In this document: one piece after another, positions 1-64,000 of the stretch
Numbering within the stretch: the stretch's first letter is position 1
Layout: every line of letters begins with the position of its first letter
Assembly: GCA_016787645.1 (NCBI GenBank)
Contig: JAEUUF010000015.1
Span: 248,001 to 312,000 of the forward strand
Reading direction: 5' to 3'
Length of the DNA stretch: 64,000 nt
Source of the DNA: Cyclobacteriaceae bacterium
GTDB lineage: Bacteria; Bacteroidota; Bacteroidia; Cytophagales; Cyclobacteriaceae
The notes under the pieces: model-generated
The model's input: only the letters and a program-made list of their open reading frames with translations
The model's database searches: none
What the model was told of the DNA's origin: nothing
Program-made: the position numbers and the translations under genes

Positions 1-509
1 TCTGGAAGTTTTTGTCAAGGTAGTTATTATTTCATTTATTTTGACCAGGTGATGGTCGTCGTGCTCGGCGTCAAACCAGGCAAGGTCCACCGGTGTCATC
101 AATACCTTCAGGCGCGGGTGAACTGAGGATTTTTGGAGTGATTTTGCGTCGAGTGAACGGTAGGTTTCCAGGTTTTTGTTTCGTTCTTCTTTAAAATGCG
201 AGAGAACTTTGGCTATAGGCCAAGGGTTGTAATCCCTCGGCTCAAATACCGCGGGCGACATCGTCGGAATTCCTTCCAGCATTTCCCGGATCCGCAGGTT
301 GGCAACAGCGTCCACTTCCGAAAGATGCCCGATGTGTTGTTTTATGGACCACTTTCCATCCACCGGGTTGACAACAGAACGTCGTCCAGGTCTTTCACTT
401 TGGCCTCGATACGGACCGCCGTGCCGTCCAGGCGCTCCAGGAAGAAGGGAAGTAGTTCTGGGGCATACCCGAACGTCATGTTGCGGTCAAACCAGCGCAG
501 TGTATTCAT
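1..509 (-). pseudogene. DinB-family protein, frameshifted and cut by the window edge
   Basis: From the ATG at 509 the first frame encodes MNTLRWFDRNMTFGY through DDVLLST and then runs into a stop. The family continuation VDGKWSIKQHIGHLSEVD and the C-terminal AWFDAEHDDHHLVKI lie in a neighbouring frame that is open to the window edge. The two halves join if one base is restored in the C/G run near 361-372. The His residues in KQHIGHL and EHDDHH fit the metal site of the DinB/YfiT fold, a family of metal-dependent thiol transferases and hydrolases. The gene starts 5 nt after the cupin gene and is the last of a leftward run. Either a true frameshift or a sequencing indel explains it; the sequence alone cannot decide. 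Confidence 0.65.
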
Positions 510-514
510 AAAAA

Positions 515-892
515 TTAGAAAGCGGTTAATAGACCCGGATTCAGGAAGGGTTCTTTTCTCCGGAGGAATCCTCCATCAACAATAAAGAGTCTGGCGCCGC
601 CTTTTGTAGTACTCCGATGGGAGGAGGCGCCGTCAGTAACCTGGTACGACATGCCTGCCGACAGGTGAACAGTGGTGCCGTCCTTCAGTTCAGTGTCCAA
701 TTCACCTTCAAGACAAAGCAGAATGTGACCCAGGGTACACCAATGATCTGCCTTGTAGTTGGCGGAATACTCAACCAGGCGAACCCGGAGGTCACCATAC
801 TGCCGCGTACGGTTTAGCGCGAAGCCAGTTTCGCCTGGTGTGCGGGTGGCCGGAAGATTGTTCCAGTCCGTGATATGAAAGGGAATATGCAT
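515..892 (-). CDS. DHCW-type cupin-fold protein
   Basis: This 125-residue single-domain cupin has a first metal-binding segment around YKADHWCTLGHILLCLEGEL (residues about 47-66) and a second near the C-terminus (GARLFIVDGGFL). It resembles the small 'DHCW motif' cupins, whose substrate is not known; here the motif reads DHWC. It has no signal peptide, so it should be cytoplasmic. It sits 2 nt after the EamA exporter gene and 5 nt before the DinB gene, so it is almost certainly co-transcribed with them. The cupin fold is fairly sure; the function is unknown. Confidence 0.75.
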   Translation of the reverse strand: MHIPFHITDWNNLPATRTPGETGFALNRTRQYGDLRVRLVEYSANYKADHWCTLGHILLCLEGELDTELKDGTTVHLSAGMSYQVTDGASSHRSTTKGGARLFIVDGGFLRRKEPFLNPGLLTAF

Positions 893-894
893 GA

Positions 895-1827
895 TTACTG
901 CTTGGAAAGTTGAGTCCGAAGAAAATTGCGGATCTGGTATCCTCGGTTGACAATGTAGATTCCGGCCAGCGTGACCAAAATGCCAATGCCAATGCGAACA
1001 TTAAGTCGTTCCTGAAGCAGGAGGGCCCCCAGGACGACCGCGACGATCGGGTTGATGTAGGCGTATAACGAAACCAGGGTCATCGGAAGTTTCTTGATGG
1101 CATAGGAGTAGCAGGCATATGCAGCTACGGATCCAAAAAGAATGAGATAGACCAGGGCGAAGATCATGTCCCCGTTGGAGGTGACGGTGCTGTAGTCATC
1201 AAACAGGAAGCTCATGGGGATGAGGAAAATTCCGCCAAACAACATTTGCAGCCCCGCGGCAAGGAAAGGATCAGTGGATTGTGTCTTGCGCTTCACCCAC
1301 ACCGTTCCGAACGCCCAGCAAATGTTGCCCGCGAAGGTCGTGAAGATGCCAAGGGTGTAACTGGGTTGTGAAAAGTCGGCGACATGTTCACCGAAGATCA
1401 GCACAATGCCAGCCAGGCCAACCACCAGTCCCAGAACCACAGGGAAGGCGGGGGTGTCGTCTGATGAAATGGCGAAGTTGATGAGCATGACCCAGATGGG
1501 CATAACCGAACAAATGATGGCGGCAAGTCCGCTTGACACATACATCTCCGACCAACCCACAATCCCGACTCCAAAGGTGCAGAGCAGCAGCCCACTGACG
1601 GCCTGTTGTCTTATTATTTTTCCAGTTGGAAACTGAAACTTGCCGATGGCTGCCAGTAACGCCAGCAGGATTGGACCTGCACAGAGAAAGCGGATGGCGG
1701 AGAAAAGGAAGGGAGGAAACTGGGTCACGCCCACCCGAAGGGCAAGGTAGGTGGTGCCCCAGATAATGCATACCGCTCCCAGGGCGAGGTAGGCCAACAG
1801 ATTGCTCTTGGTGTTCACGTTAGTCAT
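895..1827 (-). CDS. EamA-family (DMT) membrane exporter
   Basis: The 310-residue protein shows about ten hydrophobic segments in two tandem EamA repeats (residues about 12-142 and 155-295), the usual layout and length of drug/metabolite transporters such as RhaT/YdcZ-like amino-acid or metabolite exporters. The second repeat contains AYACYSYAIKKLPMTLVSLYA, similar to the conserved segment of the family. Neighbours are a tiny membrane peptide upstream and a cupin downstream. A MocR-type regulator is transcribed divergently at 2974, and such regulators often control nearby exporters of amino acids or vitamin B6 compounds. The substrate cannot be read from the sequence. Confidence 0.88.
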   Translation of the reverse strand: MTNVNTKSNLLAYLALGAVCIIWGTTYLALRVGVTQFPPFLFSAIRFLCAGPILLALLAAIGKFQFPTGKIIRQQAVSGLLLCTFGVGIVGWSEMYVSSGLAAIICSVMPIWVMLINFAISSDDTPAFPVVLGLVVGLAGIVLIFGEHVADFSQPSYTLGIFTTFAGNICWAFGTVWVKRKTQSTDPFLAAGLQMLFGGIFLIPMSFLFDDYSTVTSNGDMIFALVYLILFGSVAAYACYSYAIKKLPMTLVSLYAYINPIVAVVLGALLLQERLNVRIGIGILVTLAGIYIVNRGYQIRNFLRTQLSKQ

Positions 1828-1852
1828 GGCAAGTTCGCGAATAAATCAATGG

Positions 1853-1960
1853 TCAATAAATGGAAAGTACAGTCAATTTCAGGGTGATCAATAAGGCACA
1901 AACGAGTATCCCCAGGATCAGGACCAACTTTCTTCGATGATTTTTGAGAATCGTATTCAT
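1853..1960 (-). CDS. predicted 35-residue single-span membrane peptide
   Basis: A short open frame encodes MNTILKNHRRKLVLILGILV followed by more hydrophobic residues (CALLITLKLTVLSIY). It has a basic N-terminus and one membrane span. It lies 11 nt after the outer-membrane protein gene and 25 nt before the EamA exporter gene, on the same strand, so it fits the operon. No clear ribosome-binding site is visible, which is usual for this phylum. It could be a chance frame; the position and the clean positive-then-hydrophobic design are the only support. Confidence 0.35.
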   Translation of the reverse strand: MNTILKNHRRKLVLILGILVCALLITLKLTVLSIY

Positions 1961-1971
1961 GGTTGATCAGT

Positions 1972-2712
1972 TTAGTTCAACGCAAATCCAAGTGTAGCAA
2001 AGACACCACTGGCACCTTTCCGGGTTTGTTCGTCGGATGCGGCGGCCATCCAAAGTCCGGTGATACCCACTTGAGCCGTTAACGGACCAGTCAACTTCAG
2101 CCGGCTGATAAATACACTGGCACCAGCCGCCACGTAGGCGTTGCCATCAAACAGACCATTGTTGTGCCAACCGAAAAGCGTAACATCCATGTGGCGGTGA
2201 CTGTACATGAGCCGTATCCGGTTTATCCAATCGCGGAGGCTGGGTTCCAACACCAGGTTGCCCGCAAGCGAAGTGTGTTCGATAGAAAGGCTTGTACTTA
2301 TCCGGTAACTGGTGGTGATCATCATGGCCGCGTCCGAGCCTTGGTCGGCCAGGGATTCATACTGTTCAAGCAACACGCCCATCGCGGGAGTGATCGTCAA
2401 CCTTTTACCCAGGTGAAAGGGGCGATTCACCACGGCCAATGTAAAATTGATCGGGGTGTGGTGATCAGCCACATCCACTGCCTTGAAGAACTGGATTCCC
2501 CAGTTCTTTCCAGTGTAATTCAAAGTAAAATCGACCACGGGGTTGGAGGTTACCAGACGGCCACCGTAAGAGAAAAGTCCGCGGGAGTGGAGGCGAAGAG
2601 AAAGTTTCACAGGCGAATGCTTCTTTTCCGCCACCACAACGGAGTCAGCCGTGTAGCAAAAGGCTCTTCCTGCGATCAGAATTGCGAGGACAGCAAGCGT
2701 AAGGGTTTTCAT
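1972..2712 (-). CDS. secreted protein, probable outer-membrane beta-barrel
   Basis: The 246-residue product begins with a signal peptide (MKTLTLAVLAILIAGRAFC, cleavage near residue 20) followed by alternating hydrophobic/polar strands and ends in FATLGFALN, as in small outer-membrane barrels. I do not recognise a named family. It is the first gene of the leftward run and faces the MocR regulator across a 261-bp intergenic region, so it is a candidate target of that regulator together with the exporter downstream. Confidence 0.6.
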   Translation of the reverse strand: MKTLTLAVLAILIAGRAFCYTADSVVVAEKKHSPVKLSLRLHSRGLFSYGGRLVTSNPVVDFTLNYTGKNWGIQFFKAVDVADHHTPINFTLAVVNRPFHLGKRLTITPAMGVLLEQYESLADQGSDAAMMITTSYRISTSLSIEHTSLAGNLVLEPSLRDWINRIRLMYSHRHMDVTLFGWHNNGLFDGNAYVAAGASVFISRLKLTGPLTAQVGITGLWMAAASDEQTRKGASGVFATLGFALN

Positions 2713-2822
2713 GTGTGTGATATTTTGAACACAAAAATCTTTTGCTCGTTCCTGGCCCTCAACCCGTTTCTTGTGAACCTTGTTGAGGATAACCGAAACA
2801 ATTTTCTACATTTGAACGTGTA

Positions 2823-2866
2823 GTAAACAGTTTCAGTTTTTAGTATTTTGACCATATCAGTTTACC
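2823..2866. promoter_or_regulatory. candidate operator between mocR-type gene and outer-membrane gene
   Basis: The divergent intergenic region contains three CAGTTT hexamers (2828-2833, 2834-2839, 2858-2863) and an inverted pair GTAAAC (2823-2828) / GTTTAC (2860-2865). MocR regulators usually bind repeated sites of this sort near their own promoter. A near-match to the Bacteroidota -7 element (TATTTTG, about 2844-2850) lies between the repeats. The assignment is inference from position and repetition. Confidence 0.3.
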
Positions 2867-2973
2867 AACAAACAGAATGTGGTGAAGGCACGTTGAAAAC
2901 AAATATTCTGCGGCGACAGGGTGAGCGGACGGAATAGACAGATCCTGCGCTGAACAAGAAAATTTCAAAAAAA

Positions 2974-4407
2974 ATGAAAAACAGACCTGCAACATCCGAT
3001 CACCTTTACCAGTCGGTTGCCGATCGAATTGAGCAACTCATTGAAAAGAGGGCCCTCAAGGTGGGGGATAAATTGCTTTCAGTTCGATCGCTGAGCAAGG
3101 AGCAAGGCATCAGTCTCAGCACCGCGTTCCAGGCGTACTACCACCTGGAGAGCAAGGGCTTGGTTGAAGCGAGGCCCCAATCAGGGTATTATGTAAAGTT
3201 CTCACCCTCCCATACGCTGGATGTTCCTTTATGCTGCGATCCGGCCGAGAAGGCAGTACCCGTAACGATCGATGAGATGATCAGCAGCGTTTATAATGAC
3301 TTGCGCTCCGACAAGTTGCTGAACTTCGCGTTGGGTGCACCTGCCCCGGATCTTCTGCCAGCCGCGAAATTGAACAAGGCTGTTGCCCAGGTATTACGAA
3401 CGGCTCCGGATAGTTGCCTTAACTATGAACATGTGCAGGGCAACGTGGAACTTCGAAAACAGATTGCAAGGCAATCGTTCAACTGGGGCGGCACGTTGGG
3501 GGGTGATGATATTGTAGTAACCGCGGGCTGCATGGAGGCGCTTTCACTTACCTTGAAAGCCATTACGCGTCCCGGCGACGCGGTGGCGATTGAGAGCCCT
3601 ACTTATTTCGGCATTTTCCAGGTGATGGAAAGTTTGGGCCTCAAGGTGGTCGAAATCCCCACAGACCCGGTATCAGGTATCGACCTGGATCAATTGGAGC
3701 GTGCGATCCGTCGCTTTTCGATCAAAGCGTGCCTGTTTGTCTGCAATTTCAACAACCCCATCGGGAGCTGCCTTCCCGAAGAGAAAAAGAAGCAACTCGT
3801 GGAACTTCTTACCCGTAAGAACATTCCGCTGATCGAAGATGATATTTACGGTGAATTGTATTTTGGAAAAACGCGGCCACGTACCTGCAAGGTGTATGAT
3901 ACCGAAGGGCTTGTCATTCAATGCGGATCGTTCTCGAAGTCCCTGGCACCCGGTTACCGGATCGGCTGGGTGATTCCCGGTCGCTACAAGGATCAGATCA
4001 TTCGGTTGAAAAGGATGAACAATGTGTCCACCAACACATTGGCGCAGTCCGCGATTGCCCTCTTTCTGGCCAATGGGCGTTATGAGCTTCACTTGCGACA
4101 CCTGCGGCGTGCACTGCACACACAGAGTCTTCGGTACACGGAAGCCATTTCCCGTTACTTCCCGGAAGATACACGGATGACCCGGCCACAAGGAGGTTTT
4201 GCGCTTTGGCTTGAATTGGGTCGGGGCACAGACACCTATCTTCTGCACAAGAAGGCCTTGAAACACGGAATCGGCATTGCTCCGGGCCAGATCTTCTCGT
4301 CGCAAGGAAAGTTCAGGAACTGTTTTCGACTCAGTTTTGGCCTGCCGTGGAGCTCCCGGGTTGACCACGGCCTGAAAACCCTGGGGGAATTGGCCCGTAA
4401 GACGTGA
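2974..4407 (+). CDS. MocR-type regulator: GntR winged helix fused to PLP aminotransferase domain
   Basis: Residues about 8-75 form a GntR-type winged helix (LYQSVADRIEQLIEKR, SVRSLSKEQGISLSTAFQAY). The remaining ~390 residues form a fold-type-I aminotransferase domain with the PLP-lysine segment SFSKSLAPGYRIGW and NFNNPIGSC. At 477 residues it has the usual MocR length. MocR proteins use PLP or a PLP adduct as effector and typically regulate vitamin B6, amino-acid or exporter genes. The product is divergent from the outer-membrane/exporter run, the likeliest regulon. Start: ATG after an A-rich stretch; an earlier start is not supported. Confidence 0.9.
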   Translation: MKNRPATSDHLYQSVADRIEQLIEKRALKVGDKLLSVRSLSKEQGISLSTAFQAYYHLESKGLVEARPQSGYYVKFSPSHTLDVPLCCDPAEKAVPVTIDEMISSVYNDLRSDKLLNFALGAPAPDLLPAAKLNKAVAQVLRTAPDSCLNYEHVQGNVELRKQIARQSFNWGGTLGGDDIVVTAGCMEALSLTLKAITRPGDAVAIESPTYFGIFQVMESLGLKVVEIPTDPVSGIDLDQLERAIRRFSIKACLFVCNFNNPIGSCLPEEKKKQLVELLTRKNIPLIEDDIYGELYFGKTRPRTCKVYDTEGLVIQCGSFSKSLAPGYRIGWVIPGRYKDQIIRLKRMNNVSTNTLAQSAIALFLANGRYELHLRHLRRALHTQSLRYTEAISRYFPEDTRMTRPQGGFALWLELGRGTDTYLLHKKALKHGIGIAPGQIFSSQGKFRNCFRLSFGLPWSSRVDHGLKTLGELARKT

Positions 4408-4489
4408 ACGGGCAATTATTCGTTGAAGGATAAACCATCTGATCGTCGGGCAGGTTGTATATTTACTAACTAAACAAAACGTTTGCACC

Positions 4490-5095
4490 ATGGCTTTTAC
4501 CTTACCTCCGCTTCCTTATGCAGTTACTGCATTGGAACCCCATATTGACAGCCGTACGATGGAAATTCATCACGGAAAGCACCACAACGCGTATGTGACC
4601 AATCTTAACAATGCCGTTGCAGGCAAGCCGGAAGAAAACCTCAGCATTGAGGAGATATGCAAGAATATATCGAAATACCCCGTTGCCGTACGAAACAACG
4701 GAGGCGGTCACTATAACCATTCCTTGTTCTGGGCAATCATGGCACCAGAAGCCGGCGGCACACCCGACGGAGCATTGGGCGACGCCATCAAGGCTGCTTT
4801 TGGAACATTTGAGGAATTCAAAACAAAGTTTGCCGCCGCTGGCGTGGGCCGTTTTGGGTCAGGATGGGCGTGGCTTATCAAGGATGCCTCCGGTAAACTG
4901 GCCATATCGTCTACGCCTAATCAGGATAATCCCCTCATGGATGTCGCTGAAGTAAAAGGCACACCCATCCTCGGCCTCGATGTTTGGGAACATGCCTATT
5001 ATTTACATTACCAGAATCGCCGCCCTGATTACATCACGGCCTGGTGGAATGTGGTAAACTGGAATGAAGTCGCCAAGCGTTTCGCAGCGAAATAG
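4490..5095 (+). CDS. sodA: superoxide dismutase, Mn/Fe family
   Basis: The 201-residue protein contains all four metal ligands of the Mn/Fe superoxide dismutase family: H27 in [11 protein letters not shown], the His of [10 protein letters not shown], and Asp and His in [18 protein letters not shown]. The [10 protein letters not shown] context resembles manganese enzymes, but metal choice cannot be settled by eye. It dismutates superoxide to peroxide and oxygen in the cytoplasm; there is no signal peptide. It stands alone, 82 bp after the MocR gene, and converges on uvrB with a shared hairpin terminator between them. Confidence 0.95.
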
Positions 5096-5110
5096 CGAAA
5101 CCAGACACAA

Positions 5111-5141
5111 CAAAAGAGGGACGTTCACACGCCCCTTTTTT
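5111..5141. terminator. bidirectional terminator between sodA and uvrB
   Basis: A stem GGGACG / CGCCCC (one mismatch) with loop TTCACA is flanked by AAAAGA on the left and a run of six T on the right. It can serve sodA rightward and, less well, uvrB leftward. The uvrB stop codon lies at the right end of the T run. Confidence 0.7.
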
Positions 5142-7164
5142 ATTTCTTCTCTTCAATCAGTTTTTGGAAAGCGAGGTATTCGTCGCGCAGCCGGGCGGCT
5201 TCCATGAACTCCAGTTCTTTGGCGGCCTTTTCCATTGCTTTCCGTGTCTGATCGGCCAGCTTGATGAGTTCATCCTTGCCCAGGAAAGCGACCACCGGAT
5301 CTGCTGCCAATGATTTTTCCTCGTTCTCCACGTAGTACTTTTTACCCGACTTTTTGGAGTCGGCCACGGCCGTCTGGCTGAGGATCGAGTCCTTGGACCG
5401 GATGATCGTCTGCGGAGTAATGTTATTGGCCAGGTTGTAGTCTTGTTGAATCTTCCGGCGGCGATCTGTTTCGTCAATGGCCTGTTGCATCGATTCGGTA
5501 ATCGTATCGGCATACATGATGACCCGCCCATTGACGTTGCGGGCAGCCCGGCCGATGGTTTGCACCAGCGATCGTTGGTTGCGGAGAAATCCTTCTTTGT
5601 CGGCATCGAGGATGGCCACCAGCGACACTTCCGGTAAATCAAGGCCTTCACGCAGGAGGTTGACGCCCACCAGTACATCAAAGACGCCCAGCCGTAGTTC
5701 ACGCAGTATTTCTACGCGATCCAGGGTGGTAACTTCGGAGTGGATGTAACGGCACTTTACACCTGCCCGCTCGAGGTACTTGGTGAGCTCCTCGGCCATG
5801 CGCTTGGTCAAGGTGGTCACCAGCACACGCTCTTTCTTTTTCACCTGCTCGTCAATTTCCTCAAGGAGATCATCGATCTGGTTTTTGCTCGGTCGCACAT
5901 CAATCCGGGGATCCAACAACCCGGTGGGGCGTATCAACTGTTCGACTACTACCCCTTCCGATTTGCGCAGTTCATATTCGCTGGGTGTAGCGCTCACGTA
6001 GATCACCTGGTTAAGGAGCGCCTCAAACTCATTGAAAGTCAATGGCCGGTTGTCCAAAGCCGCCGGCAGTCGGAACCCATAATCCACGAGGTTCACTTTC
6101 CGGGAGCGGTCGCCTCCCCACATGGCCCGAACCTGCGGAATGGTGACATGGCTTTCGTCGATGATCATCAGGTAGTCGTCCGGAAAGTAATCGAGAAGGC
6201 AGAAGGGACGGTCACCCGCTTTTCGGCGGTCAAAGTACCGGGAATAGTTTTCGATTCCACTGCAGTAGCCCAGCTCACGCATCATCTCCAAATCGAATTC
6301 AGTTCGTTCTTTGAGGCGCTTGGCCTCCAGGTGTCGTTTTTCCTGTTCAAACATCTGTACCTGAAGCACCATGTCATCCTGGATTTCGCGAATGGCGGTG
6401 TGCAGCGCTTCCTTACCGGTAACAAAGAGGTTGGCCGGGAAGATGGTGACGATCTGCTCGTCAGAGAGTCGCTTGCCAGTCTTGGGATCAATACGCTGAA
6501 GAGACTCAATTTCGTCACCAAAGAAGTAGATGCGGATAGCGTAATCTGCATAGGCGAGGTATACGTCAACGGTGTCGCCCTTTACACGGAAAGTGGCGCG
6601 GCGGAAATCGGCTTCGGTGCGGCTATAGAGAATATCCACGAGCGAGAACAGAAGCCGGTTGCGCGAGATCACTTCGCCAACCTTCAGCTGGATGCGGTTG
6701 TTGCCAAAATCTTCCGGGTTGCCCATGCCATAAATACAGGACACGGAAGCAACCACCAGCACATCCCGCCGACCCGTGAGCAATGAAGAGGAGGCGCTGA
6801 GCCTCAGCTTTTCAATCTCCTCATTGATCGAGAGATCCTTTTCAATGTACAGATTTGAAGAAGGGATATACGCTTCGGGCTGGTAGTAATCGTAATAGGA
6901 AATGAAGTACTCAACCGCGTTGTTCGGGAAGAAATTCTTGAACTCCCCATACAACTGGGCGGCCAGCGTTTTGTTGTGGCTCAGTACGAGGGTAGGGCGG
7001 TTTACCTGGGCCACCACGTTGGCCATGGTAAACGTCTTGCCTGATCCGGTGACTCCCAACAGGGTTTGATGGGCTTCTCCCTCCTCGAGCCCCTTGACCA
7101 ACTTCTTGATGGCTTCGGGTTGATCGCCGGTGGGGACGTATTCGCTGGTTAATTCAAAGTTCAA
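5140..7164 (-). CDS. uvrB: excinuclease ABC subunit B
   Basis: The 674-residue protein is a full-length UvrB, the damage-verifying helicase-like subunit of nucleotide excision repair. It has Walker A GVTGSGKT at residues 37-44, the beta-hairpin segment YYDYYQPEAYIPSSNLYIEK used for damage probing, the IIDESH Walker B, motif VI QTIGRAARN, and a C-terminal UVR coiled-coil motif (around MEAARLRDEYLAFQKLIEE) for UvrA/UvrC contact. It is a single gene between convergent sodA and the aroE operon terminator. Confidence 0.97.
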   Translation of the reverse strand: MNFELTSEYVPTGDQPEAIKKLVKGLEEGEAHQTLLGVTGSGKTFTMANVVAQVNRPTLVLSHNKTLAAQLYGEFKNFFPNNAVEYFISYYDYYQPEAYIPSSNLYIEKDLSINEEIEKLRLSASSSLLTGRRDVLVVASVSCIYGMGNPEDFGNNRIQLKVGEVISRNRLLFSLVDILYSRTEADFRRATFRVKGDTVDVYLAYADYAIRIYFFGDEIESLQRIDPKTGKRLSDEQIVTIFPANLFVTGKEALHTAIREIQDDMVLQVQMFEQEKRHLEAKRLKERTEFDLEMMRELGYCSGIENYSRYFDRRKAGDRPFCLLDYFPDDYLMIIDESHVTIPQVRAMWGGDRSRKVNLVDYGFRLPAALDNRPLTFNEFEALLNQVIYVSATPSEYELRKSEGVVVEQLIRPTGLLDPRIDVRPSKNQIDDLLEEIDEQVKKKERVLVTTLTKRMAEELTKYLERAGVKCRYIHSEVTTLDRVEILRELRLGVFDVLVGVNLLREGLDLPEVSLVAILDADKEGFLRNQRSLVQTIGRAARNVNGRVIMYADTITESMQQAIDETDRRRKIQQDYNLANNITPQTIIRSKDSILSQTAVADSKKSGKKYYVENEEKSLAADPVVAFLGKDELIKLADQTRKAMEKAAKELEFMEAARLRDEYLAFQKLIEEKK

Positions 7165-7269
7165 GGAAGCTTCAGTTCACAAGTGGAAATCAACAGGTCA
7201 AAATGGATCGGGGAGGACTAAAGTACCTTGGTGGGCATTCAGAGGCAAATTTTAACCCGATGACTTTCG

Positions 7270-7297
7270 TGACAAAGAAAATCCTGAAAACAGGATT
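7270..7297 (-). terminator. probable terminator of the aroE operon
   Basis: A perfect hairpin AATCCTG-AAAA-CAGGATT lies at 7280-7297 between the aroE stop and the uvrB start. Read leftward it is followed by TTCTTTG, a U-rich tail, so it fits a factor-independent terminator of the leftward aroE operon. Confidence 0.55.
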
Positions 7298-7356
7298 CCA
7301 CGGACCGGGAGTAGTATATCGGGATCGGCGGGGCGATCCTGAGCCCTTAGGTTAGA

Positions 7357-8100
7357 TTAGCTATTCCAGATCTTCCACGATTTCTCGGCCTGTACGTGGA
7401 GCATTTCCAGCCCGTTCTTGATGGTACATCCGTGCATTTCCGCTTTCTGCAGAAACAGGGTGCGCGCCGGGTTATAAATCAAGTCATACACAAAATGACG
7501 CGGCTCCAGCATTTCGTAATCAATGGGCGGGCATGCGTTGGTATTTGGGCTCATGCCGAGGGGAGTGGTGTTGATAATCAGGTTGAAGCCCGAAAGTACT
7601 TTGGATTTTTTGCCCAAGTCGGCATACGTGTAATCGGCATGACCTTTCTCGCGCGATACCAGTTTGTACGGAATATTCAACCGCTTCAGGGCTACCTGCA
7701 CGGCTTTTGCAGAACCGCCGGTACCGAGGATAAGCGCCTGGGAGCCTGCGGGATTTGGAAACCATTTTTCAATGGTCTCTCGGAAGGCATCACTGTCCGT
7801 ATTGTATCCGGTCATTTTCGCACCTTCGATTTTGATCACATTGACGGCGCCGATCGAATGAGCGCCCGGATCGATGTCAGTGAGGTACTTCATCACTTGT
7901 TCCTTGTAGGGAATGGTGACGTTGAGTCCGACCAGCTCAGGCACTTCCTTCAATAATCCCGGCAAGGCCTCAATATTGGGAAGGGGATATAAATCGTAGT
8001 GATAGTCACGCAAGCCCTCCTGGAAGAATTTCTCATCAAAGTAAGCCTTTGAAAAGGAGTGACTTACGGTGGATCCAATCAAGCCAAATCGTTTTTCCAT
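7357..8100 (-). CDS. aroE: shikimate dehydrogenase
   Basis: This 247-residue enzyme reduces 3-dehydroshikimate to shikimate with NADPH in aromatic amino-acid synthesis. Visible family features are the shikimate-binding GSTVSHSFS near the N-terminus, NVTIPYKEQ with the catalytic Lys, YNTDSDAF with the paired Asp, the nucleotide-binding loop LGTGGSAKAV, and INTTPLGM. It is slightly short, as many Bacteroidota AroE proteins are. It is the last gene of a leftward operon, 2 nt after the DUF368 gene. Confidence 0.95.
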   Translation of the reverse strand: MEKRFGLIGSTVSHSFSKAYFDEKFFQEGLRDYHYDLYPLPNIEALPGLLKEVPELVGLNVTIPYKEQVMKYLTDIDPGAHSIGAVNVIKIEGAKMTGYNTDSDAFRETIEKWFPNPAGSQALILGTGGSAKAVQVALKRLNIPYKLVSREKGHADYTYADLGKKSKVLSGFNLIINTTPLGMSPNTNACPPIDYEMLEPRHFVYDLIYNPARTLFLQKAEMHGCTIKNGLEMLHVQAEKSWKIWNS

Positions 8101-8102
8101 AA

Positions 8103-9041
8103 TTAGTTTTTGGAGCGGATGTAGGCCGCTGTTTTTTCAATAGCCACCACGAGAAAGACCCCGGTAGCGGCAAATAGTATTGCGTAAAATAGTTGAGGGT
8201 CTTGCCCGGTCACCTCGAGGTATCGCCCGGGAAGCACGCTCTTGTCAAAGGCAGGTACCTGTATTCCTTCGTGGTTGAAGCGGTAGCTCACGACCTCTTT
8301 CCAGGGCCACACCTTGTTCAATGAACCGATCATGAATCCGGCCAGCAGCGCCAGGGCGGGGTAGCGATAGTATTGCAGGATCCAGCTCAGCACATATGAA
8401 AAGCCAATCAATCCCAACAGGCAGCCCACGGCAAAGACCAGGATCACTGGAAAGTTGAATTCGATGAGGGCGTTGATCATATACTCGTACTTTCCGATCA
8501 GCAGCAGTATAAAAGCTCCGGAGATTCCGGGAAGGATCATCGCGCAGATGGCGAGGGCACCGCAGAAGAAAATAAAGAAAAGGTTAGTTGGAGTTTCGGT
8601 GGGCGAAAGCACCGTGATCCAGTAAGCGATGACGGCACCACTGATGAAGGCCAGGAAGGTGCCCAGGTGCCAGCGGTGAATGTCCCTCATGATCAGGGGC
8701 GACGAGATGAGGATCAGGCCAAAGAAGAACGACCAGACCGCGATGGGATAATTTTCCAGCACGTAAGTCATCAAGCGGGCCAGCGATAAAAGGCTGGTCA
8801 AGACGCCGGCCAACACGGTAATGAGAAAACTGCCGTTAATGTGTTTCCAAAAGGCTGCCAACTGCAGCGAAAGCAGCAGGCGTACGGCATTTCCATCGAT
8901 CGATTTGATGGAGTTCACAAGCTCTTCATAGATGCCCGTAATGAACGCTATGGTTCCGCCGGATACGCCGGGGATGACATCCGCGCCTCCCATGCTCACG
9001 CCTTTCAGGTACAACAGCAGGTATTCTTTGGGTCTTCTCAT
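8103..9041 (-). CDS. DUF368 membrane protein, probable polyprenyl-phosphate flippase
   Basis: The 312-residue protein begins with the DUF368 signature GVSMGGADVIPGVSGGTIAF and repeats a related segment (ILPGISGAFILLLIGKYEYM) in the second half, with about eight to nine membrane spans. DUF368 proteins (PopT) have been linked to recycling undecaprenyl phosphate across the membrane, so a role in cell-envelope carrier recycling is likely here. It sits between phosphosulfolactate synthase and aroE in one operon. Family sure, function from published work on relatives. Confidence 0.88.
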   Translation of the reverse strand: MRRPKEYLLLYLKGVSMGGADVIPGVSGGTIAFITGIYEELVNSIKSIDGNAVRLLLSLQLAAFWKHINGSFLITVLAGVLTSLLSLARLMTYVLENYPIAVWSFFFGLILISSPLIMRDIHRWHLGTFLAFISGAVIAYWITVLSPTETPTNLFFIFFCGALAICAMILPGISGAFILLLIGKYEYMINALIEFNFPVILVFAVGCLLGLIGFSYVLSWILQYYRYPALALLAGFMIGSLNKVWPWKEVVSYRFNHEGIQVPAFDKSVLPGRYLEVTGQDPQLFYAILFAATGVFLVVAIEKTAAYIRSKN

Positions 9042-9068
9042 GGATAAGTCTCAGCGGAGGCCGGGCAC

Positions 9069-9872
9069 TTAGTCAATTTCAAAAGCCGGCGTTGAGTTAT
9101 CCTTTTTTCGCGTCAATCCAAGGAAGTGCAGGAACGTATCACCCCTCAGGCCGAGGCGGATCGTCTCCAGGGGTATGACTTCTTCCGGGGCAATGTTGCC
9201 CAGGTTTACGTTCGCACCAAGCAGTTTGATAAACCAGACCTGTTGGGCCTTCTGGGGGGCCTCCCATATAATCTTTTCAAAGGGGATTTTGGTGAGAATT
9301 TCCTGGACGAGGCCGGAGCGGACCTCGCCGGTACCACGGAAAAGTCCAACGTTGCCACCTTCGCGGGCCTCGCCAATTACCTTCCAGGCGCCCGCCTCCA
9401 GTTCTTTCTGCATAAGCTCAATCCACTTGTATGGTGGAATGATCTTGTCAGCGTCCTTGGAGCCGACTTCTGAAAGCACGGTCACTTGTTGCGTTAATTG
9501 GCGGATGTACTCACATTTTCTGTCGTGGTCGAGATCGATGGAGCCATCGCTTACTTCAGCGTACTTCACCCCAAACGTGTCGATAATTTTCCGGTAGTCG
9601 TCAAATTGATCCCGGATAATGAAAGCTTCAAAAAGTGTTCCTCCGAAATAGCAGGGTACGCCCGCATCGGTATATACTTTGATCTTCTCTTTCAGTTTCG
9701 GGGTAACGTATGATGTGGCCCATCCGAGCTTCACAATGTCCACGTGGTCGGCGGCCACCGACATAAAGTCTTCCGCCTGGCGCACGCTCAGGCCTTTATC
9801 CATAGCCATAGTAAATCCTAGTTGCCTGGGCTTGGTGGTACGCTCAGGCAAGTTCTTAAGGGAATAATTCAT
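9069..9872 (-). CDS. comA: phosphosulfolactate synthase (ComA family)
   Basis: The 267-residue protein matches the ComA family, which adds sulfite to phosphoenolpyruvate to give phosphosulfolactate. Recognisable segments are AEVSDGSIDLDHDRK, KVIGEAREGGNVGLFRGTGE, IIWEAPQKAQQVWFI and GANVNLGNIAPEEV near the C-terminus. In archaea this begins coenzyme M synthesis; in Bacteroidota without methanogenesis it may instead feed sulfolactate or cysteate, a possible precursor of sulfonolipids (inference). It overlaps the upstream TPR gene by 4 nt (ATGA), so translation is probably coupled. ComB/ComC partners are not in the window. Confidence 0.85.
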   Translation of the reverse strand: MNYSLKNLPERTTKPRQLGFTMAMDKGLSVRQAEDFMSVAADHVDIVKLGWATSYVTPKLKEKIKVYTDAGVPCYFGGTLFEAFIIRDQFDDYRKIIDTFGVKYAEVSDGSIDLDHDRKCEYIRQLTQQVTVLSEVGSKDADKIIPPYKWIELMQKELEAGAWKVIGEAREGGNVGLFRGTGEVRSGLVQEILTKIPFEKIIWEAPQKAQQVWFIKLLGANVNLGNIAPEEVIPLETIRLGLRGDTFLHFLGLTRKKDNSTPAFEID

Positions 9873-11287
9873 GACGGATTGTCTTTTCTAAATTGATCGA
9901 TAATCTTGAACAGCGCCTTCTGTGTCTCCGGTTTTTGGAAGAAGTCGAACAAGACGGTATGTCCTTCAAAGTTCAAAAGTAGTGCATTTTCAAGATACTG
10001 GAAGGCCTCCTTGAATTTTCCTGCCTCGATGAGGTAAATGGCGATGCGGTAGAAAAATTCCGGCTCGTCAGGAAGCTCCGTAAGCCCATTGAGCATCACT
10101 TCGACGGCCTTTTCGAATTCGCCGCGGTCATAATAAATAAAAGACCAGTTTAGCCAGATTTCCTTGTCCGTGGCGCCGAGGTGGCTTGCCTCTTCGTAGG
10201 CACTGATGCTTGAAATGGTATTGCCAATCTTGAACTCGGCATGAGCAGCGGCTTTCCAATAGTCTGCGTTTTGTGAATCCAGTTTAATGGCCTTGTTAAA
10301 GAAATGGAGCGCCTGGTACCACTTCTCCTGTTTTTCCAGGCAGCTTCCGGCTCCGAACCAGGCTTCGTCGTAGAGGCTGTCCAGTTTCGTTGATTTCTGA
10401 TAGTACTTCAGGCCGAGATCGTATTGCTCAAGTCCTTCGTAGGCGGCGCCCATACAACAATAAACTTCGGGGCTGGGCCCTTCGATTTCGATCGTCTTGC
10501 GGAAAGAGTCGAGCGCTTTTGTGTAATGCTGCTTGCTCATCAGCGCGTTGCCCATGTTGAACCACGCGGAGGCGAAGTTGTCATCGAGGGCGATGGCAAA
10601 TTCGTAGGCCTCGATAGCATCATCGAATCGTTCCAGTTTGTTGCACACGATTCCCAGGTTATACCACGCGGGTGCCGAAAACGGATCCTCGTCGATAAAC
10701 TTCCGGTAGTAGGAAATGCTGGTCTCCAATTGACCGACCACGTCCAGGCAGTAGGCCAACTCATACAGCGCACCCTCATGATTCAGGTTGCCTTCGATGG
10801 CCTTCTTGTAACATTCAATGGCTTTGCCGTAATCTTCTTTGCTCTGGTGTGCAAGCCCGAGGCTGTAGTAGAGCTCATCGTGATCCCCGTCCGAAAGGGT
10901 GAGCGCTTGCTCATACAGCGCAATGGCTTCGTCGTGCCGTCCTTGCAGCGAGTAGATGGAACCCATGGAAAGGAGAATATCCAAATCGCCCGGGTGGATA
11001 TTGAGTGCCTGCTCGAGGAGATCCAGTGCTTCATCATACTGCTGGAGGTTCGAGAGTACCTGCGCTTTCACGGCCACCAGTTCGTTCGAATACGGATACT
11101 GAACGATGGCCATCTGCACGGCCTGCAGCGCCTTCTTGTGCTTGGCGCGATCCATGTAATAGTAAATGATGGTCTCGTAGGCTTCGAGATCAAAAAATGC
11201 GGTCGCTTTTCGTTTAAGGATGTCTTCGAAGCGCCTCACCAACTCCTCCTCTTCCTCCCGTTTCCTGAACTCTTGCGCCATGCTCAA
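9869..11287 (-). CDS. tetratricopeptide repeat protein
   Basis: The 472-residue soluble protein is almost entirely TPRs (about eleven repeats, for example DILLSMGSIYSLQGRHDEAI and PAWYNLGIVCNKLERFDDAI), preceded by a charged N-terminal helix. No signal peptide or enzymatic domain is visible. TPR proteins of this form are scaffolds. It is the first gene of the operon TPR-comA-DUF368-aroE and overlaps comA by 4 nt, which suggests, but does not prove, a related task. Confidence 0.88.
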   Translation of the reverse strand: MSMAQEFRKREEEEELVRRFEDILKRKATAFFDLEAYETIIYYYMDRAKHKKALQAVQMAIVQYPYSNELVAVKAQVLSNLQQYDEALDLLEQALNIHPGDLDILLSMGSIYSLQGRHDEAIALYEQALTLSDGDHDELYYSLGLAHQSKEDYGKAIECYKKAIEGNLNHEGALYELAYCLDVVGQLETSISYYRKFIDEDPFSAPAWYNLGIVCNKLERFDDAIEAYEFAIALDDNFASAWFNMGNALMSKQHYTKALDSFRKTIEIEGPSPEVYCCMGAAYEGLEQYDLGLKYYQKSTKLDSLYDEAWFGAGSCLEKQEKWYQALHFFNKAIKLDSQNADYWKAAAHAEFKIGNTISSISAYEEASHLGATDKEIWLNWSFIYYDRGEFEKAVEVMLNGLTELPDEPEFFYRIAIYLIEAGKFKEAFQYLENALLLNFEGHTVLFDFFQKPETQKALFKIIDQFRKDNPS

Positions 11288-11408
11288 AGGGTTTGACCAA
11301 AATACAAAACCGGCTATGAAAAATGAAACCTGCAGCCGGAGAAGGCTTTTGGCCCTTCATTCCGGTACAAAAGTGTGGCTTAATTCAGGTAAGTACAACT
11401 TGCTTCTC

Positions 11409-12374
11409 TCATTTGTTCCCGCTAACATGTTGGGCATACTGGGCGCAGCACCAATCCACCGTCTCGTCCAGTGTGCGGTAGCGCACACCCAGTATGTTCA
11501 TGGCTTTCGAATTGTCGTAGCGAAAATCACGTACCGTCATGGCGGCAGATTGCCGGGTGACCAGTGGCTCCCGACCCGTTAACCAGCACCGAATTTCTTC
11601 CGTGAACCCGAACGCGGTAACGAGGGCGTGCGGAATCCGGATGGAAGGAGTACGTTTCTGCCAGTGCCGGGCAAGGCGTGAGAAGAAATCAAAATAGGAA
11701 ATGTTTCCAGCCGACAGGATAAACCGTTCTCCGGGCCGCGGATTTCGGATGAGCGTATAAACCGCATCACTCACATCTCTTGCGTCTACGTAGTTAAATG
11801 TGCCCTCGGTATAGAATCGGCGCCCTCTCCATACGTAATCGAAGAGTGAGCCGCTGCTCCGGTGAAGTGGATTGCCGCTCAGAATTACCGAGGGGTTGAC
11901 CAATCCAACCGTGAGCCCTTCTTCCGCACCGCGAAAGACTTCAAGCTCAGCGAGGTACTTCGACGTGGCGTAATCAGTAGCATATTGATCCGTCCAGGGA
12001 TCTTCCTCGCGGATAAGCACTCCGGGTTTTCTGCCCAGTGCTGAAACTGAACTGATCTGAATCAGATTCGGTATTCTTTCCTGGAGGCAAATGTTGACGA
12101 GGTTTCGGGTGCCTTCGACATTCACCCGCATGATTTCGCTCCTTCGACGTGGATTAAAGGATACCAGCGCAGCACAATGAACAACCGCGTGGACGCCCTT
12201 CAGCGCTTCCTGCAGAGCGAAACTATCCATCAGGTCCGCTGCCCGCACCAATACCCCTTCCGGAAATCGGGCGCTGCCATCACGCACCACCGCGATAACC
12301 TGTTCCCCCTCCTCCAGAAGTTTGTCAACGAGGTGTCGACCCAGCAATCCCGATGCGCCGGTGACTGCAATCAT
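11409..12374 (-). CDS. NAD-dependent epimerase/dehydratase (extended SDR)
   Basis: The start chosen is the ATG at 12374, directly before the nucleotide-binding sequence IAVTGASGLLGRHLVDKL; it overlaps the upstream phosphatase gene by 4 nt. An in-frame ATG further upstream would add 34 residues inside that gene and is not used. The 321-residue product has the extended-SDR features: Rossmann loop, VHCAALVSF, and the YATSKYLAE catalytic Tyr/Lys. It probably modifies a nucleotide sugar or a related substrate. It is the last gene of the exopolysaccharide cluster. Confidence 0.88.
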   Translation of the reverse strand: MIAVTGASGLLGRHLVDKLLEEGEQVIAVVRDGSARFPEGVLVRAADLMDSFALQEALKGVHAVVHCAALVSFNPRRRSEIMRVNVEGTRNLVNICLQERIPNLIQISSVSALGRKPGVLIREEDPWTDQYATDYATSKYLAELEVFRGAEEGLTVGLVNPSVILSGNPLHRSSGSLFDYVWRGRRFYTEGTFNYVDARDVSDAVYTLIRNPRPGERFILSAGNISYFDFFSRLARHWQKRTPSIRIPHALVTAFGFTEEIRCWLTGREPLVTRQSAAMTVRDFRYDNSKAMNILGVRYRTLDETVDWCCAQYAQHVSGNK

Positions 12375-13096
12375 GCCAGCAGGTGATTGTTGAGCAACGG
12401 GAGTTCCATGGCCTTGCGATAGGCACTGGTTCTGGTCACGGCGCGGAGCAACCGGGTGTGATCCAGGTTGTGGCAATCCGTGCCCAGCAAATCCACCCAG
12501 CCTTTGGCAATCAACTTCTCCGCGAGTCGCTGAATCGGCGGACCGTAGTGGCCAATGAGGGACAAAAGATTCAGCTGAAGTAACACCCCGCGGTTGCGAA
12601 GGTCTTCGGCCTTTTCCAGGGTCATATACTGGTACCGTTCAGGGTGTGCGAGCACTGGTTTGTATCCCTGGAGGGTGATCGAAAAGATAAATTCTTTCAG
12701 TTGCAAGGGCTCACTGATGACATTGGTTTCAAAGAGCAAGTACTTGCCGCCAAAGGTGAGCAGGGGTTCCTTCCGGGCGACGGCAGCGATCACTGTATCG
12801 TCCAGGTAGTATTCTGCCGCACAGTCAAAAGGCATCGTGTAGTTTTTTTCGCGCAGCAAAGGCAGAAAGCGTTCGTGGGCGATCCGGACCGACTCGGCAG
12901 TGTTGCCGAAATAGTCGGTCATGATATGTGGCGTCGTAACAAATTTCTGGTAACCCAGTTCCAGCAATTGATCAATTACATCGAATGCTTCCTGGGGTGT
13001 TTTTACGCCGTCGTCTATGCCGGGAATAAGGTGGGAGTGCATGTCCGTCACCAGGGTAACGGGGAGGTTCCGTTTTTTGCTGAAGAAGGAGAACAC
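12371..13096 (-). CDS. CpsB/YwqE-type tyrosine-protein phosphatase (PHP fold)
   Basis: The 241-residue protein carries the PHP metal-binding signatures TDMHSHLIPGIDDGVKT, PHIMTDYFGN, LAHPERYQYM and LGTDCHNLDH. This family removes phosphate from tyrosines of Wzc-like kinases and so controls capsule or exopolysaccharide chain length. The kinase gene is 1 nt upstream, which supports the pairing. It is cytoplasmic, of typical length, and uses ATG at 13096. Confidence 0.92.
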   Translation of the reverse strand: MFSFFSKKRNLPVTLVTDMHSHLIPGIDDGVKTPQEAFDVIDQLLELGYQKFVTTPHIMTDYFGNTAESVRIAHERFLPLLREKNYTMPFDCAAEYYLDDTVIAAVARKEPLLTFGGKYLLFETNVISEPLQLKEFIFSITLQGYKPVLAHPERYQYMTLEKAEDLRNRGVLLQLNLLSLIGHYGPPIQRLAEKLIAKGWVDLLGTDCHNLDHTRLLRAVTRTSAYRKAMELPLLNNHLLA

Positions 13097-13097
13097 G

Positions 13098-15404
13098 CTA
13101 AGATTGGAATAATTTCTTCTTCCAGTTCTTCCTCAGTCCGTCTTCCTGGTAATAGCCATAACCATACGTTTTTCCGCTGCTGGGGAGGGCATTCAGCACA
13201 ACGGAAACGTTGGCGAGTTTGTTGATCGCGACAATGCGGTCGATGTTTTTCAGGAATTCCTTCTTGGAGTAGTTGGCCCGGACCACATAGATGGAAAGGT
13301 CGGCGCGCTTCATGGCCATGATACCGTCGGTGACGAGCCCTACCGGGGGTGTATCGATCACGATGTAATCGTACTTTTCGCGTAAGGTGCTGAGGAGCCC
13401 TTCAAATTCACCGTTCAGCAATAATTCCGATGGGTTCGGAGGGTGCACACCGGACGGTATGAAATCAAAACCCTCGACCGAGGTATGAATGATGCATTCC
13501 TCAGGGGTATGACGGTGGATGAGAATTGAACTGACTCCTTTGTGGGGATCAGCGTTGACATATGCTTGCGCTTTGGCTTTCCGCATATCAAGATCAAGGA
13601 GGATGACCTTCTTCCGTGAAAGTGCCAGGATACCTCCCAGGTTCATGGCCAGGAAAGATTTGCCTTCACCGGACACCGTAGATGAAATGACGATGACCTT
13701 CCGGGCATGATCAGACACAAAAAAATCAAGATTTGTGCGCAACGTCCGAATGGCTTCACTGACGATGGAACGCGGATGGTCGACGATATAAAACGGGCTG
13801 GTGGACTTGTTCCGCATTTCCGGGATGACGCCGAGAATGGGTATCCGGGTGGCCGACTCAATGTCTTGCAATCCGGTAACCTTGTTGTTGATCAGGTAAA
13901 CCAATCCAATGAAGAAGAAATTGAGGACGAGGCCCGCCACAAATCCAATGCCCTGGATCATTAGGCGATTCGGGGCCACGGGCTCTGCGGAAAAGGTGGC
14001 CGAGGAGAGGATCTTGAAATCCGGCGTGCTGCCTGCCTGGGCAATTTCAAATTCCGCCTTGGCCTGCATCATGCTCAGGTAGAACTCCTCATACAATTTA
14101 TAGAACCGTTGGTTCTTGGTGTACTGGGTGCCCTTCTCGGGCATGGTAGCAAACTGCTTTTCCAGTTTGTCTTTCTTTTGGTTGAGTTCTGCCAGGGTGG
14201 AAATCCAGCGTTTTCTCAGTTCCTGCACCTGGTTCAGGAGATTATTGCGGGCCGAGTTGAGCTCGTGCTCTTTTTGCTGGTAAGCATACGTGTTGTCTTT
14301 GTAGGAGAGGGTGAGCTTTTTCTGCTCCTGAATCAGTTTCTGGTAGGCTTCAATTTCTTTATTGAGGTACTCGGGCAGGCGGGGGTTAGTGGCCATTATT
14401 CGCGCTGCGGCCAGGTCATCGGCCAACAGATCCAGCTCGCCTACCCGTTTACTTACTTCAAATCGCTGTGAGTCAATCGAGTTGATAAGAAAGATGGTCT
14501 TGCGCAAATCGGAATCGACATTACTGCTCTTGTTCTTCAGGGTGAAGTTCTCAAAGTAGTTTTCAAAGTTCTGCATCTTGACTTCCACGTGGGCCAATTC
14601 ATTGTTAAGCCACTCGATCTTTTGCCGGTTGGCCTGGTTTTTCTGTTCATTGCTATAAAGGAGGTAAACCGAATCAACCTTGTTCACAATCGTATAAACC
14701 TTCACCGGGTTAAAATCGCGCAGCGAAATGCGAATGGTATTGGCTTCATAATTGATCGGCTCGACCTTGAGGTTGGTGGTCAGGAAGTCCAGCAGCTTAT
14801 TGCGGCTGTTGATGATAAAGAAGAATTCATTGTCAACGTCGGGCTGGGCGTTGGGGGCCAGGGTGGCCGTGATGGTGCCTCCAGGCAAAGCTACCGGGGT
14901 GCCAAGGATGGCTTCATATTCATCTTTCGACTCGCCGACCTGGATTCGATACCTGTTCTCTTTCAGGAACTCGAAGTTGATCGGAACGTTCATGTACTGC
15001 TCATCCTGGAGTTCGTAGGATATGCGGAAGGGAGCCCCGCGGTACATTTCAAACTCAAGCACATTCCCCTGGCTGTAGTAGCTTACCCAGAGATCAAGGG
15101 AGTCCAGCACCCGGCTGAAGAAAAGCTTGGAGCGCATCTGTTCAATTTCGCCCGCGACAATGTTGCGATTTTGATCTTCCACCATTTGGGCAATGCCCAG
15201 CGCCGTAGCATCTTGCTTGATGTCCAGTTTGAGCTCAGAGCTGGATTCGTACACGTCTTTCGTCCATCGCAAAGTCAGGTAAGCGGCCAGGTTACAGGCA
15301 ATGAAGAGCGTGATGATCACCCAGAGGTTCTTCTTCACCAGCATGACGAGCTTGTCGGTGTCGATGCGTTCGATGCTGCCGGATGAGTGAATCTTGGTCT
15401 CCAC
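13098..15404 (-). CDS. Wzc-type polysaccharide co-polymerase with tyrosine kinase domain
   Basis: The 768-residue protein has a membrane span at about residues 26-46, a periplasmic Wzz domain with long coiled coil (about 50-490), a second span near 500, and a cytoplasmic BY-kinase domain with Walker A SGEGKS at 578-583, Walker A' VILLDLDMRK and Walker B YIVIDTPP. A short tyrosine cluster (YGYGYYQEDG) near the C-terminus is the likely autophosphorylation site. It works with the outer-membrane Wza lipoprotein encoded 2 nt upstream and the phosphatase encoded downstream in polymer chain-length control and export. Confidence 0.94.
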   Translation of the reverse strand: METKIHSSGSIERIDTDKLVMLVKKNLWVIITLFIACNLAAYLTLRWTKDVYESSSELKLDIKQDATALGIAQMVEDQNRNIVAGEIEQMRSKLFFSRVLDSLDLWVSYYSQGNVLEFEMYRGAPFRISYELQDEQYMNVPINFEFLKENRYRIQVGESKDEYEAILGTPVALPGGTITATLAPNAQPDVDNEFFFIINSRNKLLDFLTTNLKVEPINYEANTIRISLRDFNPVKVYTIVNKVDSVYLLYSNEQKNQANRQKIEWLNNELAHVEVKMQNFENYFENFTLKNKSSNVDSDLRKTIFLINSIDSQRFEVSKRVGELDLLADDLAAARIMATNPRLPEYLNKEIEAYQKLIQEQKKLTLSYKDNTYAYQQKEHELNSARNNLLNQVQELRKRWISTLAELNQKKDKLEKQFATMPEKGTQYTKNQRFYKLYEEFYLSMMQAKAEFEIAQAGSTPDFKILSSATFSAEPVAPNRLMIQGIGFVAGLVLNFFFIGLVYLINNKVTGLQDIESATRIPILGVIPEMRNKSTSPFYIVDHPRSIVSEAIRTLRTNLDFFVSDHARKVIVISSTVSGEGKSFLAMNLGGILALSRKKVILLDLDMRKAKAQAYVNADPHKGVSSILIHRHTPEECIIHTSVEGFDFIPSGVHPPNPSELLLNGEFEGLLSTLREKYDYIVIDTPPVGLVTDGIMAMKRADLSIYVVRANYSKKEFLKNIDRIVAINKLANVSVVLNALPSSGKTYGYGYYQEDGLRKNWKKKLFQS

Positions 15405-15406
15405 GG

Positions 15407-16186
15407 CTATTTCGTGCTTTGGATTACTATAATTAAAGAGAGCGTGCTCACCAGGAGGCTGGCCAGTCCGGCGTAGTCTCGAATTCCCTCGGCAAACGGT
15501 TTGCGAACCGGCTCCACATAAATGATATCGCCGGGTTCAACGATCATGTTTCCGGCAAGGAACCCTTCCACCGTGCTGAGGTCGAGCATGAAAACTTCGT
15601 CCTTGCGCACCAGGCGGATGTTGTGCGCTTTGGATTCATTCGGCAGTCCCTTGGCGGTAGCGAGGATTTCCGCAAGCGTCACATTGTGATTTTCCAGTGT
15701 GACAACCTGGCCGCCGACCGCACCCAGCACGATTACCCGCTTGTTCAGGAACGTGAGGATCACAAACGAGTCCTTGAAAAATTTTTCATATTCGACCTGC
15801 AGGATCGCCTCCGCCTGCCGAAGGGTCATGCCTTCCAGCTTGATTTCTCCAATGACCGGAAATTTGACGATACCATTTAGGTCCACAAGGTACTTCACTG
15901 TAGGGGGCTCCTCGGTCGTAGCGGAGTTGTTATTTTGGGATAGGGTCGGGTTGGGATCGATGATCCTTTCGCCCTTGTTGGCGTACACTTCCAGGTGAAG
16001 CAGGTCGTTCTTTTGAATGACGTAATTCCGTTCAGCCTCCCGGATTTCCTTGGATACTTTGGCCGACTTGAAATCATCAGGGGTCTTCAGCATCAGGTTC
16101 TGCTTATAGGATGCGCATCCCGCGGCCAGCCAGGCGGTCAGCAGTAATGTCAACAGGTTGCGGTATGAGGTCAAGCCTTTGGTCAT
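15407..16186 (-). CDS. Wza-type polysaccharide export lipoprotein
   Basis: The ATG at 16186 is preferred because it gives a proper lipoprotein signal (MTKGLTSYRNLLTLLLTAWL, then AAGCAS with lipid-Cys at about residue 24); upstream in-frame codons lack this. The mature part has the Poly_export domain (YVIQKNDLLHLEVYANKGE) and SLBB domains (VIVLGAVGGQVV, EPGDIIYVEP). A hydrophobic C-terminal helix (GLASLLVSTLSLIIVIQSTK) may span the outer membrane, as in Wza. It forms the export channel partner of the kinase encoded next to it. Confidence 0.92.
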   Translation of the reverse strand: MTKGLTSYRNLLTLLLTAWLAAGCASYKQNLMLKTPDDFKSAKVSKEIREAERNYVIQKNDLLHLEVYANKGERIIDPNPTLSQNNNSATTEEPPTVKYLVDLNGIVKFPVIGEIKLEGMTLRQAEAILQVEYEKFFKDSFVILTFLNKRVIVLGAVGGQVVTLENHNVTLAEILATAKGLPNESKAHNIRLVRKDEVFMLDLSTVEGFLAGNMIVEPGDIIYVEPVRKPFAEGIRDYAGLASLLVSTLSLIIVIQSTK

Positions 16187-16226
16187 CGGGAGGTAAAAGT
16201 ACCGATTTTCCGGCCAACTAGGGCCG

Positions 16227-17339
16227 TCAGGATGCTTCCTTGAAAGAGGAAATGACGTCAAGGTACCGTCCGATGACAAGGGATTCGTCAAATTCCTTCT
16301 CCATCTTGAGACGGCCGTTGATTCCAAAACGGCGGAGTGTTTCATCGTCCATCCGACTCATGGCTTTCATCTTTGCTGCCAGGTCATTCGCATCCTTCAA
16401 CTGGCAAAGCAGGCCGTTGTAATTGTTTTCGACAACCTGGTGACAGCCTGGAACGTCGGTGGTGACTATAGGTTTTCCACAACTTGCGGCCTCAAGCAAG
16501 GTGTGCGGCGTACCTTCCCGGTAAGAAGGGAGGACTACGCAGTCGGCAGATTGAATAAATGGCTGTACGTCTTCGGTGGTGCCCAGGTACTCGATGGTTC
16601 GGTCATCGATCCACTGCTGGACCGTTTCCAACGGTATCCCGCGACGATGCTTCGGATCCTTGGCACCGAGTACTTGAAAACGAGCTTCGAGGCCCTCGGC
16701 TTTCAACTTGCGGACGGCCTCCACAAATTCGAAGATGCCTTTGTCGGTGATGAGCCGACTAATCAGCAAAAAGGTGAACTCCTTGTTGCGGGTAAATGGT
16801 TTCGGGGTAAAGCGTTTGAGGTCGATGCCACTTCCCGGAAGCAAGTCCGCGGATTGAGCCGGCACCAAACGCTTGTTGACAAACAGGTCGCGATCATCCG
16901 TATTCTGGAAGAAAACTTTCTTCGGGAATCGGAATGACCAGCGGTAGAGAAAAATCGCAATCCGCGAGAGCAAGTTGTTGCGGAGAAATACGGTACCCAA
17001 TCCGCATACATTATTGACGGTGGGTATTCCGAGTGTGGCGGCAGCCAGGGAACCGTAAATATTCGGCTTGATGGTATAGTGCAGGATAATATCGGGCTTT
17101 ACGCGGCGGTAGATATCCCTGAGCTCGAGCACCAAGGCCAGGTCTTTCACCGGGTTGATGCCCCGGCTGTCCATCCGCAAGGGATGATGGTGGCATCCGG
17201 CGGCTTCCAGTCGCGGCGTATAGGGATCTACTGGGGCGATGGTATGTACCTCAAACCCTTTTTGGATAAGGGTATGCACCAGGTTCATCCGGAAGTTATA
17301 GATGTTCCAGGATGTGTTAAGGACGATTGCTACTTTCAT
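16227..17339 (-). CDS. glycosyltransferase family 4
   Basis: The 370-residue protein has the GT-B fold of GT4 retaining transferases: N-terminal Rossmann domain (MKVAIVLNTSWNIYNFRMNL), hinge GSGIDLKRF, and the C-terminal donor site VVLPSYREGTPHTLLEAASC followed by GKPIVTT, with the EX7E-type Glu residues. It resembles enzymes that add a sugar to a lipid-linked primer, such as CapM or PglA. It is first in the exopolysaccharide operon and lies back to back with hflX. Donor and acceptor are unknown. Confidence 0.9.
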   Translation of the reverse strand: MKVAIVLNTSWNIYNFRMNLVHTLIQKGFEVHTIAPVDPYTPRLEAAGCHHHPLRMDSRGINPVKDLALVLELRDIYRRVKPDIILHYTIKPNIYGSLAAATLGIPTVNNVCGLGTVFLRNNLLSRIAIFLYRWSFRFPKKVFFQNTDDRDLFVNKRLVPAQSADLLPGSGIDLKRFTPKPFTRNKEFTFLLISRLITDKGIFEFVEAVRKLKAEGLEARFQVLGAKDPKHRRGIPLETVQQWIDDRTIEYLGTTEDVQPFIQSADCVVLPSYREGTPHTLLEAASCGKPIVTTDVPGCHQVVENNYNGLLCQLKDANDLAAKMKAMSRMDDETLRRFGINGRLKMEKEFDESLVIGRYLDVISSFKEAS

Positions 17340-17438
17340 TAAGCCAGCGCAGAATCGACAGGAGGGTATTCAACGCTTTAATGATTCAAAACTAAAAAAA
17401 AGTAACCGTGACCGAAAACGGGAGGTGCAAATAACTGG

Positions 17439-17446
17439 TAAGTTTG
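17439..17446 (+). promoter_or_regulatory. -7 element of hflX promoter
   Basis: TAAGTTTG matches the Bacteroidota -7 consensus TAnnTTTG. The transcript would start near 17452-17454, a few bases before the ATG at 17457. This favours that ATG over the in-frame TTG at 17451 as the hflX start. No good -33 TTTG is seen. Confidence 0.45.
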
Positions 17447-17456
17447 CCCCTTGCAA

Positions 17457-18644
17457 ATGATAAATCATCCCTCGCCGCAATCGCGGGCCGTCCTCGTCGC
17501 GGTAAACACCGGCCAAGACCCTGAAGAGCTGGTCACCGAACACCTGGACGAATTGGCCTTTTTGGCGGAAACTGCCGGGATAACCGCCGTGCGCCGCTAT
17601 ATTCAGAACCTGCCTCACCCCGACGTTCGATCCTACGTGGGCAAGGGAAAACTGGCAGAAATAAAAGAATACGTACGTAAGGAAAAGATCGGAAATCTTG
17701 TTTTCGATGATGACCTGAGCCCCAGCCAACTACGCAACCTGGAGAAAGAATTCAATGGTGGTGACGAGGAAGGCAAGGTCCGTGTCTTTGACCGGAGCTT
17801 GTTGATCCTGGACATCTTCGTCATGCGGGCTCAGACGGCCCAGGCGCGGACGCAAGTGGAACTGGCGATGAATCAATATCTTCTCCCACGGCTTACGCGC
17901 ATGTGGACCCACCTGGAACGTCAGCGCGGCGGTACCGGTACACGGGGTGGTGCGGGTGAGCGCGAGATTGAGACGGACCGCCGTAACATCCGCTACCGGA
18001 TCTCTATCCTCAAAGATGAACTGGAGAAGATTGAGAAACAGAAGGCGACGCAGCGCAAATCGCGCACCAACATCGTGCGGGTGGCGCTGGTGGGATATAC
18101 CAACGTGGGAAAATCCACCCTGATGAACCTGCTGTCGAAGTCGGATGTCAAGGCGGAGAACCGGTTGTTCGCCACCGTCGATGCCACGGTTCGCAAGGTC
18201 GTGATCGGAGATATTCCGTTCCTGCTTAGCGACACTGTTGGGTTTATCCGGAAACTCCCTCATCACCTGATCGAGTCCTTCAAGTCAACATTGGATGAAG
18301 TGCGTGAGGCTGATATTTTGCTGCACGTGGTTGACATGGCGCACCCGTTTCACGATAACCAGATTGAAGTCGTGAGTAAGACGCTGGGCGAGATTGGTGC
18401 CGGCAACATCCCGACGATCCTGGTGTTGAACAAAATGGACCTCGTCCCGGGCCTCGAGGATCCGTCAACATGGGAAACCATTAAAGGCCGCTACCGTGAA
18501 CTGGGCTACGCCAACTCCGTATTTGTGTCTGCCACCACGCGGAAAAACCTCGACGAGCTTCGCCGGGTTATTTTTGAGTCGGTGAAAGAAAAGCACCTGA
18601 AGATCTATCCCAATTATATTCAGCCTTCGTGGGAAATCCTGTAA
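17457..18644 (+). CDS. hflX: ribosome-associated GTPase HflX
   Basis: The roughly 395-residue protein has the HflX layout: N-terminal nucleotide-binding domain with DDLSPSQLRNLEKEF, a glycine-rich linker (QRGGTGTRGGAGERE), and a G domain with GYTNVGKST, DTVGFIRKLP and NKMD. HflX rescues and splits stalled ribosomes, notably under heat stress. ATG 17457 is chosen because the promoter -7 element at 17439 leaves almost no leader for the TTG six bases earlier. It ends 10 nt from the convergent dabB stop. Confidence 0.94.
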   Translation: MINHPSPQSRAVLVAVNTGQDPEELVTEHLDELAFLAETAGITAVRRYIQNLPHPDVRSYVGKGKLAEIKEYVRKEKIGNLVFDDDLSPSQLRNLEKEFNGGDEEGKVRVFDRSLLILDIFVMRAQTAQARTQVELAMNQYLLPRLTRMWTHLERQRGGTGTRGGAGEREIETDRRNIRYRISILKDELEKIEKQKATQRKSRTNIVRVALVGYTNVGKSTLMNLLSKSDVKAENRLFATVDATVRKVVIGDIPFLLSDTVGFIRKLPHHLIESFKSTLDEVREADILLHVVDMAHPFHDNQIEVVSKTLGEIGAGNIPTILVLNKMDLVPGLEDPSTWETIKGRYRELGYANSVFVSATTRKNLDELRRVIFESVKEKHLKIYPNYIQPSWEIL

Positions 18645-18654
18645 TGGAAATTGA

Positions 18655-20523
18655 TCACGAGGACCGGTAAGCCATCTCGTATACGGATTTTGCGTGAGGC
18701 CCCAGGAACACGCGGGCATACATGCGGATGATGGCCAGCCCGTCGATGATAAAGCTCAACGCCACAAACAACGCCAGCATCGGCTGATCTTCGTGGATGT
18801 GTGAGAAGATCAGGTCTTCTCCCACAAAAGTAGGCGTAATGGGGAACCCGGAAACGCCGAGGCATGCGATCAGGAAGGTGAGCGCAAAAATCGGATGACG
18901 GTACGAATGCCCGTGAAACTGGTCGAGATCGATGCTGCCTTCATGAGACCTTAGCCACCGCAGCACTTCAAACCCTAAGATTCCGGAAATGGCAACGCCG
19001 CTCAGGTAGATGTGCACTTCGTTGAAACTGAAGCGCTCGTTGAATGAAATGGCAAGCGCGATCCAGAAATGGTTCATGATGACGAGCATCCAGCTCAGCC
19101 GGGCAACGATTCGTTCGGTGAAGGCTTTAAGCACCAGGATCAACGCGATCGTGCTGAACACATACGGAAAATAAGATTCGATGCTCGCGGGAAGCACCTC
19201 GCGGTTATACACCACAAATAGTCCAACAAGATAGGCAGGTACGCCGACCGTGAATACGCGTTTCAGGGTGATGAATTCCAACTTTCGACCCACCATCTTC
19301 AACGGGTTCCACAAGTAACGATACATCAGCGAGTCAAGGTTCCACTCCTTCAGGCACATGAGGTAAATGGAGTAGGCCATTCGCTGGGGAAAAGATTTTT
19401 CAATGGTCTCCGGCCGCGGCTGAAAATTGTAAAACTGTTCGCGGATGAGGTAACTGACGACCGAAGGGGACACCAGGAGCTGGTACGTGCGGAGAAAGGC
19501 GTTGCCGGCGAAGTGCACCAGCGCAATTGTCTCAAGCCCCAGGGCGATCTCAATAAAGATCAAGCCGATTTGCGCAATGGATGCGTAGGCGATCTGGCTC
19601 TTCACGGATGACTGCACACGCGCAATACCGGTGGTGATCACACTCGTGGTAAGTCCCATCAGGATGATGAATATCTTCACCGAAATTTGTTCCTCCCAGA
19701 AGGGATACGTGCGCAACATCAGGAACGCACCGAGGTGAACCGAAAGACTTCCGTAAAAGATAGCACTGGAGGGTGTGGGCCCCTCCATGGCCCTCGGCAG
19801 CCACGACGAGAAAGGAAGCTGCGCCGACTTGGCCGCGGCGGACAACAGGATCATGAGTGAAATGAACACGCCGATGAGCGTGTGGCTCTGCAAGTGGGAG
19901 TGAACCAGGTCCGCGTTACTCAACTTGAGAAAAGTGATATTCTCATGCCAGAGGTGATGGCTCATCCACATGGCCAAAATCAACCCGACATCGCCGATGC
20001 GGTAAATCGAAAAGACTTTCACCGCGTTCTTCACGGGAAGGTATCGATCGCGGTAGAAAGCGATCAGCAGGAAGGAAGAAATTCCGAGTATTTCCCACCC
20101 CACAAACAAGGTCTCCAGATTGCCGGAGAAAATGGCAATCATGTAGCCCATATAAAACAGGAGAATCGTATTGAAAAACCGTTTGTAGCCGGATTCACGA
20201 TGCATGTAATACCGGCTATAGATGGTCACCAGGAAGGTCAGGATGGCGCCTACGATCAGGTACGTTGCCGTGATCCCGTCAAAGTAGAAGTCAAGGAAAA
20301 AGGAATAGTCGGCACTTTCATAAAGCACAATTTCCCGCAGGTTCAACGTGGGGTGACCCTGAAAAAACCAATATCCCACAAACACGGTTGCGACCAGCAA
20401 GTGCAAGCCTACCGCGGTGAAGGCTCCCCACGAGATCAGGTCCTCCTGTTGCCTGGGGATGAGAATGCTGACGGCAAAACCAATGATCGGTACAAGGATG
20501 AAAAATTCGAGGAAGTGGATCAT
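18655..20523 (-). CDS. dabB: DabB-type membrane subunit (NADH-quinone oxidoreductase subunit L/ND5 family)
   Basis: The 622-residue integral membrane protein has the proton-conducting ND5/MrpA fold (for example LETLFVGWEILGISSFLLIAFYRDRY and SSWLPRAMEGPTPSSAIFYG). Complex I subunit genes are absent, and the gene follows dabA by 7 nt. Together they form the DAB dissolved-inorganic-carbon system, in which DabB couples the ion gradient to DabA. At 622 residues it is somewhat longer than many DabB proteins; the extra C-terminus (EDLIFSHIHEDQPMLALF) also looks membrane-associated. Confidence 0.85.
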   Translation of the reverse strand: MIHFLEFFILVPIIGFAVSILIPRQQEDLISWGAFTAVGLHLLVATVFVGYWFFQGHPTLNLREIVLYESADYSFFLDFYFDGITATYLIVGAILTFLVTIYSRYYMHRESGYKRFFNTILLFYMGYMIAIFSGNLETLFVGWEILGISSFLLIAFYRDRYLPVKNAVKVFSIYRIGDVGLILAMWMSHHLWHENITFLKLSNADLVHSHLQSHTLIGVFISLMILLSAAAKSAQLPFSSWLPRAMEGPTPSSAIFYGSLSVHLGAFLMLRTYPFWEEQISVKIFIILMGLTTSVITTGIARVQSSVKSQIAYASIAQIGLIFIEIALGLETIALVHFAGNAFLRTYQLLVSPSVVSYLIREQFYNFQPRPETIEKSFPQRMAYSIYLMCLKEWNLDSLMYRYLWNPLKMVGRKLEFITLKRVFTVGVPAYLVGLFVVYNREVLPASIESYFPYVFSTIALILVLKAFTERIVARLSWMLVIMNHFWIALAISFNERFSFNEVHIYLSGVAISGILGFEVLRWLRSHEGSIDLDQFHGHSYRHPIFALTFLIACLGVSGFPITPTFVGEDLIFSHIHEDQPMLALFVALSFIIDGLAIIRMYARVFLGPHAKSVYEMAYRSS

Positions 20524-20530
20524 GGTTGAA

Positions 20531-23026
20531 CTAGGAAATTACGTAAACAGGGAGGTTGTCGTGCTCTTTCTCAATGAGCGGTGTCATGTCATCGATCTTT
20601 CGAATTTCTGTCGGTAACGGCTGGTATTCGGTGAAAGCGCCGTCGCGGAATCGGTAGAGTTTTCGGGTTTCCGGATTCACCACGATGAGGTGAACCCACT
20701 CATTGATAAACCATTCGTAGGTGGCGGCGTCTGTCTGAATTGTCTTCAGGACGACTTCCGGGAAGTGCTCCACGATGATGAGCAGCCGCACCGGATCGTG
20801 GACTTCAATCATCTGGCTGGGAAGTCCAGGGCGCAGATCGCCGTCGATCCCGTTGGCCACCCCAAAGAGTCCCATTACGTTATGCGGTAATTTGGTGCCG
20901 GCACCCAGCTTCTGGTTGTCGACCCGTGAAAAGAAATATTCGAGGTTGATCCCTCCACAGACCGGCGCAGCGGCCTTGAGGATATTATATAAGTATTTTC
21001 CTTCCGGATCGACCTGGTAGTTGAATGAATTCATGAACGCCCGCCGGTCAAGAAACAGGTGAGTGGTCATGGCCCTGCGGCCCACGATGCATAATGCATT
21101 GGTGGCGTGGTTCAATTCCGGGCGGGGTTCAAAAAGTGAAACCGAGCGAAGACGAACCTCTTCATGAATTTCTTCCGGCGAACGGGTGGTATCCACCGAG
21201 ATGAACCTTCTTGATCGCTCCTTGGCATTGAGGTCCAGGGCTTTGTCGAACGTCTTGTGGTTGGCTACATGACGGACCTTGTTCTCGGGTGACAGGCTGT
21301 TCTCATCAAAAAACATGATCTCATCGCGGGTGGTGTCGTGCAATCCACCGACGAATTGTGTTTCATCCGGGATCCGGATACCCCGCTCTGCAAGTCCCTT
21401 GCGCACCTCAGGGTGGTTGATCATATAGCACATCACCCGTGAGTTTACCGAGCCGGCGCGGCCCGAACACGCTCCGCAGTCATACGCAGCGAAGTGCGGG
21501 TTGTTGATGCTGCTGGATCCGTGTCCAATCAGGTAGACGATGGGTGCAAATTTTTCGACGAGCCCTATGCTTTTCAGGAGACCTTCCGCACGGGTGATCA
21601 TCTCCGGAATGGTAAACCCAACCTGCAGCCCGTTCTCCTTATCGTCCGGGTTCTTATTCTCGATGGTTAGCCTGGAGAACTTGTCCATGTGCCGGAACGA
21701 CGATGCCGTGGCGGGCCCCATCGAAGGCTTGAAGATGTTGATGAAAAGTTTCAGTGCTGACCAGAACCCCAGTGTATGGGTAATGAGAAAGCCGCCCAAC
21801 AGCGAGTGAGTCTGCTTTGAAAAGTGAACATCCTTCTCCCGTTTCGATTTGCTGTCCACTTCTTTAATAAGATACTTTGGAGTGACAGGCCAGGGGCAAA
21901 GCTTGGTATAGAACTTTCCATCCTGTGGCTGGTAGAAAAATTCCACACTGAAGAAACCGGGCGTGGCAAACGTCTGGCAGTCGGGATCCACGTGCTCGAT
22001 GTAGCGCCGGAACGAACACTCTCTGTCATCGATGCAAAACATGGCCTGGAATGTGCGGCCCACATGAAGGTCAGGTTCTTTGCTCGCCAGCAGGATGCCG
22101 TTGAGGACCTCGTTGTAGTAACTCCATTCATAGGCTTCCTGCCACAGGGTGCGGAGCACATCCAGTTCCTTTTCCTGCACTTCGGCGAAAAGTTCCACGG
22201 GTCTTTCCGGCAACCGGCTGCTCAGGGGGGTCCAATCCTCACCAAAGTGCTGATCGAGTGAATCGATCTCCAGCAGGCATTCGAAGATGATGAGATCTTT
22301 GAGCGAGATATTTTTGCGATCCAATAAGGTTTGTGGCACATCTTCTACCGTAGAGACCATGCCCGCCCAGCCCTGGTGCGCAAACTGCTGATCAAACAAG
22401 TAATGGTTGAACAACGATTGGTCGCCGACCAGTATTTCCAGCAGCTCAGCGATGGTACAGGGCGTTTCCAGCAAAAGCATCCGCGCGCGGCTGGTCTTGA
22501 AGAAGCTGGTGAAGCTATTGCGCTCCATCTCCCGGATCGAATCGAGAAAGCTTTTGTTGTTGATCGGGAAACTCCACATGGAAATACCCTGGTCCATGAA
22601 GCTGCACACTGTTCGGAAGAGCAGGGGATGCACCATGGAGTCCAGATCAATCTGATAGTACCTCTTCCAACCTGCCCGCAACTGGCCAATTCGGGGCAGC
22701 GGCAACGGACCGTACAACTTATCCAGGGCCCGTTCCTTCCATAACCCAAGGTTTTCCTTACCAAACCGATCAATGATCACCCGATCCAGCACGTCCTCGC
22801 GGATTCTCCCGGAATGATACATCGCGCGGAATTCATGGAGGGATAAGCTTACCCGGTAACCCAGGATTTGCGATGCCTTCCGCACGGCTTCATGAAACTT
22901 CAGGTTTTGAAACGCGTGGAGTGTATTGTGGTGAATGAAGTCCTTGAGGGGAGCCTGCGCGGGCAGGTAGTGCTTCAGTTCATGAAGCACGACGTGCTCA
23001 TCGAAGGTGGAGGTATGTGTTTTCAT
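20531..23026 (-). CDS. dabA: inorganic carbon transporter subunit DabA (DUF2309)
   Basis: The 831-residue soluble protein matches DabA along its length. It contains the beta-carbonic-anhydrase-like zinc-site segments: Cys/Asp in MFCIDDRECSFRRYIE, His in YLIGHGSSSINNPHF and Cys in AAYDCGACSGRAGS. The N-terminus (LHELKHYLPAQAPLKDFIHH) is typical. With DabB it converts CO2 to bicarbonate in a vectorial way. In a heterotroph this would supply bicarbonate for carboxylases and is often needed at air CO2 levels. It is first in a two-gene operon with a 355-bp leader region upstream. Confidence 0.92.
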   Translation of the reverse strand: MKTHTSTFDEHVVLHELKHYLPAQAPLKDFIHHNTLHAFQNLKFHEAVRKASQILGYRVSLSLHEFRAMYHSGRIREDVLDRVIIDRFGKENLGLWKERALDKLYGPLPLPRIGQLRAGWKRYYQIDLDSMVHPLLFRTVCSFMDQGISMWSFPINNKSFLDSIREMERNSFTSFFKTSRARMLLLETPCTIAELLEILVGDQSLFNHYLFDQQFAHQGWAGMVSTVEDVPQTLLDRKNISLKDLIIFECLLEIDSLDQHFGEDWTPLSSRLPERPVELFAEVQEKELDVLRTLWQEAYEWSYYNEVLNGILLASKEPDLHVGRTFQAMFCIDDRECSFRRYIEHVDPDCQTFATPGFFSVEFFYQPQDGKFYTKLCPWPVTPKYLIKEVDSKSKREKDVHFSKQTHSLLGGFLITHTLGFWSALKLFINIFKPSMGPATASSFRHMDKFSRLTIENKNPDDKENGLQVGFTIPEMITRAEGLLKSIGLVEKFAPIVYLIGHGSSSINNPHFAAYDCGACSGRAGSVNSRVMCYMINHPEVRKGLAERGIRIPDETQFVGGLHDTTRDEIMFFDENSLSPENKVRHVANHKTFDKALDLNAKERSRRFISVDTTRSPEEIHEEVRLRSVSLFEPRPELNHATNALCIVGRRAMTTHLFLDRRAFMNSFNYQVDPEGKYLYNILKAAAPVCGGINLEYFFSRVDNQKLGAGTKLPHNVMGLFGVANGIDGDLRPGLPSQMIEVHDPVRLLIIVEHFPEVVLKTIQTDAATYEWFINEWVHLIVVNPETRKLYRFRDGAFTEYQPLPTEIRKIDDMTPLIEKEHDNLPVYVIS

Positions 23027-23032
23027 GGGTAT

Positions 23033-23048
23033 CGCCGGTGTGCCGGCG
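23033..23048 (-). promoter_or_regulatory. strong hairpin directly upstream of dabA start
   Basis: A perfect stem CGCCGG-TGTG-CCGGCG ends 6 nt before the dabA ATG, where ribosomes must bind. It could damp or regulate dabA translation. The rest of the 23049-23381 interval shows no convincing gene, RNA or promoter element to my eye. Confidence 0.35.
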
Positions 23049-23381
23049 CATGGGGATGTCTAAGGGTGTTCGTGCAGGTTTATTAATCCAACGTATGAAA
23101 TCAACAGCGATGATTCCATGGGCGGCATTTTTAGAGAAGTGTTTTCTCGATAACAACAGGGAAGTGGCAAATATCCGATGGCATTGTGGCAATCACCTCA
23201 ATGTCATGAACTTCTTAGAGAATTCTAATGACAAAGGTCAGCGGCAAACAGGCGTTTAGCCCCGTGGAATGGGTTGTACCGCTGCCAGGTGTTCCCCACT
23301 CATTTACTTGACGGGAATTCTTTTCTCAGCATTAATAGCATGAACCCTTGAGAACTTGGGGCTCACCGGGTAATAACAGCC

Positions 23382-25154
23382 TCAGTAAGCAAGAGCGCAT
23401 CCATTCGCATAAGGTGGCGAAACGGCGGTTAGTTTGCGGGTGACTGGATCGCGATGAATGCCTACCCACAACCCTTGCTTATAACGTCGTTCGGTTGGCG
23501 GAATAGCGGCCACAGGCAGGCCGCTGGCTTGCAGCACTTCTTCCGGAAATGCCCCGGTCATCACTTGAACGGTGTTCTTTGGCGCCATTGGATTGGAGGC
23601 ATCCGTCAAAGGGAATAGCAAGGAAGGAGCGTTTATGGCTTGTTCCACGGTCATGTCGTAGGCAATGATGTTCAGCAGTGACTGCACCGTTTGCTGGTGC
23701 AACCCGGTAGACATCGAAGCAAATGGAATGATGGGCACGCCATTTTTGGACACGATGCCGATCTCGATGGGGGCCGGCAGCCGGTTGCCCGGACCTGCCA
23801 GCGCGATCTGCGCTTGCTGATACCACGCTGCATCACCGATGGATACCCCATCCACGACGATGGCTTCGACACCCCATACTGCTGTATTGATGGAGTGCGT
23901 GATGGCCGTCATGTTACCCCACTGATCGATGGCTACTACCGTGTCTGAATGTTTCGGATTCTTGTCGGCGTAGGATACAATCTTCACACCGGCCTCCATG
24001 CGCTTCCAGAGTTCCTGTGCCGTCGACTTAAGCAGGCGCGATGAGTCAGAAAGATTAAGGCCCGGATAGATCAGGTTGCGCGTAGCCACCGGAAGGTAGG
24101 AGAGTGTGAACATGTTGGTGATATCCGAGATCATGCGGAACGCCTGGCCATTGGTCGACCAATGGCCAATCTTCGCGATGCCGGAAGCTTCGGCCAGGTT
24201 GAGGGCCTCGATGAGATTGACTGTTCCGTTGGACGGCTTGCCAAGTACGGCGAGTTCGTAGTCGCCGTATTTTACCCGGGTGGGATCGCTCCAGATCACC
24301 TGGTAGTTGGCAAGATCATCCATCGTCATTTTGCCGCCGTCTTTCTGAATGGCCGCGATGGCTTTCTTCCCCCAACCGCCTTTATACATATAGTCGGCGC
24401 CGCGGGTGGCCACACTGTCGAGGGTAGTGGCGAGCGCCGGCTGTTTGAAGAAGTCGCCAGACTGGTAGCCGGTGCCATCGGGTTTCACCAGGGTGGCCAT
24501 GGTTTCCGGAAGTCGACGGAGTTGCGCGTCACGCTGCTTGAAGAACTCGGCGGTGCGCTCATTCATGACGAATCCGTTGCGGGCGAGGTGGATGCTGGGT
24601 TCAAAGAGTGTCTTGAAAGGAAGTTTTCCGTATCGTTGGTGTGCTGCTTCGAGGCCCCGCATGAAGCCGCCCACAAGCGCCGTCCGTCCGCTGATTTCAC
24701 GAGTGGCAAACAAGTCGCCGCCTTTGAGCGCGCCGGGAATGGTCATGGGATCGGTTTCATTCTTCACCGTATTCCAGGTGGCGTCCATGCTCACAATCTG
24801 TCCGGTGGCGGCATCGTAGTGCACCATGTTCATGATGCCGAAGAAGCTGATGACCGCGCCGGCATTCAAAGTGACTTGCGCCAGGGCCGTGGTCAGCGCT
24901 GCGTCAATCGAAGTGCCGCCAAGCTTGAGCGCTTCCAGTCCCGCGCGGGAGGCGGGAGAATGAAACGTTGTGGTAACGGCACCCACCTGTCCGACTGCTG
25001 CCGGATTGTTGGGATAGGGTCGTGCATCCATGTCCAGGTATTTCTGCAACTCGCCGGCTCCCCACTTTTCGGGTGACAGGGAAGGCGTAGTGGGTCCGCT
25101 GCAGGCCAGGACAAACAAGCTGGTGAGAAGGGGCAGGGCAAATCGATTCTTCAT
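23382..25154 (-). CDS. gamma-glutamyltransferase-family lipoprotein
   Basis: The 590-residue product has a lipoprotein signal (MKNRFALPLLTSLFVLACSG, Cys18) and the two-part Ntn-hydrolase fold of gamma-glutamyltransferases. The likely autoprocessing nucleophile is Thr in KHSDTVVAIDQWGNMTAITH; ASMSTGLHQQTVQSLLNIIA belongs to the small subunit. The N-terminal part (SPASRAGLEALKLGGTSIDA) matches the family. The usual arginine/serine substrate motifs are not obvious, so it may act on another gamma-glutamyl or acyl substrate in the periplasm. It stands alone between dabA and the caspase gene. Confidence 0.85.
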   Translation of the reverse strand: MKNRFALPLLTSLFVLACSGPTTPSLSPEKWGAGELQKYLDMDARPYPNNPAAVGQVGAVTTTFHSPASRAGLEALKLGGTSIDAALTTALAQVTLNAGAVISFFGIMNMVHYDAATGQIVSMDATWNTVKNETDPMTIPGALKGGDLFATREISGRTALVGGFMRGLEAAHQRYGKLPFKTLFEPSIHLARNGFVMNERTAEFFKQRDAQLRRLPETMATLVKPDGTGYQSGDFFKQPALATTLDSVATRGADYMYKGGWGKKAIAAIQKDGGKMTMDDLANYQVIWSDPTRVKYGDYELAVLGKPSNGTVNLIEALNLAEASGIAKIGHWSTNGQAFRMISDITNMFTLSYLPVATRNLIYPGLNLSDSSRLLKSTAQELWKRMEAGVKIVSYADKNPKHSDTVVAIDQWGNMTAITHSINTAVWGVEAIVVDGVSIGDAAWYQQAQIALAGPGNRLPAPIEIGIVSKNGVPIIPFASMSTGLHQQTVQSLLNIIAYDMTVEQAINAPSLLFPLTDASNPMAPKNTVQVMTGAFPEEVLQASGLPVAAIPPTERRYKQGLWVGIHRDPVTRKLTAVSPPYANGCALAY

Positions 25155-25359
25155 AGGAGGAGGATTGGCGGGTTTATGAATGAACTACTTACATCATTCT
25201 ACGGTCAATCGAATGTAAGATTTTTGGAAGAGCCGAAATGGGAAAATTCAACCAGCGACAGGCGGTGGTGTTTCATCGGCCTGTTTGGAATGCGGAAGGG
25301 AAAAATCGGGAGAAGAAATCCAGAATGTATGTAGCCCCGGCAGGAATCAAATTATCCGT

Positions 25360-26790
25360 TTAGTTTTTCTTGATGAAAATGAAGTCACCCCCTTCATCAC
25401 CCGTTTCGGCAATGACGCCGTCCTGGGGAACCACGGTTGAATTGTTGATCACGGCAAGCCTGAAGCTGTCGAAAAGCTGCTGCGAAGCGAAGTATTTTTC
25501 CTGGTTGTCTTGCAATCTTTTGCTGAGGTAATCGAAGAAAACCGACTTGTCGGGAACCGCGGTCATGGTCCCACTGGTGATTGCCCGTCGGCTCGGCATC
25601 TTATACAATAGTTGAATATCCATCCCGGCATCGCGGATAGCATTGGCACTCCGCGTTTTGAAAATTCCACCACTGAAACAGGCATCCGATATCAGCAGCG
25701 TATGACCCGATTTGATGCTCCGTATCTGTTCCCTCACGTCGCTATTCGAGAGCCAGTTGGAAGGGTCATTGGGAGAGGCATCTGACGGCCACCAATAACC
25801 CTGCTGTGCGGCTTCGTCCCAGTAGCCATGGCCGGCATAGAAGATGAGCAGGTTGTCATTCGGGCCGATTACTTTTCTTAGCCTGAATAGTTCTGAAATT
25901 ATTTTTTGGCGTGTAGGGTCCGTCACCAGGAAAGTCGTGGAGTCGGTGAACGAATAGTTGTTCAACAACAATTCCTTGAGCTTCCTGGCATCTTTGGTAG
26001 GATGATCAAGGTTGAGCCGGTTGTCTTGATAGGCGGATACGCCAATGAGTAAAGCATAATAGTTGCCCCCACTTTTCACAACAAGAGGTCCTGCCGGAAC
26101 GGCTTGTGGCCTGGGGGTTACACGCTCTTCTGTGGCGAGCGCCTCGGTAGCTTTTTGAATATAATTGAGCTTGATAAAATCAACACTCCGTACGGTGAAA
26201 ACACCGATGGTTTGTCGTGAGAATGGCTTGTAAGAAGCTGTGCCGACGAGCTCCTTGTTTGCGAAGAAATACATCATGCCGCCGACCTTTCGGATGGTAA
26301 TCAGTGTAGGTTTGGCGCTTGAAAAGTCATAGGGAACCTGGGGAGCCACGGCGTTGGAGGGGCCCAGGTATTTCCCATAGGAATCCGGTTTATTCCAAAA
26401 CATAAAGCCGGAATTGCATGTGCCGAATTGATTCAGGCAGGTCGCAACCATAACAAAATCACCCAGGTAAATCCTGGGCCAGATACCCTTTTCAAATGTC
26501 AATTGTGCCATTACCTCCATTTCAAAGTCCCGGCTTTCGTTAAACTGTACGTCCTTAAGCGCCATCGCTTTCAAATCGTGGACGCGCATGGCCCACCCAC
26601 CGTTAACATCGTAACCGGTTTGCTTCCATCCGGCCGGACGAGGATCGTCAAACTCGTCGGAAGAGATCACTTCCGATTTTTTGTAGTCAGAATAATCGGC
26701 CTGGCTGTAGGCACGAATACATACCATTAAAGTAAGGCTCAGCCAGAGCCAGGTAGTGGTTGATGCCGACTTCATTTTTGCGAAGTCCAT
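25360..26790 (-). CDS. secreted caspase-family (C14) protein with N-terminal lectin-like domain
   Basis: The 476-residue product has a signal peptide-like N-terminus (about residues 10-30). A jelly-roll-like region (about 35-210, DFEMEVMAQLTFEKGIWPRI) resembles LamG/DUF1080 domains. The C-terminal caspase domain (about 235-470) has YYALLIGVSAYQDNRLNLDH, the catalytic His in IFYAGHGYWD and the catalytic Cys in LLISDACFSGG. Both catalytic residues are present, so it could be an active Arg/Lys-type protease. It stands alone; 205 bp separate it from the GGT gene. Confidence 0.85.
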   Translation of the reverse strand: MDFAKMKSASTTTWLWLSLTLMVCIRAYSQADYSDYKKSEVISSDEFDDPRPAGWKQTGYDVNGGWAMRVHDLKAMALKDVQFNESRDFEMEVMAQLTFEKGIWPRIYLGDFVMVATCLNQFGTCNSGFMFWNKPDSYGKYLGPSNAVAPQVPYDFSSAKPTLITIRKVGGMMYFFANKELVGTASYKPFSRQTIGVFTVRSVDFIKLNYIQKATEALATEERVTPRPQAVPAGPLVVKSGGNYYALLIGVSAYQDNRLNLDHPTKDARKLKELLLNNYSFTDSTTFLVTDPTRQKIISELFRLRKVIGPNDNLLIFYAGHGYWDEAAQQGYWWPSDASPNDPSNWLSNSDVREQIRSIKSGHTLLISDACFSGGIFKTRSANAIRDAGMDIQLLYKMPSRRAITSGTMTAVPDKSVFFDYLSKRLQDNQEKYFASQQLFDSFRLAVINNSTVVPQDGVIAETGDEGGDFIFIKKN

Positions 26791-26850
26791 AAAATGTTGG
26801 AGTAGAGAAAGTTAGCAAAAAACGCGGATAGTGGAAATTCTTGCCGGTGA

Positions 26851-27016
26851 GGGCAGGGAACCTGTGTCAAAAGTTAGTTCCGAAAGCCAGTAGTAGTCCC
26901 GACAGGAATCCCCGCCTGCCAAAATTCGATGAACTTTCTAAGTGATAAATTGGGCGGGCAGGGAACCTGTATCAAAAGTTTAGTTCCAAAAGCCAGTGGT
27001 AGTCCCGACAGGAATC
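26851..27016. repeat. 60-bp direct repeat carrying copies of the tRNA-Arg 3' end
   Basis: Two near-identical copies at 26851-26910 and 26956-27016 start GGGCAGGGAACCTGT and end AGTCCCGACAGGAATC. The second copy runs into the real tRNA-Arg gene, of which the shared last 16 bases are the 3' acceptor/T-arm part. A third partial match (AACCTGTATCAAAAGTTTAG) lies inside the tRNA. So the 3' end of the tRNA has been duplicated next to it. Confidence 0.75.
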
Positions 27017-27071
27017 GAACCTGTATCAAAAGTTTAGGAAACTTCTATTCTATCCATTGAACTACGGGACC
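27000..27071 (-). tRNA. tRNA-Arg, anticodon CCT
   Basis: The leftward strand folds into a full cloverleaf. The acceptor stem is GGTCCCG / CGGGACT with discriminator A. The anticodon stem GAAGT/ACTTT encloses loop TTCCTAA, giving anticodon CCT for the Arg codon AGG. The T arm reads ACAGG-TTCGATT-CCTGT. The 3' CCA is not encoded. A -7 promoter element lies upstream at 27087-27094. Confidence 0.95.
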
Positions 27072-27086
27072 ATGCGATAGGGAGGG

Positions 27087-27117
27087 CAAAGGTAATCAAA
27101 AGGTCCGCAGATTAAAC
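27087..27117 (-). promoter_or_regulatory. promoter of tRNA-Arg
   Basis: Read leftward, TACCTTTG (27087-27094) matches the Bacteroidota -7 consensus TAnnTTTG exactly and lies 15 nt before the mature tRNA 5' end. A T-rich stretch (TGTTTAAT) about 20 bases further upstream could be the -33 element. Confidence 0.55.
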
Positions 27118-27200
27118 AGCGTAAAGGGCTGCGTAATGCGGGTGAACCTTATTTGTATATTGTTGGAGCCTGCGCGAAATAACCAGGCAAATCATTTCCC

Positions 27201-28463
27201 ATGAAGCGAAGAGATTTCATTTCCAAGGCAGCCGGAATTTCTGCGGTGGCCAGCCTGCCGATCGCTGATATGTTTGCCCGTGTAAATGACCTGGCATCTG
27301 CTACACCGCAGGCTGAGACCAACTACGATGTCATCGTTCTCGGCGTCGGCAGTATGGGCTCGTCGACGTGCTATCACCTGGCCCGTCGCGGCGTCAAGGT
27401 CCTGGGGATCGAGCAGTTCGACATCCCTCACGAACTGGGTTCGCATGCCGGGCAAAGCCGCATGATCCGCAAGGCCTATAGCGAACACCCGGACTATGTG
27501 CCCCTGCTGAGAAGCGCTTACGCGAACTGGCAAGCGATGGAGCAAGAGACTGGGGCCGAGTTGTATTTCCGAACAGGCATCCTTCACATCGGCAAGAAAG
27601 AATCGCAGGATATCGCGGGCCTGCGGAAGTCAGCCAGCCTGTATTCTATTGAAGTCAAGGATGTTTCACAGGCTGAAATGACGTCACGCTTTCCCCAGTT
27701 CCGGATTCCCAGTGCCTATGATATTGTGCTGGAACCCGATGCAGGTTTTGTGACTCCCGAGCGCTCTGTCTTGTTGTTTACCGAACAGGCCATTCGCAAG
27801 GGTGCCGCCATTCACACCAAGGAGAAGACCCTGTCGTGGAAGCGGGAAGGCGGGACGATTACCGTTACGACCAACAAGCAGACGTATCAATGCAAGAAAC
27901 TGGTCATCACTGCCGGCCCGTGGGCAGGGAAGATGATTCCCGGGCTGTCCAGGAACCTGAAAGTGACGCGGCAGATGATCGCGTGGGTCAAGCCGCGCAA
28001 CTGGAAGGCATTTGAGCTGAGCACTTTTCCCTGCTGGACAATAGCGGACATTGACAAACCCGGAACCTTCTATGGATTTCCCATCCTGCCAACCGCAAAA
28101 TTTGGCGGACCAGTGGGACTGAAACTCGCGCATCATTATCATGGTGTGGTGTCTGATCCGGACAACCTCAACCGCGTACCGGCGCCGGAAGATGAGTCTG
28201 TCCTTGTCGATGCCCTCAACAAGTTCTTCCCGGAGGGATACGAGTCAACGCATGTGATGAAGACGTGCATGTACACCAACACCCCCGACGAAAATTTCAT
28301 TCTTGACTTCCTTCCCGGCTATGATAAGGAAGTGTGTGTGGCCGCCGGGTTCAGCGGGCATGGGTTCAAGTTCTCCAGCGTGGTAGGTGAGATCATGGCC
28401 GACCTGGCGTTGAAGGGCGCGACGGCCCATCCCATTGGATTTCTGAACGCAGGGAGGTTTTAA
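27201..28463 (+). CDS. SolA/sarcosine-oxidase-like FAD amine oxidase with Tat-like signal
   Basis: The 420-residue protein starts with a Tat-like signal (KRRDFISKAAGISAVASL) and then an FAD-binding Rossmann segment (DVIVLGVGSMGSSTCYHLAR) as in monomeric sarcosine oxidase and N-methyltryptophan oxidase. The Cys in KTCMYTNTPDENFILD matches the residue that bonds FAD covalently in that family, and IEQFDIPHELGSHAGQSRMI is also conserved. It should oxidise an N-methylated or secondary amine; the substrate is unknown. The export signal is unusual for a family that is normally cytoplasmic. Confidence 0.88.
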   Translation: MKRRDFISKAAGISAVASLPIADMFARVNDLASATPQAETNYDVIVLGVGSMGSSTCYHLARRGVKVLGIEQFDIPHELGSHAGQSRMIRKAYSEHPDYVPLLRSAYANWQAMEQETGAELYFRTGILHIGKKESQDIAGLRKSASLYSIEVKDVSQAEMTSRFPQFRIPSAYDIVLEPDAGFVTPERSVLLFTEQAIRKGAAIHTKEKTLSWKREGGTITVTTNKQTYQCKKLVITAGPWAGKMIPGLSRNLKVTRQMIAWVKPRNWKAFELSTFPCWTIADIDKPGTFYGFPILPTAKFGGPVGLKLAHHYHGVVSDPDNLNRVPAPEDESVLVDALNKFFPEGYESTHVMKTCMYTNTPDENFILDFLPGYDKEVCVAAGFSGHGFKFSSVVGEIMADLALKGATAHPIGFLNAGRF

Positions 28464-28520
28464 AAAATCTCCGGTCATTCGTAAACCAATTTGGAGTCGT
28501 TAATGTATTGATAGGTGAGC

Positions 28521-29168
28521 ATGAATACTTCGAGTAGGTCATATACACAATGGGAAGAGCGCGCCAACTGGCTTACCCACGGTTTGGGGGTCGTGTTGAG
28601 CGTGGCGGGGGCCGTTTTTGTCTTCTGGACGCTGGCCCACCGCGAGCAATCGAGTGCGGCCATGTGGATCAGCGCGGCGGTCTATACGGCGGCCATGATC
28701 CTTCTTTATAGTATTTCCACCCTCTACCACTACATCGAACAAGAACGTTGGAAGCAGTACTTCCGGCTGATGGATCACAGCGCCATCTACGTGAAAATCG
28801 CGGGGACGTATACGCCATTCCTGCTGCTCGTCTTCCCGCAAAGCTATGGGTACGAGATGCTGATCGCCATCTGGAGCATCACGATCGGCGGCATTTTGTT
28901 CAAGCTTTTCTCCGTGAAGCGATTCAATATCGTCTCCACCCTGCTTTACCTCGCGATGGGCTGGATGGCAGTATTGTTCATTCAACCCTTGTACCAGTCG
29001 CTTTCGCGCGAGGTATTCATCTACGTGATTGCCGGTGGCGCGTGTTTTTCGCTCGGCGTGATATTTTACCTGATGAAGTCCGTGCGCTACAGCCATTCCA
29101 TCTGGCATGTCTTCGTCATGGGCGGCAGCGCATTTCACTACGCCGGCATCTACCTATTACTAAGTTAG
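28521..29168 (+). CDS. trhA: hemolysin III family membrane protein
   Basis: The 215-residue protein has seven membrane segments and the PAQR/hemolysin III hallmarks (EERANWLTHGLGVVLSVAG, SISTLYHY, LMDHSAIYVKIAGTYTPFLL, and a final HVFVMGGSAFHYAGIY with conserved His). Members such as TrhA influence membrane lipid homeostasis. ATG 28521 is chosen because an AGGTGA ribosome-binding site stands 7 nt before it; an in-frame GTG at 28515 overlaps that site. The gene ends 9 nt before a heptamer repeat array. Confidence 0.9.
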   Translation: MNTSSRSYTQWEERANWLTHGLGVVLSVAGAVFVFWTLAHREQSSAAMWISAAVYTAAMILLYSISTLYHYIEQERWKQYFRLMDHSAIYVKIAGTYTPFLLLVFPQSYGYEMLIAIWSITIGGILFKLFSVKRFNIVSTLLYLAMGWMAVLFIQPLYQSLSREVFIYVIAGGACFSLGVIFYLMKSVRYSHSIWHVFVMGGSAFHYAGIYLLLS

Positions 29169-29177
29169 AAGTAAAGT

Positions 29178-29600
29178 GGCACTAGGCGCTGGGCGCTGGG
29201 CACTAGGCACTGGGCACTGGGCGCTAGGCACTGGGCACTAGGCACTGGGCTCTGGGCGCTAGGCACTGGGCACTAGGCACTGGGCGCTAGGCACTGGGCA
29301 CTAGTCACTAGGCACTGGGCTCTGGGAACTGGTCACTGGTTACTGGCCACTGTTCACCGGTCACTGTTCACTGTTCACTGGTCACCGGTCACTGGCTATT
29401 GGTCACTGTTCACCGATCACCGTTCACTGTTCACCGTTCACTGTTCACCGTTCACCGTTCACTGTTCACCGTTCACGGTTCACCGTTCACGGTTCACTGG
29501 TAACCGGTCACTGCTAACTGGGTTCTCTAATTCCTGGCCCCTAACCCCTAACCCCTAACCCCTAACCCCTAACCCCTAACCCCTGACCCCTAACCCCTCT
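29178..29600. repeat. heptamer tandem array, ending in telomere-like CCCCTAA units
   Basis: From 29178 to 29520 there are exactly 49 consecutive 7-bp units in one register. They begin as GGCACTA/GGCACTG/GGCGCTA, pass through GTCACTG, and become TTCACTG/TTCACCG. A 17-nt break (29521-29537) follows, then six perfect CCCCTAA units, CCCCTGA and CCCCTAA (29538-29593). The last CCCCTAA supplies the stop codon and final residue of the convergent DUF885 gene. No gene or promoter is seen in it. Confidence 0.95.
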
Positions 29601-31407
29601 TCTTCGCAATCCACGCATTGATCTTCTTCTCCAGCAGCACCAGCGGAAGACTTCCCGAGTTGAGTACCTGGCTGTGGAATTCCCGGATGTCGAACTGATC
29701 GCCGAGGGTGGCTTCTGCGCGGGTACGCAGCTCGCGGATCTTTAATTGACCCACTTTGTAGCACAGGGCGGCACCCGGCGTCGCCATGTAACGCTCAACC
29801 TCGACGATAATTTTGTCCTCCGGTTCCGCTTCATTGTTGAGCGAGTACTCGATCGCTTGTTCACGTGTCCAGCCCTGGGCATGGATGCCGGTCTCCAGCA
29901 CGAGGCGGATGGCGCGGTGCATTTCCATGCTGAGCATGCCAAAATACTGGTAAGGGTCTTCGTACAGTCCAAGTTCTTTACCGAGTGATTCGGCGTAAAG
30001 CGCCCAGCCTTCCACAAATACACTGATGCTCTCCGGGTGCAAGAACTCCGGCAACTCGTTGTTCTCCTGCTGCAGTGTCAGTTGGTAATAGTGGCCCGGC
30101 ACCGCCTCGTGCAGGAACAGCGCTTCATCGGCAAAGGTGTTGTAATGCTTCACATCGGGAATGGGCACATAAAACACGCCGGGACGTGAACCGTCCTTGT
30201 TGCCGGGCAGGAACTCGGCGCTGGCCGATCCTTCGCGGAAGGCTTCCGTGCGGCGTACTTCGAAACCACCTTTTGGTTTCAGCGCGAAGAGATTGGGCAA
30301 TCCTTTGTCCACCCGTTCGCGGATGACGTTGAAGCGGGCGATGACTTCCTCGGGTCGGTTGAAGGGCATCAGTTTCTTGTTGTTCCGTACATGATCGAAG
30401 AACGCGCGGAGGTCACCTTTGAATCCGACTTGGGTTTTCACCTGCTCCATTTCACCCCGAATGCGGGCCACTTCGTTCTTGCCCATTTCGTGAATCTGCG
30501 CGGCGGTCATGTTGGTGGTGGTGAAATATTTAATAAGGTATTGGAATGTCTCCGCACCGTTGGGCAGCGCGTTGATACCCGAGGTGGCACGACCCGCAGG
30601 AAGGTACGTGTTGATGAGAAAGTCCTGGAGCATTTTGTACTTCGGTGCAATCTTGTTGGCCACCAAGTCGGCATAGGCTTTGGTGAGTCGCTCACGGTCG
30701 GCGGGAGAGAATGACCCAGGCATCAGGCCAATGGGCGCGTAGAACAGGTGTTCTTTTACCGGCGCCTTCACAAAGCCGTCCAGTTGGGGAATCATCTTTT
30801 GGATGAGCACTTTGGGCAGTACGATTCCCTTGGCCATTCCTTGCTTCATCTTCACCACGGCGGTGTCGAGGAAGGGAAGAAAAGCGTCGACGCGGCGCAG
30901 CCAGGTGTCGTAGTCTTCCACGGTATTGAAAGGCTGGAGGCTTCTTCCGCCGGCCAGCTGCGAGAAGTACAGGTGCAGCGATTGAATCTGGATGAGCGGC
31001 ATGAGCTCGAAGTTGGGCATGTCGTACATCGGCGACGCGATCGTCACCAGCGGATTGGTCAACCCTTCCAGCTTGATGGTGCAATCCCACTTCATGACCC
31101 CCAGGCTCAGCCACTGCGCGGGCGTGACGCTTGTGGAATCGTATTGGGCAAGTTCCTCGAGGTAACGCCGGTAGTTGCGAACCAGCTCTTCGCGGTAAGG
31201 GGTGGAAATGTAATTCGCCACCTGGTCATTGTATTCGGAGTACCCGGCCTTAGTGGCTTCAATCGGGTTGATGCGCTTCTTGAAGTCATAGTATTCCTTG
31301 AAGAGGCTGTCGACAGGCTTCAAGGTTGTTTCGGGTTTCTTTGTCTCCGAACAGGCGGAAGCAAGTGCAACCAGCACGATGAAGAAAGCAAGGGGTTTGA
31401 AATTCAT
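29590..31407 (-). CDS. DUF885 lipoprotein, probable metallopeptidase
   Basis: ATG 31407 gives a clean lipoprotein signal (MNFKPLAFFIVLVALASACS, Cys19); an in-frame ATG 8 codons earlier is less likely. The 605-residue product is a DUF885 protein with FLHEAVPGHYYQLTLQQEN, an HExxxGH zinc-binding motif, and FVEGWALYAESLGKELGLYE with a third ligand candidate. Relatives are surface or periplasmic peptidases. It lies 60 bp downstream of the cytochrome gene on the same strand. Its last codons come from the CCCCTAA repeat array. Confidence 0.9.
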   Translation of the reverse strand: MNFKPLAFFIVLVALASACSETKKPETTLKPVDSLFKEYYDFKKRINPIEATKAGYSEYNDQVANYISTPYREELVRNYRRYLEELAQYDSTSVTPAQWLSLGVMKWDCTIKLEGLTNPLVTIASPMYDMPNFELMPLIQIQSLHLYFSQLAGGRSLQPFNTVEDYDTWLRRVDAFLPFLDTAVVKMKQGMAKGIVLPKVLIQKMIPQLDGFVKAPVKEHLFYAPIGLMPGSFSPADRERLTKAYADLVANKIAPKYKMLQDFLINTYLPAGRATSGINALPNGAETFQYLIKYFTTTNMTAAQIHEMGKNEVARIRGEMEQVKTQVGFKGDLRAFFDHVRNNKKLMPFNRPEEVIARFNVIRERVDKGLPNLFALKPKGGFEVRRTEAFREGSASAEFLPGNKDGSRPGVFYVPIPDVKHYNTFADEALFLHEAVPGHYYQLTLQQENNELPEFLHPESISVFVEGWALYAESLGKELGLYEDPYQYFGMLSMEMHRAIRLVLETGIHAQGWTREQAIEYSLNNEAEPEDKIIVEVERYMATPGAALCYKVGQLKIRELRTRAEATLGDQFDIREFHSQVLNSGSLPLVLLEKKINAWIAKKRG

Positions 31408-31467
31408 GATGGGACGGTTAATCGACTGCAATATACAGCAACGCGTGACCCGGGTTGATTCCGCCCA

Positions 31468-33690
31468 TCAAAGTCCAAGCACCCGGAAGAACTCCTGGTA
31501 GTCCGGGTTGTTGGGATTCAGCCGGCGCAACACTTCGGCGTGCTTTCTCGCCTTGGCGGGTTTGCGTTGCTGGAAATAGAGATAGGCCAGGGCGTAGTTG
31601 ATGTTTTCCGCATTGGGTTCGAGGGAATAGCCGGACAGCAGGACTCGTTCGGCTTCCTGGCTTTTGCCCGTTTGCTGCAACAGCAGTCCGTAATTAAAGT
31701 ATACCCCAGGAATGCGTGACCGGAGGCGAACGGCGGTTGAAAAGTTTTGGGAGGCCTTGGGCACATCCTTCATTTCATAATAAAGGAGACCCAGGTTGTA
31801 ATAGGTCCGGTCGTTCCGGGGATCAATCGCTGCAGCTTCCTGCAAGGTTTTGAGTGCCTCATCATTTTTCCCTACCGTGTTGTAGGCGGCCGACAGGTTG
31901 AACCGCGCATAGTTCATCAGGCTGTCTTTCTGCAATCCCCGCACATAGGCTTGAATCGCGCGCACCGGCTTCGCTCCCTGCAGTTCGTAGTCCCCGAGCA
32001 TGACGTTGCCGACGGCAAAATCGGTTTGATATTCCAGGTACTGCCTGTTTTCAGCATCCGCCTTTTGATAATCCGCCTGCGCGGAGGCAGGTAAACTTTC
32101 AGCGGGGAGTTGGTGGAACAGGTCGGCGGCGGCGATCCGGACCGCCCTGACCTTGTCGCGAAGCAGGGGCACGGCCGCCTGCAGCCAGCTATCCGGGGGA
32201 AATTCACCCAACGCACGAAGGGCATGGTAACGGATCATCGCCTGCTCCGCCTTCAGGGCCGCGACCAGCGCCGCCGCGCTCGAAGGAGTTCCGATATTCG
32301 CCAGGTAACTGGCGGCGGTAGCCCGCGCGATGGCCGGCTGCATCCGGTCGGCAAGGAGCGCTACCAGGTGTGCTTCACTTTTTTCATTCAGTAAACTTCC
32401 TGGAACGAGGTCGTCCGAGAAGTGATACGGTCGCTTGGGACCGAACCATTGCTCAACCGCCTTCGCGGCCCAGTCGGGGGATTTGTTCGCGTGACAGGAA
32501 TTGCAGGCATTCGGAGTACCGAAGGCGGCGGTTTGATCGGGTCTCGGGATCCGGAAGCTGTGATCACGCCGCACGTCGTTGCCCATGTACACCTTGCTGG
32601 TCATGTGGCAACTCACGCACTCCGATGCTTCGGTGTTGACGGTGTGGAAGGTGTGCTCTTTCGTATTGTACTTCGGCAAATGACAACTCATGCACAGGTC
32701 ATTGCCTGTCTTCACCAGTTGTCCCGAGTGCGGGTTGTGACAATTGCTGCAGCGGACACCGAGGTGGAACATTTTGCTTTGTGAGAAAGAACCGTATTCA
32801 TAATCCTCTTCGCGGATCTGCCCGTCGGCGTGATAAAACTCGTTGCTGATTACCTGCGGGATGAGGTCGTCGAGGAGTTCGTCGCTGTGAAGCAGGCTGG
32901 CGCTGATGTCGGACTTGCGGGCGTGGCAGGGAGCGCAGGTGTTCAGCTGTTGACGGGGCAACGTATCGCGGCTGTAGACCAGCCCGGAGTTGACCTCACG
33001 TTCGCCCTGCGAATACGCTGAAGATTTCACCAAAGAGATATGCCGGCTGCCCGGTCCGTGGCAACTTTCGCAGCCCACGTTGATGTCGGTCCAGGTGGTG
33101 GTGTAAGTGTCTGAATCGAAGTGGTAGTTCTTCTGCAGGTTAGTGGAATGGCACGACGCGCACATGGTGTTCCAGTTCTGGCCATTGCCGGTCCAGTGCA
33201 GCCAGTCGCGGGGGTGAATCTTCTGCCCGGCGTATTGGAGAAACCACTTATTGGCTTTTGAGTCCCAGCTTACCCTCGTGGCCTGCAGTCGTCCGCCCGG
33301 GAAATCGACCAGGTATTGTTGCAGGGGAAAGTAGCCGAAGGTGTAGCGCACTTCGTAGTCGTGGTTTCGGCCATCCTCGCCTTGCGTGTTGATGATGAAT
33401 TTGCCGTCGCGCCGGAAGAAGCGGCTGGTGATTCCATTGGCGACGAAGGTTTGGTCGTTGAAATTGCCCAGCACCGTGGAGTCGCTGGCTTCCTGCATGG
33501 CCCGGAAGTGATCGGATTGTTGCCAGTCCTGGAATGGCTTGGTGTGGCACCCCTGGCAGGACGCCGACCCGGTGAATGAGACCGGTGAGGCCGCGACGGT
33601 TTGTGTTTCCTGTTTCGGCGCCTGGCAGCTGCTCAATATCCAGAAGACCAGGACAGTGGTGAGGTAGGTCTGCTTCAAGGATGGGCGCAT
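31468..33690 (-). CDS. eight-heme c-type cytochrome lipoprotein with HEAT and TPR repeats
   Basis: The 740-residue product has a lipoprotein-like signal (MRPSLKQTYLTTVLVFWILS then SCQAP). It carries eight CxxCH heme motifs in its first ~400 residues: CQGCH, CASCH, CESCH, CAPCH, CSNCH, CMSCH, CVSCH and CNSCH. The layout resembles cytochrome c554-like or doubled-CxxCH proteins. A HEAT-like stretch (about 440-540) and four to five TPRs follow at the C-terminus. It should transfer electrons in the periplasm, perhaps as part of a nitrogen- or sulfur-oxyanion reaction, but no specific catalytic site can be named. Confidence 0.88.
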   Translation of the reverse strand: MRPSLKQTYLTTVLVFWILSSCQAPKQETQTVAASPVSFTGSASCQGCHTKPFQDWQQSDHFRAMQEASDSTVLGNFNDQTFVANGITSRFFRRDGKFIINTQGEDGRNHDYEVRYTFGYFPLQQYLVDFPGGRLQATRVSWDSKANKWFLQYAGQKIHPRDWLHWTGNGQNWNTMCASCHSTNLQKNYHFDSDTYTTTWTDINVGCESCHGPGSRHISLVKSSAYSQGEREVNSGLVYSRDTLPRQQLNTCAPCHARKSDISASLLHSDELLDDLIPQVISNEFYHADGQIREEDYEYGSFSQSKMFHLGVRCSNCHNPHSGQLVKTGNDLCMSCHLPKYNTKEHTFHTVNTEASECVSCHMTSKVYMGNDVRRDHSFRIPRPDQTAAFGTPNACNSCHANKSPDWAAKAVEQWFGPKRPYHFSDDLVPGSLLNEKSEAHLVALLADRMQPAIARATAASYLANIGTPSSAAALVAALKAEQAMIRYHALRALGEFPPDSWLQAAVPLLRDKVRAVRIAAADLFHQLPAESLPASAQADYQKADAENRQYLEYQTDFAVGNVMLGDYELQGAKPVRAIQAYVRGLQKDSLMNYARFNLSAAYNTVGKNDEALKTLQEAAAIDPRNDRTYYNLGLLYYEMKDVPKASQNFSTAVRLRSRIPGVYFNYGLLLQQTGKSQEAERVLLSGYSLEPNAENINYALAYLYFQQRKPAKARKHAEVLRRLNPNNPDYQEFFRVLGL

Positions 33691-33764
33691 AATCCCGGAA
33701 AAGATATTTCATTTCAGCGACATGCGGATGATGTTTCTCAGCCTTTCGATCCGGGGAGATTATT

Positions 33765-33772
33765 TATTTTTG
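33765..33772 (+). promoter_or_regulatory. -7 element of the 33788 gene
   Basis: TATTTTTG matches TAnnTTTG. Transcription would begin near 33779, between two in-frame ATG groups, which rules out the upstream ATG at 33722 and supports ATG 33788 with its signal peptide. Confidence 0.45.
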
Positions 33773-33787
33773 ATCAAATTCCAGCGT

Positions 33788-34324
33788 ATGAGATGGACGC
33801 GATTCTTTTGCCTGATCCTGTTGTGTTTCCCTTTCCTGTCTGAGGCGCAGGAAGAAACCACGTCACCCCGCAGCCGGGTGACGGTGGGCCTTGGCCATAC
33901 GCTGGTGGGGAAGGGCAAGGATGTCAATGGCAAGCAATCGTGGCTGGCGCTCCCGATGTGGGTGATCGACTATGACTATTCACTCAGCAATAAATGGATG
34001 CTGGGCGTTCATTCCGATATCCTGCTGGAAACCTTTGAAGTCGATGGATTTTTCCTGGGGGAGGAAACCAATACCATTGAGCGCAAGCACCCGGTGGCAG
34101 CTCTTGGCGCGGTATCTTTTCGGCCGGGTCAGCATGCGGTGTATTCGCTGGGCATGGGCGGTGAATTTTCCTCCAGCGGAAACTACCTCATGACCCGTGT
34201 CGGGTTTGAATACGGCTTTGAGCTGCCGGGAGAGTGGGAGTTGGCGCCCGCCCTGACGTACGACATCAAGTGGAAGGCGTACGACTCGTTTTCCATCTCG
34301 CTGGCGGTCGGCAAAAAATTCTGA
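33788..34324 (+). CDS. small outer-membrane-type protein
   Basis: The 178-residue product begins with a signal peptide (MRWTRFFCLILLCFPFLSEA) and then shows beta-strand alternation (RVTVGLGHTLVGKG, AVYSLGMGGEFSSSGNYLMT), ending in ISLAVGKKF with a terminal aromatic residue, typical of a small beta-barrel. I know no named family. The start is set by the signal peptide and the promoter element at 33765. It diverges from the cytochrome gene and converges with the YHS lipoprotein. Confidence 0.65.
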   Translation: MRWTRFFCLILLCFPFLSEAQEETTSPRSRVTVGLGHTLVGKGKDVNGKQSWLALPMWVIDYDYSLSNKWMLGVHSDILLETFEVDGFFLGEETNTIERKHPVAALGAVSFRPGQHAVYSLGMGGEFSSSGNYLMTRVGFEYGFELPGEWELAPALTYDIKWKAYDSFSISLAVGKKF

Positions 34325-34340
34325 GCGACCTGTTTCCTGC

Positions 34341-34781
34341 CTACTTACCGGCCTTCAACGCGGGCCAGTTCAGGTCCGCTTTTTCGATGTATCCTTTTTG
34401 ATCCTGCATCCAGCGGGCCTTCACGTCCTGGTTGTAGTTGAAGTAGAGTTTGCCGTCGACGATGGTCCACGTATCGGCCTGGGTGGGCGAGAGGTGGCCG
34501 TCGGCGGTACCGTACGCGCAATACCCGCCGTACTGGGGCGCGTACTGCTCCGGGTTGGCCTTGAAGGCTTCCAGGTTCTCAGCCGAGCTGAAGCACCACG
34601 TGGCCCCGTTCCATTCCGTGCTAAAATTCTTATCGCCTTTCACCGGCTTGCCTTCCTTGAAGAAACCAACCGCGTCATACCCGTCAATGGCGCCGTTGTC
34701 AGTGGTGTACACGGTGGAGGTCTTGGTGGTGCACGCGGCGACCAGCGAGACGAGGAGGAGGGAGAGGAGGAGTTTGTGCAT
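34341..34781 (-). CDS. YHS-domain lipoprotein
   Basis: ATG 34781 gives a lipoprotein signal (MHKLLLSLLLVSLVAACTTK, Cys17). The 146-residue protein carries a YHS domain (NGAIDGYDAVGFFKEGKPVK, TWCFSSAENLEAFKANPEQY, YGGYCAYG), a small metal-binding fold common in periplasmic lipoproteins of Bacteroidota. Its function is not known; copper or heavy-metal handling is the usual guess. The gene marks the left end of the cassette-like region. Confidence 0.88.
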   Translation of the reverse strand: MHKLLLSLLLVSLVAACTTKTSTVYTTDNGAIDGYDAVGFFKEGKPVKGDKNFSTEWNGATWCFSSAENLEAFKANPEQYAPQYGGYCAYGTADGHLSPTQADTWTIVDGKLYFNYNQDVKARWMQDQKGYIEKADLNWPALKAGK

Positions 34782-34838
34782 GGGGGGTTGGGAGGTTATG
34801 TCAAATAAATAGAACACAGGGCATTATGCGCATCAATT

Positions 34839-34857
34839 GTTGGCGGTAGTTTTTGCA
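34839..34857. repeat. left inverted repeat of cassette-like unit 1
   Basis: GTTGGCGGTAGTTTTTGCA lies three bases before the stop codon of the 34861-35739 gene. Its reverse complement recurs at 35740-35758 with one mismatch (18 of 19), exactly abutting that gene's start codon. Confidence 0.85.
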
Positions 34858-34860
34858 TCA

Positions 34861-35739
34861 CTACTTTCCTTTTTTAATCCGTCTTTGCTCTTTCATGGCA
34901 AACTTAATGTCCATGTCATAAATTCGGTGAAGAAGGAAGTCAAATTCGAGGCTTAACCGAAATTGTTCTTCAATTGGTTGTCCTTTTGATTGTATGATGT
35001 CCCACGGTCCGAGGTCTTTGATTGCATTAAATACAGCATCCGCATACTCCGGCTCTGAGTCGAGCTCTGTGTTTTCAACCGTTTTTATCTTTCCGTCTGG
35101 TCCGATTGTTACAATAAAGTCTTCCCACCAGTATCTACCGTCATCTGGTAATTTCTTCCATTTGAGTTTTCTTTTTACTGTTTTGTAAATCTTAAATAAA
35201 GGGTCATAATGACTGAATCTGTCAAGTTTATTTGGGTCGTCAATGTAGTTTCTGAAATCGTCTACTTTCGTAATCTTTCCTGAATCTATTTCAACATTAT
35301 ATTCCCTTTCATAAGAAGAACCATATCCCATATGAATGTATCTTATTACTTTCCCATAAGGAGCTATCAACGTTCCGGAGTACCAATTCGCTAGGACTTT
35401 GCCTTGTACATATCTGTCACCAAACATCTTAACAAGGTTGGCGTCTTTAATTTCCAAACCGCAAGAATTGTGACAACTCCTAATTCTCACAAGAAAAAGT
35501 TGTCCGTCTTCAATTTTCCAAATCGCCTGATAACCTCTCCAACAGGCCGTGGACCCGCAACCAACAAAGTCGGGCAGATCTCTCCGTCCCGTTAGTTCGA
35601 AATAGATTTCTAAAGGATTTGTAAATAGTCTTAGTGAGTCGTTCTTGTAAATCAGAACGTCACCTACTTGTCCAGTTGCTTGACCTTGTAAGAAAGTCCC
35701 AAAGAAAATTATTACCGTAATTACGAATCTAACTTTCAT
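34861..35739 (-). CDS. secreted protein with TonB C-terminal-like domain
   Basis: The 292-residue product has a signal peptide (MKVRFVITVIIFFGTFLQGQ) and ends with a segment like the TonB C-terminal fold (WWEDFIVTIGPDGKIKTVEN, LGPWDIIQSKGQPIEEQFRL). No membrane anchor for TonB function is visible, so it is a TonB-domain relative rather than an energy transducer. ATG 35739 is used because a 19-bp inverted repeat abuts it; the in-frame ATG 6 codons earlier lies inside the repeat. The gene is AT-rich compared with its chromosomal neighbours and is the first unit of the cassette-like array. Confidence 0.6.
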   Translation of the reverse strand: MKVRFVITVIIFFGTFLQGQATGQVGDVLIYKNDSLRLFTNPLEIYFELTGRRDLPDFVGCGSTACWRGYQAIWKIEDGQLFLVRIRSCHNSCGLEIKDANLVKMFGDRYVQGKVLANWYSGTLIAPYGKVIRYIHMGYGSSYEREYNVEIDSGKITKVDDFRNYIDDPNKLDRFSHYDPLFKIYKTVKRKLKWKKLPDDGRYWWEDFIVTIGPDGKIKTVENTELDSEPEYADAVFNAIKDLGPWDIIQSKGQPIEEQFRLSLEFDFLLHRIYDMDIKFAMKEQRRIKKGK

Positions 35740-35925
35740 TGCAAAAATTACCGCCAACGACCTGTGTATGCGCCGTGCCGGGCAGTAGGAGGGCTTGCTT
35801 AAGGCGCCGGTACAAGCCTGGCAAGCCCGACCAGCTGTGCACGTTCACACTGACCGTTGGGTAGAAACGAAGTTAGGTATTTATTTCAAGAGAGAGTGCC
35901 CGGTATGCTGCATAGACACTCTTGT
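35740..35925. repeat. attC-like imperfect palindrome B
   Basis: It begins with TGCAAAAATTACCGCCAAC (35740-35758), then an imperfect palindrome to GTTGGGT (35856-35862) with a perfect inner stem GGGCTTGC (35791-35798) / GCAAGCCC (35821-35828). A trunk GAAACGAAGTTAGGTATTTATTT follows, in part shared with element E at 39858. It separates the first two genes of the array. The end boxes CCAAC/GTTGGGT resemble integron attC R boxes. Confidence 0.75.
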
Positions 35926-35952
35926 CCCGTTCGGTAATAATCAAAAAGCCAA

Positions 35953-36615
35953 TCACTTAATTTCAACCAGTACTAAATATATTTTGCCTTCTCCAACTGC
36001 TGTGAAGTAAAATGAACTCTGTGGCTCTATATACAAGTGGCCACCCTTTTTAATTTCCTTGGTCTTTTTGGTCTTCTGATCATGAACTAAGATTTGATCG
36101 CCTTCAACAAGTTGCGCAATAATGGGCCCACGTTTGCTGATAACCTTTTGATCCAATGAAGAATTGCGCAAGCCATAAGCCAATACCTTCTCATTCTCAA
36201 GCAGTACATCAACCGGCAATGGTTTGATTGGGCGGCCATTGGTGTAGGAATTCAAAATCTCCATATCCGTAACATGAAAAGGAACTGTGTCGCAATTGGT
36301 TACTCGATGAATGAGTGTATCATTTAGGAAAGAAGTGTACCATGAATCGCCGGCAACATTTTGTGCTATCGCCCAGTCCTTTCCTGCTATTTGTGCTCCT
36401 ACTGTGGTGCTGGTGAATATGAGAAAGAAAGATGGGGTAGCATGAATGTGAAACAAGGAGGTGTCGCCAGGAGCAATATGAACATCCAAAAGCCGTAGGT
36501 ATTTATTTTCGAAAACATTTTTATGCCTGGGTTCATTTCTCACCGGCACTTGAGCATTCGACATTGACGGAATCATTAATAACGCTAATAGAAAAAACCC
36601 TCTTCTGTCGTTCAT
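35953..36615 (-). CDS. secreted cupin-like protein
   Basis: The 220-residue product has a signal peptide (RGFFLLALLMIPSMSNAQ). Two cupin-type halves are suggested: one around DVHIAPGDTSLFHIHATPSF with possible His ligands, one around KGGHLYIEPQSSFYFTAVGE. It is probably a periplasmic binding or lyase-type cupin of unknown substrate. It is AT-rich and lies between palindrome B and a GTTGGCAGTTGTTTTT box at 36639. Its own flanking repeats appear eroded. Confidence 0.6.
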   Translation of the reverse strand: MNDRRGFFLLALLMIPSMSNAQVPVRNEPRHKNVFENKYLRLLDVHIAPGDTSLFHIHATPSFFLIFTSTTVGAQIAGKDWAIAQNVAGDSWYTSFLNDTLIHRVTNCDTVPFHVTDMEILNSYTNGRPIKPLPVDVLLENEKVLAYGLRNSSLDQKVISKRGPIIAQLVEGDQILVHDQKTKKTKEIKKGGHLYIEPQSSFYFTAVGEGKIYLVLVEIK

Positions 36616-36638
36616 TAGTTACATTTTCTTTATGCCTT

Positions 36639-36661
36639 GTTGGCAGTTGTTTTTCCACGCC
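36639..36661. repeat. GTTGGC boundary box in cassette array
   Basis: GTTGGCAGTTGTTTTTCCA matches the left-boundary box of unit 1 (GTTGGCGGTAGTTTTTGCA) in the same orientation. It therefore looks like the left edge of the unit carrying the 36725 and 37310 genes; a weak mirror match (GTTCGCGACAATTCTTGG on the other strand) is at about 37750-37770. Confidence 0.5.
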
Positions 36662-36724
36662 ACTCTAATTCCGACCTCCTTTTTCAGAGTCCGATCGGAT
36701 AACCAAAAAATCGCAGTTAGTTTA

Positions 36725-37219
36725 CTATCTGGTAATGCCGACTTTACCAGTATTTTTATTGTAATTAGATTCTGATAATATTTCATTACCAAGATCGTTC
36801 TTACTTTTGAAATAAAATCTTACAATTAATTCACTTTGATCATTGAAATAGATATCTCCAACCGAGTCTTCAATAAAATCAAAAGTTAACCCATTCTTTA
36901 GGTTAAGACTTATCATATATTTTGTCATTAATACAGCTCCATTTACTTGAGAATACAAATACGCTGCAGCAGGGTCAGATATTTTTCTTTTGGCAAGATT
37001 AGTTTTTAAAAAAACTGTATCAGTCAAAAACATTTTATAACTATCTGATAACTTAATCTTACTTAGAGTCTCCTTTGTAATTGAAAAATTTGCTTTTCTC
37101 GTTTGGTGTACGCCATTCTCTACTTCCGTGTAAAACATCTCATTTTCGATTTTAATGTTTTGCGAGTACGCTGAAACATTGAAAAGAATTGTGAATGTCA
37201 AAAGGATTGTTTTCTTCAT
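36725..37219 (-). CDS. secreted protein of unknown function
   Basis: The 164-residue product starts with a signal peptide (MKKTILLTFTILFNVSAYSQ) followed by a hydrophilic, strand-rich domain (SVGDIYFNDQSELIVRFYFK). No motif or family is recognised. It is strongly AT-rich and lies in the cassette-like array, 90 bp from the next gene, with which it may share one unit. Confidence 0.5.
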   Translation of the reverse strand: MKKTILLTFTILFNVSAYSQNIKIENEMFYTEVENGVHQTRKANFSITKETLSKIKLSDSYKMFLTDTVFLKTNLAKRKISDPAAAYLYSQVNGAVLMTKYMISLNLKNGLTFDFIEDSVGDIYFNDQSELIVRFYFKSKNDLGNEILSESNYNKNTGKVGITR

Positions 37220-37309
37220 GAATCTATTCTGTTTATTAAATTCTGCTTTGAACTTCCCACGTACATTGGCTTTGTTAGACCAAATAATGTTTAGTATGAA
37301 TTATTTATT

Positions 37310-37726
37310 CTAATTTAAGGTATTTAACAAATAGAAAACTCCATCAATTTCCTTTTGGTATGTTTCAATTGGAGGAGTAGGGAAAATAATATCCGGAAGC
37401 GGCAATTGGTTTTTGGCATATGCATATGCCTCGTTCAGACCTGAGATAGCATCCTTATAACATTCATAGATGCTTTCTCTCGCTTTAATTTTATTCACGG
37501 GTATTTCATAAACTGACACTGCAGTAAGAACTTCATGCTCTTTTCTATCATAAAATTCGACAAGGATAAACTTCTTAGTAATTATCAGTTTCAGCTTGTT
37601 GTTGACAATAAATGGAGGTTCAGTTTTGAAATCAATCTTTGACTCGCCGGGGCCTGTGATAGCTGGAAAATCCAAGGCAGATAAATCATATTTTGTTCTG
37701 TATTGTCTTGCATTCATATCATACAA
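37310..37726 (-). CDS. protein of unknown function
   Basis: The 138-residue soluble protein has no signal peptide. It shows strands (LKLIITKKFILVEFYDRKEH) followed by a helix (SIYECYKDAISGLNEAYAYA). I recognise no family. A second in-frame ATG three codons in is an alternative start. Upstream is palindrome C. AT-rich like the rest of the array. Confidence 0.45.
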   Translation of the reverse strand: MYDMNARQYRTKYDLSALDFPAITGPGESKIDFKTEPPFIVNNKLKLIITKKFILVEFYDRKEHEVLTAVSVYEIPVNKIKARESIYECYKDAISGLNEAYAYAKNQLPLPDIIFPTPPIETYQKEIDGVFYLLNTLN

Positions 37727-37765
37727 TTTTTTTAAGATTTTCAGGAGTCGTGGCCAAGAATTGTC

Positions 37766-37860
37766 GCGAACGACCTGTATATGAGGCGTGCCAGGTCTAG
37801 GAGGCTTGTTAAAAACGCAGGAACAAGCCCGACTGGTGCGCGCTATCCCTGGTGTTGGCA
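37766..37860. repeat. attC-like imperfect palindrome C
   Basis: It runs from GCGAACGACCTGTATATG to GTTGGCA (37854-37860), with a perfect inner stem GGCTTGTT (37803-37810) / AACAAGCC (37822-37829). The left arm (CGACCTGT-TATG, GCGTGCC, TAGGAGG, CTTG) is the same as in palindrome B, so the two are relatives and not chance hairpins. Confidence 0.75.
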
Positions 37861-37867
37861 GTCGTGC

Positions 37868-38554
37868 TCAGACTCTACTTTTGAATTCATCCCGAGTCCA
37901 TTCATCTCTCAATTTTTGTGTATAGACGTTCTTCTCAAAGCGAATACCACTCTCTATTCGCCGCAATAGTGACACTGAACCGGCAATACTGTTTGTATAT
38001 TCAAATGCAACCGTAGAGTCTAAATACTTCGCAGAAATGCTGTTATACAAAGCATGTATCCTTCGCAGAATGCTTTCCAACTTGTCCCTCGTTGCTGGTT
38101 TTAGAGGTTCTGCACTTTGAGGATTTGAAACCAATTCATAATCCATATGTGCTATCCATCTGTTTCTCCAGTCTCGACAGAATTCTGATTCCTTAAGAAT
38201 CTCCTTAAGGGAAGCTTCAATTTTGATCCTAAACTCATTATCCGCAACTAATGGGCAAATGGATTTTAAGGTGATGTTCTTTTTTCCGTTGGTCGTTGGG
38301 GGGTCAGTAATTCTTGCAACCCCAAGCAGCAAATTATCCCATAGAACTCTCTGAACAATATAGAAAAACAAGGAGGCAGCTTCATTCATTAGATCTATAC
38401 GTGATTCCTTTGATCCGTATAATTCTTTGAACTCTGTCCATTTGTAGGTGATCCAGACAATTTCATTGTAAAGTGAATAGAGTAGAGAACCGAACTCTGG
38501 TCCAAGTTTGCGAATCATTTCTGCCTTTACCTCTTCTGTTGTTTGTGTCGCCAT
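37868..38554 (-). CDS. HEPN/AbiU2-like protein
   Basis: The 228-residue helical protein resembles AbiU2-type HEPN proteins: an N-terminal helical bundle (LYNEIVWITYKWTEFKELYG), then a segment EFCRDWRNRWIAHMDYEL that fits the HEPN RNase motif Rx4-6H. HEPN proteins are often RNA-cleaving toxins or abortive-infection effectors. No partner gene is adjacent. The gene is bracketed by matching inverted repeats (GTTGGCAGTCGTGCTCAGA at 37854, mirrored at 38561-38579, 16 of 19 bases), and its stop codon lies inside the left one. Confidence 0.6.
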   Translation of the reverse strand: MATQTTEEVKAEMIRKLGPEFGSLLYSLYNEIVWITYKWTEFKELYGSKESRIDLMNEAASLFFYIVQRVLWDNLLLGVARITDPPTTNGKKNITLKSICPLVADNEFRIKIEASLKEILKESEFCRDWRNRWIAHMDYELVSNPQSAEPLKPATRDKLESILRRIHALYNSISAKYLDSTVAFEYTNSIAGSVSLLRRIESGIRFEKNVYTQKLRDEWTRDEFKSRV

Positions 38555-38560
38555 CTTGAT

Positions 38561-38579
38561 TCAGAGCATGACTGCTAAC
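38561..38579. repeat. right inverted repeat of the AbiU2-like unit
   Basis: TCAGAGCATGACTGCTAAC is the mirror of GTTGGCAGTCGTGCTCAGA at 37854-37872 (16 of 19). It lies 6 nt upstream of the gene's start codon. From 38580 to 38782 nothing coding is seen; the stretch looks like a decayed intercassette segment. Confidence 0.7.
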
Positions 38580-38782
38580 GTTGTATATACTGCCATAATG
38601 CAGCATATGTCCTTATGATCAGGGTTCAAAAAGCCAACCAAGAGGGCTGATAACACTGAAAATTCATGAACCGTTGTTTGCTTGAAACCCAGCGTCGTTT
38701 AGTCGCTCTCGTTCCCCATCAGAACCAATATAGTTACTTTTTGATTGAAGTCCGATGAGCTTATGCCATCGCATTATGTCCG

Positions 38783-38899
38783 CCTACTGCCTCCACCGAT
38801 ACAACTCCGCCTCCGCCGCAATAAACCCAAACGCGCAAAGTGCTTGCCGGTGCCCACTTGCTCAAAGATCGGCTTCGCCTTCGCGGAGTCGCCGTTGTA
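38783..38899 (-). pseudogene. 3'-terminal fragment of a TPR lipoprotein gene
   Basis: These 117 bases are about 90 percent identical by eye to 40333-40450, the last 38 codons plus stop of the TPR lipoprotein gene. One base is missing in the copy (ACGCGCAAAG against ACGCGCCAAAG), so it is frameshifted. The similarity stops abruptly after GCCGTTGTA. It is a remnant, not a gene. Confidence 0.85.
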
Positions 38900-38914
38900 A
38901 TAGGTAATAGAGGC

Positions 38915-39772
38915 CTACACCGCCACTTCGCTTTTTTTGACTTTGGTTACTATTCCTACACCCAACCAATACAATAAAAGAAAGGGTATTCCTGGAATAA
39001 AGAATAGAAATAGAATTTCAAAGCCCTTCGGAATGTTCATTTGAGTAATATAAATGACAATGGCTGAGGCAAGGCCAACTAAACTAAATAGGATCGTCAA
39101 TATCGGACTCCAGAGTTTGATATGTTGTAAGCGGTATAGTTGTATGGAGAGCCATATCACTAATGAGAAATGAATGAGCCGTCCCACTGCTACAATAGTA
39201 ATGACAGTCAGGTTGTCATAAGATTTGCCGAATTCTTCTGCATGGTTTCCATGGTCAATCCATTCTTTTAATGCCTCTGGGTACAAATAGTGATGCGTGA
39301 ACTCCCAAATAGATTCCACGAAAGCAAGAATAAAAAGCAAGGTCATTATCAACCTCGCCACATTTTTTATTTCCAATGAATTCCTCTTCAATAAAACCAG
39401 GGGGAAGGTTCCAAAAAGTAGCGCGGCCAGGAAGAGAAAAATATACCGTAAATGTTCACGTTCGGGATGCTCAAGCATTTTTATACTGAGGTCAGGCGCT
39501 GCGGCTAAACCGGTTATTCCGATAATAGGACAAATCAGTAGAAAAAGTAATAGTCCGCTAACTAATAAACTGCCGAATGACTGTTTGTAATACTTTGAAA
39601 CGGCCAAGGCAACAACAACAAAAACCAATGAAATAGCCGTCCAAATTATTACATAAGTCTTAAAGCTGTTCGAGTCAACATAAGGCGAATATTGGCCAAT
39701 CGGAATTCCAACCAAAAAGGGGAGTATGACTAAAATGAGAGTCGTAAGAGTTAGCAATATTTTCTTTGTCAT
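38915..39772 (-). CDS. multispanning membrane protein of unknown function
   Basis: The 285-residue protein has about eight hydrophobic segments (for example ILLTLTTLILVILPFLVGIP and FLLLYWLGVGIVTKVKK) and no soluble domain. No family is recognised. The loop ESIWEFTHHYLYPEALKEWI contains His residues. Its right flank carries the box GTTGGCAGTGATTTC (mirror) in element E, but its left flank has been replaced by the TPR-gene fragment, so the unit is probably truncated on that side. Confidence 0.5.
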   Translation of the reverse strand: MTKKILLTLTTLILVILPFLVGIPIGQYSPYVDSNSFKTYVIIWTAISLVFVVVALAVSKYYKQSFGSLLVSGLLLFLLICPIIGITGLAAAPDLSIKMLEHPEREHLRYIFLFLAALLFGTFPLVLLKRNSLEIKNVARLIMTLLFILAFVESIWEFTHHYLYPEALKEWIDHGNHAEEFGKSYDNLTVITIVAVGRLIHFSLVIWLSIQLYRLQHIKLWSPILTILFSLVGLASAIVIYITQMNIPKGFEILFLFFIPGIPFLLLYWLGVGIVTKVKKSEVAV

Positions 39773-39822
39773 TTTAAGTTGTTCGATGTCCTGAGTTAAT
39801 TATGGGGTGTTACTGAAATCAC

Positions 39823-39934
39823 TGCCAACGATCAGTGTATGCACACTGATCATCGAGTCGAAACGAAGTTAACTATTTATTTGACGAGCGAATTCCAGGT
39901 ATGATGTCATCTAGAATGTTGGCGGTAGTGCATT
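39823..39934. repeat. attC-like element E (short-stem form)
   Basis: It has TGCCAAC at the left, a perfect hairpin GATCAGTGT-ATGC-ACACTGATC (39830-39851), a trunk GAAACGAAGTTAACTATTT (39859 onward) shared with element B, and GTTGGCGGTAGTGC at the right (39918-39931). Compared with B, the inner arm of about 70 bases is missing. Confidence 0.75.
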
Positions 39935-39946
39935 CCGATGAATAGG

Positions 39947-40249
39947 TTACCAAACAAGTGGCCAATTATCCTTTTCAAGATGTAGCGCTATACCTACATA
40001 GATCAAGTAACCAGTGAGAATTGTCAGAGTTATGAAGCGAGTCTTGTTGGCCTTATAGATTCTGCAAACAATTGCGTAGACCAAACTAGAAAAGGCTGTA
40101 AGGATTGGTGGCCAGAATAGATTTATTAAGCCCCCAAGCTCATAATGGCTCATATCAACTGTAGTAGCCAGCGACCAACAAATAAATCCTGCCAATAGGA
40201 TAATCATTATTCCTGTACTAATACTCGGGGTATTCTCTCTAGATGTCAC
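39947..40249 (-). CDS. small membrane protein of unknown function
   Basis: The 100-residue protein (GTG start) has three hydrophobic segments (IMIILLAGFICWSLATTVDM, LFWPPILTAFSSLVYAIVCR, LTILTGYLIYVGIALHL). No family is recognised. It is bracketed by inverted repeats ATGTTGGCGGTAGTGC at 39916 and its mirror at 40271-40286 (15 of 16), so it is a complete cassette-like unit. Confidence 0.5.
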   Translation of the reverse strand: MTSRENTPSISTGIMIILLAGFICWSLATTVDMSHYELGGLINLFWPPILTAFSSLVYAIVCRIYKANKTRFITLTILTGYLIYVGIALHLEKDNWPLVW

Positions 40250-40270
40250 AAATATTCAGTTATTTGATTA

Positions 40271-40286
40271 GCATTACCGCCAACAT
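40271..40286. repeat. right inverted repeat of the last cassette-like unit
   Basis: GCATTACCGCCAACAT mirrors ATGTTGGCGGTAGTGC at 39916-39931 with one mismatch. It is the right edge of the array; the TPR lipoprotein gene ends 48 nt further on. Confidence 0.7.
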
Positions 40287-40333
40287 CTTTATGTCCAGCG
40301 CATCAAATCTCGTAACTCGGCATTGATTATTTC

Positions 40334-41263
40334 CTACTCCCTCCACCGATACAACTCCGCCTCCGCCGCAATAAAACCAAACGCGCCAAAGTGCTTTCCG
40401 GCAACCACTTCCTCAAAGATCGCCTTCGCCTTCGCGGAGTCGCCGTTGTACAGATACCAGTTGCCCACACCGTACCCCTGCGTGGCGAGGGATAAGTCGC
40501 GCTGCTCGGGGTCGGCGTCAGCGACGTGAAGAACCGAGTCGGGAGATAGTTTGCCCTGGTACATCAGGCAGCGCTTGTAATATGAGTCGTTCTCGATGAT
40601 CTTCATGCCCTCGTGCACGTTGCCCACGATAGACTGCGCCAGCTCGGTCTTGCCCTGTCGCCGGTAAGTCATGTACATCCAGTCAACACAAGCCACCATC
40701 AAATCATCGTTGTCGCAGGTCTTCAGGCATTCAATATAAGCCTGCTCCGCCTTCGCGAAGTCGCCCTTGAGGTAGTAGGCGAGCGCAAGGTGATAGCGGA
40801 TGTTGAACTGCAGCGTGGAGAGCGGTGTGTTGATCGCGTTGGGAATACCATCGGGTTCGATTTCAAGCGGAAAGCCAGCTGCCAACTGGTGCGCCTGCTC
40901 GAGGTCATCGATGGCGCGGTCAAACAGCCGCATGGAAATGTAACGATGTCCGCGGTGGCGATACAACTTGGCGCTCTTCGGGAATTTCTGGATGCCCTCC
41001 GTCAGGACATCCACGGCTTCCTGGTAACGCGAGAGATAACCGAGGCGTCGCCCGTACCAGATGTAGTTCTCTTCCGAAGGATCTGCCTCCCAGTTCGCTT
41101 TGGCAACGCGCAGGTTGCTGTCCAGCCGCGCCTGCACTTTGGCGGAACGGCTCGGCTCATAATAGGCTTTTCCCAGCAGGGAAATCACCACCGGGCTTTT
41201 CTTCTGCTCACCTGTCCCGCAGGCGGTGACAACTAACAAGAGGGCGAAGACCAGTCGATGCAT
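40334..41263 (-). CDS. TPR lipoprotein
   Basis: The 309-residue product has a lipoprotein signal (MHRLVFALLLVVTACGTGEQ, Cys15) and TPR-like helices (YIWYGRRLGYLSRYQEAVDV, RYHLALAYYLKGDFAKAEQA). It is 8 nt downstream of the amidohydrolase gene and surely co-transcribed with it, so it may assist that enzyme in the periplasm. Its 3' end is where the cassette-like array starts, and a decayed copy of that end lies at 38783-38899. Confidence 0.82.
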   Translation of the reverse strand: MHRLVFALLLVVTACGTGEQKKSPVVISLLGKAYYEPSRSAKVQARLDSNLRVAKANWEADPSEENYIWYGRRLGYLSRYQEAVDVLTEGIQKFPKSAKLYRHRGHRYISMRLFDRAIDDLEQAHQLAAGFPLEIEPDGIPNAINTPLSTLQFNIRYHLALAYYLKGDFAKAEQAYIECLKTCDNDDLMVACVDWMYMTYRRQGKTELAQSIVGNVHEGMKIIENDSYYKRCLMYQGKLSPDSVLHVADADPEQRDLSLATQGYGVGNWYLYNGDSAKAKAIFEEVVAGKHFGAFGFIAAEAELYRWRE

Positions 41264-41271
41264 AGGATGAG

Positions 41272-42855
41272 TTAGTTCATGCCCGGCTGTTTCAGGACGA
41301 AGCCGGCTTTGGTTTTTTCCGCATCAACGATCTTCTTCACGTCGGCGAGCAGCTTCTTCGCGTCATAGATGATACCATCTTTAACCGTGTAACTAATTCC
41401 GCCCACACGCTTCACGGTATTATCGTCCATTAATTTGATCGCGCCCACACCGTATAGCACCTGCAGGTTTTCCAAAGGGTTCTGATCCACGATAACAAAG
41501 TCGGCCAGCTTGCCAATTTCAACGGAGCCAATTTCTTTTTCCATGCCGATTGCCTGCGCGCCATAAAGTGTCGCTGAACGGATTACTTCGAGGGGATGGA
41601 AGCCCGCCTCACGCAGCAGTTCCAGTTCGCGGATGTAGCCGAAGCCGTACAGCTGGAAGATAAAGGCGTTGTCTGAACCGGCGGTAACGCGACCGCCGCG
41701 GTTTTTGTATTCGTTCACGAAGGTCATCCAAAGACGGAAGTTTTCTTTCCAAGCCACCTCTTGTTCGGTTCCCCACGAGAACCAATACGATCCGTGCGCG
41801 ATGCGGCTGGGTTGGTAGAAGGCCCAGAGTTTCGGCAACGTGTACATTTCATGCCACTCCTGGCGGCGGGCGCGGTGCAGATCGCGCGATGCTTCATAGG
41901 TGTCGAAGGTCGGGTCGAGCGTGAAATCCATCTTCAGCAAGGTGTCCATCACCGCGTTCCACTTGGGTGTAAATGGTGCCGCTGCTTGTTTCCAGAGACG
42001 ACCGGCTTCTTCAAAACGATTCTGTTCGTTGGAATAATTATAGTTGAGGGGATAGTTCTGCAGCGTTGAACTGGTCAGCATGGCCTCCGGCAAACCATAC
42101 CAGTGTTCCATCGTGGTGAGACCGGCGGCAGCTGATTGCACCACATTCCAGCGGGCCACACCGAGTTGCGCATGGTGACAAGCGCTGCGGAGGCCGAGGC
42201 GCTTGTTCTCGCGGAGCGCGGCGTCCATGACTTCGGGTGAAGCCCCAAAAAACTTGATGCCGTCGGCGCCTTTCATTTTGTTTTCATTCACCCATGCTTT
42301 TGCCTGCTCGGCATTGCGAATCGGTTCCTTGGCACCTGAACCGAACGTCACGTAAGCTTTGATGCGGGGCGCGGTGATCAGGTTTTGTTCGCTTTTCTTT
42401 TTCTCATCGAGTACCCAGTCGATCCCGTTGCCGGAACCGGGCTCTCGGATGGTGGTGATACCGTGAGCCATCCAGAGTTTAAAGACATACTCCGCATCAG
42501 GGGCCTGGCCGCCGCCTATATGTCCGTGCATATCCACAAAGCCAGGGAGGAGGTACATGCCTTCGCAGTTGAGTTCCTTTCCACCAGGTTCCAGCTTGAT
42601 GCGATTGGACGAACTGGCCATGCCGGGTGTAGGAAGGCCGAGGCTGGCGATGTTCACGATGCGATTTTGTTTGACGACGATATCGACCGGGCCCACGGGG
42701 GGCGCTCCGGTTCCGTCGATCAGCATGACGCCGCGGATGATGAGCTGGGTATAGGGTCCGTCACCCTCCTTTACTTCGGGTGCTTTTTTTACTGCATCCT
42801 GCGCGCCGACGCGGAACGCCAGGGTCAGCAGGGTGACAACGATTATTTTTTTCAT
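41272..42855 (-). CDS. secreted amidohydrolase-family protein
   Basis: The 527-residue product has a signal peptide (MKKIIVVTLLTLAFRVGAQD) and the metal-dependent amidohydrolase fold. It shows HxH in LLPGFVDMHGHIGGG, further His candidates in SACHHAQLG and TTMEHWYG, and the Asp in TAGSDNAF, then the C-terminal IGSVEIGKLADFVIVDQNPL strand block. The substrate is unknown; relatives act as imidazolonepropionase- or dipeptidase-like enzymes in the periplasm. It is followed by the TPR lipoprotein in one operon. Confidence 0.88.
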   Translation of the reverse strand: MKKIIVVTLLTLAFRVGAQDAVKKAPEVKEGDGPYTQLIIRGVMLIDGTGAPPVGPVDIVVKQNRIVNIASLGLPTPGMASSSNRIKLEPGGKELNCEGMYLLPGFVDMHGHIGGGQAPDAEYVFKLWMAHGITTIREPGSGNGIDWVLDEKKKSEQNLITAPRIKAYVTFGSGAKEPIRNAEQAKAWVNENKMKGADGIKFFGASPEVMDAALRENKRLGLRSACHHAQLGVARWNVVQSAAAGLTTMEHWYGLPEAMLTSSTLQNYPLNYNYSNEQNRFEEAGRLWKQAAAPFTPKWNAVMDTLLKMDFTLDPTFDTYEASRDLHRARRQEWHEMYTLPKLWAFYQPSRIAHGSYWFSWGTEQEVAWKENFRLWMTFVNEYKNRGGRVTAGSDNAFIFQLYGFGYIRELELLREAGFHPLEVIRSATLYGAQAIGMEKEIGSVEIGKLADFVIVDQNPLENLQVLYGVGAIKLMDDNTVKRVGGISYTVKDGIIYDAKKLLADVKKIVDAEKTKAGFVLKQPGMN

Positions 42856-42925
42856 GGAATTTTTGATGATAGTTGAAAACTACCAAAAAACTCCAGCATT
42901 ACCCGATGAATTTACCCCCGGGCGG

Positions 42926-43351
42926 CTAATCCTGTACAACAATGGTCCCCTGGCTCCTGATGATGGTCCATTTGTTGCCGTTCTTCTGGTAGATCCGCAT
43001 GAACTTGGACTGGCCGATGACGTGTCCTGACTTGGCTTTATTGAGCTGCTTCCCGGTCGTTACCCCGATATTCCCATAGACCCATGCCTTCACATCTTCG
43101 ATGCTGATCAGGATGTGCGGACTTCCGGAGAGGTGGAACTCAAGTACTCCGGCTTTGTCGACGGAATGACCGGAAGCCAGAATCCCTTGGTACCGGTCAT
43201 CATAAATCGAGGAGATCTTGGCGGTATCGCGGTTGATGATAGCCTGAAGCCGTTCGTTTTCTATTCGAACCAGGACTTCTTCCTGGGACTCGGTTTGACT
43301 GAAACACGGCAGGCATACTATGACCAACAAGGGCGCTAGCAGATGCTTCAT
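42926..43351 (-). CDS. secreted NTF2-like (DUF4440) protein
   Basis: The 141-residue product has a signal peptide (MKHLLAPLLVIVCLPCFSQ) and one NTF2-like domain: ENERLQAIINRDTAKISSIY at its start and WTIIRSQGTIVVQ at its end, as in DUF4440/SnoaL-like proteins. The function is unknown. It is alone on the strand; a TAAATTTG match to the -7 consensus lies upstream at 43372-43379. Confidence 0.78.
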   Translation of the reverse strand: MKHLLAPLLVIVCLPCFSQTESQEEVLVRIENERLQAIINRDTAKISSIYDDRYQGILASGHSVDKAGVLEFHLSGSPHILISIEDVKAWVYGNIGVTTGKQLNKAKSGHVIGQSKFMRIYQKNGNKWTIIRSQGTIVVQD

Positions 43352-43371
43352 AGGAGGGTGATTTTCTATAC

Positions 43372-43379
43372 CAAATTTA
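43372..43379 (-). promoter_or_regulatory. -7 element upstream of the DUF4440 gene
   Basis: Read leftward, TAAATTTG matches TAnnTTTG, 20 nt before the ATG at 43351. No clear -33 element is seen. Confidence 0.35.
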
Positions 43380-43440
43380 CCGTTTTTGAAGTAGCTTTCT
43401 GAGACTTCTGTCAGTCGTACAAGTCGTTTAAAGATGATTT

Positions 43441-44991
43441 ATGTCAAGAGTAAGATTTATCGAAACCATCCAGGCGTCATATGCTCCAACGGGAGCCTCT
43501 ATCTATTTGGGAGCCGGCGTTTTTGAAAAGGAAATCGTTCCAGAAGCAAAAGTGAATCTTCCCTTGCGGATGATGAACCGTCACGGGCTCGTAACCGGGG
43601 CCACGGGCTCAGGAAAAACCCGGACACTGCAGTTGCTGGCGGAGCAGCTATCGGCGGCGGGAGTACCGGTCTTCATGCCCGACATGAAAGGCGATGTTTC
43701 CGGCATAGCGGCGGAAGGTGTGGTCAATGACAAGATCCGCGAGCGTGCGGCCGCCCTCGGGGTACCGTTTACGCCTTCAGCTTTCCCGGTGGAACTGTAT
43801 TCGCTCAGCGGAAAACTCGGAGCGCAGATGAGGGCCACCGTAACAGAATTTGGACCGGTGTTGCTCAGCAAAGTTCTTGAACTGAACGAAGTACAGTCAA
43901 GCGTATTGATGATCATCTTTAAATACGCCGATGACAAGGACCTGCCCATTGTTGACCTCAATGACCTCAAGAAAGTTCTCAATTACCTTTCAGAAGGAAC
44001 GGGAGCTGCGGAGATCAAGGAGACGTACGGCAAAATATCGCCCGCCACGGCGAGCACTATTTTGAGAAAGATTGTGGCGCTTGAGCAGCAGGGCGTGAAC
44101 CAGATTTTTGGGGAGAAGTCGTTTGACATCGATGACCTCCTGGAGAAAGTAGATGGTCGCGGGGTCATCAGCTTGCTGAATGTTTCGGATGTACAATCCC
44201 AGCCGGCAATCTTCTCTACCTTCATGCTGGCCCTGCTGGCGGAGATTTACCAGTCGCTGCCCGAGGCCGGCGACCTCGACAAACCCAAACTGGTGTTCTT
44301 CCTCGATGAAGCGCACTTGTTGTTCAAGGATGCGCCCAAGGCGTTCATGGATCAGATCGAGCAGGTGATCCGGTTGATTCGCTCGAAGGGTGTGGGTGTC
44401 TTCTTTTGTACGCAGGTGACCCAGGATGTTCCGGCCTCAGTCCTTTCTCAGCTCGGCAACCGGGTTCACCATGTCATCCGGGCGTTCACGCCCAACGATG
44501 TCAAAGATTTGAAGGATACGATCCGGACGTTTCCCAAGTCGGAGTTTTATGACATGGAGCAGCAGTTTACCCAATTGGGTATCGGCCAGGCGTTCATTAC
44601 CGTGTTGAATGAAAAAGGTATTCCCACGGCCACGGTGGTTACGCACCTCGCGCCGCCGGCTTCCCGCATGGGGCCGCTCACCCCGCAAGAGTACCAGGGC
44701 CAGCTGGACCAATCGGAGCTGTACAAGAAATACAAAGACACGATTGACCCGCGAAGCGCCTTTGAAATTCTGAACGAGCGGGTACAGGCCATCCGCCAGG
44801 AGCAGGAAGCCAGCGCGCCGGCGGCCGCAAAAACTTCGGGCCGCCCTGCAAAACAAGAAAAGAGCACTTTTGAGGAAGTCATGTCTTCGCCAGTGGCGAA
44901 ACAGGTCGGGCGGGAATTGGTGAGAGGGGTGTTTGGAATGTTGTTTGGATCAACGCCACGGCGTACCAGCACCCGTCGCCGGTATTATTGA
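43441..44991 (+). CDS. HerA-like ATPase (DUF853, YjgR family)
   Basis: The 516-residue protein has Walker A TGATGSGKTRTLQLL near residue 55, Walker B KLVFFLDEAHLLF and GVGVFFCTQVTQDVPASVLS, as in E. coli YjgR and other DUF853 ATPases related to HerA/FtsK motors. A basic, Ala-rich C-terminal region (from about residue 455) precedes STRRRYY. YjgR has no firmly assigned role; DNA translocation is inferred from the family. Its 3' end overlaps nothing; a small secreted protein gene follows. Confidence 0.88.
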   Translation: MSRVRFIETIQASYAPTGASIYLGAGVFEKEIVPEAKVNLPLRMMNRHGLVTGATGSGKTRTLQLLAEQLSAAGVPVFMPDMKGDVSGIAAEGVVNDKIRERAAALGVPFTPSAFPVELYSLSGKLGAQMRATVTEFGPVLLSKVLELNEVQSSVLMIIFKYADDKDLPIVDLNDLKKVLNYLSEGTGAAEIKETYGKISPATASTILRKIVALEQQGVNQIFGEKSFDIDDLLEKVDGRGVISLLNVSDVQSQPAIFSTFMLALLAEIYQSLPEAGDLDKPKLVFFLDEAHLLFKDAPKAFMDQIEQVIRLIRSKGVGVFFCTQVTQDVPASVLSQLGNRVHHVIRAFTPNDVKDLKDTIRTFPKSEFYDMEQQFTQLGIGQAFITVLNEKGIPTATVVTHLAPPASRMGPLTPQEYQGQLDQSELYKKYKDTIDPRSAFEILNERVQAIRQEQEASAPAAAKTSGRPAKQEKSTFEEVMSSPVAKQVGRELVRGVFGMLFGSTPRRTSTRRRYY

Positions 44992-45017
44992 GTATTGACC
45001 TATCTGTTACTACCGTT

Positions 45018-45539
45018 ATGAAACGAGTTATTGCGATAATCATTAGCGTGATGTCCTTGACTTCATTCGCCCAGGATCAAAGCACGGTATCAAAAGGTGA
45101 TTTCGGTTTGGGCATTGGCCTGGACTACGGCGGATTTGGCGGGCGTGTGGCCTTTCATCCGGCGCCCAAGGTGGGGTTGTTCGGCGGGTTGGGTTATAAC
45201 CTGGCCGGAGCGGGCTATAACGTTGGCGCCGCCTGGCGGATTTCACCCGACAAGCAAACTTGCCCTACACTGGGCGTGATGTACGGGTATAATGGCGTGA
45301 TTGTCGTGGAAGGCGCCAGCCAGTACAACAAAATTTATTATGGCCCTTCTTTGGCGGCAGGACTTGAGTTTCATTCCAAGAGGAAGAACGGTAATTATTT
45401 CAATGTGGAACTGGTGGTACCCTTCAGGCCACAAGCCTTTACCGATGACCTCAACACGTTGAAGAACAACCCCGCCATTCAGTTCAAGAATGAGCCGTGG
45501 CCGGTAGCCATCAGCCTGGGGTATCATTGGGCGTTTTAG
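45018..45539 (+). CDS. small outer-membrane beta-barrel-type protein
   Basis: ATG 45018 gives a signal peptide (MKRVIAIIISVMSLTSFAQ); an upstream in-frame start would overlap the ATPase gene and lacks one. The 173-residue product has glycine-rich strands (FGLGIGLDYGGFGGRVAF, FGGLGYNLAGAGYNVGAAW) and ends in SLGYHWAF, a typical barrel-assembly C-terminus. No named family is recognised. It converges with the AraC-type regulator, 6 nt apart. Confidence 0.7.
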   Translation: MKRVIAIIISVMSLTSFAQDQSTVSKGDFGLGIGLDYGGFGGRVAFHPAPKVGLFGGLGYNLAGAGYNVGAAWRISPDKQTCPTLGVMYGYNGVIVVEGASQYNKIYYGPSLAAGLEFHSKRKNGNYFNVELVVPFRPQAFTDDLNTLKNNPAIQFKNEPWPVAISLGYHWAF

Positions 45540-45545
45540 ATTGTC

Positions 45546-46445
45546 CTAAGCCACCTTGGCCATCAGGTACTTCTTGGGCGTTATCCCGAACTTCTTTTTG
45601 AATGCGGCGATGAAGTGGCTGGGATTAGTGTAGCCCACCTGGTAGGCTACTTGCGCCACCTGGAACTTCTGGGAATCGAGCAGAACCCGGGCGTGGTCGA
45701 GCTTGTGATCAAGCAGGTAGCCGTAAACTGTGTTCCCATAGATTTCTTTGAATCCTGCCTTGAGCTGATGTTCATTCAGCCCGGCGAGCTTGGCCAGTTC
45801 GCGGATCGTCGGAGGGCGTTCTTCGTGGGCAAGTAAGTGCTCTTTGGCATTCTTTATTTTTCGCACCATGTCCTCGTTGTTGAGAAAAGGACAATTTTCC
45901 ATATCGGGCTTGCGCTCTGAAAAATAGAGGGCGAGCAATTCAAGAATTTTTCCCTGGTAGAAGAGCCGGTTGGCGTTTGGGCTCAGCTGGATGTTAAACA
46001 ACTGGTTGAGTTCCACCAGCAGGTTGGCGGGGATGTCGCGCTCATCGTAATACTTCTGGCGAATATTCTCCGGCTTAAGAAAGGGGAGTGGCTCGTGGGT
46101 GAACAACTCGTGCAGGCGTTCCAGGGTAATGTCCATCAGCACCATCTTCGAATGCGGGGCCAGCTTGAGCCGGAAGGGAAGTTCCTGGTCAGGGTTGAAA
46201 AAGAAATAGTTGCGACGCCCATGGATCTCCCGCTGGTAATGCGGACCAAATTCAAAGATGGCGTTGCCTTCCAGGCAGAAGTAGAAATGAATGATCGATT
46301 TACGGATCAGGCTGGGCAGCGTCAAGCTGGAGTCTGTCGTGTTTTCCAGGACAGAGAGGGTCTGATCCGGCGAGTTGAACAAAACTCTTCCTTCACTGTT
46401 TGAGGTATTTTGGCTTTCCACCTGGGGGTCATTTTGAGTGTTCAT
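45546..46445 (-). CDS. AraC-family regulator (PchR-like) of heme uptake
   Basis: The 299-residue protein (ATG 46445) has an N-terminal ligand-binding region and a C-terminal AraC DNA-binding domain (about 200-295) with TIRELAKLAGLNEHQLKAGF, KEIYGNTVYGYLLDHKLDHA and VAYQVGYTNPSHFIAAFKKK. Regulators of this subtype usually sense an iron-siderophore or heme signal and activate the adjacent receptor. The divergent TonB receptor/HmuY pair is the obvious target, and a palindrome and direct repeats lie in the shared intergenic region. Confidence 0.88.
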   Translation of the reverse strand: MNTQNDPQVESQNTSNSEGRVLFNSPDQTLSVLENTTDSSLTLPSLIRKSIIHFYFCLEGNAIFEFGPHYQREIHGRRNYFFFNPDQELPFRLKLAPHSKMVLMDITLERLHELFTHEPLPFLKPENIRQKYYDERDIPANLLVELNQLFNIQLSPNANRLFYQGKILELLALYFSERKPDMENCPFLNNEDMVRKIKNAKEHLLAHEERPPTIRELAKLAGLNEHQLKAGFKEIYGNTVYGYLLDHKLDHARVLLDSQKFQVAQVAYQVGYTNPSHFIAAFKKKFGITPKKYLMAKVA

Positions 46446-46461
46446 TTGGCAAAAGTACCTC

Positions 46462-46537
46462 ATTAGAGAGCTCTAATTATGCTAAAAGTCAGGTTTTATG
46501 GTGTTTTATACCCACAAATGACTGATTTTAGTCAGGT
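46462..46537. promoter_or_regulatory. candidate operators between AraC regulator and TonB receptor
   Basis: ATTAGAG-AG-CTCTAAT (46462-46477) is a perfect inverted repeat. AGTCAGGT occurs as a direct repeat at 46487-46494 and 46530-46537, 43 bp apart, about four helical turns, as AraC proteins often bind. TGACT-GATTTT-AGTCA (46519-46534) is a further inverted repeat. Confidence 0.45.
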
Positions 46538-46561
46538 AGGCATTAATCGTACTGATCTGGG

Positions 46562-46569
46562 TATTTTTG
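46562..46569 (+). promoter_or_regulatory. -7 element of TonB receptor promoter
   Basis: TATTTTTG matches TAnnTTTG. Transcription would start near 46576, so the ATG at 46571 would not be in the mRNA; this favours the GTG at 46598, which begins the signal peptide. Confidence 0.45.
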
Positions 46570-46570
46570 A

Positions 46571-48760
46571 ATGCCGGGCCCGCCAATCTTTGCGCCCGTG
46601 AAGACTGCGCTGATTGCATCTGTACTTATTCTTCTTGCTACCTATTCGTTCGCGCAGGAGGCCGATACACTTGCACCCCAGCAGTTGGAAGCCTTGGTCG
46701 TGACGGCCACACGTACTGAAAGAACCATGGGCGCCCTGCCCATGCTGGTGATGGTAGTTCCCAAGATGCAGATCCGTACCATGGGCTCACTGCGTCTCAC
46801 CGAAGTGCTCACCGAACAAACGGGGCTTGCCGTTGTTCCGCAGGTGAACGGTCAGGGCAGCGGCATCCAGATCCAGGGACTTAACCCGGATTACACCTTG
46901 ATCCTGCTGAATGGAGAACCCCTCATCGGCCGATACACCGGCTCACTCGAATTGAGCCGCATCGCGGTTGGTAACATCAAACAAATCGAAATCGTCAAGG
47001 GTCCTTCTTCCAGCCTGTATGGTTCGGATGCGTTGGCGGGCGTGGTGAATATCATTACCGAGCGACCAGATGGTACGCGGGGTAGTTTCTATTCGCGTTA
47101 TGGCACCAACCAAACCCTCGACCTTACTGCTGATTACGGAACAACGTCCGGAAAGTGGGGATTTTATGTTTTTGGCAATCGCTACAGCACCCATGGATAT
47201 GACTTGTCGCCGCAGAATTATGGCAATACAGTTTCTCCGTTCCACAGCTACACGGGCAGTGCGAGAATCAGTTATTCATTTTCCCCCCGTACCGAGTTGG
47301 TCCTGTCCGGGCGCTATTTCCGCGAGAAGCAACAATATGATTTTGAAGTGCTGACCGGCAACAATGAGAAGATCCTCACCACCGGCGATGGCATCACGTC
47401 CGATTGGAACTTTAATCCGGTACTAACTCACCGTTTCAATGAGCGCACCAAAGTAACCGCACGTCTTTACGCCACGCACTACCAGACCGAAACGCGGTTG
47501 GTCAACCCGGCCACGGATACACTGTATTACACCGATGATTTTCGGCAATCGTTTCTTCGGCCGGAACTAAACCTTGAATACTTCCTCGGGCGACAGCACG
47601 ATTTCACGGTGGGCGCCGGTGCGAATCTTGAGTCTGTTGAGACCATGCGCTACGGCGATGCCATTACCCGTCACCAGGAAACCAAGTATGCTTTTCTCCA
47701 GGATGAATGGACGCCGATGGACAGGCTGAACGTGATTGCCGGCGCCCGGTATGACTACAATACCGTCTATGGGTCACAGCTCAGCCCCAAGTTGTCGTTG
47801 CGCTATGAATTGGGAAAACATGTTGCGCTCAAGGCTTCGTACGGAGTTGGATTCAAAGCTCCGGATTTTCGGCAGCTCTACCTGAATTTCAACAACTCGG
47901 CAGCGGGTGGATATAGTGTCCTGGGTACGGAAGTCGTTGAGGCTCGCCTGGCACAAATGGATGCGCAAGGACTCATCAGCGGCTACCTCATCGACCCGGC
48001 ATTGCTCGGCAACCTTGAAGCGGAACGCTCGCAGGCCTTCAACGTCGGCGCACGCGCGGATTTTTTCAGCAAGCTGGTGATGGATGTCAACCTCTTTCAC
48101 AACTCCATCAACAACCTGATCGAAACGCAAGCTGTGGCGGTGACCACCGCCAACCAGACGATTTACAGCTACCGGAACATCAAGCGCGTCTATACCCAGG
48201 GTCTGGAGGCCAACCTGACCTATCCGCTTTCCAGGAAGATTTCGTTGTCGTTGGGCTACCAGCTTCTTTACGCCAAGGATGCCGACGTAGTGGACAAGGT
48301 GGAGCGGGGAGAAGTCTATTGGAGAGATCCCGTTACCCTCGTGACGCGTCGCCTGCAACCGGACGAATACTTCGGTTTATATAATCGCTCACGGCATATG
48401 GGCAACTTTAAAGTCTTTTATAATGATCCTTCGGGATGGGAGGCCAGCGCCCGCGTGATCTACCGCGGCCCGTATGGCATGGGTGATATCCGGGGTAATA
48501 TCCAGGGCGAAGTGCTTCCTCCTTCCGATATCAATGGGAATGGAATCCTGGACACCCACGATCATTTTGTCTCGGGTTATGCGCTGGTCAATTTGTCCCT
48601 GGCGCGCGTGCTGCGCTCGGGACTTCGGTTCCAGGTGGGTGTCGACAACCTGTTCGATTACACCGATCCGATTTATATCCCCAACATCCCCGGCCGACTG
48701 GTCTATGCCAGCGTCGGGTTCACTTTCCAAAAGAAAAACAAATCAAACGTAAACCCTTAG
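46571..48760 (+). CDS. TonB-dependent receptor, probable heme receptor (HmuR-like)
   Basis: The product (729 residues from ATG 46571; about 720 from the likelier GTG 46598, KTALIASVLILLATYSFAQ signal) has a plug domain (LEALVVTATRTERTMGALPM, IEIVKGPSSSLYGSDALAGV, VNIITERP) and a 22-strand barrel with the FRQLYLNFNNSAAGGYSV segment near the middle. It takes up a ligand across the outer membrane using TonB energy. A HmuY-like lipoprotein gene follows 5 nt later, which points to heme. The promoter -7 element at 46562 argues for the GTG start. Confidence 0.92.
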   Translation: MPGPPIFAPVKTALIASVLILLATYSFAQEADTLAPQQLEALVVTATRTERTMGALPMLVMVVPKMQIRTMGSLRLTEVLTEQTGLAVVPQVNGQGSGIQIQGLNPDYTLILLNGEPLIGRYTGSLELSRIAVGNIKQIEIVKGPSSSLYGSDALAGVVNIITERPDGTRGSFYSRYGTNQTLDLTADYGTTSGKWGFYVFGNRYSTHGYDLSPQNYGNTVSPFHSYTGSARISYSFSPRTELVLSGRYFREKQQYDFEVLTGNNEKILTTGDGITSDWNFNPVLTHRFNERTKVTARLYATHYQTETRLVNPATDTLYYTDDFRQSFLRPELNLEYFLGRQHDFTVGAGANLESVETMRYGDAITRHQETKYAFLQDEWTPMDRLNVIAGARYDYNTVYGSQLSPKLSLRYELGKHVALKASYGVGFKAPDFRQLYLNFNNSAAGGYSVLGTEVVEARLAQMDAQGLISGYLIDPALLGNLEAERSQAFNVGARADFFSKLVMDVNLFHNSINNLIETQAVAVTTANQTIYSYRNIKRVYTQGLEANLTYPLSRKISLSLGYQLLYAKDADVVDKVERGEVYWRDPVTLVTRRLQPDEYFGLYNRSRHMGNFKVFYNDPSGWEASARVIYRGPYGMGDIRGNIQGEVLPPSDINGNGILDTHDHFVSGYALVNLSLARVLRSGLRFQVGVDNLFDYTDPIYIPNIPGRLVYASVGFTFQKKNKSNVNP

Positions 48761-48765
48761 TTACT

Positions 48766-49407
48766 ATGTTAAACAATCGCTTTTCTCTCCTGGTTCTTGG
48801 CGTGGCTTTCATCACCTTGAGCTCGTGCTCGAAGAACGACCCGGCGCCCGTTACGGTGCAGTCGCAGACCATCACCAACCTTCCCGCCGATCCGCCCAGT
48901 GGTGGATATGATCCGATGAATGGCCAGCCCATCGGGGTAACCAAGAAGTATACCTTCTTCAGTTTCAAGACTGGTGCAATCGTACTGAACGCGGACAGCG
49001 CCACCGCCAATTGGGATATTGGCTTCAATGGCACTACGATTTTAGTCAACAGCGGCACGAGCGGCCCCGGTACAGCCGGCGCGCAGGTGGTCACTGGAAT
49101 TTTTGACGAGCTCGCCAATGCGCCCACAACGGGATACCTGACGGACAACAAGACTACCGTGCCCGCCACCTACGCGATTCCTAAAGGTTCGGGTAATGGC
49201 TGGTATAATTACAACGGCGCCACCAACGTCATTTCACCGATCGCCGGACGTATTATTGTCGTGAAGACCTCGGAGGGCAAATATGCCAAGATGGAAATCC
49301 TAAGCTATTACAAGGATTCCCCGGTTTCACCCGCGAGCACCGACGTGGATCGCTACTACACATTCCGGTACGTGTACCAGTCTGGCACCGGTACAAGCTT
49401 CAAATAG
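48766..49407 (+). CDS. hmuY: HmuY-family heme-binding lipoprotein
   Basis: The 213-residue product has a lipoprotein signal (NRFSLLVLGVAFITLSSCS, Cys21) and the HmuY pattern: YTFFSFKTGAIVLNADSATA, NWDIGFNGTTILVNSGTSGP, GRIIVVKTSEGKYAKMEILS and a final RYYTFRYVYQ. HmuY binds heme at the cell surface and hands it to the TonB receptor encoded just upstream. The regulator is the divergent AraC protein. A strong terminator follows. Confidence 0.9.
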   Translation: MLNNRFSLLVLGVAFITLSSCSKNDPAPVTVQSQTITNLPADPPSGGYDPMNGQPIGVTKKYTFFSFKTGAIVLNADSATANWDIGFNGTTILVNSGTSGPGTAGAQVVTGIFDELANAPTTGYLTDNKTTVPATYAIPKGSGNGWYNYNGATNVISPIAGRIIVVKTSEGKYAKMEILSYYKDSPVSPASTDVDRYYTFRYVYQSGTGTSFK

Positions 49408-49419
49408 CAGGAATTCAGA

Positions 49420-49458
49420 AAAGTGTTCAGGCCGGGTCTTCCTGGCCTGAACTTTTTT
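49420..49458. terminator. bidirectional terminator after hmuY
   Basis: GTTCAGGCC (49425-49433) pairs perfectly with GGCCTGAAC (49444-49452), followed by six T (49453-49458). It ends hmuY and, through AAAG on the left, may also serve the convergent DUF1684 gene. Confidence 0.9.
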
Positions 49459-50076
49459 CTACTTATAGTTCTTCTCCCCGGCCATGATCGCTACGCTGAG
49501 GATGTTTTCTCGCGGAGGAAGAGGGCACGAATAATTGTCGTTATAAGCGCAGTAGGGATTGTAGGCCTTATTGAAATCCAACTCAATGGTAGTGGCCGCC
49601 GGGATCTTTCGAAGATCGAGATAACGCCCCCCGCCATAAGTCTGACCGGCACTCGTTCCGTCGGCAAATGCAAGGAAGAGCTTGCCACGATTCGGACCCA
49701 TGTCCATGATTTCCAGGATCAGCAATTTGTACTCCTGGCCATCCAGTTCAAAAACCGCCCAGGCATAATCAAGGTAGCGCTCCTGTTCACCGGTACTGGT
49801 TTCCAAAACCCTGACCTGCTTGTTGGTCACCGGTTCAAGTTTTGCCAGGACCCTGTACTTTAAATCAGGCGGGAAATAGTTTAGGGCCCGGATCGAATCC
49901 CCCTTGTCTTTCATGGGCGACTCGGCACCTGATTTCATAAACTCATCTTTTCGGACACGCTCCTCGTTGATCACAGTCGAATATTCTTCGGGGGTTGGAC
50001 CGGAGGAGATTGAGAAATAAACCATCGCGGCAATAGCGGCGATAACCAGGGTGATCAGTATTGTCGAGCGCTTCAT
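49459..50076 (-). CDS. DUF1684 protein, membrane-anchored
   Basis: The 205-residue product has an N-terminal signal anchor (MKRSTILITLVIAAIAAMVY) and a DUF1684 domain with the signature IELDFNKAYNPYCAYNDNYS followed by CPLPPRENILSVAIMAGEKN near the C-terminus. The function of the domain is unknown. It is transcribed alone next to radC, 21 nt downstream of its stop strand-wise. Confidence 0.9.
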   Translation of the reverse strand: MKRSTILITLVIAAIAAMVYFSISSGPTPEEYSTVINEERVRKDEFMKSGAESPMKDKGDSIRALNYFPPDLKYRVLAKLEPVTNKQVRVLETSTGEQERYLDYAWAVFELDGQEYKLLILEIMDMGPNRGKLFLAFADGTSAGQTYGGGRYLDLRKIPAATTIELDFNKAYNPYCAYNDNYSCPLPPRENILSVAIMAGEKNYK

Positions 50077-50097
50077 AAGGAGTAGTAAGGTAGCCGG

Positions 50098-50799
50098 CTA
50101 AAGCATCCCTTCATCCGCAAAACTAAAATACTTCGGGCCACAAACGATCAGGTGGTCGAGCAATTGAATTTCAAGAAACTTCCCTGCTTCCTTCAACTTA
50201 CGGGTGAGGTCGATATCACTTTGACTGGCGGTGCGGTTGCCGGAGGGATGATTGTGTGCCACGATGATCCCGCTGGCCAGGTGATCCAGGGCGCCTTTGA
50301 AAATGACCTTGGGGTCGGCCACGGTCCCGCTTACTCCGCCTTCACTGATGCGTTGTTTCCGAATCAGCCGGTTCGCCCGGTTGAGCAAGAGAACCCAGAA
50401 CTCCTCGTGCGGAAGGTCCATCAGGTCGCCACAGATCAAGTCATACGCTTCCCGTGAGGATCCCACCTTGGGCTTTTCGTGCACGTCCGTCTCTTTTCGG
50501 CGTCGTCCCAGCTCGAGAGATGCTACGATGGCTATGGCCTTCGCCGGGCCAATGCCGTTGATGCGTGTCAGATCTTTGGCGGTCATCCGGGCCAGCGCGG
50601 GTAACTGGTGATCAACGGCTTCGAGGATTCGCTTAGCGAGGTCGAGTGCGCTGAGTTTCCGCGATCCGGTGCCGATCAGGATGGCGATGAGTTCGGCATC
50701 AGAAAGGGCAGCGGTACCCTTCAACAATAATTTCTCCCTTGGGCGGTCTTCGGGAGACCAGTTCTTAATGGCCAGTGGCTTTCCGTCTTCGATCTGCAT
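50098..50799 (-). CDS. radC: RadC/JAB-domain protein
   Basis: The 233-residue protein has an N-terminal helix-hairpin-helix part (KGTAALSDAELIAILIGTGS, MTAKDLTRINGIGPAKAIAI) and a JAB metal-binding domain (VAHNHPSGNRTASQSD), the full RadC signature. It is named for DNA repair, but its role is disputed. A single gene between DUF1684 and rpsT, of normal length. Confidence 0.95.
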   Translation of the reverse strand: MQIEDGKPLAIKNWSPEDRPREKLLLKGTAALSDAELIAILIGTGSRKLSALDLAKRILEAVDHQLPALARMTAKDLTRINGIGPAKAIAIVASLELGRRRKETDVHEKPKVGSSREAYDLICGDLMDLPHEEFWVLLLNRANRLIRKQRISEGGVSGTVADPKVIFKGALDHLASGIIVAHNHPSGNRTASQSDIDLTRKLKEAGKFLEIQLLDHLIVCGPKYFSFADEGML

Positions 50800-50875
50800 C
50801 CGGCGAAGCTATCCGGGATGTGCAAGCGCACAAAAGAAAGAGCGGCAGGAAATCCTGATCGTTTTTGCAGGGCAT

Positions 50876-50910
50876 AAAAAAACCCTCCTTCACCCGGGGG
50901 CAAAGAAGGG
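50876..50910 (-). terminator. terminator of rpsT
   Basis: Read leftward, CCCTTC and GAAGGAGGG pair around a GC-rich loop and are followed by seven T. It lies 20 nt after the rpsT stop codon. Confidence 0.85.
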
Positions 50911-50930
50911 AAAAATGGGGTCTTTAGCGA

Positions 50931-51185
50931 TTAGGCCAGGGCGTTGACCTTCTTGGTCAACTTTGACTTCTGGTTAGCCGCTTTCTTCCAATGAATGACA
51001 TTCTTCTTGGCCAGTTTGTCGATCATGGAGGTCACTTCCTTCAGGAGGGCCTGGGCCTCGTCCTTTTTGGTCGTGGTGAGGAGTTTCTTGATCTGGGTAC
51101 GGGTGGTCTTATGCTGATAGCGGTTACGTACGCGCTTCTTTTCGTTGGCCCGGATGCGTTTTTCGGCTGATTTGTGGTTTGCCAT
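50931..51185 (-). CDS. rpsT: 30S ribosomal protein S20
   Basis: The 84-residue, very basic protein (MANHKSAEKRIRANEKKRVR...KSKLTKKVNALA) is a complete S20, which binds 16S rRNA in early 30S assembly. It has its own terminator and lies 68 nt from the M1 peptidase stop. Confidence 0.97.
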   Translation of the reverse strand: MANHKSAEKRIRANEKKRVRNRYQHKTTRTQIKKLLTTTKKDEAQALLKEVTSMIDKLAKKNVIHWKKAANQKSKLTKKVNALA

Positions 51186-51253
51186 GTGTCTTTTAAAAAG
51201 GACTGCAAAAATATACCCTTAATCCGGATTTGCAAAACCTTGTCCAGAACAGG

Positions 51254-52858
51254 CTATTTGCCCTTTGCCGTACCCTCAAACAGCAGCCGGCAGTTGGGAT
51301 CGAGGTCCAGCGCCGTCGGGCGACCTTTTGAGGCCAGGGTAAATTGGCCAGCAGTAGCCGTAATGTCCAGGGTTTGATCCACCACCGTTCCATCCTCCAT
51401 CCGAAGACGAATTTCCAGGGGAAAACGGAAGGGGTTGGGCTGTTCTTGTTTGACCGATACTTTCACGGTTGACTTTGCCTTATCATAGGTCCACGTGACC
51501 GATAAGCTGGGTTGCCCGGGTGTATAGAGCCACTGGCGGAAGAAATCGCCCAGGTTCTTCCCGGATGCATTTTCCATGACCTTCTGGAAATCAGCAGTCA
51601 ATACATTTTGATCGCGGTAAGTCTTGTAATAAGTACGGATACCACTCCAGAATGCTTCGTCACCTACCGCTTGCCGGAGCATATGTAAAACCCACGAAGC
51701 TTTTTGATACGTGTTTGTGCTGAGCACCTTGCGGATTTCGGTGATGGTCGTATCCACTATGGGCTTCGGGTTGGTCTTGAAATACTTTACCACCTGGTCG
51801 CGGTCTTTCGCCAGTTCCGCTTTCATCGGGGCAGAGCCATGTGCCTGCTCGAGGAACAACAGCGCAAAGTAGGTGGCAAATCCTTCGCTCACCCACACAT
51901 GATGCCAGTCTCTCTCGGTCACGGAATTCCCAAACCACTGGTGGGCGGATTCATGGGCGATCAGTTCTTCGATGTTGTTTTTTCCTGTCACGGCTGATTC
52001 GCGGTAAAAGATATTTCCAGCATTCTCCAATCCGCCCCATCGTGTCAGGGATTGCACGTGTGCTAGTTTCTCGTAGGGATAGGGACCAATGTTTTTATGA
52101 AAGTATTCGAACACTTGGACGCCAACCGCAAAATCATTGAACCCGGCATCGCGATCCTGGGGATAGACCCAGATACTCTGTGGAATTTGATCGACGATGG
52201 CCTTCTCCTCCGTGGCGAAACGGGCTACACCTACCGCGGTGACTTTCATCGCGATTGGGACAGACTCCACGTAACGGGTCAGCTTCATTCCTTTCTCCAG
52301 GTTGGTTTCTTCCTTCTTTACACCGCTGGCCACAACCTGGTATTTTTCCGGTGCCACAATGATGAATTCCAGGGTGGCTTTGTCGGAAGGATGATCAATG
52401 CACGGTAACCAGTAGTGACCCCGGTCCGGCCAATGATCGGCGAAGTAGGTGCGGTCACCATACCGGTTCTTCCCAATGAGAATACCATCTTCCGGCTCAC
52501 CGGCATACCGTACCCGGACCGTCTTCACTTGTCCGACCGTCGTTGCCGCGGGCAAGGTTAACGTGAGTCGCCCTCCTGTATGTTTATAGTTGATTGACTT
52601 TTCATCCATCGTGACTTCTGACACGGTCATTCCCCGGCCTTGAGGTGACTTTTCAGCGAGGTCGAGAAAGAAGGTGTCGGTGGCCTTCTTGAACAGGATG
52701 GTGATCTGTGCCTCGCCATGAATGATATTGGTGGAATCATTCAGGGTAATCCGGAATGAATAGCGTTGTACATCCACGGCGTCTTGGCGTGGATAAGGAT
52801 CCGTCGCATGTGCGATTGTCAGGAAAACCGTCAGCAGGAGCGCAAGGGTGTACTTCAT
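51254..52858 (-). CDS. secreted M1-family metallopeptidase
   Basis: The 534-residue product has a signal peptide (MKYTLALLLTVFLTIAHA) and the M1 aminopeptidase fold: substrate-binding GGLENAGNIFYRE, zinc motif HESAHQWFGN with Glu 18 residues later in WVSEGFATYFALLFLE. It lacks the long C-terminal HEAT domain, as is usual for short M1 enzymes of Bacteroidota. It should cleave amino acids from peptides in the periplasm. It diverges from the P1/PLC-like gene, 32 nt apart. Confidence 0.93.
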   Translation of the reverse strand: MKYTLALLLTVFLTIAHATDPYPRQDAVDVQRYSFRITLNDSTNIIHGEAQITILFKKATDTFFLDLAEKSPQGRGMTVSEVTMDEKSINYKHTGGRLTLTLPAATTVGQVKTVRVRYAGEPEDGILIGKNRYGDRTYFADHWPDRGHYWLPCIDHPSDKATLEFIIVAPEKYQVVASGVKKEETNLEKGMKLTRYVESVPIAMKVTAVGVARFATEEKAIVDQIPQSIWVYPQDRDAGFNDFAVGVQVFEYFHKNIGPYPYEKLAHVQSLTRWGGLENAGNIFYRESAVTGKNNIEELIAHESAHQWFGNSVTERDWHHVWVSEGFATYFALLFLEQAHGSAPMKAELAKDRDQVVKYFKTNPKPIVDTTITEIRKVLSTNTYQKASWVLHMLRQAVGDEAFWSGIRTYYKTYRDQNVLTADFQKVMENASGKNLGDFFRQWLYTPGQPSLSVTWTYDKAKSTVKVSVKQEQPNPFRFPLEIRLRMEDGTVVDQTLDITATAGQFTLASKGRPTALDLDPNCRLLFEGTAKGK

Positions 52859-52890
52859 GGAATGAATACTTTCGGCCTGAATGTAAGCGG

Positions 52891-53856
52891 ATGAGGCCAG
52901 CCCTGAAAGTGCTTTTGTTATTGATGGTGGTAATGAATTCCGGCTGGGGCTTCTTTGGGCATGAAGCCATCAATCGATTGGCCGTCTTTGCGCTGCCCCC
53001 GGAGATGATCGTTTTCTACAAACGGCACATCGATTACCTGGCAGAAGCTTCTGTCAACCCCGATCGCCGGCGGTACGCAGTAAAAGAGGAGGGGCCGCGT
53101 CATTATATCGACCTGGATAGCTATGGTGACAGTGCCATGGTCTTGCTTCCCAAGTACTGGAAGGAGGCAGTGAATAAGTTGGGCGAAGACACACTGATGG
53201 CGCATGGCATCGTGCCCTGGCATATTGTGAGGATGACGAATCAACTGCAGGAGGCATTCTTCATCAACGACCCTGATCGAATTCTGAAGTGCTCAGCGGA
53301 ATTGGGGCATTATGTGGCTGACGCGAATGTTCCTCTTCACACCACCAAAAATCACAACGGTCAACTCACCGGTCAGCACGGCATTCATGGATTCTGGGAG
53401 TCGCGGTTGCCCGAGCTATTCTCCGCTCAGTATGATTTTGTGGTGGGTAAGGCGGCTTATGTTCCGGACGTTCAGCAGCGTGCATGGGACGCGGTTGCGC
53501 GGGCGCACCAAGGCGTTGATTCGGTATTGGACCTGGAGCGCATTCTCGCCATCAATCACTCCAACATCCGGTATAACTACGAGACGAAAGGCAAGCAGAC
53601 GGTCAGAGTTTATAGTGTTGATTACTCAACCAAGTACCACGAAATGCTGCGCGGCATGGTGGAGAGACAGATGAGGGCGAGTGTGAAGATGACGGCTGAT
53701 CTGTGGTACACCGCTTGGGTGGACGCGGGCCAGCCGGATTTGCGGTTGCTGCTTTCCTACCGACCAACTGAGGAAGAGCTTCGTGCACGAAAGGCGGAGT
53801 GGGAACAATGGCAACTGCGCCGGTTTGCTGCACGCGACCATGAATTGCAAAAGTAA
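52891..53856 (+). CDS. secreted zinc-dependent hydrolase (S1/P1 nuclease / phospholipase C superfamily)
   Basis: ATG 52891 gives the signal peptide (RPALKVLLLLMVVMNSGWGF) with the mature Trp-His start WGFFGHEAINR; the longer frame would overlap the M1 peptidase gene. The 321-residue product has the zinc-ligand set of the P1/PLC fold: GIVPWHIVRM, AELGHYVADANVPLHTTKNH, GQHGIHGFWESRLPEL. The family includes nucleases and phospholipases; which it is cannot be said by eye. Confidence 0.82.
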   Translation: MRPALKVLLLLMVVMNSGWGFFGHEAINRLAVFALPPEMIVFYKRHIDYLAEASVNPDRRRYAVKEEGPRHYIDLDSYGDSAMVLLPKYWKEAVNKLGEDTLMAHGIVPWHIVRMTNQLQEAFFINDPDRILKCSAELGHYVADANVPLHTTKNHNGQLTGQHGIHGFWESRLPELFSAQYDFVVGKAAYVPDVQQRAWDAVARAHQGVDSVLDLERILAINHSNIRYNYETKGKQTVRVYSVDYSTKYHEMLRGMVERQMRASVKMTADLWYTAWVDAGQPDLRLLLSYRPTEEELRARKAEWEQWQLRRFAARDHELQK

Positions 53857-53873
53857 CTAGTCAGGTTGCCGGG

Positions 53874-54719
53874 TTATCGTTCCGTCAATCTGAATTGCAC
53901 GGGGAGGATTAGGTAAGTTGGTACATTCTTTCCTTCGCGAATGCCCGGCCGCCAATGACCAGACGTAGATCGCAGCGCCTTCTCAATGATCTTGTTAGTA
54001 GCATAGTCTACGGATCGTATCGGTTTGATCTTTGTTACCTCCCCCTGTGCGGAAACGACAAAACTAAAAAACGCGTCCCCCTGCATACCCTTCTTACGTG
54101 AAATCCTGGGGTAGTCAATTTTTCTGTGCACATACTTGTAGAAGGCCTCCATTCCTCCCTGATATTCGGGACGCATGTCAACCTCAATGAAACCCCCATC
54201 GATTGTTATAAGGTCTCCCGTTTGATAATAGCTGATCATCGCATCGCGGGTTGACAAATCAATTTTTTCCCAGTAACCGTGCCGGGCATAGCAAAGACAC
54301 CGTCCCTTTTCGAGCGCACTGTCCTTCACAAACGTCACGGTAGGCATCTCCTTGATCAATTCGTCAGCTGTGGTCGGGCGACCGTGTGCATCGAAGTATT
54401 GCCATGCTCCCGTCCGCACACCTTTTTCAAAGAACCCTTTGGCCAGGAGACGGCCGCCTGGTCGGTAGTACTCGAAAGATCCCTTCTTTGTCAATCCATT
54501 GCGGGAGCCGGCCTGGCCTTTGACAAGGAGATTTCCGTTTTTGTCATAGTCCTCGAAATCCACATCCATCAATTTTCCGGCAACCGGCCTGGTAATGCGT
54601 AGGAATGCGTAGTGGTCGGCGCTCACAAAATTTTCACACGAATCCAGGTAATATCTTTTCTCCTGGGCTCGGACACTGGTACCTATTACCATCAGTACAA
54701 TGACAATTGATCTGAGCAT
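53874..54719 (-). CDS. secreted protein with MORN-like repeats and TonB C-terminal domain
   Basis: ATG 54719 gives a signal peptide (MLRSIVIVLMVIGTSVRAQ). The 281-residue product has MORN/YwqK-like turns (FEYYRPGGRLLAKGFFEKGV) in its first half and a TonB C-terminal domain at the end (GDAFFSFVVSAQGEVTKIKP, NVPTYLILPVQFRL). There is no transmembrane anchor beyond the signal peptide, so it is probably not the energy transducer itself. It stands alone and converges with the P1/PLC-like gene. Confidence 0.75.
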   Translation of the reverse strand: MLRSIVIVLMVIGTSVRAQEKRYYLDSCENFVSADHYAFLRITRPVAGKLMDVDFEDYDKNGNLLVKGQAGSRNGLTKKGSFEYYRPGGRLLAKGFFEKGVRTGAWQYFDAHGRPTTADELIKEMPTVTFVKDSALEKGRCLCYARHGYWEKIDLSTRDAMISYYQTGDLITIDGGFIEVDMRPEYQGGMEAFYKYVHRKIDYPRISRKKGMQGDAFFSFVVSAQGEVTKIKPIRSVDYATNKIIEKALRSTSGHWRPGIREGKNVPTYLILPVQFRLTER

Positions 54720-54886
54720 TCGCAATGAACCTTTCAAATATACGCAGGCAGGTGTGGTATGCCGATGCCTGAACTGGATACCTTTACATTTCGTTTAATT
54801 GACCTTTGCAGACCATTTTGGAGTAATTACCTTGGATATCTGATGAAAAATCCAAATATTCGAAAAACTTAACCGACCAATCGCCT

Positions 54887-55357
54887 ATGGGTTTATTCAA
54901 CGATCCCAATCGAATTCCCGAAAATTACGGGCTAAAGACCGCCGGAGGACTGGCGGTTTATTTCATTGCGATGCAACTGATCGACAAGCACCATCACGTG
55001 GAGCTGCGCCTGTTCAACCTGGTCATCCTTTCGGTCGGTATTTATTACGCGTTGAAGAAATTCAAGAATACTCATGAGCACCACATGAACTATTTCCGTG
55101 GCCTCATCGTAGGTGTCGCCACCAGCGCGATTGCCTCAGTGCTGTTTGGCGCTTTCCTTTTCATCTACATGAAAATCAATCCTTCGCTGCTGCAGTCAAT
55201 CCAGGAAAACGAGCCAATGGGTCATTACCTGAATGAGTACATGTCGGCGTTCATCGTCGCCCTCGAAGGGGTCTTCTCCGGGCTGCTGGTGACGTTCGTA
55301 CTCATGAACTACGTCGATTCGGATGAGGTCAACGACCCGGCCGGCGAAAGCGATTAG
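54887..55357 (+). CDS. DUF4199 membrane protein
   Basis: The 156-residue protein has about four membrane spans (for example YGLKTAGGLAVYFIAMQLID and FIVALEGVFSGLLVTFVLMN) with the DUF4199 layout, including LVILSVGIYYALKKFK and GLIVGVATSAIASVLFGAFL. Its function is unknown. It is followed by a strong terminator. Confidence 0.85.
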   Translation: MGLFNDPNRIPENYGLKTAGGLAVYFIAMQLIDKHHHVELRLFNLVILSVGIYYALKKFKNTHEHHMNYFRGLIVGVATSAIASVLFGAFLFIYMKINPSLLQSIQENEPMGHYLNEYMSAFIVALEGVFSGLLVTFVLMNYVDSDEVNDPAGESD

Positions 55358-55378
55358 ACAGAATCTCCCTACATCACA

Positions 55379-55404
55379 AACCCCCTCTGGTCAGGGGGTT
55401 TTTT
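55379..55404 (+). terminator. terminator after the DUF4199 gene
   Basis: AACCCCCT (55379-55386) pairs perfectly with AGGGGGTT (55393-55400) around loop CTGGTC, followed by TTTT. It also rules out the in-frame TTG at 55403 as the start of the next gene. Confidence 0.9.
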
Positions 55405-55435
55405 GTTTAACTTGCCTTCCTTAATTCCAAGCTCT

Positions 55436-56734
55436 ATGCGGTATGTGCCAATCGATCCTGCATTGTTCATCAACAACCGGAAGCGACTCATCAAGGAACT
55501 CAAGCCAGCGTCCCTGGCCCTGCTGAACTCCAACGACATCATGCCCACTACCGCCGACGGCACGATGCCTTTCAAACAGAATAGTGATCTCTTTTACCTT
55601 ACCGGCATCCACCAGGAGGAATCCATCCTGCTGCTGTGCCCGGGATTTTGTGAGGAAGGAAAGCGCGAGATACTTTTTCTCCGCGAGCCCAACGAGCACC
55701 TGGAAAAATGGCACGGGCATAAACTCACCAAGGCGGAGGCCACGGCCATTTCCGGCATCAAGACGGTCATGTGGCTGTCGGATTTTGAAGGCATGTTTCA
55801 TCACCTCATGGTTATGAGCGGTTCGGAAAATGTTTACCTCAATTCCAACGAGCACTACCGGGCCGAAGTAGTGGTGGAAACCCGTGACGCGCGCTTTATC
55901 AAATGGTGCCAGGCCAGGTACCCGCTCCATACCTACCAACGGCTGGCACCCATCCTGGCCAAACTGCGGACCATTAAGCAACCGCAGGAACTGAAGTTGA
56001 TGCAGCGTGCCTGCGATATCACCGAAAGTGCCTTTCGCCGTGTGCTGAACTTTGTGAAGCCGGGTGTGATGGAATACGAAGTGGAGGCGGAGTACACCCA
56101 CGAATTCCTCCGAAACGGTTCGCGGGGACATGCGTACACACCGATCATTGCCTCCGGAAAGAACAATGTGATCCTCCATTACATCGACAATGACCAGCGT
56201 TGCGCCAAGGGTGACCTCCTGTTGCTCGACGCGGGCGCTGAATACGCCAATTACAACGCCGACCTCACCCGCACGATTCCCGTCAGCGGGCGGTTTACCA
56301 AGCGGCAGAAGGACGTGTACAACGCCGTGCTCCGCGTGCAGCGAAAGGCCATGAAACTGATGAGCGCCGGGATGGTCTATTTTGATTACCACCGTGAAGT
56401 GGAAAAGCTGATGCAAAGCGAGTTGATTGGGCTTAAGCTCATTTCGAAATCCGATCTTAAAAATCAAAAGCCCGGGCAGGAAGCGTTTCGGAAGTACTAT
56501 TACCACGGTACATCGCACATGTTGGGCCTGGACGTACATGACCTCGGCAACATGCACGCCACCATGGCGGTAGGATCCGTCTGGACCGTTGAACCGGGTA
56601 TCTACATCAAGGAAGAGGGGATTGGCATCCGCCTCGAGAACAACGTGGTCATCCGCAAAAACGGTGTGGACGATCTGATGAAGAACATCCCCATTGAAGC
56701 GGAGGAGATCGAAGAGATCATGAACAGCAAGTGA
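55436..56734 (+). CDS. Xaa-Pro aminopeptidase (M24B, aminopeptidase P)
   Basis: ATG 55436 starts the normal N-terminus (MRYVPIDPALFINNRKRL); an earlier TTG lies in a terminator. The 432-residue enzyme has the creatinase-like N-domain (QNSDLFYLTGIHQEESILLL) and the pita-bread catalytic domain with metal ligands in LLLDAGAEYANYNADLTRTI, GTSHMLGLDVHD, VEPGIYIKEEGIGIRLENNV. It removes an N-terminal residue before proline. The DUF4198 gene follows and its coding sequence nearly touches this stop. Confidence 0.93.
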   Translation: MRYVPIDPALFINNRKRLIKELKPASLALLNSNDIMPTTADGTMPFKQNSDLFYLTGIHQEESILLLCPGFCEEGKREILFLREPNEHLEKWHGHKLTKAEATAISGIKTVMWLSDFEGMFHHLMVMSGSENVYLNSNEHYRAEVVVETRDARFIKWCQARYPLHTYQRLAPILAKLRTIKQPQELKLMQRACDITESAFRRVLNFVKPGVMEYEVEAEYTHEFLRNGSRGHAYTPIIASGKNNVILHYIDNDQRCAKGDLLLLDAGAEYANYNADLTRTIPVSGRFTKRQKDVYNAVLRVQRKAMKLMSAGMVYFDYHREVEKLMQSELIGLKLISKSDLKNQKPGQEAFRKYYYHGTSHMLGLDVHDLGNMHATMAVGSVWTVEPGIYIKEEGIGIRLENNVVIRKNGVDDLMKNIPIEAEEIEEIMNSK

Positions 56735-56736
56735 GT

Positions 56737-57540
56737 ATGCGCAAACTCATCGGCACCGGATGTGTCGTTCTATTGGTGGCTGCCTTCAGCCAGGCCCATG
56801 AGTTTTGGCTTCAATCCGCCAGGTATCGCTACAACGTAGGTGAAGAGATGAACGTGGCCTTCATGGTGGGTGAAAACTTCCAGGGTGAGCCCTGGGACCT
56901 GGGCCGCCACAAAGTGGAGCGGCTGGAGATTCACACGGGGATCACGGTAAAGAAGTTGGAGAAACAGGTAACGCCCACCAAAGGAAAGAACCTCATCTAC
57001 AAGTTTGACCGGGAAGGAACACACCTCGTGGCCCTTGAAAGCAACTTCGCCTTTATTGAACTGAGCGCCGATACCTTCAACACGTACCTGGAGGAGGATG
57101 GCTTGGAGAATATCCGCGATGAACGCCGTCGATCCGGCCGCACGGGGAAACGGGCCAAAGAGTATTACAAGCGATATGCGAAGATGATCGTTCAGTGCGG
57201 TACTAAGCTCGACAACACCTTCCGCCGGAGTGCGGGTTTTCGCTACGAGATTTTCCCGTTGGCCAACCCGGCCACCCTGAAGCCGGGCGATTACCTTGAT
57301 TGCCAGGTGATGTGGGAAGGCAAACCTGCCGCCAACGTGATGGTGAAAGTGTGGAGCCATGTGGGCAACCGCATTTTTTTGCAGAACATCTATTCGGAGA
57401 AAGACGGCACCATCCGTTTTCCCATCAGCAGTACCGGCCCGTGGATGGTGAGTTCGGTCAGGATGATTCCTTCCGAGCAGGAAGGCGCGGACTATCAGAG
57501 CCAGTGGGCCAGTTTGGTTTTTGAAATACAATCGCCATGA
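56737..57540 (+). CDS. DUF4198 secreted protein
   Basis: ATG 56737 gives a signal peptide (MRKLIGTGCVVLLVAAFSQA) and starts 2 nt after the aminopeptidase stop; an in-frame GTG at 56731 overlaps that stop and is less likely. The 267-residue product begins with the DUF4198 motif HEFWLQSARYRYNVGEEMNV and has GDYLDCQVMWEGKPAANVMV, a carbohydrate-binding-like beta fold often seen near metal or nickel/cobalt uptake genes. The function here is unknown. Confidence 0.85.
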   Translation: MRKLIGTGCVVLLVAAFSQAHEFWLQSARYRYNVGEEMNVAFMVGENFQGEPWDLGRHKVERLEIHTGITVKKLEKQVTPTKGKNLIYKFDREGTHLVALESNFAFIELSADTFNTYLEEDGLENIRDERRRSGRTGKRAKEYYKRYAKMIVQCGTKLDNTFRRSAGFRYEIFPLANPATLKPGDYLDCQVMWEGKPAANVMVKVWSHVGNRIFLQNIYSEKDGTIRFPISSTGPWMVSSVRMIPSEQEGADYQSQWASLVFEIQSP

Positions 57541-57968
57541 GTGAATCCTCCATTTCGTCCGACAAGGCTCCCGAGCCGGTGGGCCCTTACCCGCACGCGC
57601 GCCGTGTGGGCAACCTGTTGTTTCTCTCCGGTGTGGGGCCGCGCAAGCGGGGATCGAAGGAAATTCCCGGCGTCTTCCTGGATGCCAATGGCAACATCAC
57701 CGCGGCCGACATTGAAACGCAATGCCGTTCGGTGTTTGAAAATGTCCGGCACGTGTTGGAGGCATCGGGCGCGCGGTGGGAAGACCTGGTCGATGTCACC
57801 GTCTTCCTCACCAACATGAAGCGCGACTTTGCGACCTACAACCGGGTCTACAAGGAATACTTCCCGGACCCCGCCACGCAGCCTTGCCGCACCACCGTGG
57901 AGGTCGGCGCGTTGCCGACGCCTATTGCGATCGAGTTGAAGTGTGTTGCGGTGGTGAGCGGTGTTTGA
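57537..57968 (+). CDS. RidA-family protein, 2-aminomuconate-deaminase-like
   Basis: The 143-residue protein overlaps the DUF4198 gene by 4 nt (ATGA). It carries the RidA signature in the 2-aminomuconate deaminase variant: GVGPRKRGSKEIPGV, DIETQCRSVFENVRHVLEAS, VDVTVFLTNMKRDFATYN, and the final TVEVGALPTPIAIELKCVAV. Members deaminate enamines or, in kynurenine degradation, 2-aminomuconate. No other kynurenine genes are visible, so the substrate is open. A 329-bp gap with palindromes follows. Confidence 0.85.
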   Translation: MSESSISSDKAPEPVGPYPHARRVGNLLFLSGVGPRKRGSKEIPGVFLDANGNITAADIETQCRSVFENVRHVLEASGARWEDLVDVTVFLTNMKRDFATYNRVYKEYFPDPATQPCRTTVEVGALPTPIAIELKCVAVVSGV

Positions 57969-57995
57969 GTAAGCGACTATTTCTTGTTTTGATAC

Positions 57996-58020
57996 GGTAG
58001 CTGAGGTACTCGAAGCCGCC
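57996..58020. repeat. REP-like palindrome, copy 1
   Basis: GGTAGCT and AGCCGCC flank the 11-nt centre GAGGTACTCGA. It has the same 7-11-7 layout as copies 2 and 3 with some substitutions. Confidence 0.6.
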
Positions 58021-58134
58021 GTTGCGTTTGCCACGGATCAAGTGCGTGCGAACAGGTCGTTCACCTTTGCGGGCCAATCAGATTATCTCTCGGATACAAA
58101 GTTCCTGTGGCCCTCTTTTGAATTCTTGTTTATT

Positions 58135-58155
58135 GCCCCGGGTTGCACCCGGGGC
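58135..58155. repeat. GC-rich perfect hairpin
   Basis: GCCCCGGGT (58135-58143) and ACCCGGGGC (58147-58155) pair perfectly around TGC. No T-run follows, so it is not a classical terminator. It lies in the gene-free interval 57969-58297. Confidence 0.8.
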
Positions 58156-58241
58156 TACAAAATGTTCAACCCTGACGCGGTTTGTTTGCACATGGTTGGT
58201 GTTCTTCACCAGCTATGGGCCAGGTGGGATTTCTTTGATAT

Positions 58242-58266
58242 GGTGGCTGAGGCTCCCGAAGCCACC
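58242..58266. repeat. REP-like palindrome, copy 2
   Basis: GGTGGCT and AGCCACC flank GAGGCTCCCGA. The centre is identical to that of copy 3 at 59671. Confidence 0.8.
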
Positions 58267-58297
58267 TTGGTTCTCCTTTGTACCAATGAAGATTGAA

Positions 58298-59560
58298 CTA
58301 CCGAAGCTTCGCCTTCAAAATCACAATATCGTGAAGCTCAGTCTCCGGCTTCTGCCGGTGGGCATCATCATAACCACCCCACTGGCTGTTGGCCACATAA
58401 TAAAATAGGTGATCGTCTACTGTTCCGATAGTCGGTTCGTTCATGGCAGGATGCGCCTGGTCGATGAGCGTGGCACCAATAATCGTGTCCATCGGGCCAT
58501 TGAGCACATAACGTGTTGCCCGCAGGGGTGACGTGCCGTTCTGGAGCGCGATCAAGGATCCGTCGTAAAAGGTCAAACCATCAATTCCCTTTAGCGAGTT
58601 TTCAATAGAGGATTGAATCTTGACCAAGGCCCTTGTCTTCATGTCCAACCGGTAAGGCCCCTTGATGTAGTCGGAGATGAAGAGGTATCGGCCGTCCGGG
58701 CTGAACGTGATCCCCTGGAGGTTCCAGAATTCACTGGATTCAAAAAAGAGGTCGAGCGAACCGGTTTGTTCGTTGACCTTGAAGATGACGTTGTTCTTTG
58801 AATCGGAAACGAACACCTCTCCCCTGGAATTCAGAACAAGGTCACCCAACACATGACCTTTCTTCACCGCCGGAATATATTGTCGTACCTGTTTGCCCGA
58901 CTTGAGATCAAATTGGAAGACAGCCGATTTTGCAGTGCTGTCGTAATCCTGCATCTCTTCGATCGGCGACGAACATGCCCAAAGAACATTCTTCTTCGGG
59001 TCTACCCGTACGCCGAATACCGCCGTCATTCCATTTGCCCCTGCGCTGGTGAAATCACTCGCGTTCCCTTGCGGGTCCACCTTGACAATCTTGCGGCGGT
59101 GAATACTCCCGAGATAGAATGTTCCGGTGGCCGGATCGACAGTCACTGCCTCAATATGCAAGGTGCGGTCGCGAAGAACAACCGCAGTGTCTGACGACAC
59201 AATCGGCAGTTGAAGTTTCTTTTGAAGTTCGAGGAGGCTGCGGAAATCCGCACGGTCCTTCAGCGTGGCGAGGTCAGGCTGGTCGGCCAGCTTGAACCCG
59301 GCGTTGATTTGAATGGCTTTGCGGAGGTAAGTGATGCTTTCTTCAGGCCGGTTGGTGAGCGCACAGAGGACACCAAGCTGGTAAAGTATTCCCTGATGGT
59401 ACGGATGCAGCGCGTGAGCGGACATCATCCGATCATAGGCCTGGACGTAATCCTTTTGTGCGATGAACTGTCGTGACTCGGTGAGGTAGACATTCAGTTG
59501 AGGGTTTTGTCCCGCTGCAGAAAGAGCGACCAGGAGAAGCAAAAAGGTAATTTTCATCAT
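58298..59560 (-). CDS. secreted TPR plus beta-propeller (SMP-30/NHL-like) protein
   Basis: ATG 59560 (or the next codon) gives a signal peptide (MKITFLLLLVALSAAGQNP); an upstream in-frame ATG would only add non-signal sequence. The 420-residue product has a TPR-like N-terminus (SHALHPYHQGILYQLGVLCA...is replaced here by similar helices at about 30-100) and a C-terminal propeller with repeated blades (GTFYLGSIHRRKIVKVDPQG, RYLFISDYIKGPYRLDMKTR). It may bind a ligand or act as a gluconolactonase-like enzyme. It stands alone. Confidence 0.78.
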   Translation of the reverse strand: MMKITFLLLLVALSAAGQNPQLNVYLTESRQFIAQKDYVQAYDRMMSAHALHPYHQGILYQLGVLCALTNRPEESITYLRKAIQINAGFKLADQPDLATLKDRADFRSLLELQKKLQLPIVSSDTAVVLRDRTLHIEAVTVDPATGTFYLGSIHRRKIVKVDPQGNASDFTSAGANGMTAVFGVRVDPKKNVLWACSSPIEEMQDYDSTAKSAVFQFDLKSGKQVRQYIPAVKKGHVLGDLVLNSRGEVFVSDSKNNVIFKVNEQTGSLDLFFESSEFWNLQGITFSPDGRYLFISDYIKGPYRLDMKTRALVKIQSSIENSLKGIDGLTFYDGSLIALQNGTSPLRATRYVLNGPMDTIIGATLIDQAHPAMNEPTIGTVDDHLFYYVANSQWGGYDDAHRQKPETELHDIVILKAKLR

Positions 59561-59670
59561 GCGATAAGGTAGGGTAGCGGGAGAAAGCCACCTATACCAA
59601 CGCATGGAGGATATTTTCGGTTGTGTTAGACCGCCCCAATCCATCCCGGATCAATGGTTGTCGTTTCGGC

Positions 59671-59701
59671 GGTGGTGGCTGAGGCTCCCGAAGCCACCAC
59701 C
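59671..59701. repeat. REP-like palindrome, copy 3
   Basis: The 10-bp arms GGTGGTGGCT and AGCCACCACC flank GAGGCTCCCGA, the same centre as copy 2. It lies in the 166-bp gap between the propeller gene and the IscA-like gene. Confidence 0.85.
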
Positions 59702-59726
59702 ACACCACCTCTAATAAAGGTATTGG

Positions 59727-60053
59727 CTAAACCGCGAAACTCTCGCCACACCCACAGGTGCGGGAGGCATTTGGGTTGATGAACTGGAATCCCTTGCCAT
59801 TGAGGCCATCGGAAAAATCCAGGGTGGTGCCCAGCAGGTACAGCAGGCTCTTCTTGTCCACGAGGATCTTGACACCCTTGTCTTCAAATACCTGGTCCAC
59901 AGGTTTGATTTCGTCGTCGAAATTCAAATCGTACATCAGCCCTGAACAACCGCCGCCCTTCACCGACACGCGGACGTTGTTGTTCGGCGCGAGGCCTTCT
60001 TTGGCCCGCAGTTCGATGATCTTCTCTTTTGCTTTATCGGTAACTAAAATCAT
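59727..60053 (-). CDS. IscA/HesB-family iron-sulfur protein
   Basis: The 108-residue protein has the three conserved Cys of A-type Fe-S carriers: GGGCSGLMYDL near residue 36 and TCGCGESF at the end. It delivers iron-sulfur clusters to apoproteins in the cytoplasm. It is 11 nt downstream of the hypothetical gene at 60065 and probably co-transcribed with it. Confidence 0.95.
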   Translation of the reverse strand: MILVTDKAKEKIIELRAKEGLAPNNNVRVSVKGGGCSGLMYDLNFDDEIKPVDQVFEDKGVKILVDKKSLLYLLGTTLDFSDGLNGKGFQFINPNASRTCGCGESFAV

Positions 60054-60064
60054 TTCAATGCAAT

Positions 60065-60475
60065 TTAACTGACCGGGTTCAACACTACGCTAAAGACGGT
60101 AATGGTATTCCGATCCCTTCCATAATAGAGTTTCTCCAACGCCTCGAGGATATTGCTCGCGCGGAAGTACGAAGTGTGCAATTCGTGTTCGCCACGCGCT
60201 ACCCACTGGATGGTGTAGGAGTTTTCCTTCTCCTTGTAATTCTTGACGTAGTCCAGCATTTTCCGCAAGGCATTCACCTTGTCGGAAGCTCGCTCGGAGT
60301 GGAAGAGGAAAGACTGGCTATGGCGCGGGTTGATGGTGATCAGGTCAAGCTTCACCGTGCCTTCGAAAGTGCTGAATTCGAAGATAAGGTCAGCCGTGCG
60401 CAAGCCAAGGTAATCCTTGATCTGCTGCTGGATCTTGGCCGCCTCCACATGTGTATCGCCCGTCGTCTCAATCAT
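60065..60475 (-). CDS. conserved hypothetical protein
   Basis: The 136-residue soluble protein has an alpha/beta pattern (LIFEFSTFEGTVKLDLITIN, NTITVFSVVLNPVS) and no signal peptide. I recognise no named family. Its place directly before an IscA-like gene hints at a link to iron-sulfur metabolism, but nothing in it proves that. Confidence 0.65.
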   Translation of the reverse strand: MIETTGDTHVEAAKIQQQIKDYLGLRTADLIFEFSTFEGTVKLDLITINPRHSQSFLFHSERASDKVNALRKMLDYVKNYKEKENSYTIQWVARGEHELHTSYFRASNILEALEKLYYGRDRNTITVFSVVLNPVS

Positions 60476-60565
60476 GTACCTTTGTATATGGCCTAAAACC
60501 TTTCTAATCCGCCAAAAGTTTCATCCCTTGGACAAAAATAGCAAAGAACCCGTAATCCTCAGGAA

Positions 60566-60970
60566 ATGAATAAGCTGGAGCACATCGGCATCGCCGTCCG
60601 CAACCTGGACGAATCCAACAAGCTTTTCGCCAGATTGCTGGGCGTGGAGCATTACAAAATCGAAGTGGTGGAGCGGGAGGGAGTTCGCACCTCCTTCTTC
60701 AAGGTGGGAGAGGTCAAGATTGAGTTGCTGGAAGCCACTCGACCCGATTCGGCCATCGCCACCTTCATTGAGAAACGCGGTGAAGGTATCCATCATCTTG
60801 CCTTTGATGTCTCGAGCGTCGAAAAGAAAATTGCAGCCTTCACGGAAGATGGCTTCAAGGTGTTGTCCGACAAGCCGATGACGGGAGCCGACAACAAGAT
60901 GATAGCCTTCCTTCATCCTAAGTCGACTAACGGAGTACTGGTGGAAATTTGCCAGGATAAAGGCAGCTAA
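60566..60970 (+). CDS. mce: methylmalonyl-CoA epimerase
   Basis: The 134-residue protein is a single vicinal-oxygen-chelate domain with LEHIGIAVRNLDESNKLFAR, GIHHLAFDVSSVEKKIAAFT and GVLVEICQ, the metal-ligand segments of methylmalonyl-CoA epimerases. It interconverts the (R) and (S) forms in propionyl-CoA/succinyl-CoA metabolism. It converges with a tiny lipoprotein gene and overlaps its end by a few bases. Confidence 0.92.
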   Translation: MNKLEHIGIAVRNLDESNKLFARLLGVEHYKIEVVEREGVRTSFFKVGEVKIELLEATRPDSAIATFIEKRGEGIHHLAFDVSSVEKKIAAFTEDGFKVLSDKPMTGADNKMIAFLHPKSTNGVLVEICQDKGS

Positions 60971-61122
60971 AAATCAGGCCCCTTCTTCGGGTGAATTCCG
61001 TATTGGGTCTTGTTGTAATACTTCCACTTCCGTTTCCCGATCGCTGTGTCCGAATACGATTTTGGACCACAGGCTGCCAGCAAAATAACGGAGACCAGGA
61101 GGATCGAAATCACGGTTTTCAT
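60967..61122 (-). CDS. 51-residue small lipoprotein
   Basis: The frame encodes MKTVISILLVSVILLAACGP (lipid-Cys18) and a short basic tail ending KRKWKYYNKTQYGIHPKKGP. Lipobox spacing is good, and tiny basic lipoproteins of this type are common in Bacteroidota. Its 3' end overlaps the mce stop codon on the other strand by 4 nt. Function unknown. Confidence 0.75.
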   Translation of the reverse strand: MKTVISILLVSVILLAACGPKSYSDTAIGKRKWKYYNKTQYGIHPKKGPDF

Positions 61123-61188
61123 AACGCGCTTGATTTGACCTGAATACTGGTTTCGAGGGCAGGTTCGTCAAATTCGCCGTTATCCCTC

Positions 61189-61196
61189 TATTTTTG
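61189..61196 (+). promoter_or_regulatory. -7 element of thiL promoter
   Basis: TATTTTTG matches TAnnTTTG, 38 nt before the thiL ATG at 61235. No clear -33 element is visible. Confidence 0.4.
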
Positions 61197-61234
61197 CCGT
61201 CGAATAGACCAAGCCATCGCCAAACCACCACCCC

Positions 61235-62263
61235 ATGACTGACAAGCGCACCGACATTTCCACCCTCGGCGAATTCGGCCTGATCGACCGCATCAGCAGC
61301 GGTTTCACGTTGAGAAACACCTCGTCACTCAGGGGCATCGGCGATGATGCCGCGGTGATCGACGCCGGAGAGGAGGTCATGCTCCTTTCCACCGATATGC
61401 TGGTGGAAGGCATTCATTTTGACCTCTCATACACTCCGCTGCAACACCTGGGCTACAAAGCCGTAGCCGCCAACGTATCTGACATTGCGGCCATGAACGG
61501 CAAACCCGAACAAATCATCGTCGCCATGGCAGTTAGTAACCGCTTCTCGGTCGAGGCGATCGACGCGCTCTTCGAGGGCATCCGTGCCGCCTGTGATGAA
61601 TATAAGGTTGACCTGGTGGGAGGGGACACTACCGCTTCACCAGCAGGTCTGGTCATCAATGTCAGTGTACTCGGTCGTACGAAGAAAGGGAATGAGGTGT
61701 ACCGCAGTGGAGCCAAAGACAACGATGTGCTCTGCGTCTCCGGCGACCTGGGTGGCGCTTACATCGGCTTGCAGATACTTGAGCGCGAGAAAGAAGTCTT
61801 CCTGGCCAATCCCAATATGCAGCCTGAACTTGACAAACATGAGTACGCGGTAGGCCGTCAATTGCGGCCCAAGGCGCGCATGGACATTATCTATGAGCTG
61901 GCCGACCTGGGGGTGAAGCCGACGTCGATGATCGATGTGTCCGATGGACTGGCTTCGGAGCTTATGCACATCTCAAAGAATTCGAAAGCAGGCGTGCGCA
62001 TTTTCGAGGACAAAATTCCCATCGACCAGGATGCCTTCAACACGGCAGTGGAATTCAACCTCGATCCGTTTACCTGCGCCCTCAACGGCGGTGAAGACTA
62101 CGAACTACTTTTCACCATCCATCAGGCCGATGTCGAGAAACTGAAAAACCATTCCGACATTCAAATGATCGGTTACATCCACGCGGATCCAACTCAAAAC
62201 GTTCTCATTACCAAAAACGGGAACGTGGTGCCGCTGAAGGCGCAAGGTTGGGTGCATTTTTGA
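61235..62263 (+). CDS. thiL: thiamine-phosphate kinase
   Basis: The 342-residue protein has the ThiL/PurM-like features: GEFGLIDRIS start, IGDDAAVIDAGEEVMLLSTD metal-binding loop, GGDTTAS, CVSGDLGGAYIGLQIL, SMIDVSDGLASELMHI and CALNGGEDYELLFTI. It phosphorylates thiamine monophosphate to the diphosphate cofactor. It is transcribed alone, with a -7 element upstream and an octamer array after its end. Confidence 0.95.
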   Translation: MTDKRTDISTLGEFGLIDRISSGFTLRNTSSLRGIGDDAAVIDAGEEVMLLSTDMLVEGIHFDLSYTPLQHLGYKAVAANVSDIAAMNGKPEQIIVAMAVSNRFSVEAIDALFEGIRAACDEYKVDLVGGDTTASPAGLVINVSVLGRTKKGNEVYRSGAKDNDVLCVSGDLGGAYIGLQILEREKEVFLANPNMQPELDKHEYAVGRQLRPKARMDIIYELADLGVKPTSMIDVSDGLASELMHISKNSKAGVRIFEDKIPIDQDAFNTAVEFNLDPFTCALNGGEDYELLFTIHQADVEKLKNHSDIQMIGYIHADPTQNVLITKNGNVVPLKAQGWVHF

Positions 62264-62284
62264 CCAACAAGATTAATTATCAGC

Positions 62285-62396
62285 GTGTCTGGTTGTCTAG
62301 TTAGTTGAGTGCTTGGGCATCTGAGTGCACGCAGACACTTCGACACTTAGATACCTAGACACTTAGATACCTAGACACTTAGATACCTAGACACTT
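62285..62396. repeat. octamer tandem array forming a long imperfect hairpin
   Basis: Exactly 14 consecutive 8-bp units lie between thiL and the convergent 62398 gene. The right half alternates AGACACTT and AGATACCT (62333-62396). The left half (GTGTCTGG, TTGTCTAG, TTAGTTGA, GTGCTTGG, GCATCTGA) resembles the reverse complement of the right half, so the array can fold back on itself. Confidence 0.9.
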
Positions 62397-62397
62397 T

Positions 62398-62763
62398 CTA
62401 GTCTTCCGGATACGGAATAAAAACAAACCGCGTAAATGCCTTGTCGATCACGAACAGGCAACAGAACTCATCAGGGTCTTTGTACGCTTTTTTGAATTCC
62501 TCCTCTTTGTCTTTGGCCACAAGTTCACGTTGCATGAACTCATCCAGGAATGACGCAAAGTAGGACCACTTCGTTCCCAGTTCAGCATGACGGAAGAGAA
62601 CTTGCCCGATGGGCTGGTCGTCTTCGCAGATGGGAAAAATGGGATATTCGAAGCCCGCCTTGCGGATCTGGTACGAGGCCTCCTTGATCGAATCCGCCAC
62701 CTTGATGAAATCCTGCGATATCGTTCCGAGGTATTTTCCGTCCAATTCAGGGTCGTTCGTCAT
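62398..62763 (-). CDS. protein of unknown function
   Basis: ATG 62763 starts the compact reading MTNDPELDGKYLGTISQDFI; an upstream in-frame ATG adds a hydrophobic but unlikely N-terminus in a region close to the divergent ankyrin gene. The 121-residue soluble protein has a mixed alpha/beta pattern and ends KAFTRFVFIPYPED. No family recognised. Its stop follows the octamer array directly. Confidence 0.6.
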   Translation of the reverse strand: MTNDPELDGKYLGTISQDFIKVADSIKEASYQIRKAGFEYPIFPICEDDQPIGQVLFRHAELGTKWSYFASFLDEFMQRELVAKDKEEEFKKAYKDPDEFCCLFVIDKAFTRFVFIPYPED

Positions 62764-62857
62764 GGGGGTTGACCGTTTGCGTAATTCAGCGAACGCAAAT
62801 GACGAAAACGGAAACGTCTGGAGCAAGGGGCCGTTATACCCGTAAAACCCTTATGCT

Positions 62858-63376
62858 ATGAACCGCAACGAATTTCTCCAGCGCAGCCTCATCGGGGGCA
62901 CGGCGCTGATGCTCCCGGGCTTTCTGGCCTCCGGGCAACAGGCCCAGGAAAAACCCCCGGCCATAGCGCTGGATATCGTAAAGGAGTTTGTCACAGTTTC
63001 CCATGGCAACTTTGCCCGCGTAAAGGAAATGTTGGAAAATGACCACCTGCTCCTGCACGTATCATACGATTGGGGTGGCGGAGATTATGAATCTGGTATT
63101 GAAGCGGCCGGTCACGTCGGCAACCGCGAGATCGCGACTTATTTGCTTAGTAAAGGTGCCCGCTACAACATTTACCTCGCCTGTATGCTTGGCCACCTGG
63201 ACACCGTGAAGAATGTGCTGACCTTCAACCCCGGCCTGCTCAACTCCAAGGGCCCTCACGGATTTACCATGCTGCATCACGCGAACAAGGGAGGTGACCT
63301 CTCCAAACCTGTAGCTGATTACCTCACTTCCCTCGGCGCCAAAGAAACCCGAATTGACTTCTACGCAAAGGCCTAA
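62858..63376 (+). CDS. ankyrin-repeat protein with Tat-like signal
   Basis: The 172-residue product has an N-terminus like a Tat or secretory signal (NRNEFLQRSLIGGTALMLPG) and three to four ankyrin repeats (ESGIEAAGHVGNREIATYLL, IYLACMLGHLDTVKNVLTFN, GFTMLHHANKGGDLSKPVAD). It is probably a periplasmic protein-binding module. Single gene; it converges with acpH. Confidence 0.8.
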   Translation: MNRNEFLQRSLIGGTALMLPGFLASGQQAQEKPPAIALDIVKEFVTVSHGNFARVKEMLENDHLLLHVSYDWGGGDYESGIEAAGHVGNREIATYLLSKGARYNIYLACMLGHLDTVKNVLTFNPGLLNSKGPHGFTMLHHANKGGDLSKPVADYLTSLGAKETRIDFYAKA

Positions 63377-63394
63377 CCCTTTCCCTTTGCGCCC

Positions 63395-63434
63395 TACTTC
63401 ACGCCTTCGCGCCTTACTTCGCGCCTTTGCGCCT
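63395..63434. repeat. 20-bp GCGCCTT tandem repeat, two units
   Basis: TACTTCACGCCTTCGCGCCT (63395-63414) and TACTTCGCGCCTTTGCGCCT (63415-63434) agree at 18 of 20 positions, with a related piece before and after. It lies between convergent genes. Confidence 0.85.
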
Positions 63435-63448
63435 TCGCGTGAGATCAC

Positions 63449-64000
63449 TCACCCATTCTCTCCCCTCCACCGCTCCGCAAACTTGCTGAGTTCCGGGAAG
63501 AATGCTTTGAAATCCGATTCAAATTCCTGGTAGTTGGTTCGCAGGTCTTCAACCGCTTGCTCCATCTTTGAGTCAAAGCTCGCCCGTCGTGACATACCGG
63601 TGAGGGCCCGGTGAATGCCTTCCACCTCGGCATAATTCAGCAGCCAGTTGCCCCGCGTCATGTAGGGAAGCATTTGCCTGACCTTTTCAGGGAGAATAGG
63701 ATGGTGCTCTTCCACGAGCCGGTAAGCGCGCTGGGCATACACGTCCAGTGGTTCATGGGAATATTCCTTCCACCCGGCCGCCAGGAAATGGTCATAGAAG
63801 ATGTCGACAATGACGGAGGAGTAATGACGGTAAGAAGGCCAAAGTCGTGTTTTGCTCAGTTTGACAGTTGGGTGTTTGTCCGTGAATTCATCGATCGCGC
63901 GATGGAGTTCGATTCCACGGGCAATACCTTCGCCGAACTGCGTGGTAAGGTCCCTGCCACGGACAAAGTCGCCGATGAAATTCCCGACCATCACCTGGGG
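63449..64000 (-). CDS. acpH: ACP phosphodiesterase (AcpH/DUF479 family), cut by window edge
   Basis: The visible ~183 residues match the AcpH family, which removes the phosphopantetheine group from acyl-carrier protein: VGNFIGDFVRGRD near the N-terminus, IARGIELHRAIDEFTDKHP, and VIVDIFYDHFLA with the likely Asp/His metal ligands. The reading frame is open to the window edge, and the family starts about 15-20 residues further upstream, so the 5' end is missing. It is transcribed leftward, ending just after the GCGCCTT repeat. Confidence 0.9.
   Translation of the reverse strand, partial: PQVMVGNFIGDFVRGRDLTTQFGEGIARGIELHRAIDEFTDKHPTVKLSKTRLWPSYRHYSSVIVDIFYDHFLAAGWKEYSHEPLDVYAQRAYRLVEEHHPILPEKVRQMLPYMTRGNWLLNYAEVEGIHRALTGMSRRASFDSKMEQAVEDLRTNYQEFESDFKAFFPELSKFAERWRGENG

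What the first reader, a model, noticed from the sequence alone, without database searches (positions are those of the whole stretch)
34839..40286. Integron-like gene-cassette array with attC-like palindromes but no visible integrase
Seen: seven leftward, AT-rich, mostly unknown single genes separated by related imperfect palindromes (elements B 35740, C 37766, E 39823) with CCAAC/GTTGG end boxes, in a region of clearly different base composition from the flanks. Established: integron arrays have single promoterless genes separated by attC sites with RYYYAAC/GTTRRRY ends. GTTGGGT at 35856 fits GTTRRRY; the left boxes fit less well. Inference: a gene-capture array of a Bacteroidota type, possibly mobilised by an enzyme encoded elsewhere.
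Basis: partly seen in the sequence, partly recalled or inferred. Interest (0 to 1): 0.78.

Follow-up and report, generated by a model that had tools for sequence, protein, structure and literature searches.

The report
Second kind of bacterial gene-capture array
The stretch is a worn outpost of a gene-collecting system that works like an integron but uses a different recombining enzyme and differently built recombination sites, and the enzyme's relatives look common in Bacteroidota.

Summary
In detail: 34839-40286 is an AT-rich, leftward array of seven mostly unknown genes with related palindromes. The inference holds too, but this is not an ordinary integron. On contig C24 of the same genome a 380-aa tyrosine recombinase is followed by cassettes with the same palindromes (76-91% identity), so the window array is a CALIN-like satellite; three informative relatives lack it. 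The enzyme lacks the ~40-aa IntI domain (K-to-HxxR spacing about 60, against 102 in 18 of 18 IntI). Each cassette starts GTT+7 nt and ends with the reverse complement, followed by a fixed mismatch at nt 11 (start A, reverse-complemented end G) and resumed pairing. This rule holds in 114 of 147 pairs downstream of the enzyme, 2 of 54 in IntI loci, 1 of 17 in shuffled sequence, 12 of 13 in held-out loci, and on two named plasmids. Enzyme homologs at E<1e-60 occur in about 202 of 395 Bacteroidia genomes, true IntI in 1 of 395. About half of the homologs tested had no array found. Recombination is inferred, not shown; the structure prediction did not return; the HARP-like N-terminal domain rests on weak matches; only open-access papers were searched.

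The parts
39918..40284 (-). cassette A (first, rightmost): gene 39947-40249, 100 aa membrane protein; start GTTGGCGGTA|A, end with G at nt 11 of its reverse complement
   Evidence: protein 36% identical over 81 aa to cassette-1 protein of contig C24 (E 1e-11)
39827..39920 (-). attC-like site A
   Evidence: matched by the C24 site in the own-genome search
38915..39829 (-). cassette B: start at 39829, gene 38915-39772 (285 aa membrane protein); 3' end and attC not recognisable
38783..38899 (-). partial copy of the 3' end of the flanking TPR gene (40333-40450), 84-95% identical, inside the array
   Evidence: D1, D4
38577..38640 (-). half of an attC-like site preceding cassette C
   Evidence: by eye
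37854..38579 (-). cassette C: gene 37868-38554, HEPN AbiU2-like protein
   Evidence: (PF18734, 73.9 bits)
37769..37856 (-). attC-like site C
36639..37771 (-). cassette D region: start at 37771; genes 37310-37726 and 36725-37219; an unpaired cassette end at 36639
35953..36615 (-). gene E, 220 aa, no Pfam or PADLOC hit
35756..35930 (-). attC-like site E (left box degenerate), closest match of the window to the C24 sites
   Evidence: (76% over 185 nt, E 9e-25)
34839..35758 (-). cassette F (last): gene 34861-35757, no Pfam or PADLOC hit; 19-nt start/end complementarity with the nt-11 mismatch
   Evidence: (I9)
34800..34841 (-). truncated attC-like site at the left end of the array
   Evidence: by eye
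34341..34817 (-). left flank: YHS-domain gene; next to the TPR gene without an array in two relatives
40334..41263 (-). right flank: TPR gene

Best explanation
34839-40286 is a decayed satellite array (CALIN-like) of an integron-like gene-capture system whose integrase is on contig C24 of the same genome. Shown: single-gene cassettes in one orientation, joined by attC-like hairpins, behind a tyrosine recombinase with a complete catalytic set; cassettes bounded at GTT by a self-complementary 16-nt box with a fixed mismatch; insertion absent from three relatives. Inferred: the integrase folds out the bottom strand of attC, cuts at the GTT/AAC box, releases cassettes as circles (in which the two halves of the box pair) and inserts them into a site a few dozen nt behind its own gene, now and then at secondary sites such as this one. 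The enzyme does this without the IntI additional domain; a HARP-like N-terminal domain may help it bind folded single-stranded DNA (speculative, and some array enzymes lack it).
For: Same palindrome family on C24 behind the recombinase. Relatives of the enzyme are followed by arrays: the A/G rule holds in 114 of 147 start/end pairs downstream, 2 of 29 upstream, 1 of 17 in shuffles, 2 of 54 in 18 canonical IntI loci, 12 of 13 in 29 held-out loci, 6 and 3 cassettes on two named plasmids with 0 upstream and 0 on the opposite strand. 107 of 114 cassettes have their longest ORF on the integrase strand. Complementarity lies within a cassette, not across the hairpin, as exchange at GTT predicts. Three repeats of at least 95% identity end at or within 2 nt of GTT and one starts within 3 nt of it. 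Catalytic R, K, H, R, H, Y invariant in 18 sequences. Bottom-strand wobbles 76 against 19 top-strand in L arms. Empty site in three relatives.
Against: No recombination was observed. Of 56 loci with at least 1.5 kb downstream, 27 gave no A/G pair, and 11 of 22 held-out loci gave none within 1.5 kb, so some homologs may do something else; IS-type and plasmid recombinases score in the same range. One 526-bp repeat of 95% does not end at GTT and a 2302-bp one may be an IS. The window sites fold only weakly better than shuffles. The C24 link rests on binning plus sequence similarity. The window array's integration mechanism (off-target insertion or loss of its own integrase) is not resolved.
Confidence: 0.8

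Rival explanations
1. An ordinary integron or CALIN with a merely divergent IntI and ordinary attC sites.
For: IntI4 of Vibrio is the best solved-structure match (129.5 bits, XerA 125.7); the site anatomy and GTT boundary are the same; the C-terminal SPL motif occurs in 56 of 99 of the family, 8 of 18 IntI and 0 of 15 Xer. PMC8138268 (passages) says the insertion is not fully conserved in its integron-like subgroup.
Against: TIGR02249 197.5 bits against a cut-off of 265; spacing 58-67 in 93 of 94 measured family members against 102 in 18 of 18 IntI; IntI lies on one side of a branch with support 100; different start/end complementarity profile.
Confidence: 0.1
2. Static intergenic palindromes (REP/BIME, MITE or terminators) in a genomic island, not recombination sites.
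For: The window array is decayed and three of the sites fold only modestly; genomic islands often hold AT-rich unknown genes.
Against: Complementarity is within each cassette and close to the background across the hairpin; the polarity of the nt-11 mismatch and the strand of the genes follow the integrase; linkage to one enzyme family recurs in many genera.
Confidence: 0.05
3. The window array is a relic of a second complete integron at this site that lost its own integrase, rather than off-target insertion by the C24 enzyme.
For: Half sites at both ends, a lost cassette end and a partial copy of the flanking TPR gene inside the array point to rearrangement.
Against: No integrase remnant was recognised in the ORF list of 30-45 kb; the flanks are an ordinary gene order in relatives.
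Confidence: 0.3

Closest known systems
Chromosomal integron (IntI, attI, attC)
   Same: tyrosine recombinase next to an array of single co-oriented genes; attC-like hairpins with R and L arms and an unpaired spacer; GTT/AAC boundary; species-specific site families; bottom strand favoured by base pairing
   Different: enzyme lacks the IntI additional domain; start/end complementarity runs 10 nt, a fixed mismatch, then about 4 nt more, against 10-11 nt and stop in the canonical loci examined; in the Bacteroidia loci examined the array lies behind the integrase gene on the same strand
CALIN (cluster of attC sites lacking an integron integrase)
   Same: attC-like sites at 2-kb spacing without an integrase in the window
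   Different: the cognate enzyme elsewhere in the genome is not IntI; whether IntegronFinder's attC model would call these sites was not testable here
Treponema-type integron with intI transcribed towards the cassettes
   Same: integrase and cassettes on the same strand (PMC3607928, passages)
   Different: Treponema has IntI (from the paper; not tested here)
XerA/XerC/XerD and the NCBI model NF040815 'site-specific tyrosine recombinase/integron integrase'
   Same: compact catalytic domain without the additional domain; NF040815 is the best model, 214.4 bits against a cut-off of 220
   Different: K-to-HxxR spacing of about 60 against 66-68 in Xer; Xer proteins form their own side of the tree (support 93); an N-terminal domain of about 100 aa in many members; linked to cassette arrays

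Membership tests
integron | integrase with the IntI-specific additional domain near patch III | tested here: not met
   profile positions 180-239 of TIGR02249 unmatched; spacing 58-67 in 93 of 94 measured relatives against 102 in 18 of 18 IntI
integron | array of single-gene cassettes next to the integrase gene | tested here: met
   C24 array; 23 of 56 loci with at least 1.5 kb downstream have two or more A/G cassettes
integron | attC sites: R and L arms, unpaired central spacer, variable terminal structure | tested here: met
   59 sites in 19 loci extracted and examples folded; 9 of 16 consensus pairs with changes on both sides in nine Rufibacter sites
integron | R boxes RYYYAAC / GTTRRRY | tested here: inconclusive
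   GTT and AAC were required by the search; the next letters deviate often (nt 5 is T in 29 of 65), but so they do in the canonical loci (T in 37 of 61)
integron | attI insertion site beside the integrase gene | tested here: inconclusive
   first cassette often starts 39-163 nt behind the matched integrase; no attI sequence was defined
integron | cassette excision and insertion by the integrase | not testable with these tools
   no experiment; only sequence traces
CALIN | at least two attC sites less than 4 kb apart without an integrase gene nearby | tested here: met
   sites at 35.8, 37.8 and 39.9 kb; no integrase among the ORFs of 30-45 kb; not tested with the IntegronFinder model
MITE or REP element | palindromic unit complementary across itself, dispersed without a gene | tested here: not met
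   box complementarity is within the cassette, across the gene, and near background across the hairpin
HARP domain (N-terminus of the integrase) | Pfam gathering score or solved-structure similarity | tested here: inconclusive

The most novel reading that the evidence does not exclude
There is a second, separate lineage of integron-like gene capture, built on a tyrosine recombinase without the IntI additional domain and on attC sites with a longer, mismatch-marked R arm. It takes the place of IntI integrons in the class Bacteroidia and reaches Bacillota and possibly Patescibacteria, either as an independent invention or as the state before the additional domain arose.
Probability: 0.6. Interest if true: 0.92.

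Novelty: new variant of a known kind. Interest (0 to 1): 0.82.

Why it matters
Work on integrons treats the additional domain of IntI as the feature that lets the enzyme handle folded single-stranded sites (passages of PMC4792948, and PMC9668308), and surveys have selected genes by that domain (PMC2426708, passages). A widespread cassette system without it would make the question 'what is needed to recombine a folded strand?' directly testable, would explain why class Bacteroidia looked nearly integron-free, and would open a large store of unknown cassette genes, some of them on plasmids.

Tried and rejected
Exact 10-mer search as a marker: too weak (25 against 13 for the reversed pattern; unrelated contexts). 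Rfam: no hit in 34-41 kb up to E 0.5. DNA similarity of attC sites across species: with the own-genome sites only one of 20 relative loci gave hits, so species-specific repeats and the structure rule were used instead. The 'opposite strand' column is not a control, because that rule is strand-symmetric; the shuffles there are. Tree: quick method, unrooted, 128 rows after dropping five rows named in the script, two without the motif and exact duplicates; it does not tell whether the family is nearer IntI or Xer, and one IntI row is drawn next to a long-branch IS recombinase. Spacing: the pattern found 94 of 101 family rows, 18 of 18 IntI and 9 Xer rows; one family value of 182 (L127) was not explained. 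PADLOC: no hit for seven window cassette proteins. Known overlaps in the locus set: L080 and L096 are the same contig, and L077 and L078 are two loci of one genome; held-out loci were not checked for species shared.

No paper was read whole. No listing or passage described this system; subscription journals and bioRxiv are not in the library.
Full report
What is there. The window lies in a 4.02-Mb, 28-contig genome. Between a YHS-domain gene and a TPR gene sits 5.4 kb of DNA at 36-43% GC with seven leftward ORFs. Three palindromic elements align with each other. Read on the gene strand, three cassettes are recognisable: 40284-39918, 38579-37854 and 35758-34839. Each starts with GTT and ends with the reverse complement of its own start. 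One cassette encodes an AbiU2-like HEPN protein; of the other six genes one has sub-threshold Pfam matches and five have none.

The enzyme. No integrase stood out among the ORFs of 30-45 kb. A search of the genome with the integron-integrase model gave a 380-aa tyrosine recombinase on contig C24 as best hit, below the model's cut-off and with positions 180-239 unmatched. Directly behind it, on the same strand, are six cassettes whose sites match the window's (76-91% identity over 68-185 nt for the main hits). The site family occurs at 18 places: C24 six, C14 five, C15 three, window two, C25 one, C22 one. The end of C24 and the reversed end of C14 share 92 nt inside a site, so the main array probably continues from C24 into C14. 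A first-cassette protein of C24 and cassette A of the window are homologous (36% over 81 aa).

Empty site. Of 18 relatives of the genus fetched around the TPR gene, three keep an informative neighbour: YHS next to TPR in two (about 72 and 84 nt apart) and the multihaem gene next to TPR in one (about 59 nt), all without an array; in the other 15 the next gene differs.

A family of arrays. Relatives of the enzyme were taken from the genus and order and from named genomes: 101 loci. Behind many of them lie repeated non-coding elements, each species with its own family. A chained-cassette caller gave up to 12 cassettes per locus, against means of at most 0.7 in block shuffles; upstream controls were mostly zero, with 2-4 in six loci. 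Hosts of clear arrays include Flavobacterium enshiense, Rufibacter, Arundinibacter roseus and Saccharibacillus kuerlensis, a member of Bacillota.

The rule. Selecting only on an exact match of the first 10 nt plus chaining, 65 cassettes from 19 loci show identity of start and reverse-complemented end of 6% at nt 11 (A against G in 53 of 65), then 88, 80, 69 and 51% at nt 12-15. Sixty-one cassettes from 11 of 18 canonical IntI loci of the same phylum show 75% at nt 11, 41% at nt 12, then background. In all downstream DNA 114 of 147 pairs have A/G at nt 11; upstream 2 of 29, of which 11 have the mirror form G/A; shuffled 1 of 17; canonical 2 of 54. In 29 loci not used to find the rule 12 of 13 downstream pairs obey it, with 2 pairs upstream, one of them A/G. 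On Rufibacter tibetensis plasmid 1 and a Chryseobacterium plasmid a slightly relaxed rule found 6 and 3 cassettes behind the integrase, none upstream, none on the other strand. The mirror-form pairs upstream belong mainly to L156 (Bacillota), L164 and L165 (Patescibacteria) and L138, where the array seems to diverge from the integrase as in classical integrons.

What the rule means. Start and end of one cassette pair with each other, whereas across the hairpin, between neighbours, identity at nt 4-10 is 28-60%. That is expected if cassettes are exchanged at GTT and carry their box with them. The nt-11 pair is A-C on the top strand and T-G, a wobble, on the bottom strand. L arms show the same bias: 76 bottom wobbles against 19 top wobbles in 50 sites, 17 of 19 loci one way and one the other. 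Nine Rufibacter sites share a 9-bp arm, a 1x1 mismatch and an invariant G-T pair, with changes on both sides in 9 of 16 pairs. I infer that the bottom strand is the one recombined, as in canonical integrons (PMC2727003, passages). The strand bias is shown; the reaction is not.

Mobility traces. Among repeats of at least 95% identity inside these arrays, three end at or within 2 nt of GTT (547 bp shared by two integrons of one chromosome, 576 and 693 bp) and one of 1037 bp starts within 3 nt of GTT; one of 526 bp does not fit, and one of 2302 bp may be an insertion sequence.

The enzyme family. Catalytic residues are invariant in 18 aligned members. The spacing between the K motif and HxxR is 58-67 in 93 of 94 measured members, 66-68 in 9 Xer proteins and 102 in 18 of 18 IntI. 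In a quick unrooted tree IntI lies on one side of a branch with support 100, and Xer forms its own side with 93. Many members carry about 100 extra N-terminal residues. These match HARP weakly (18 bits, cut-off 25; 5 of 33 members) and DUF5710 (9 of 33) in Pfam, and the HARP domain of SMARCAL1 tops a profile search of solved-structure sequences at E 0.0023. That HARP binds structured DNA is recalled. Since array enzymes without this extension exist (L083), it cannot be essential.

Distribution. With the family model 242 of 395 class genomes match at E 1e-50; by my count from the listing 40 of these lie between 1e-50 and 1e-60, which I take for Xer-like background, leaving 202. True IntI over the cut-off: 1 of 395 in the class, 105 of 395 in a phylum-wide sample, of which one in this class. 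These count enzymes, not arrays: of 56 loci with at least 1.5 kb behind the enzyme 29 had an A/G pair, and plasmid hits include many partial matches in other phyla.

What is known. IntegronFinder 2.0 names one complete integron in Bacteroidetes, Salinibacter ruber, and integrase-only elements earlier (PMC9024848, passages). PMC8618304 lists Bacteroidota among phyla with integrons (passages). PMC8138268 notes that the insertion is not fully conserved in its integron-like subgroup, so such enzymes may have been classified there without their arrays being noticed. Ten searches of the open-access library found no description of the system.

Verdict. The window array works, or worked, like an integron satellite, but the system fails one defining test of integron membership. 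I call it a new variant of a known kind.

Noticed in passing
window 38783-38899: A partial copy (84-95% identical) of the 3' end of the flanking TPR gene lies inside the array; it suggests recombination with another allele or a duplication during array formation.
   Followed up: partly
window 39829 and 36639: A start and an end 3.2 kb apart match the relaxed rule (1+1 mismatches) although cassette C lies between them; perhaps the lost end of cassette B, perhaps chance.
   Followed up: no
L156, L164, L165 (upstream of the integrase): Mirror-form pairs in a Bacillota and two Patescibacteria records: the same nt-11 rule with the array diverging from the integrase, as in classical integrons.
   Followed up: partly
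L035 6042-6479: A small protein with a treble-clef-like cysteine motif (sub-threshold DUF2116) is encoded divergently just upstream of the integrase; possibly a regulator.
   Followed up: no
L077 and L078: Genome G039 carries two such loci about 670 kb apart that share an identical 547-bp segment ending at GTT.
   Followed up: partly
L304 (contig C15, 623.8-626.6 kb): Another pair of sites of the same family, perhaps a second satellite array in this genome; no A/G pair was called there.
   Followed up: partly
L088 and L116: A 798-bp cassette gene stretch is 78.6% identical between a Cyclobacteriaceae-lineage genome and Flavobacterium enshiense although their sites differ, suggesting gene exchange between site families.
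   Followed up: no
L014 1642-2571 (contig C14): A 309-aa tyrosine recombinase on C14 near an unrelated copy of the 10-mer; a very long branch in the tree, probably from an insertion element.
   Followed up: no
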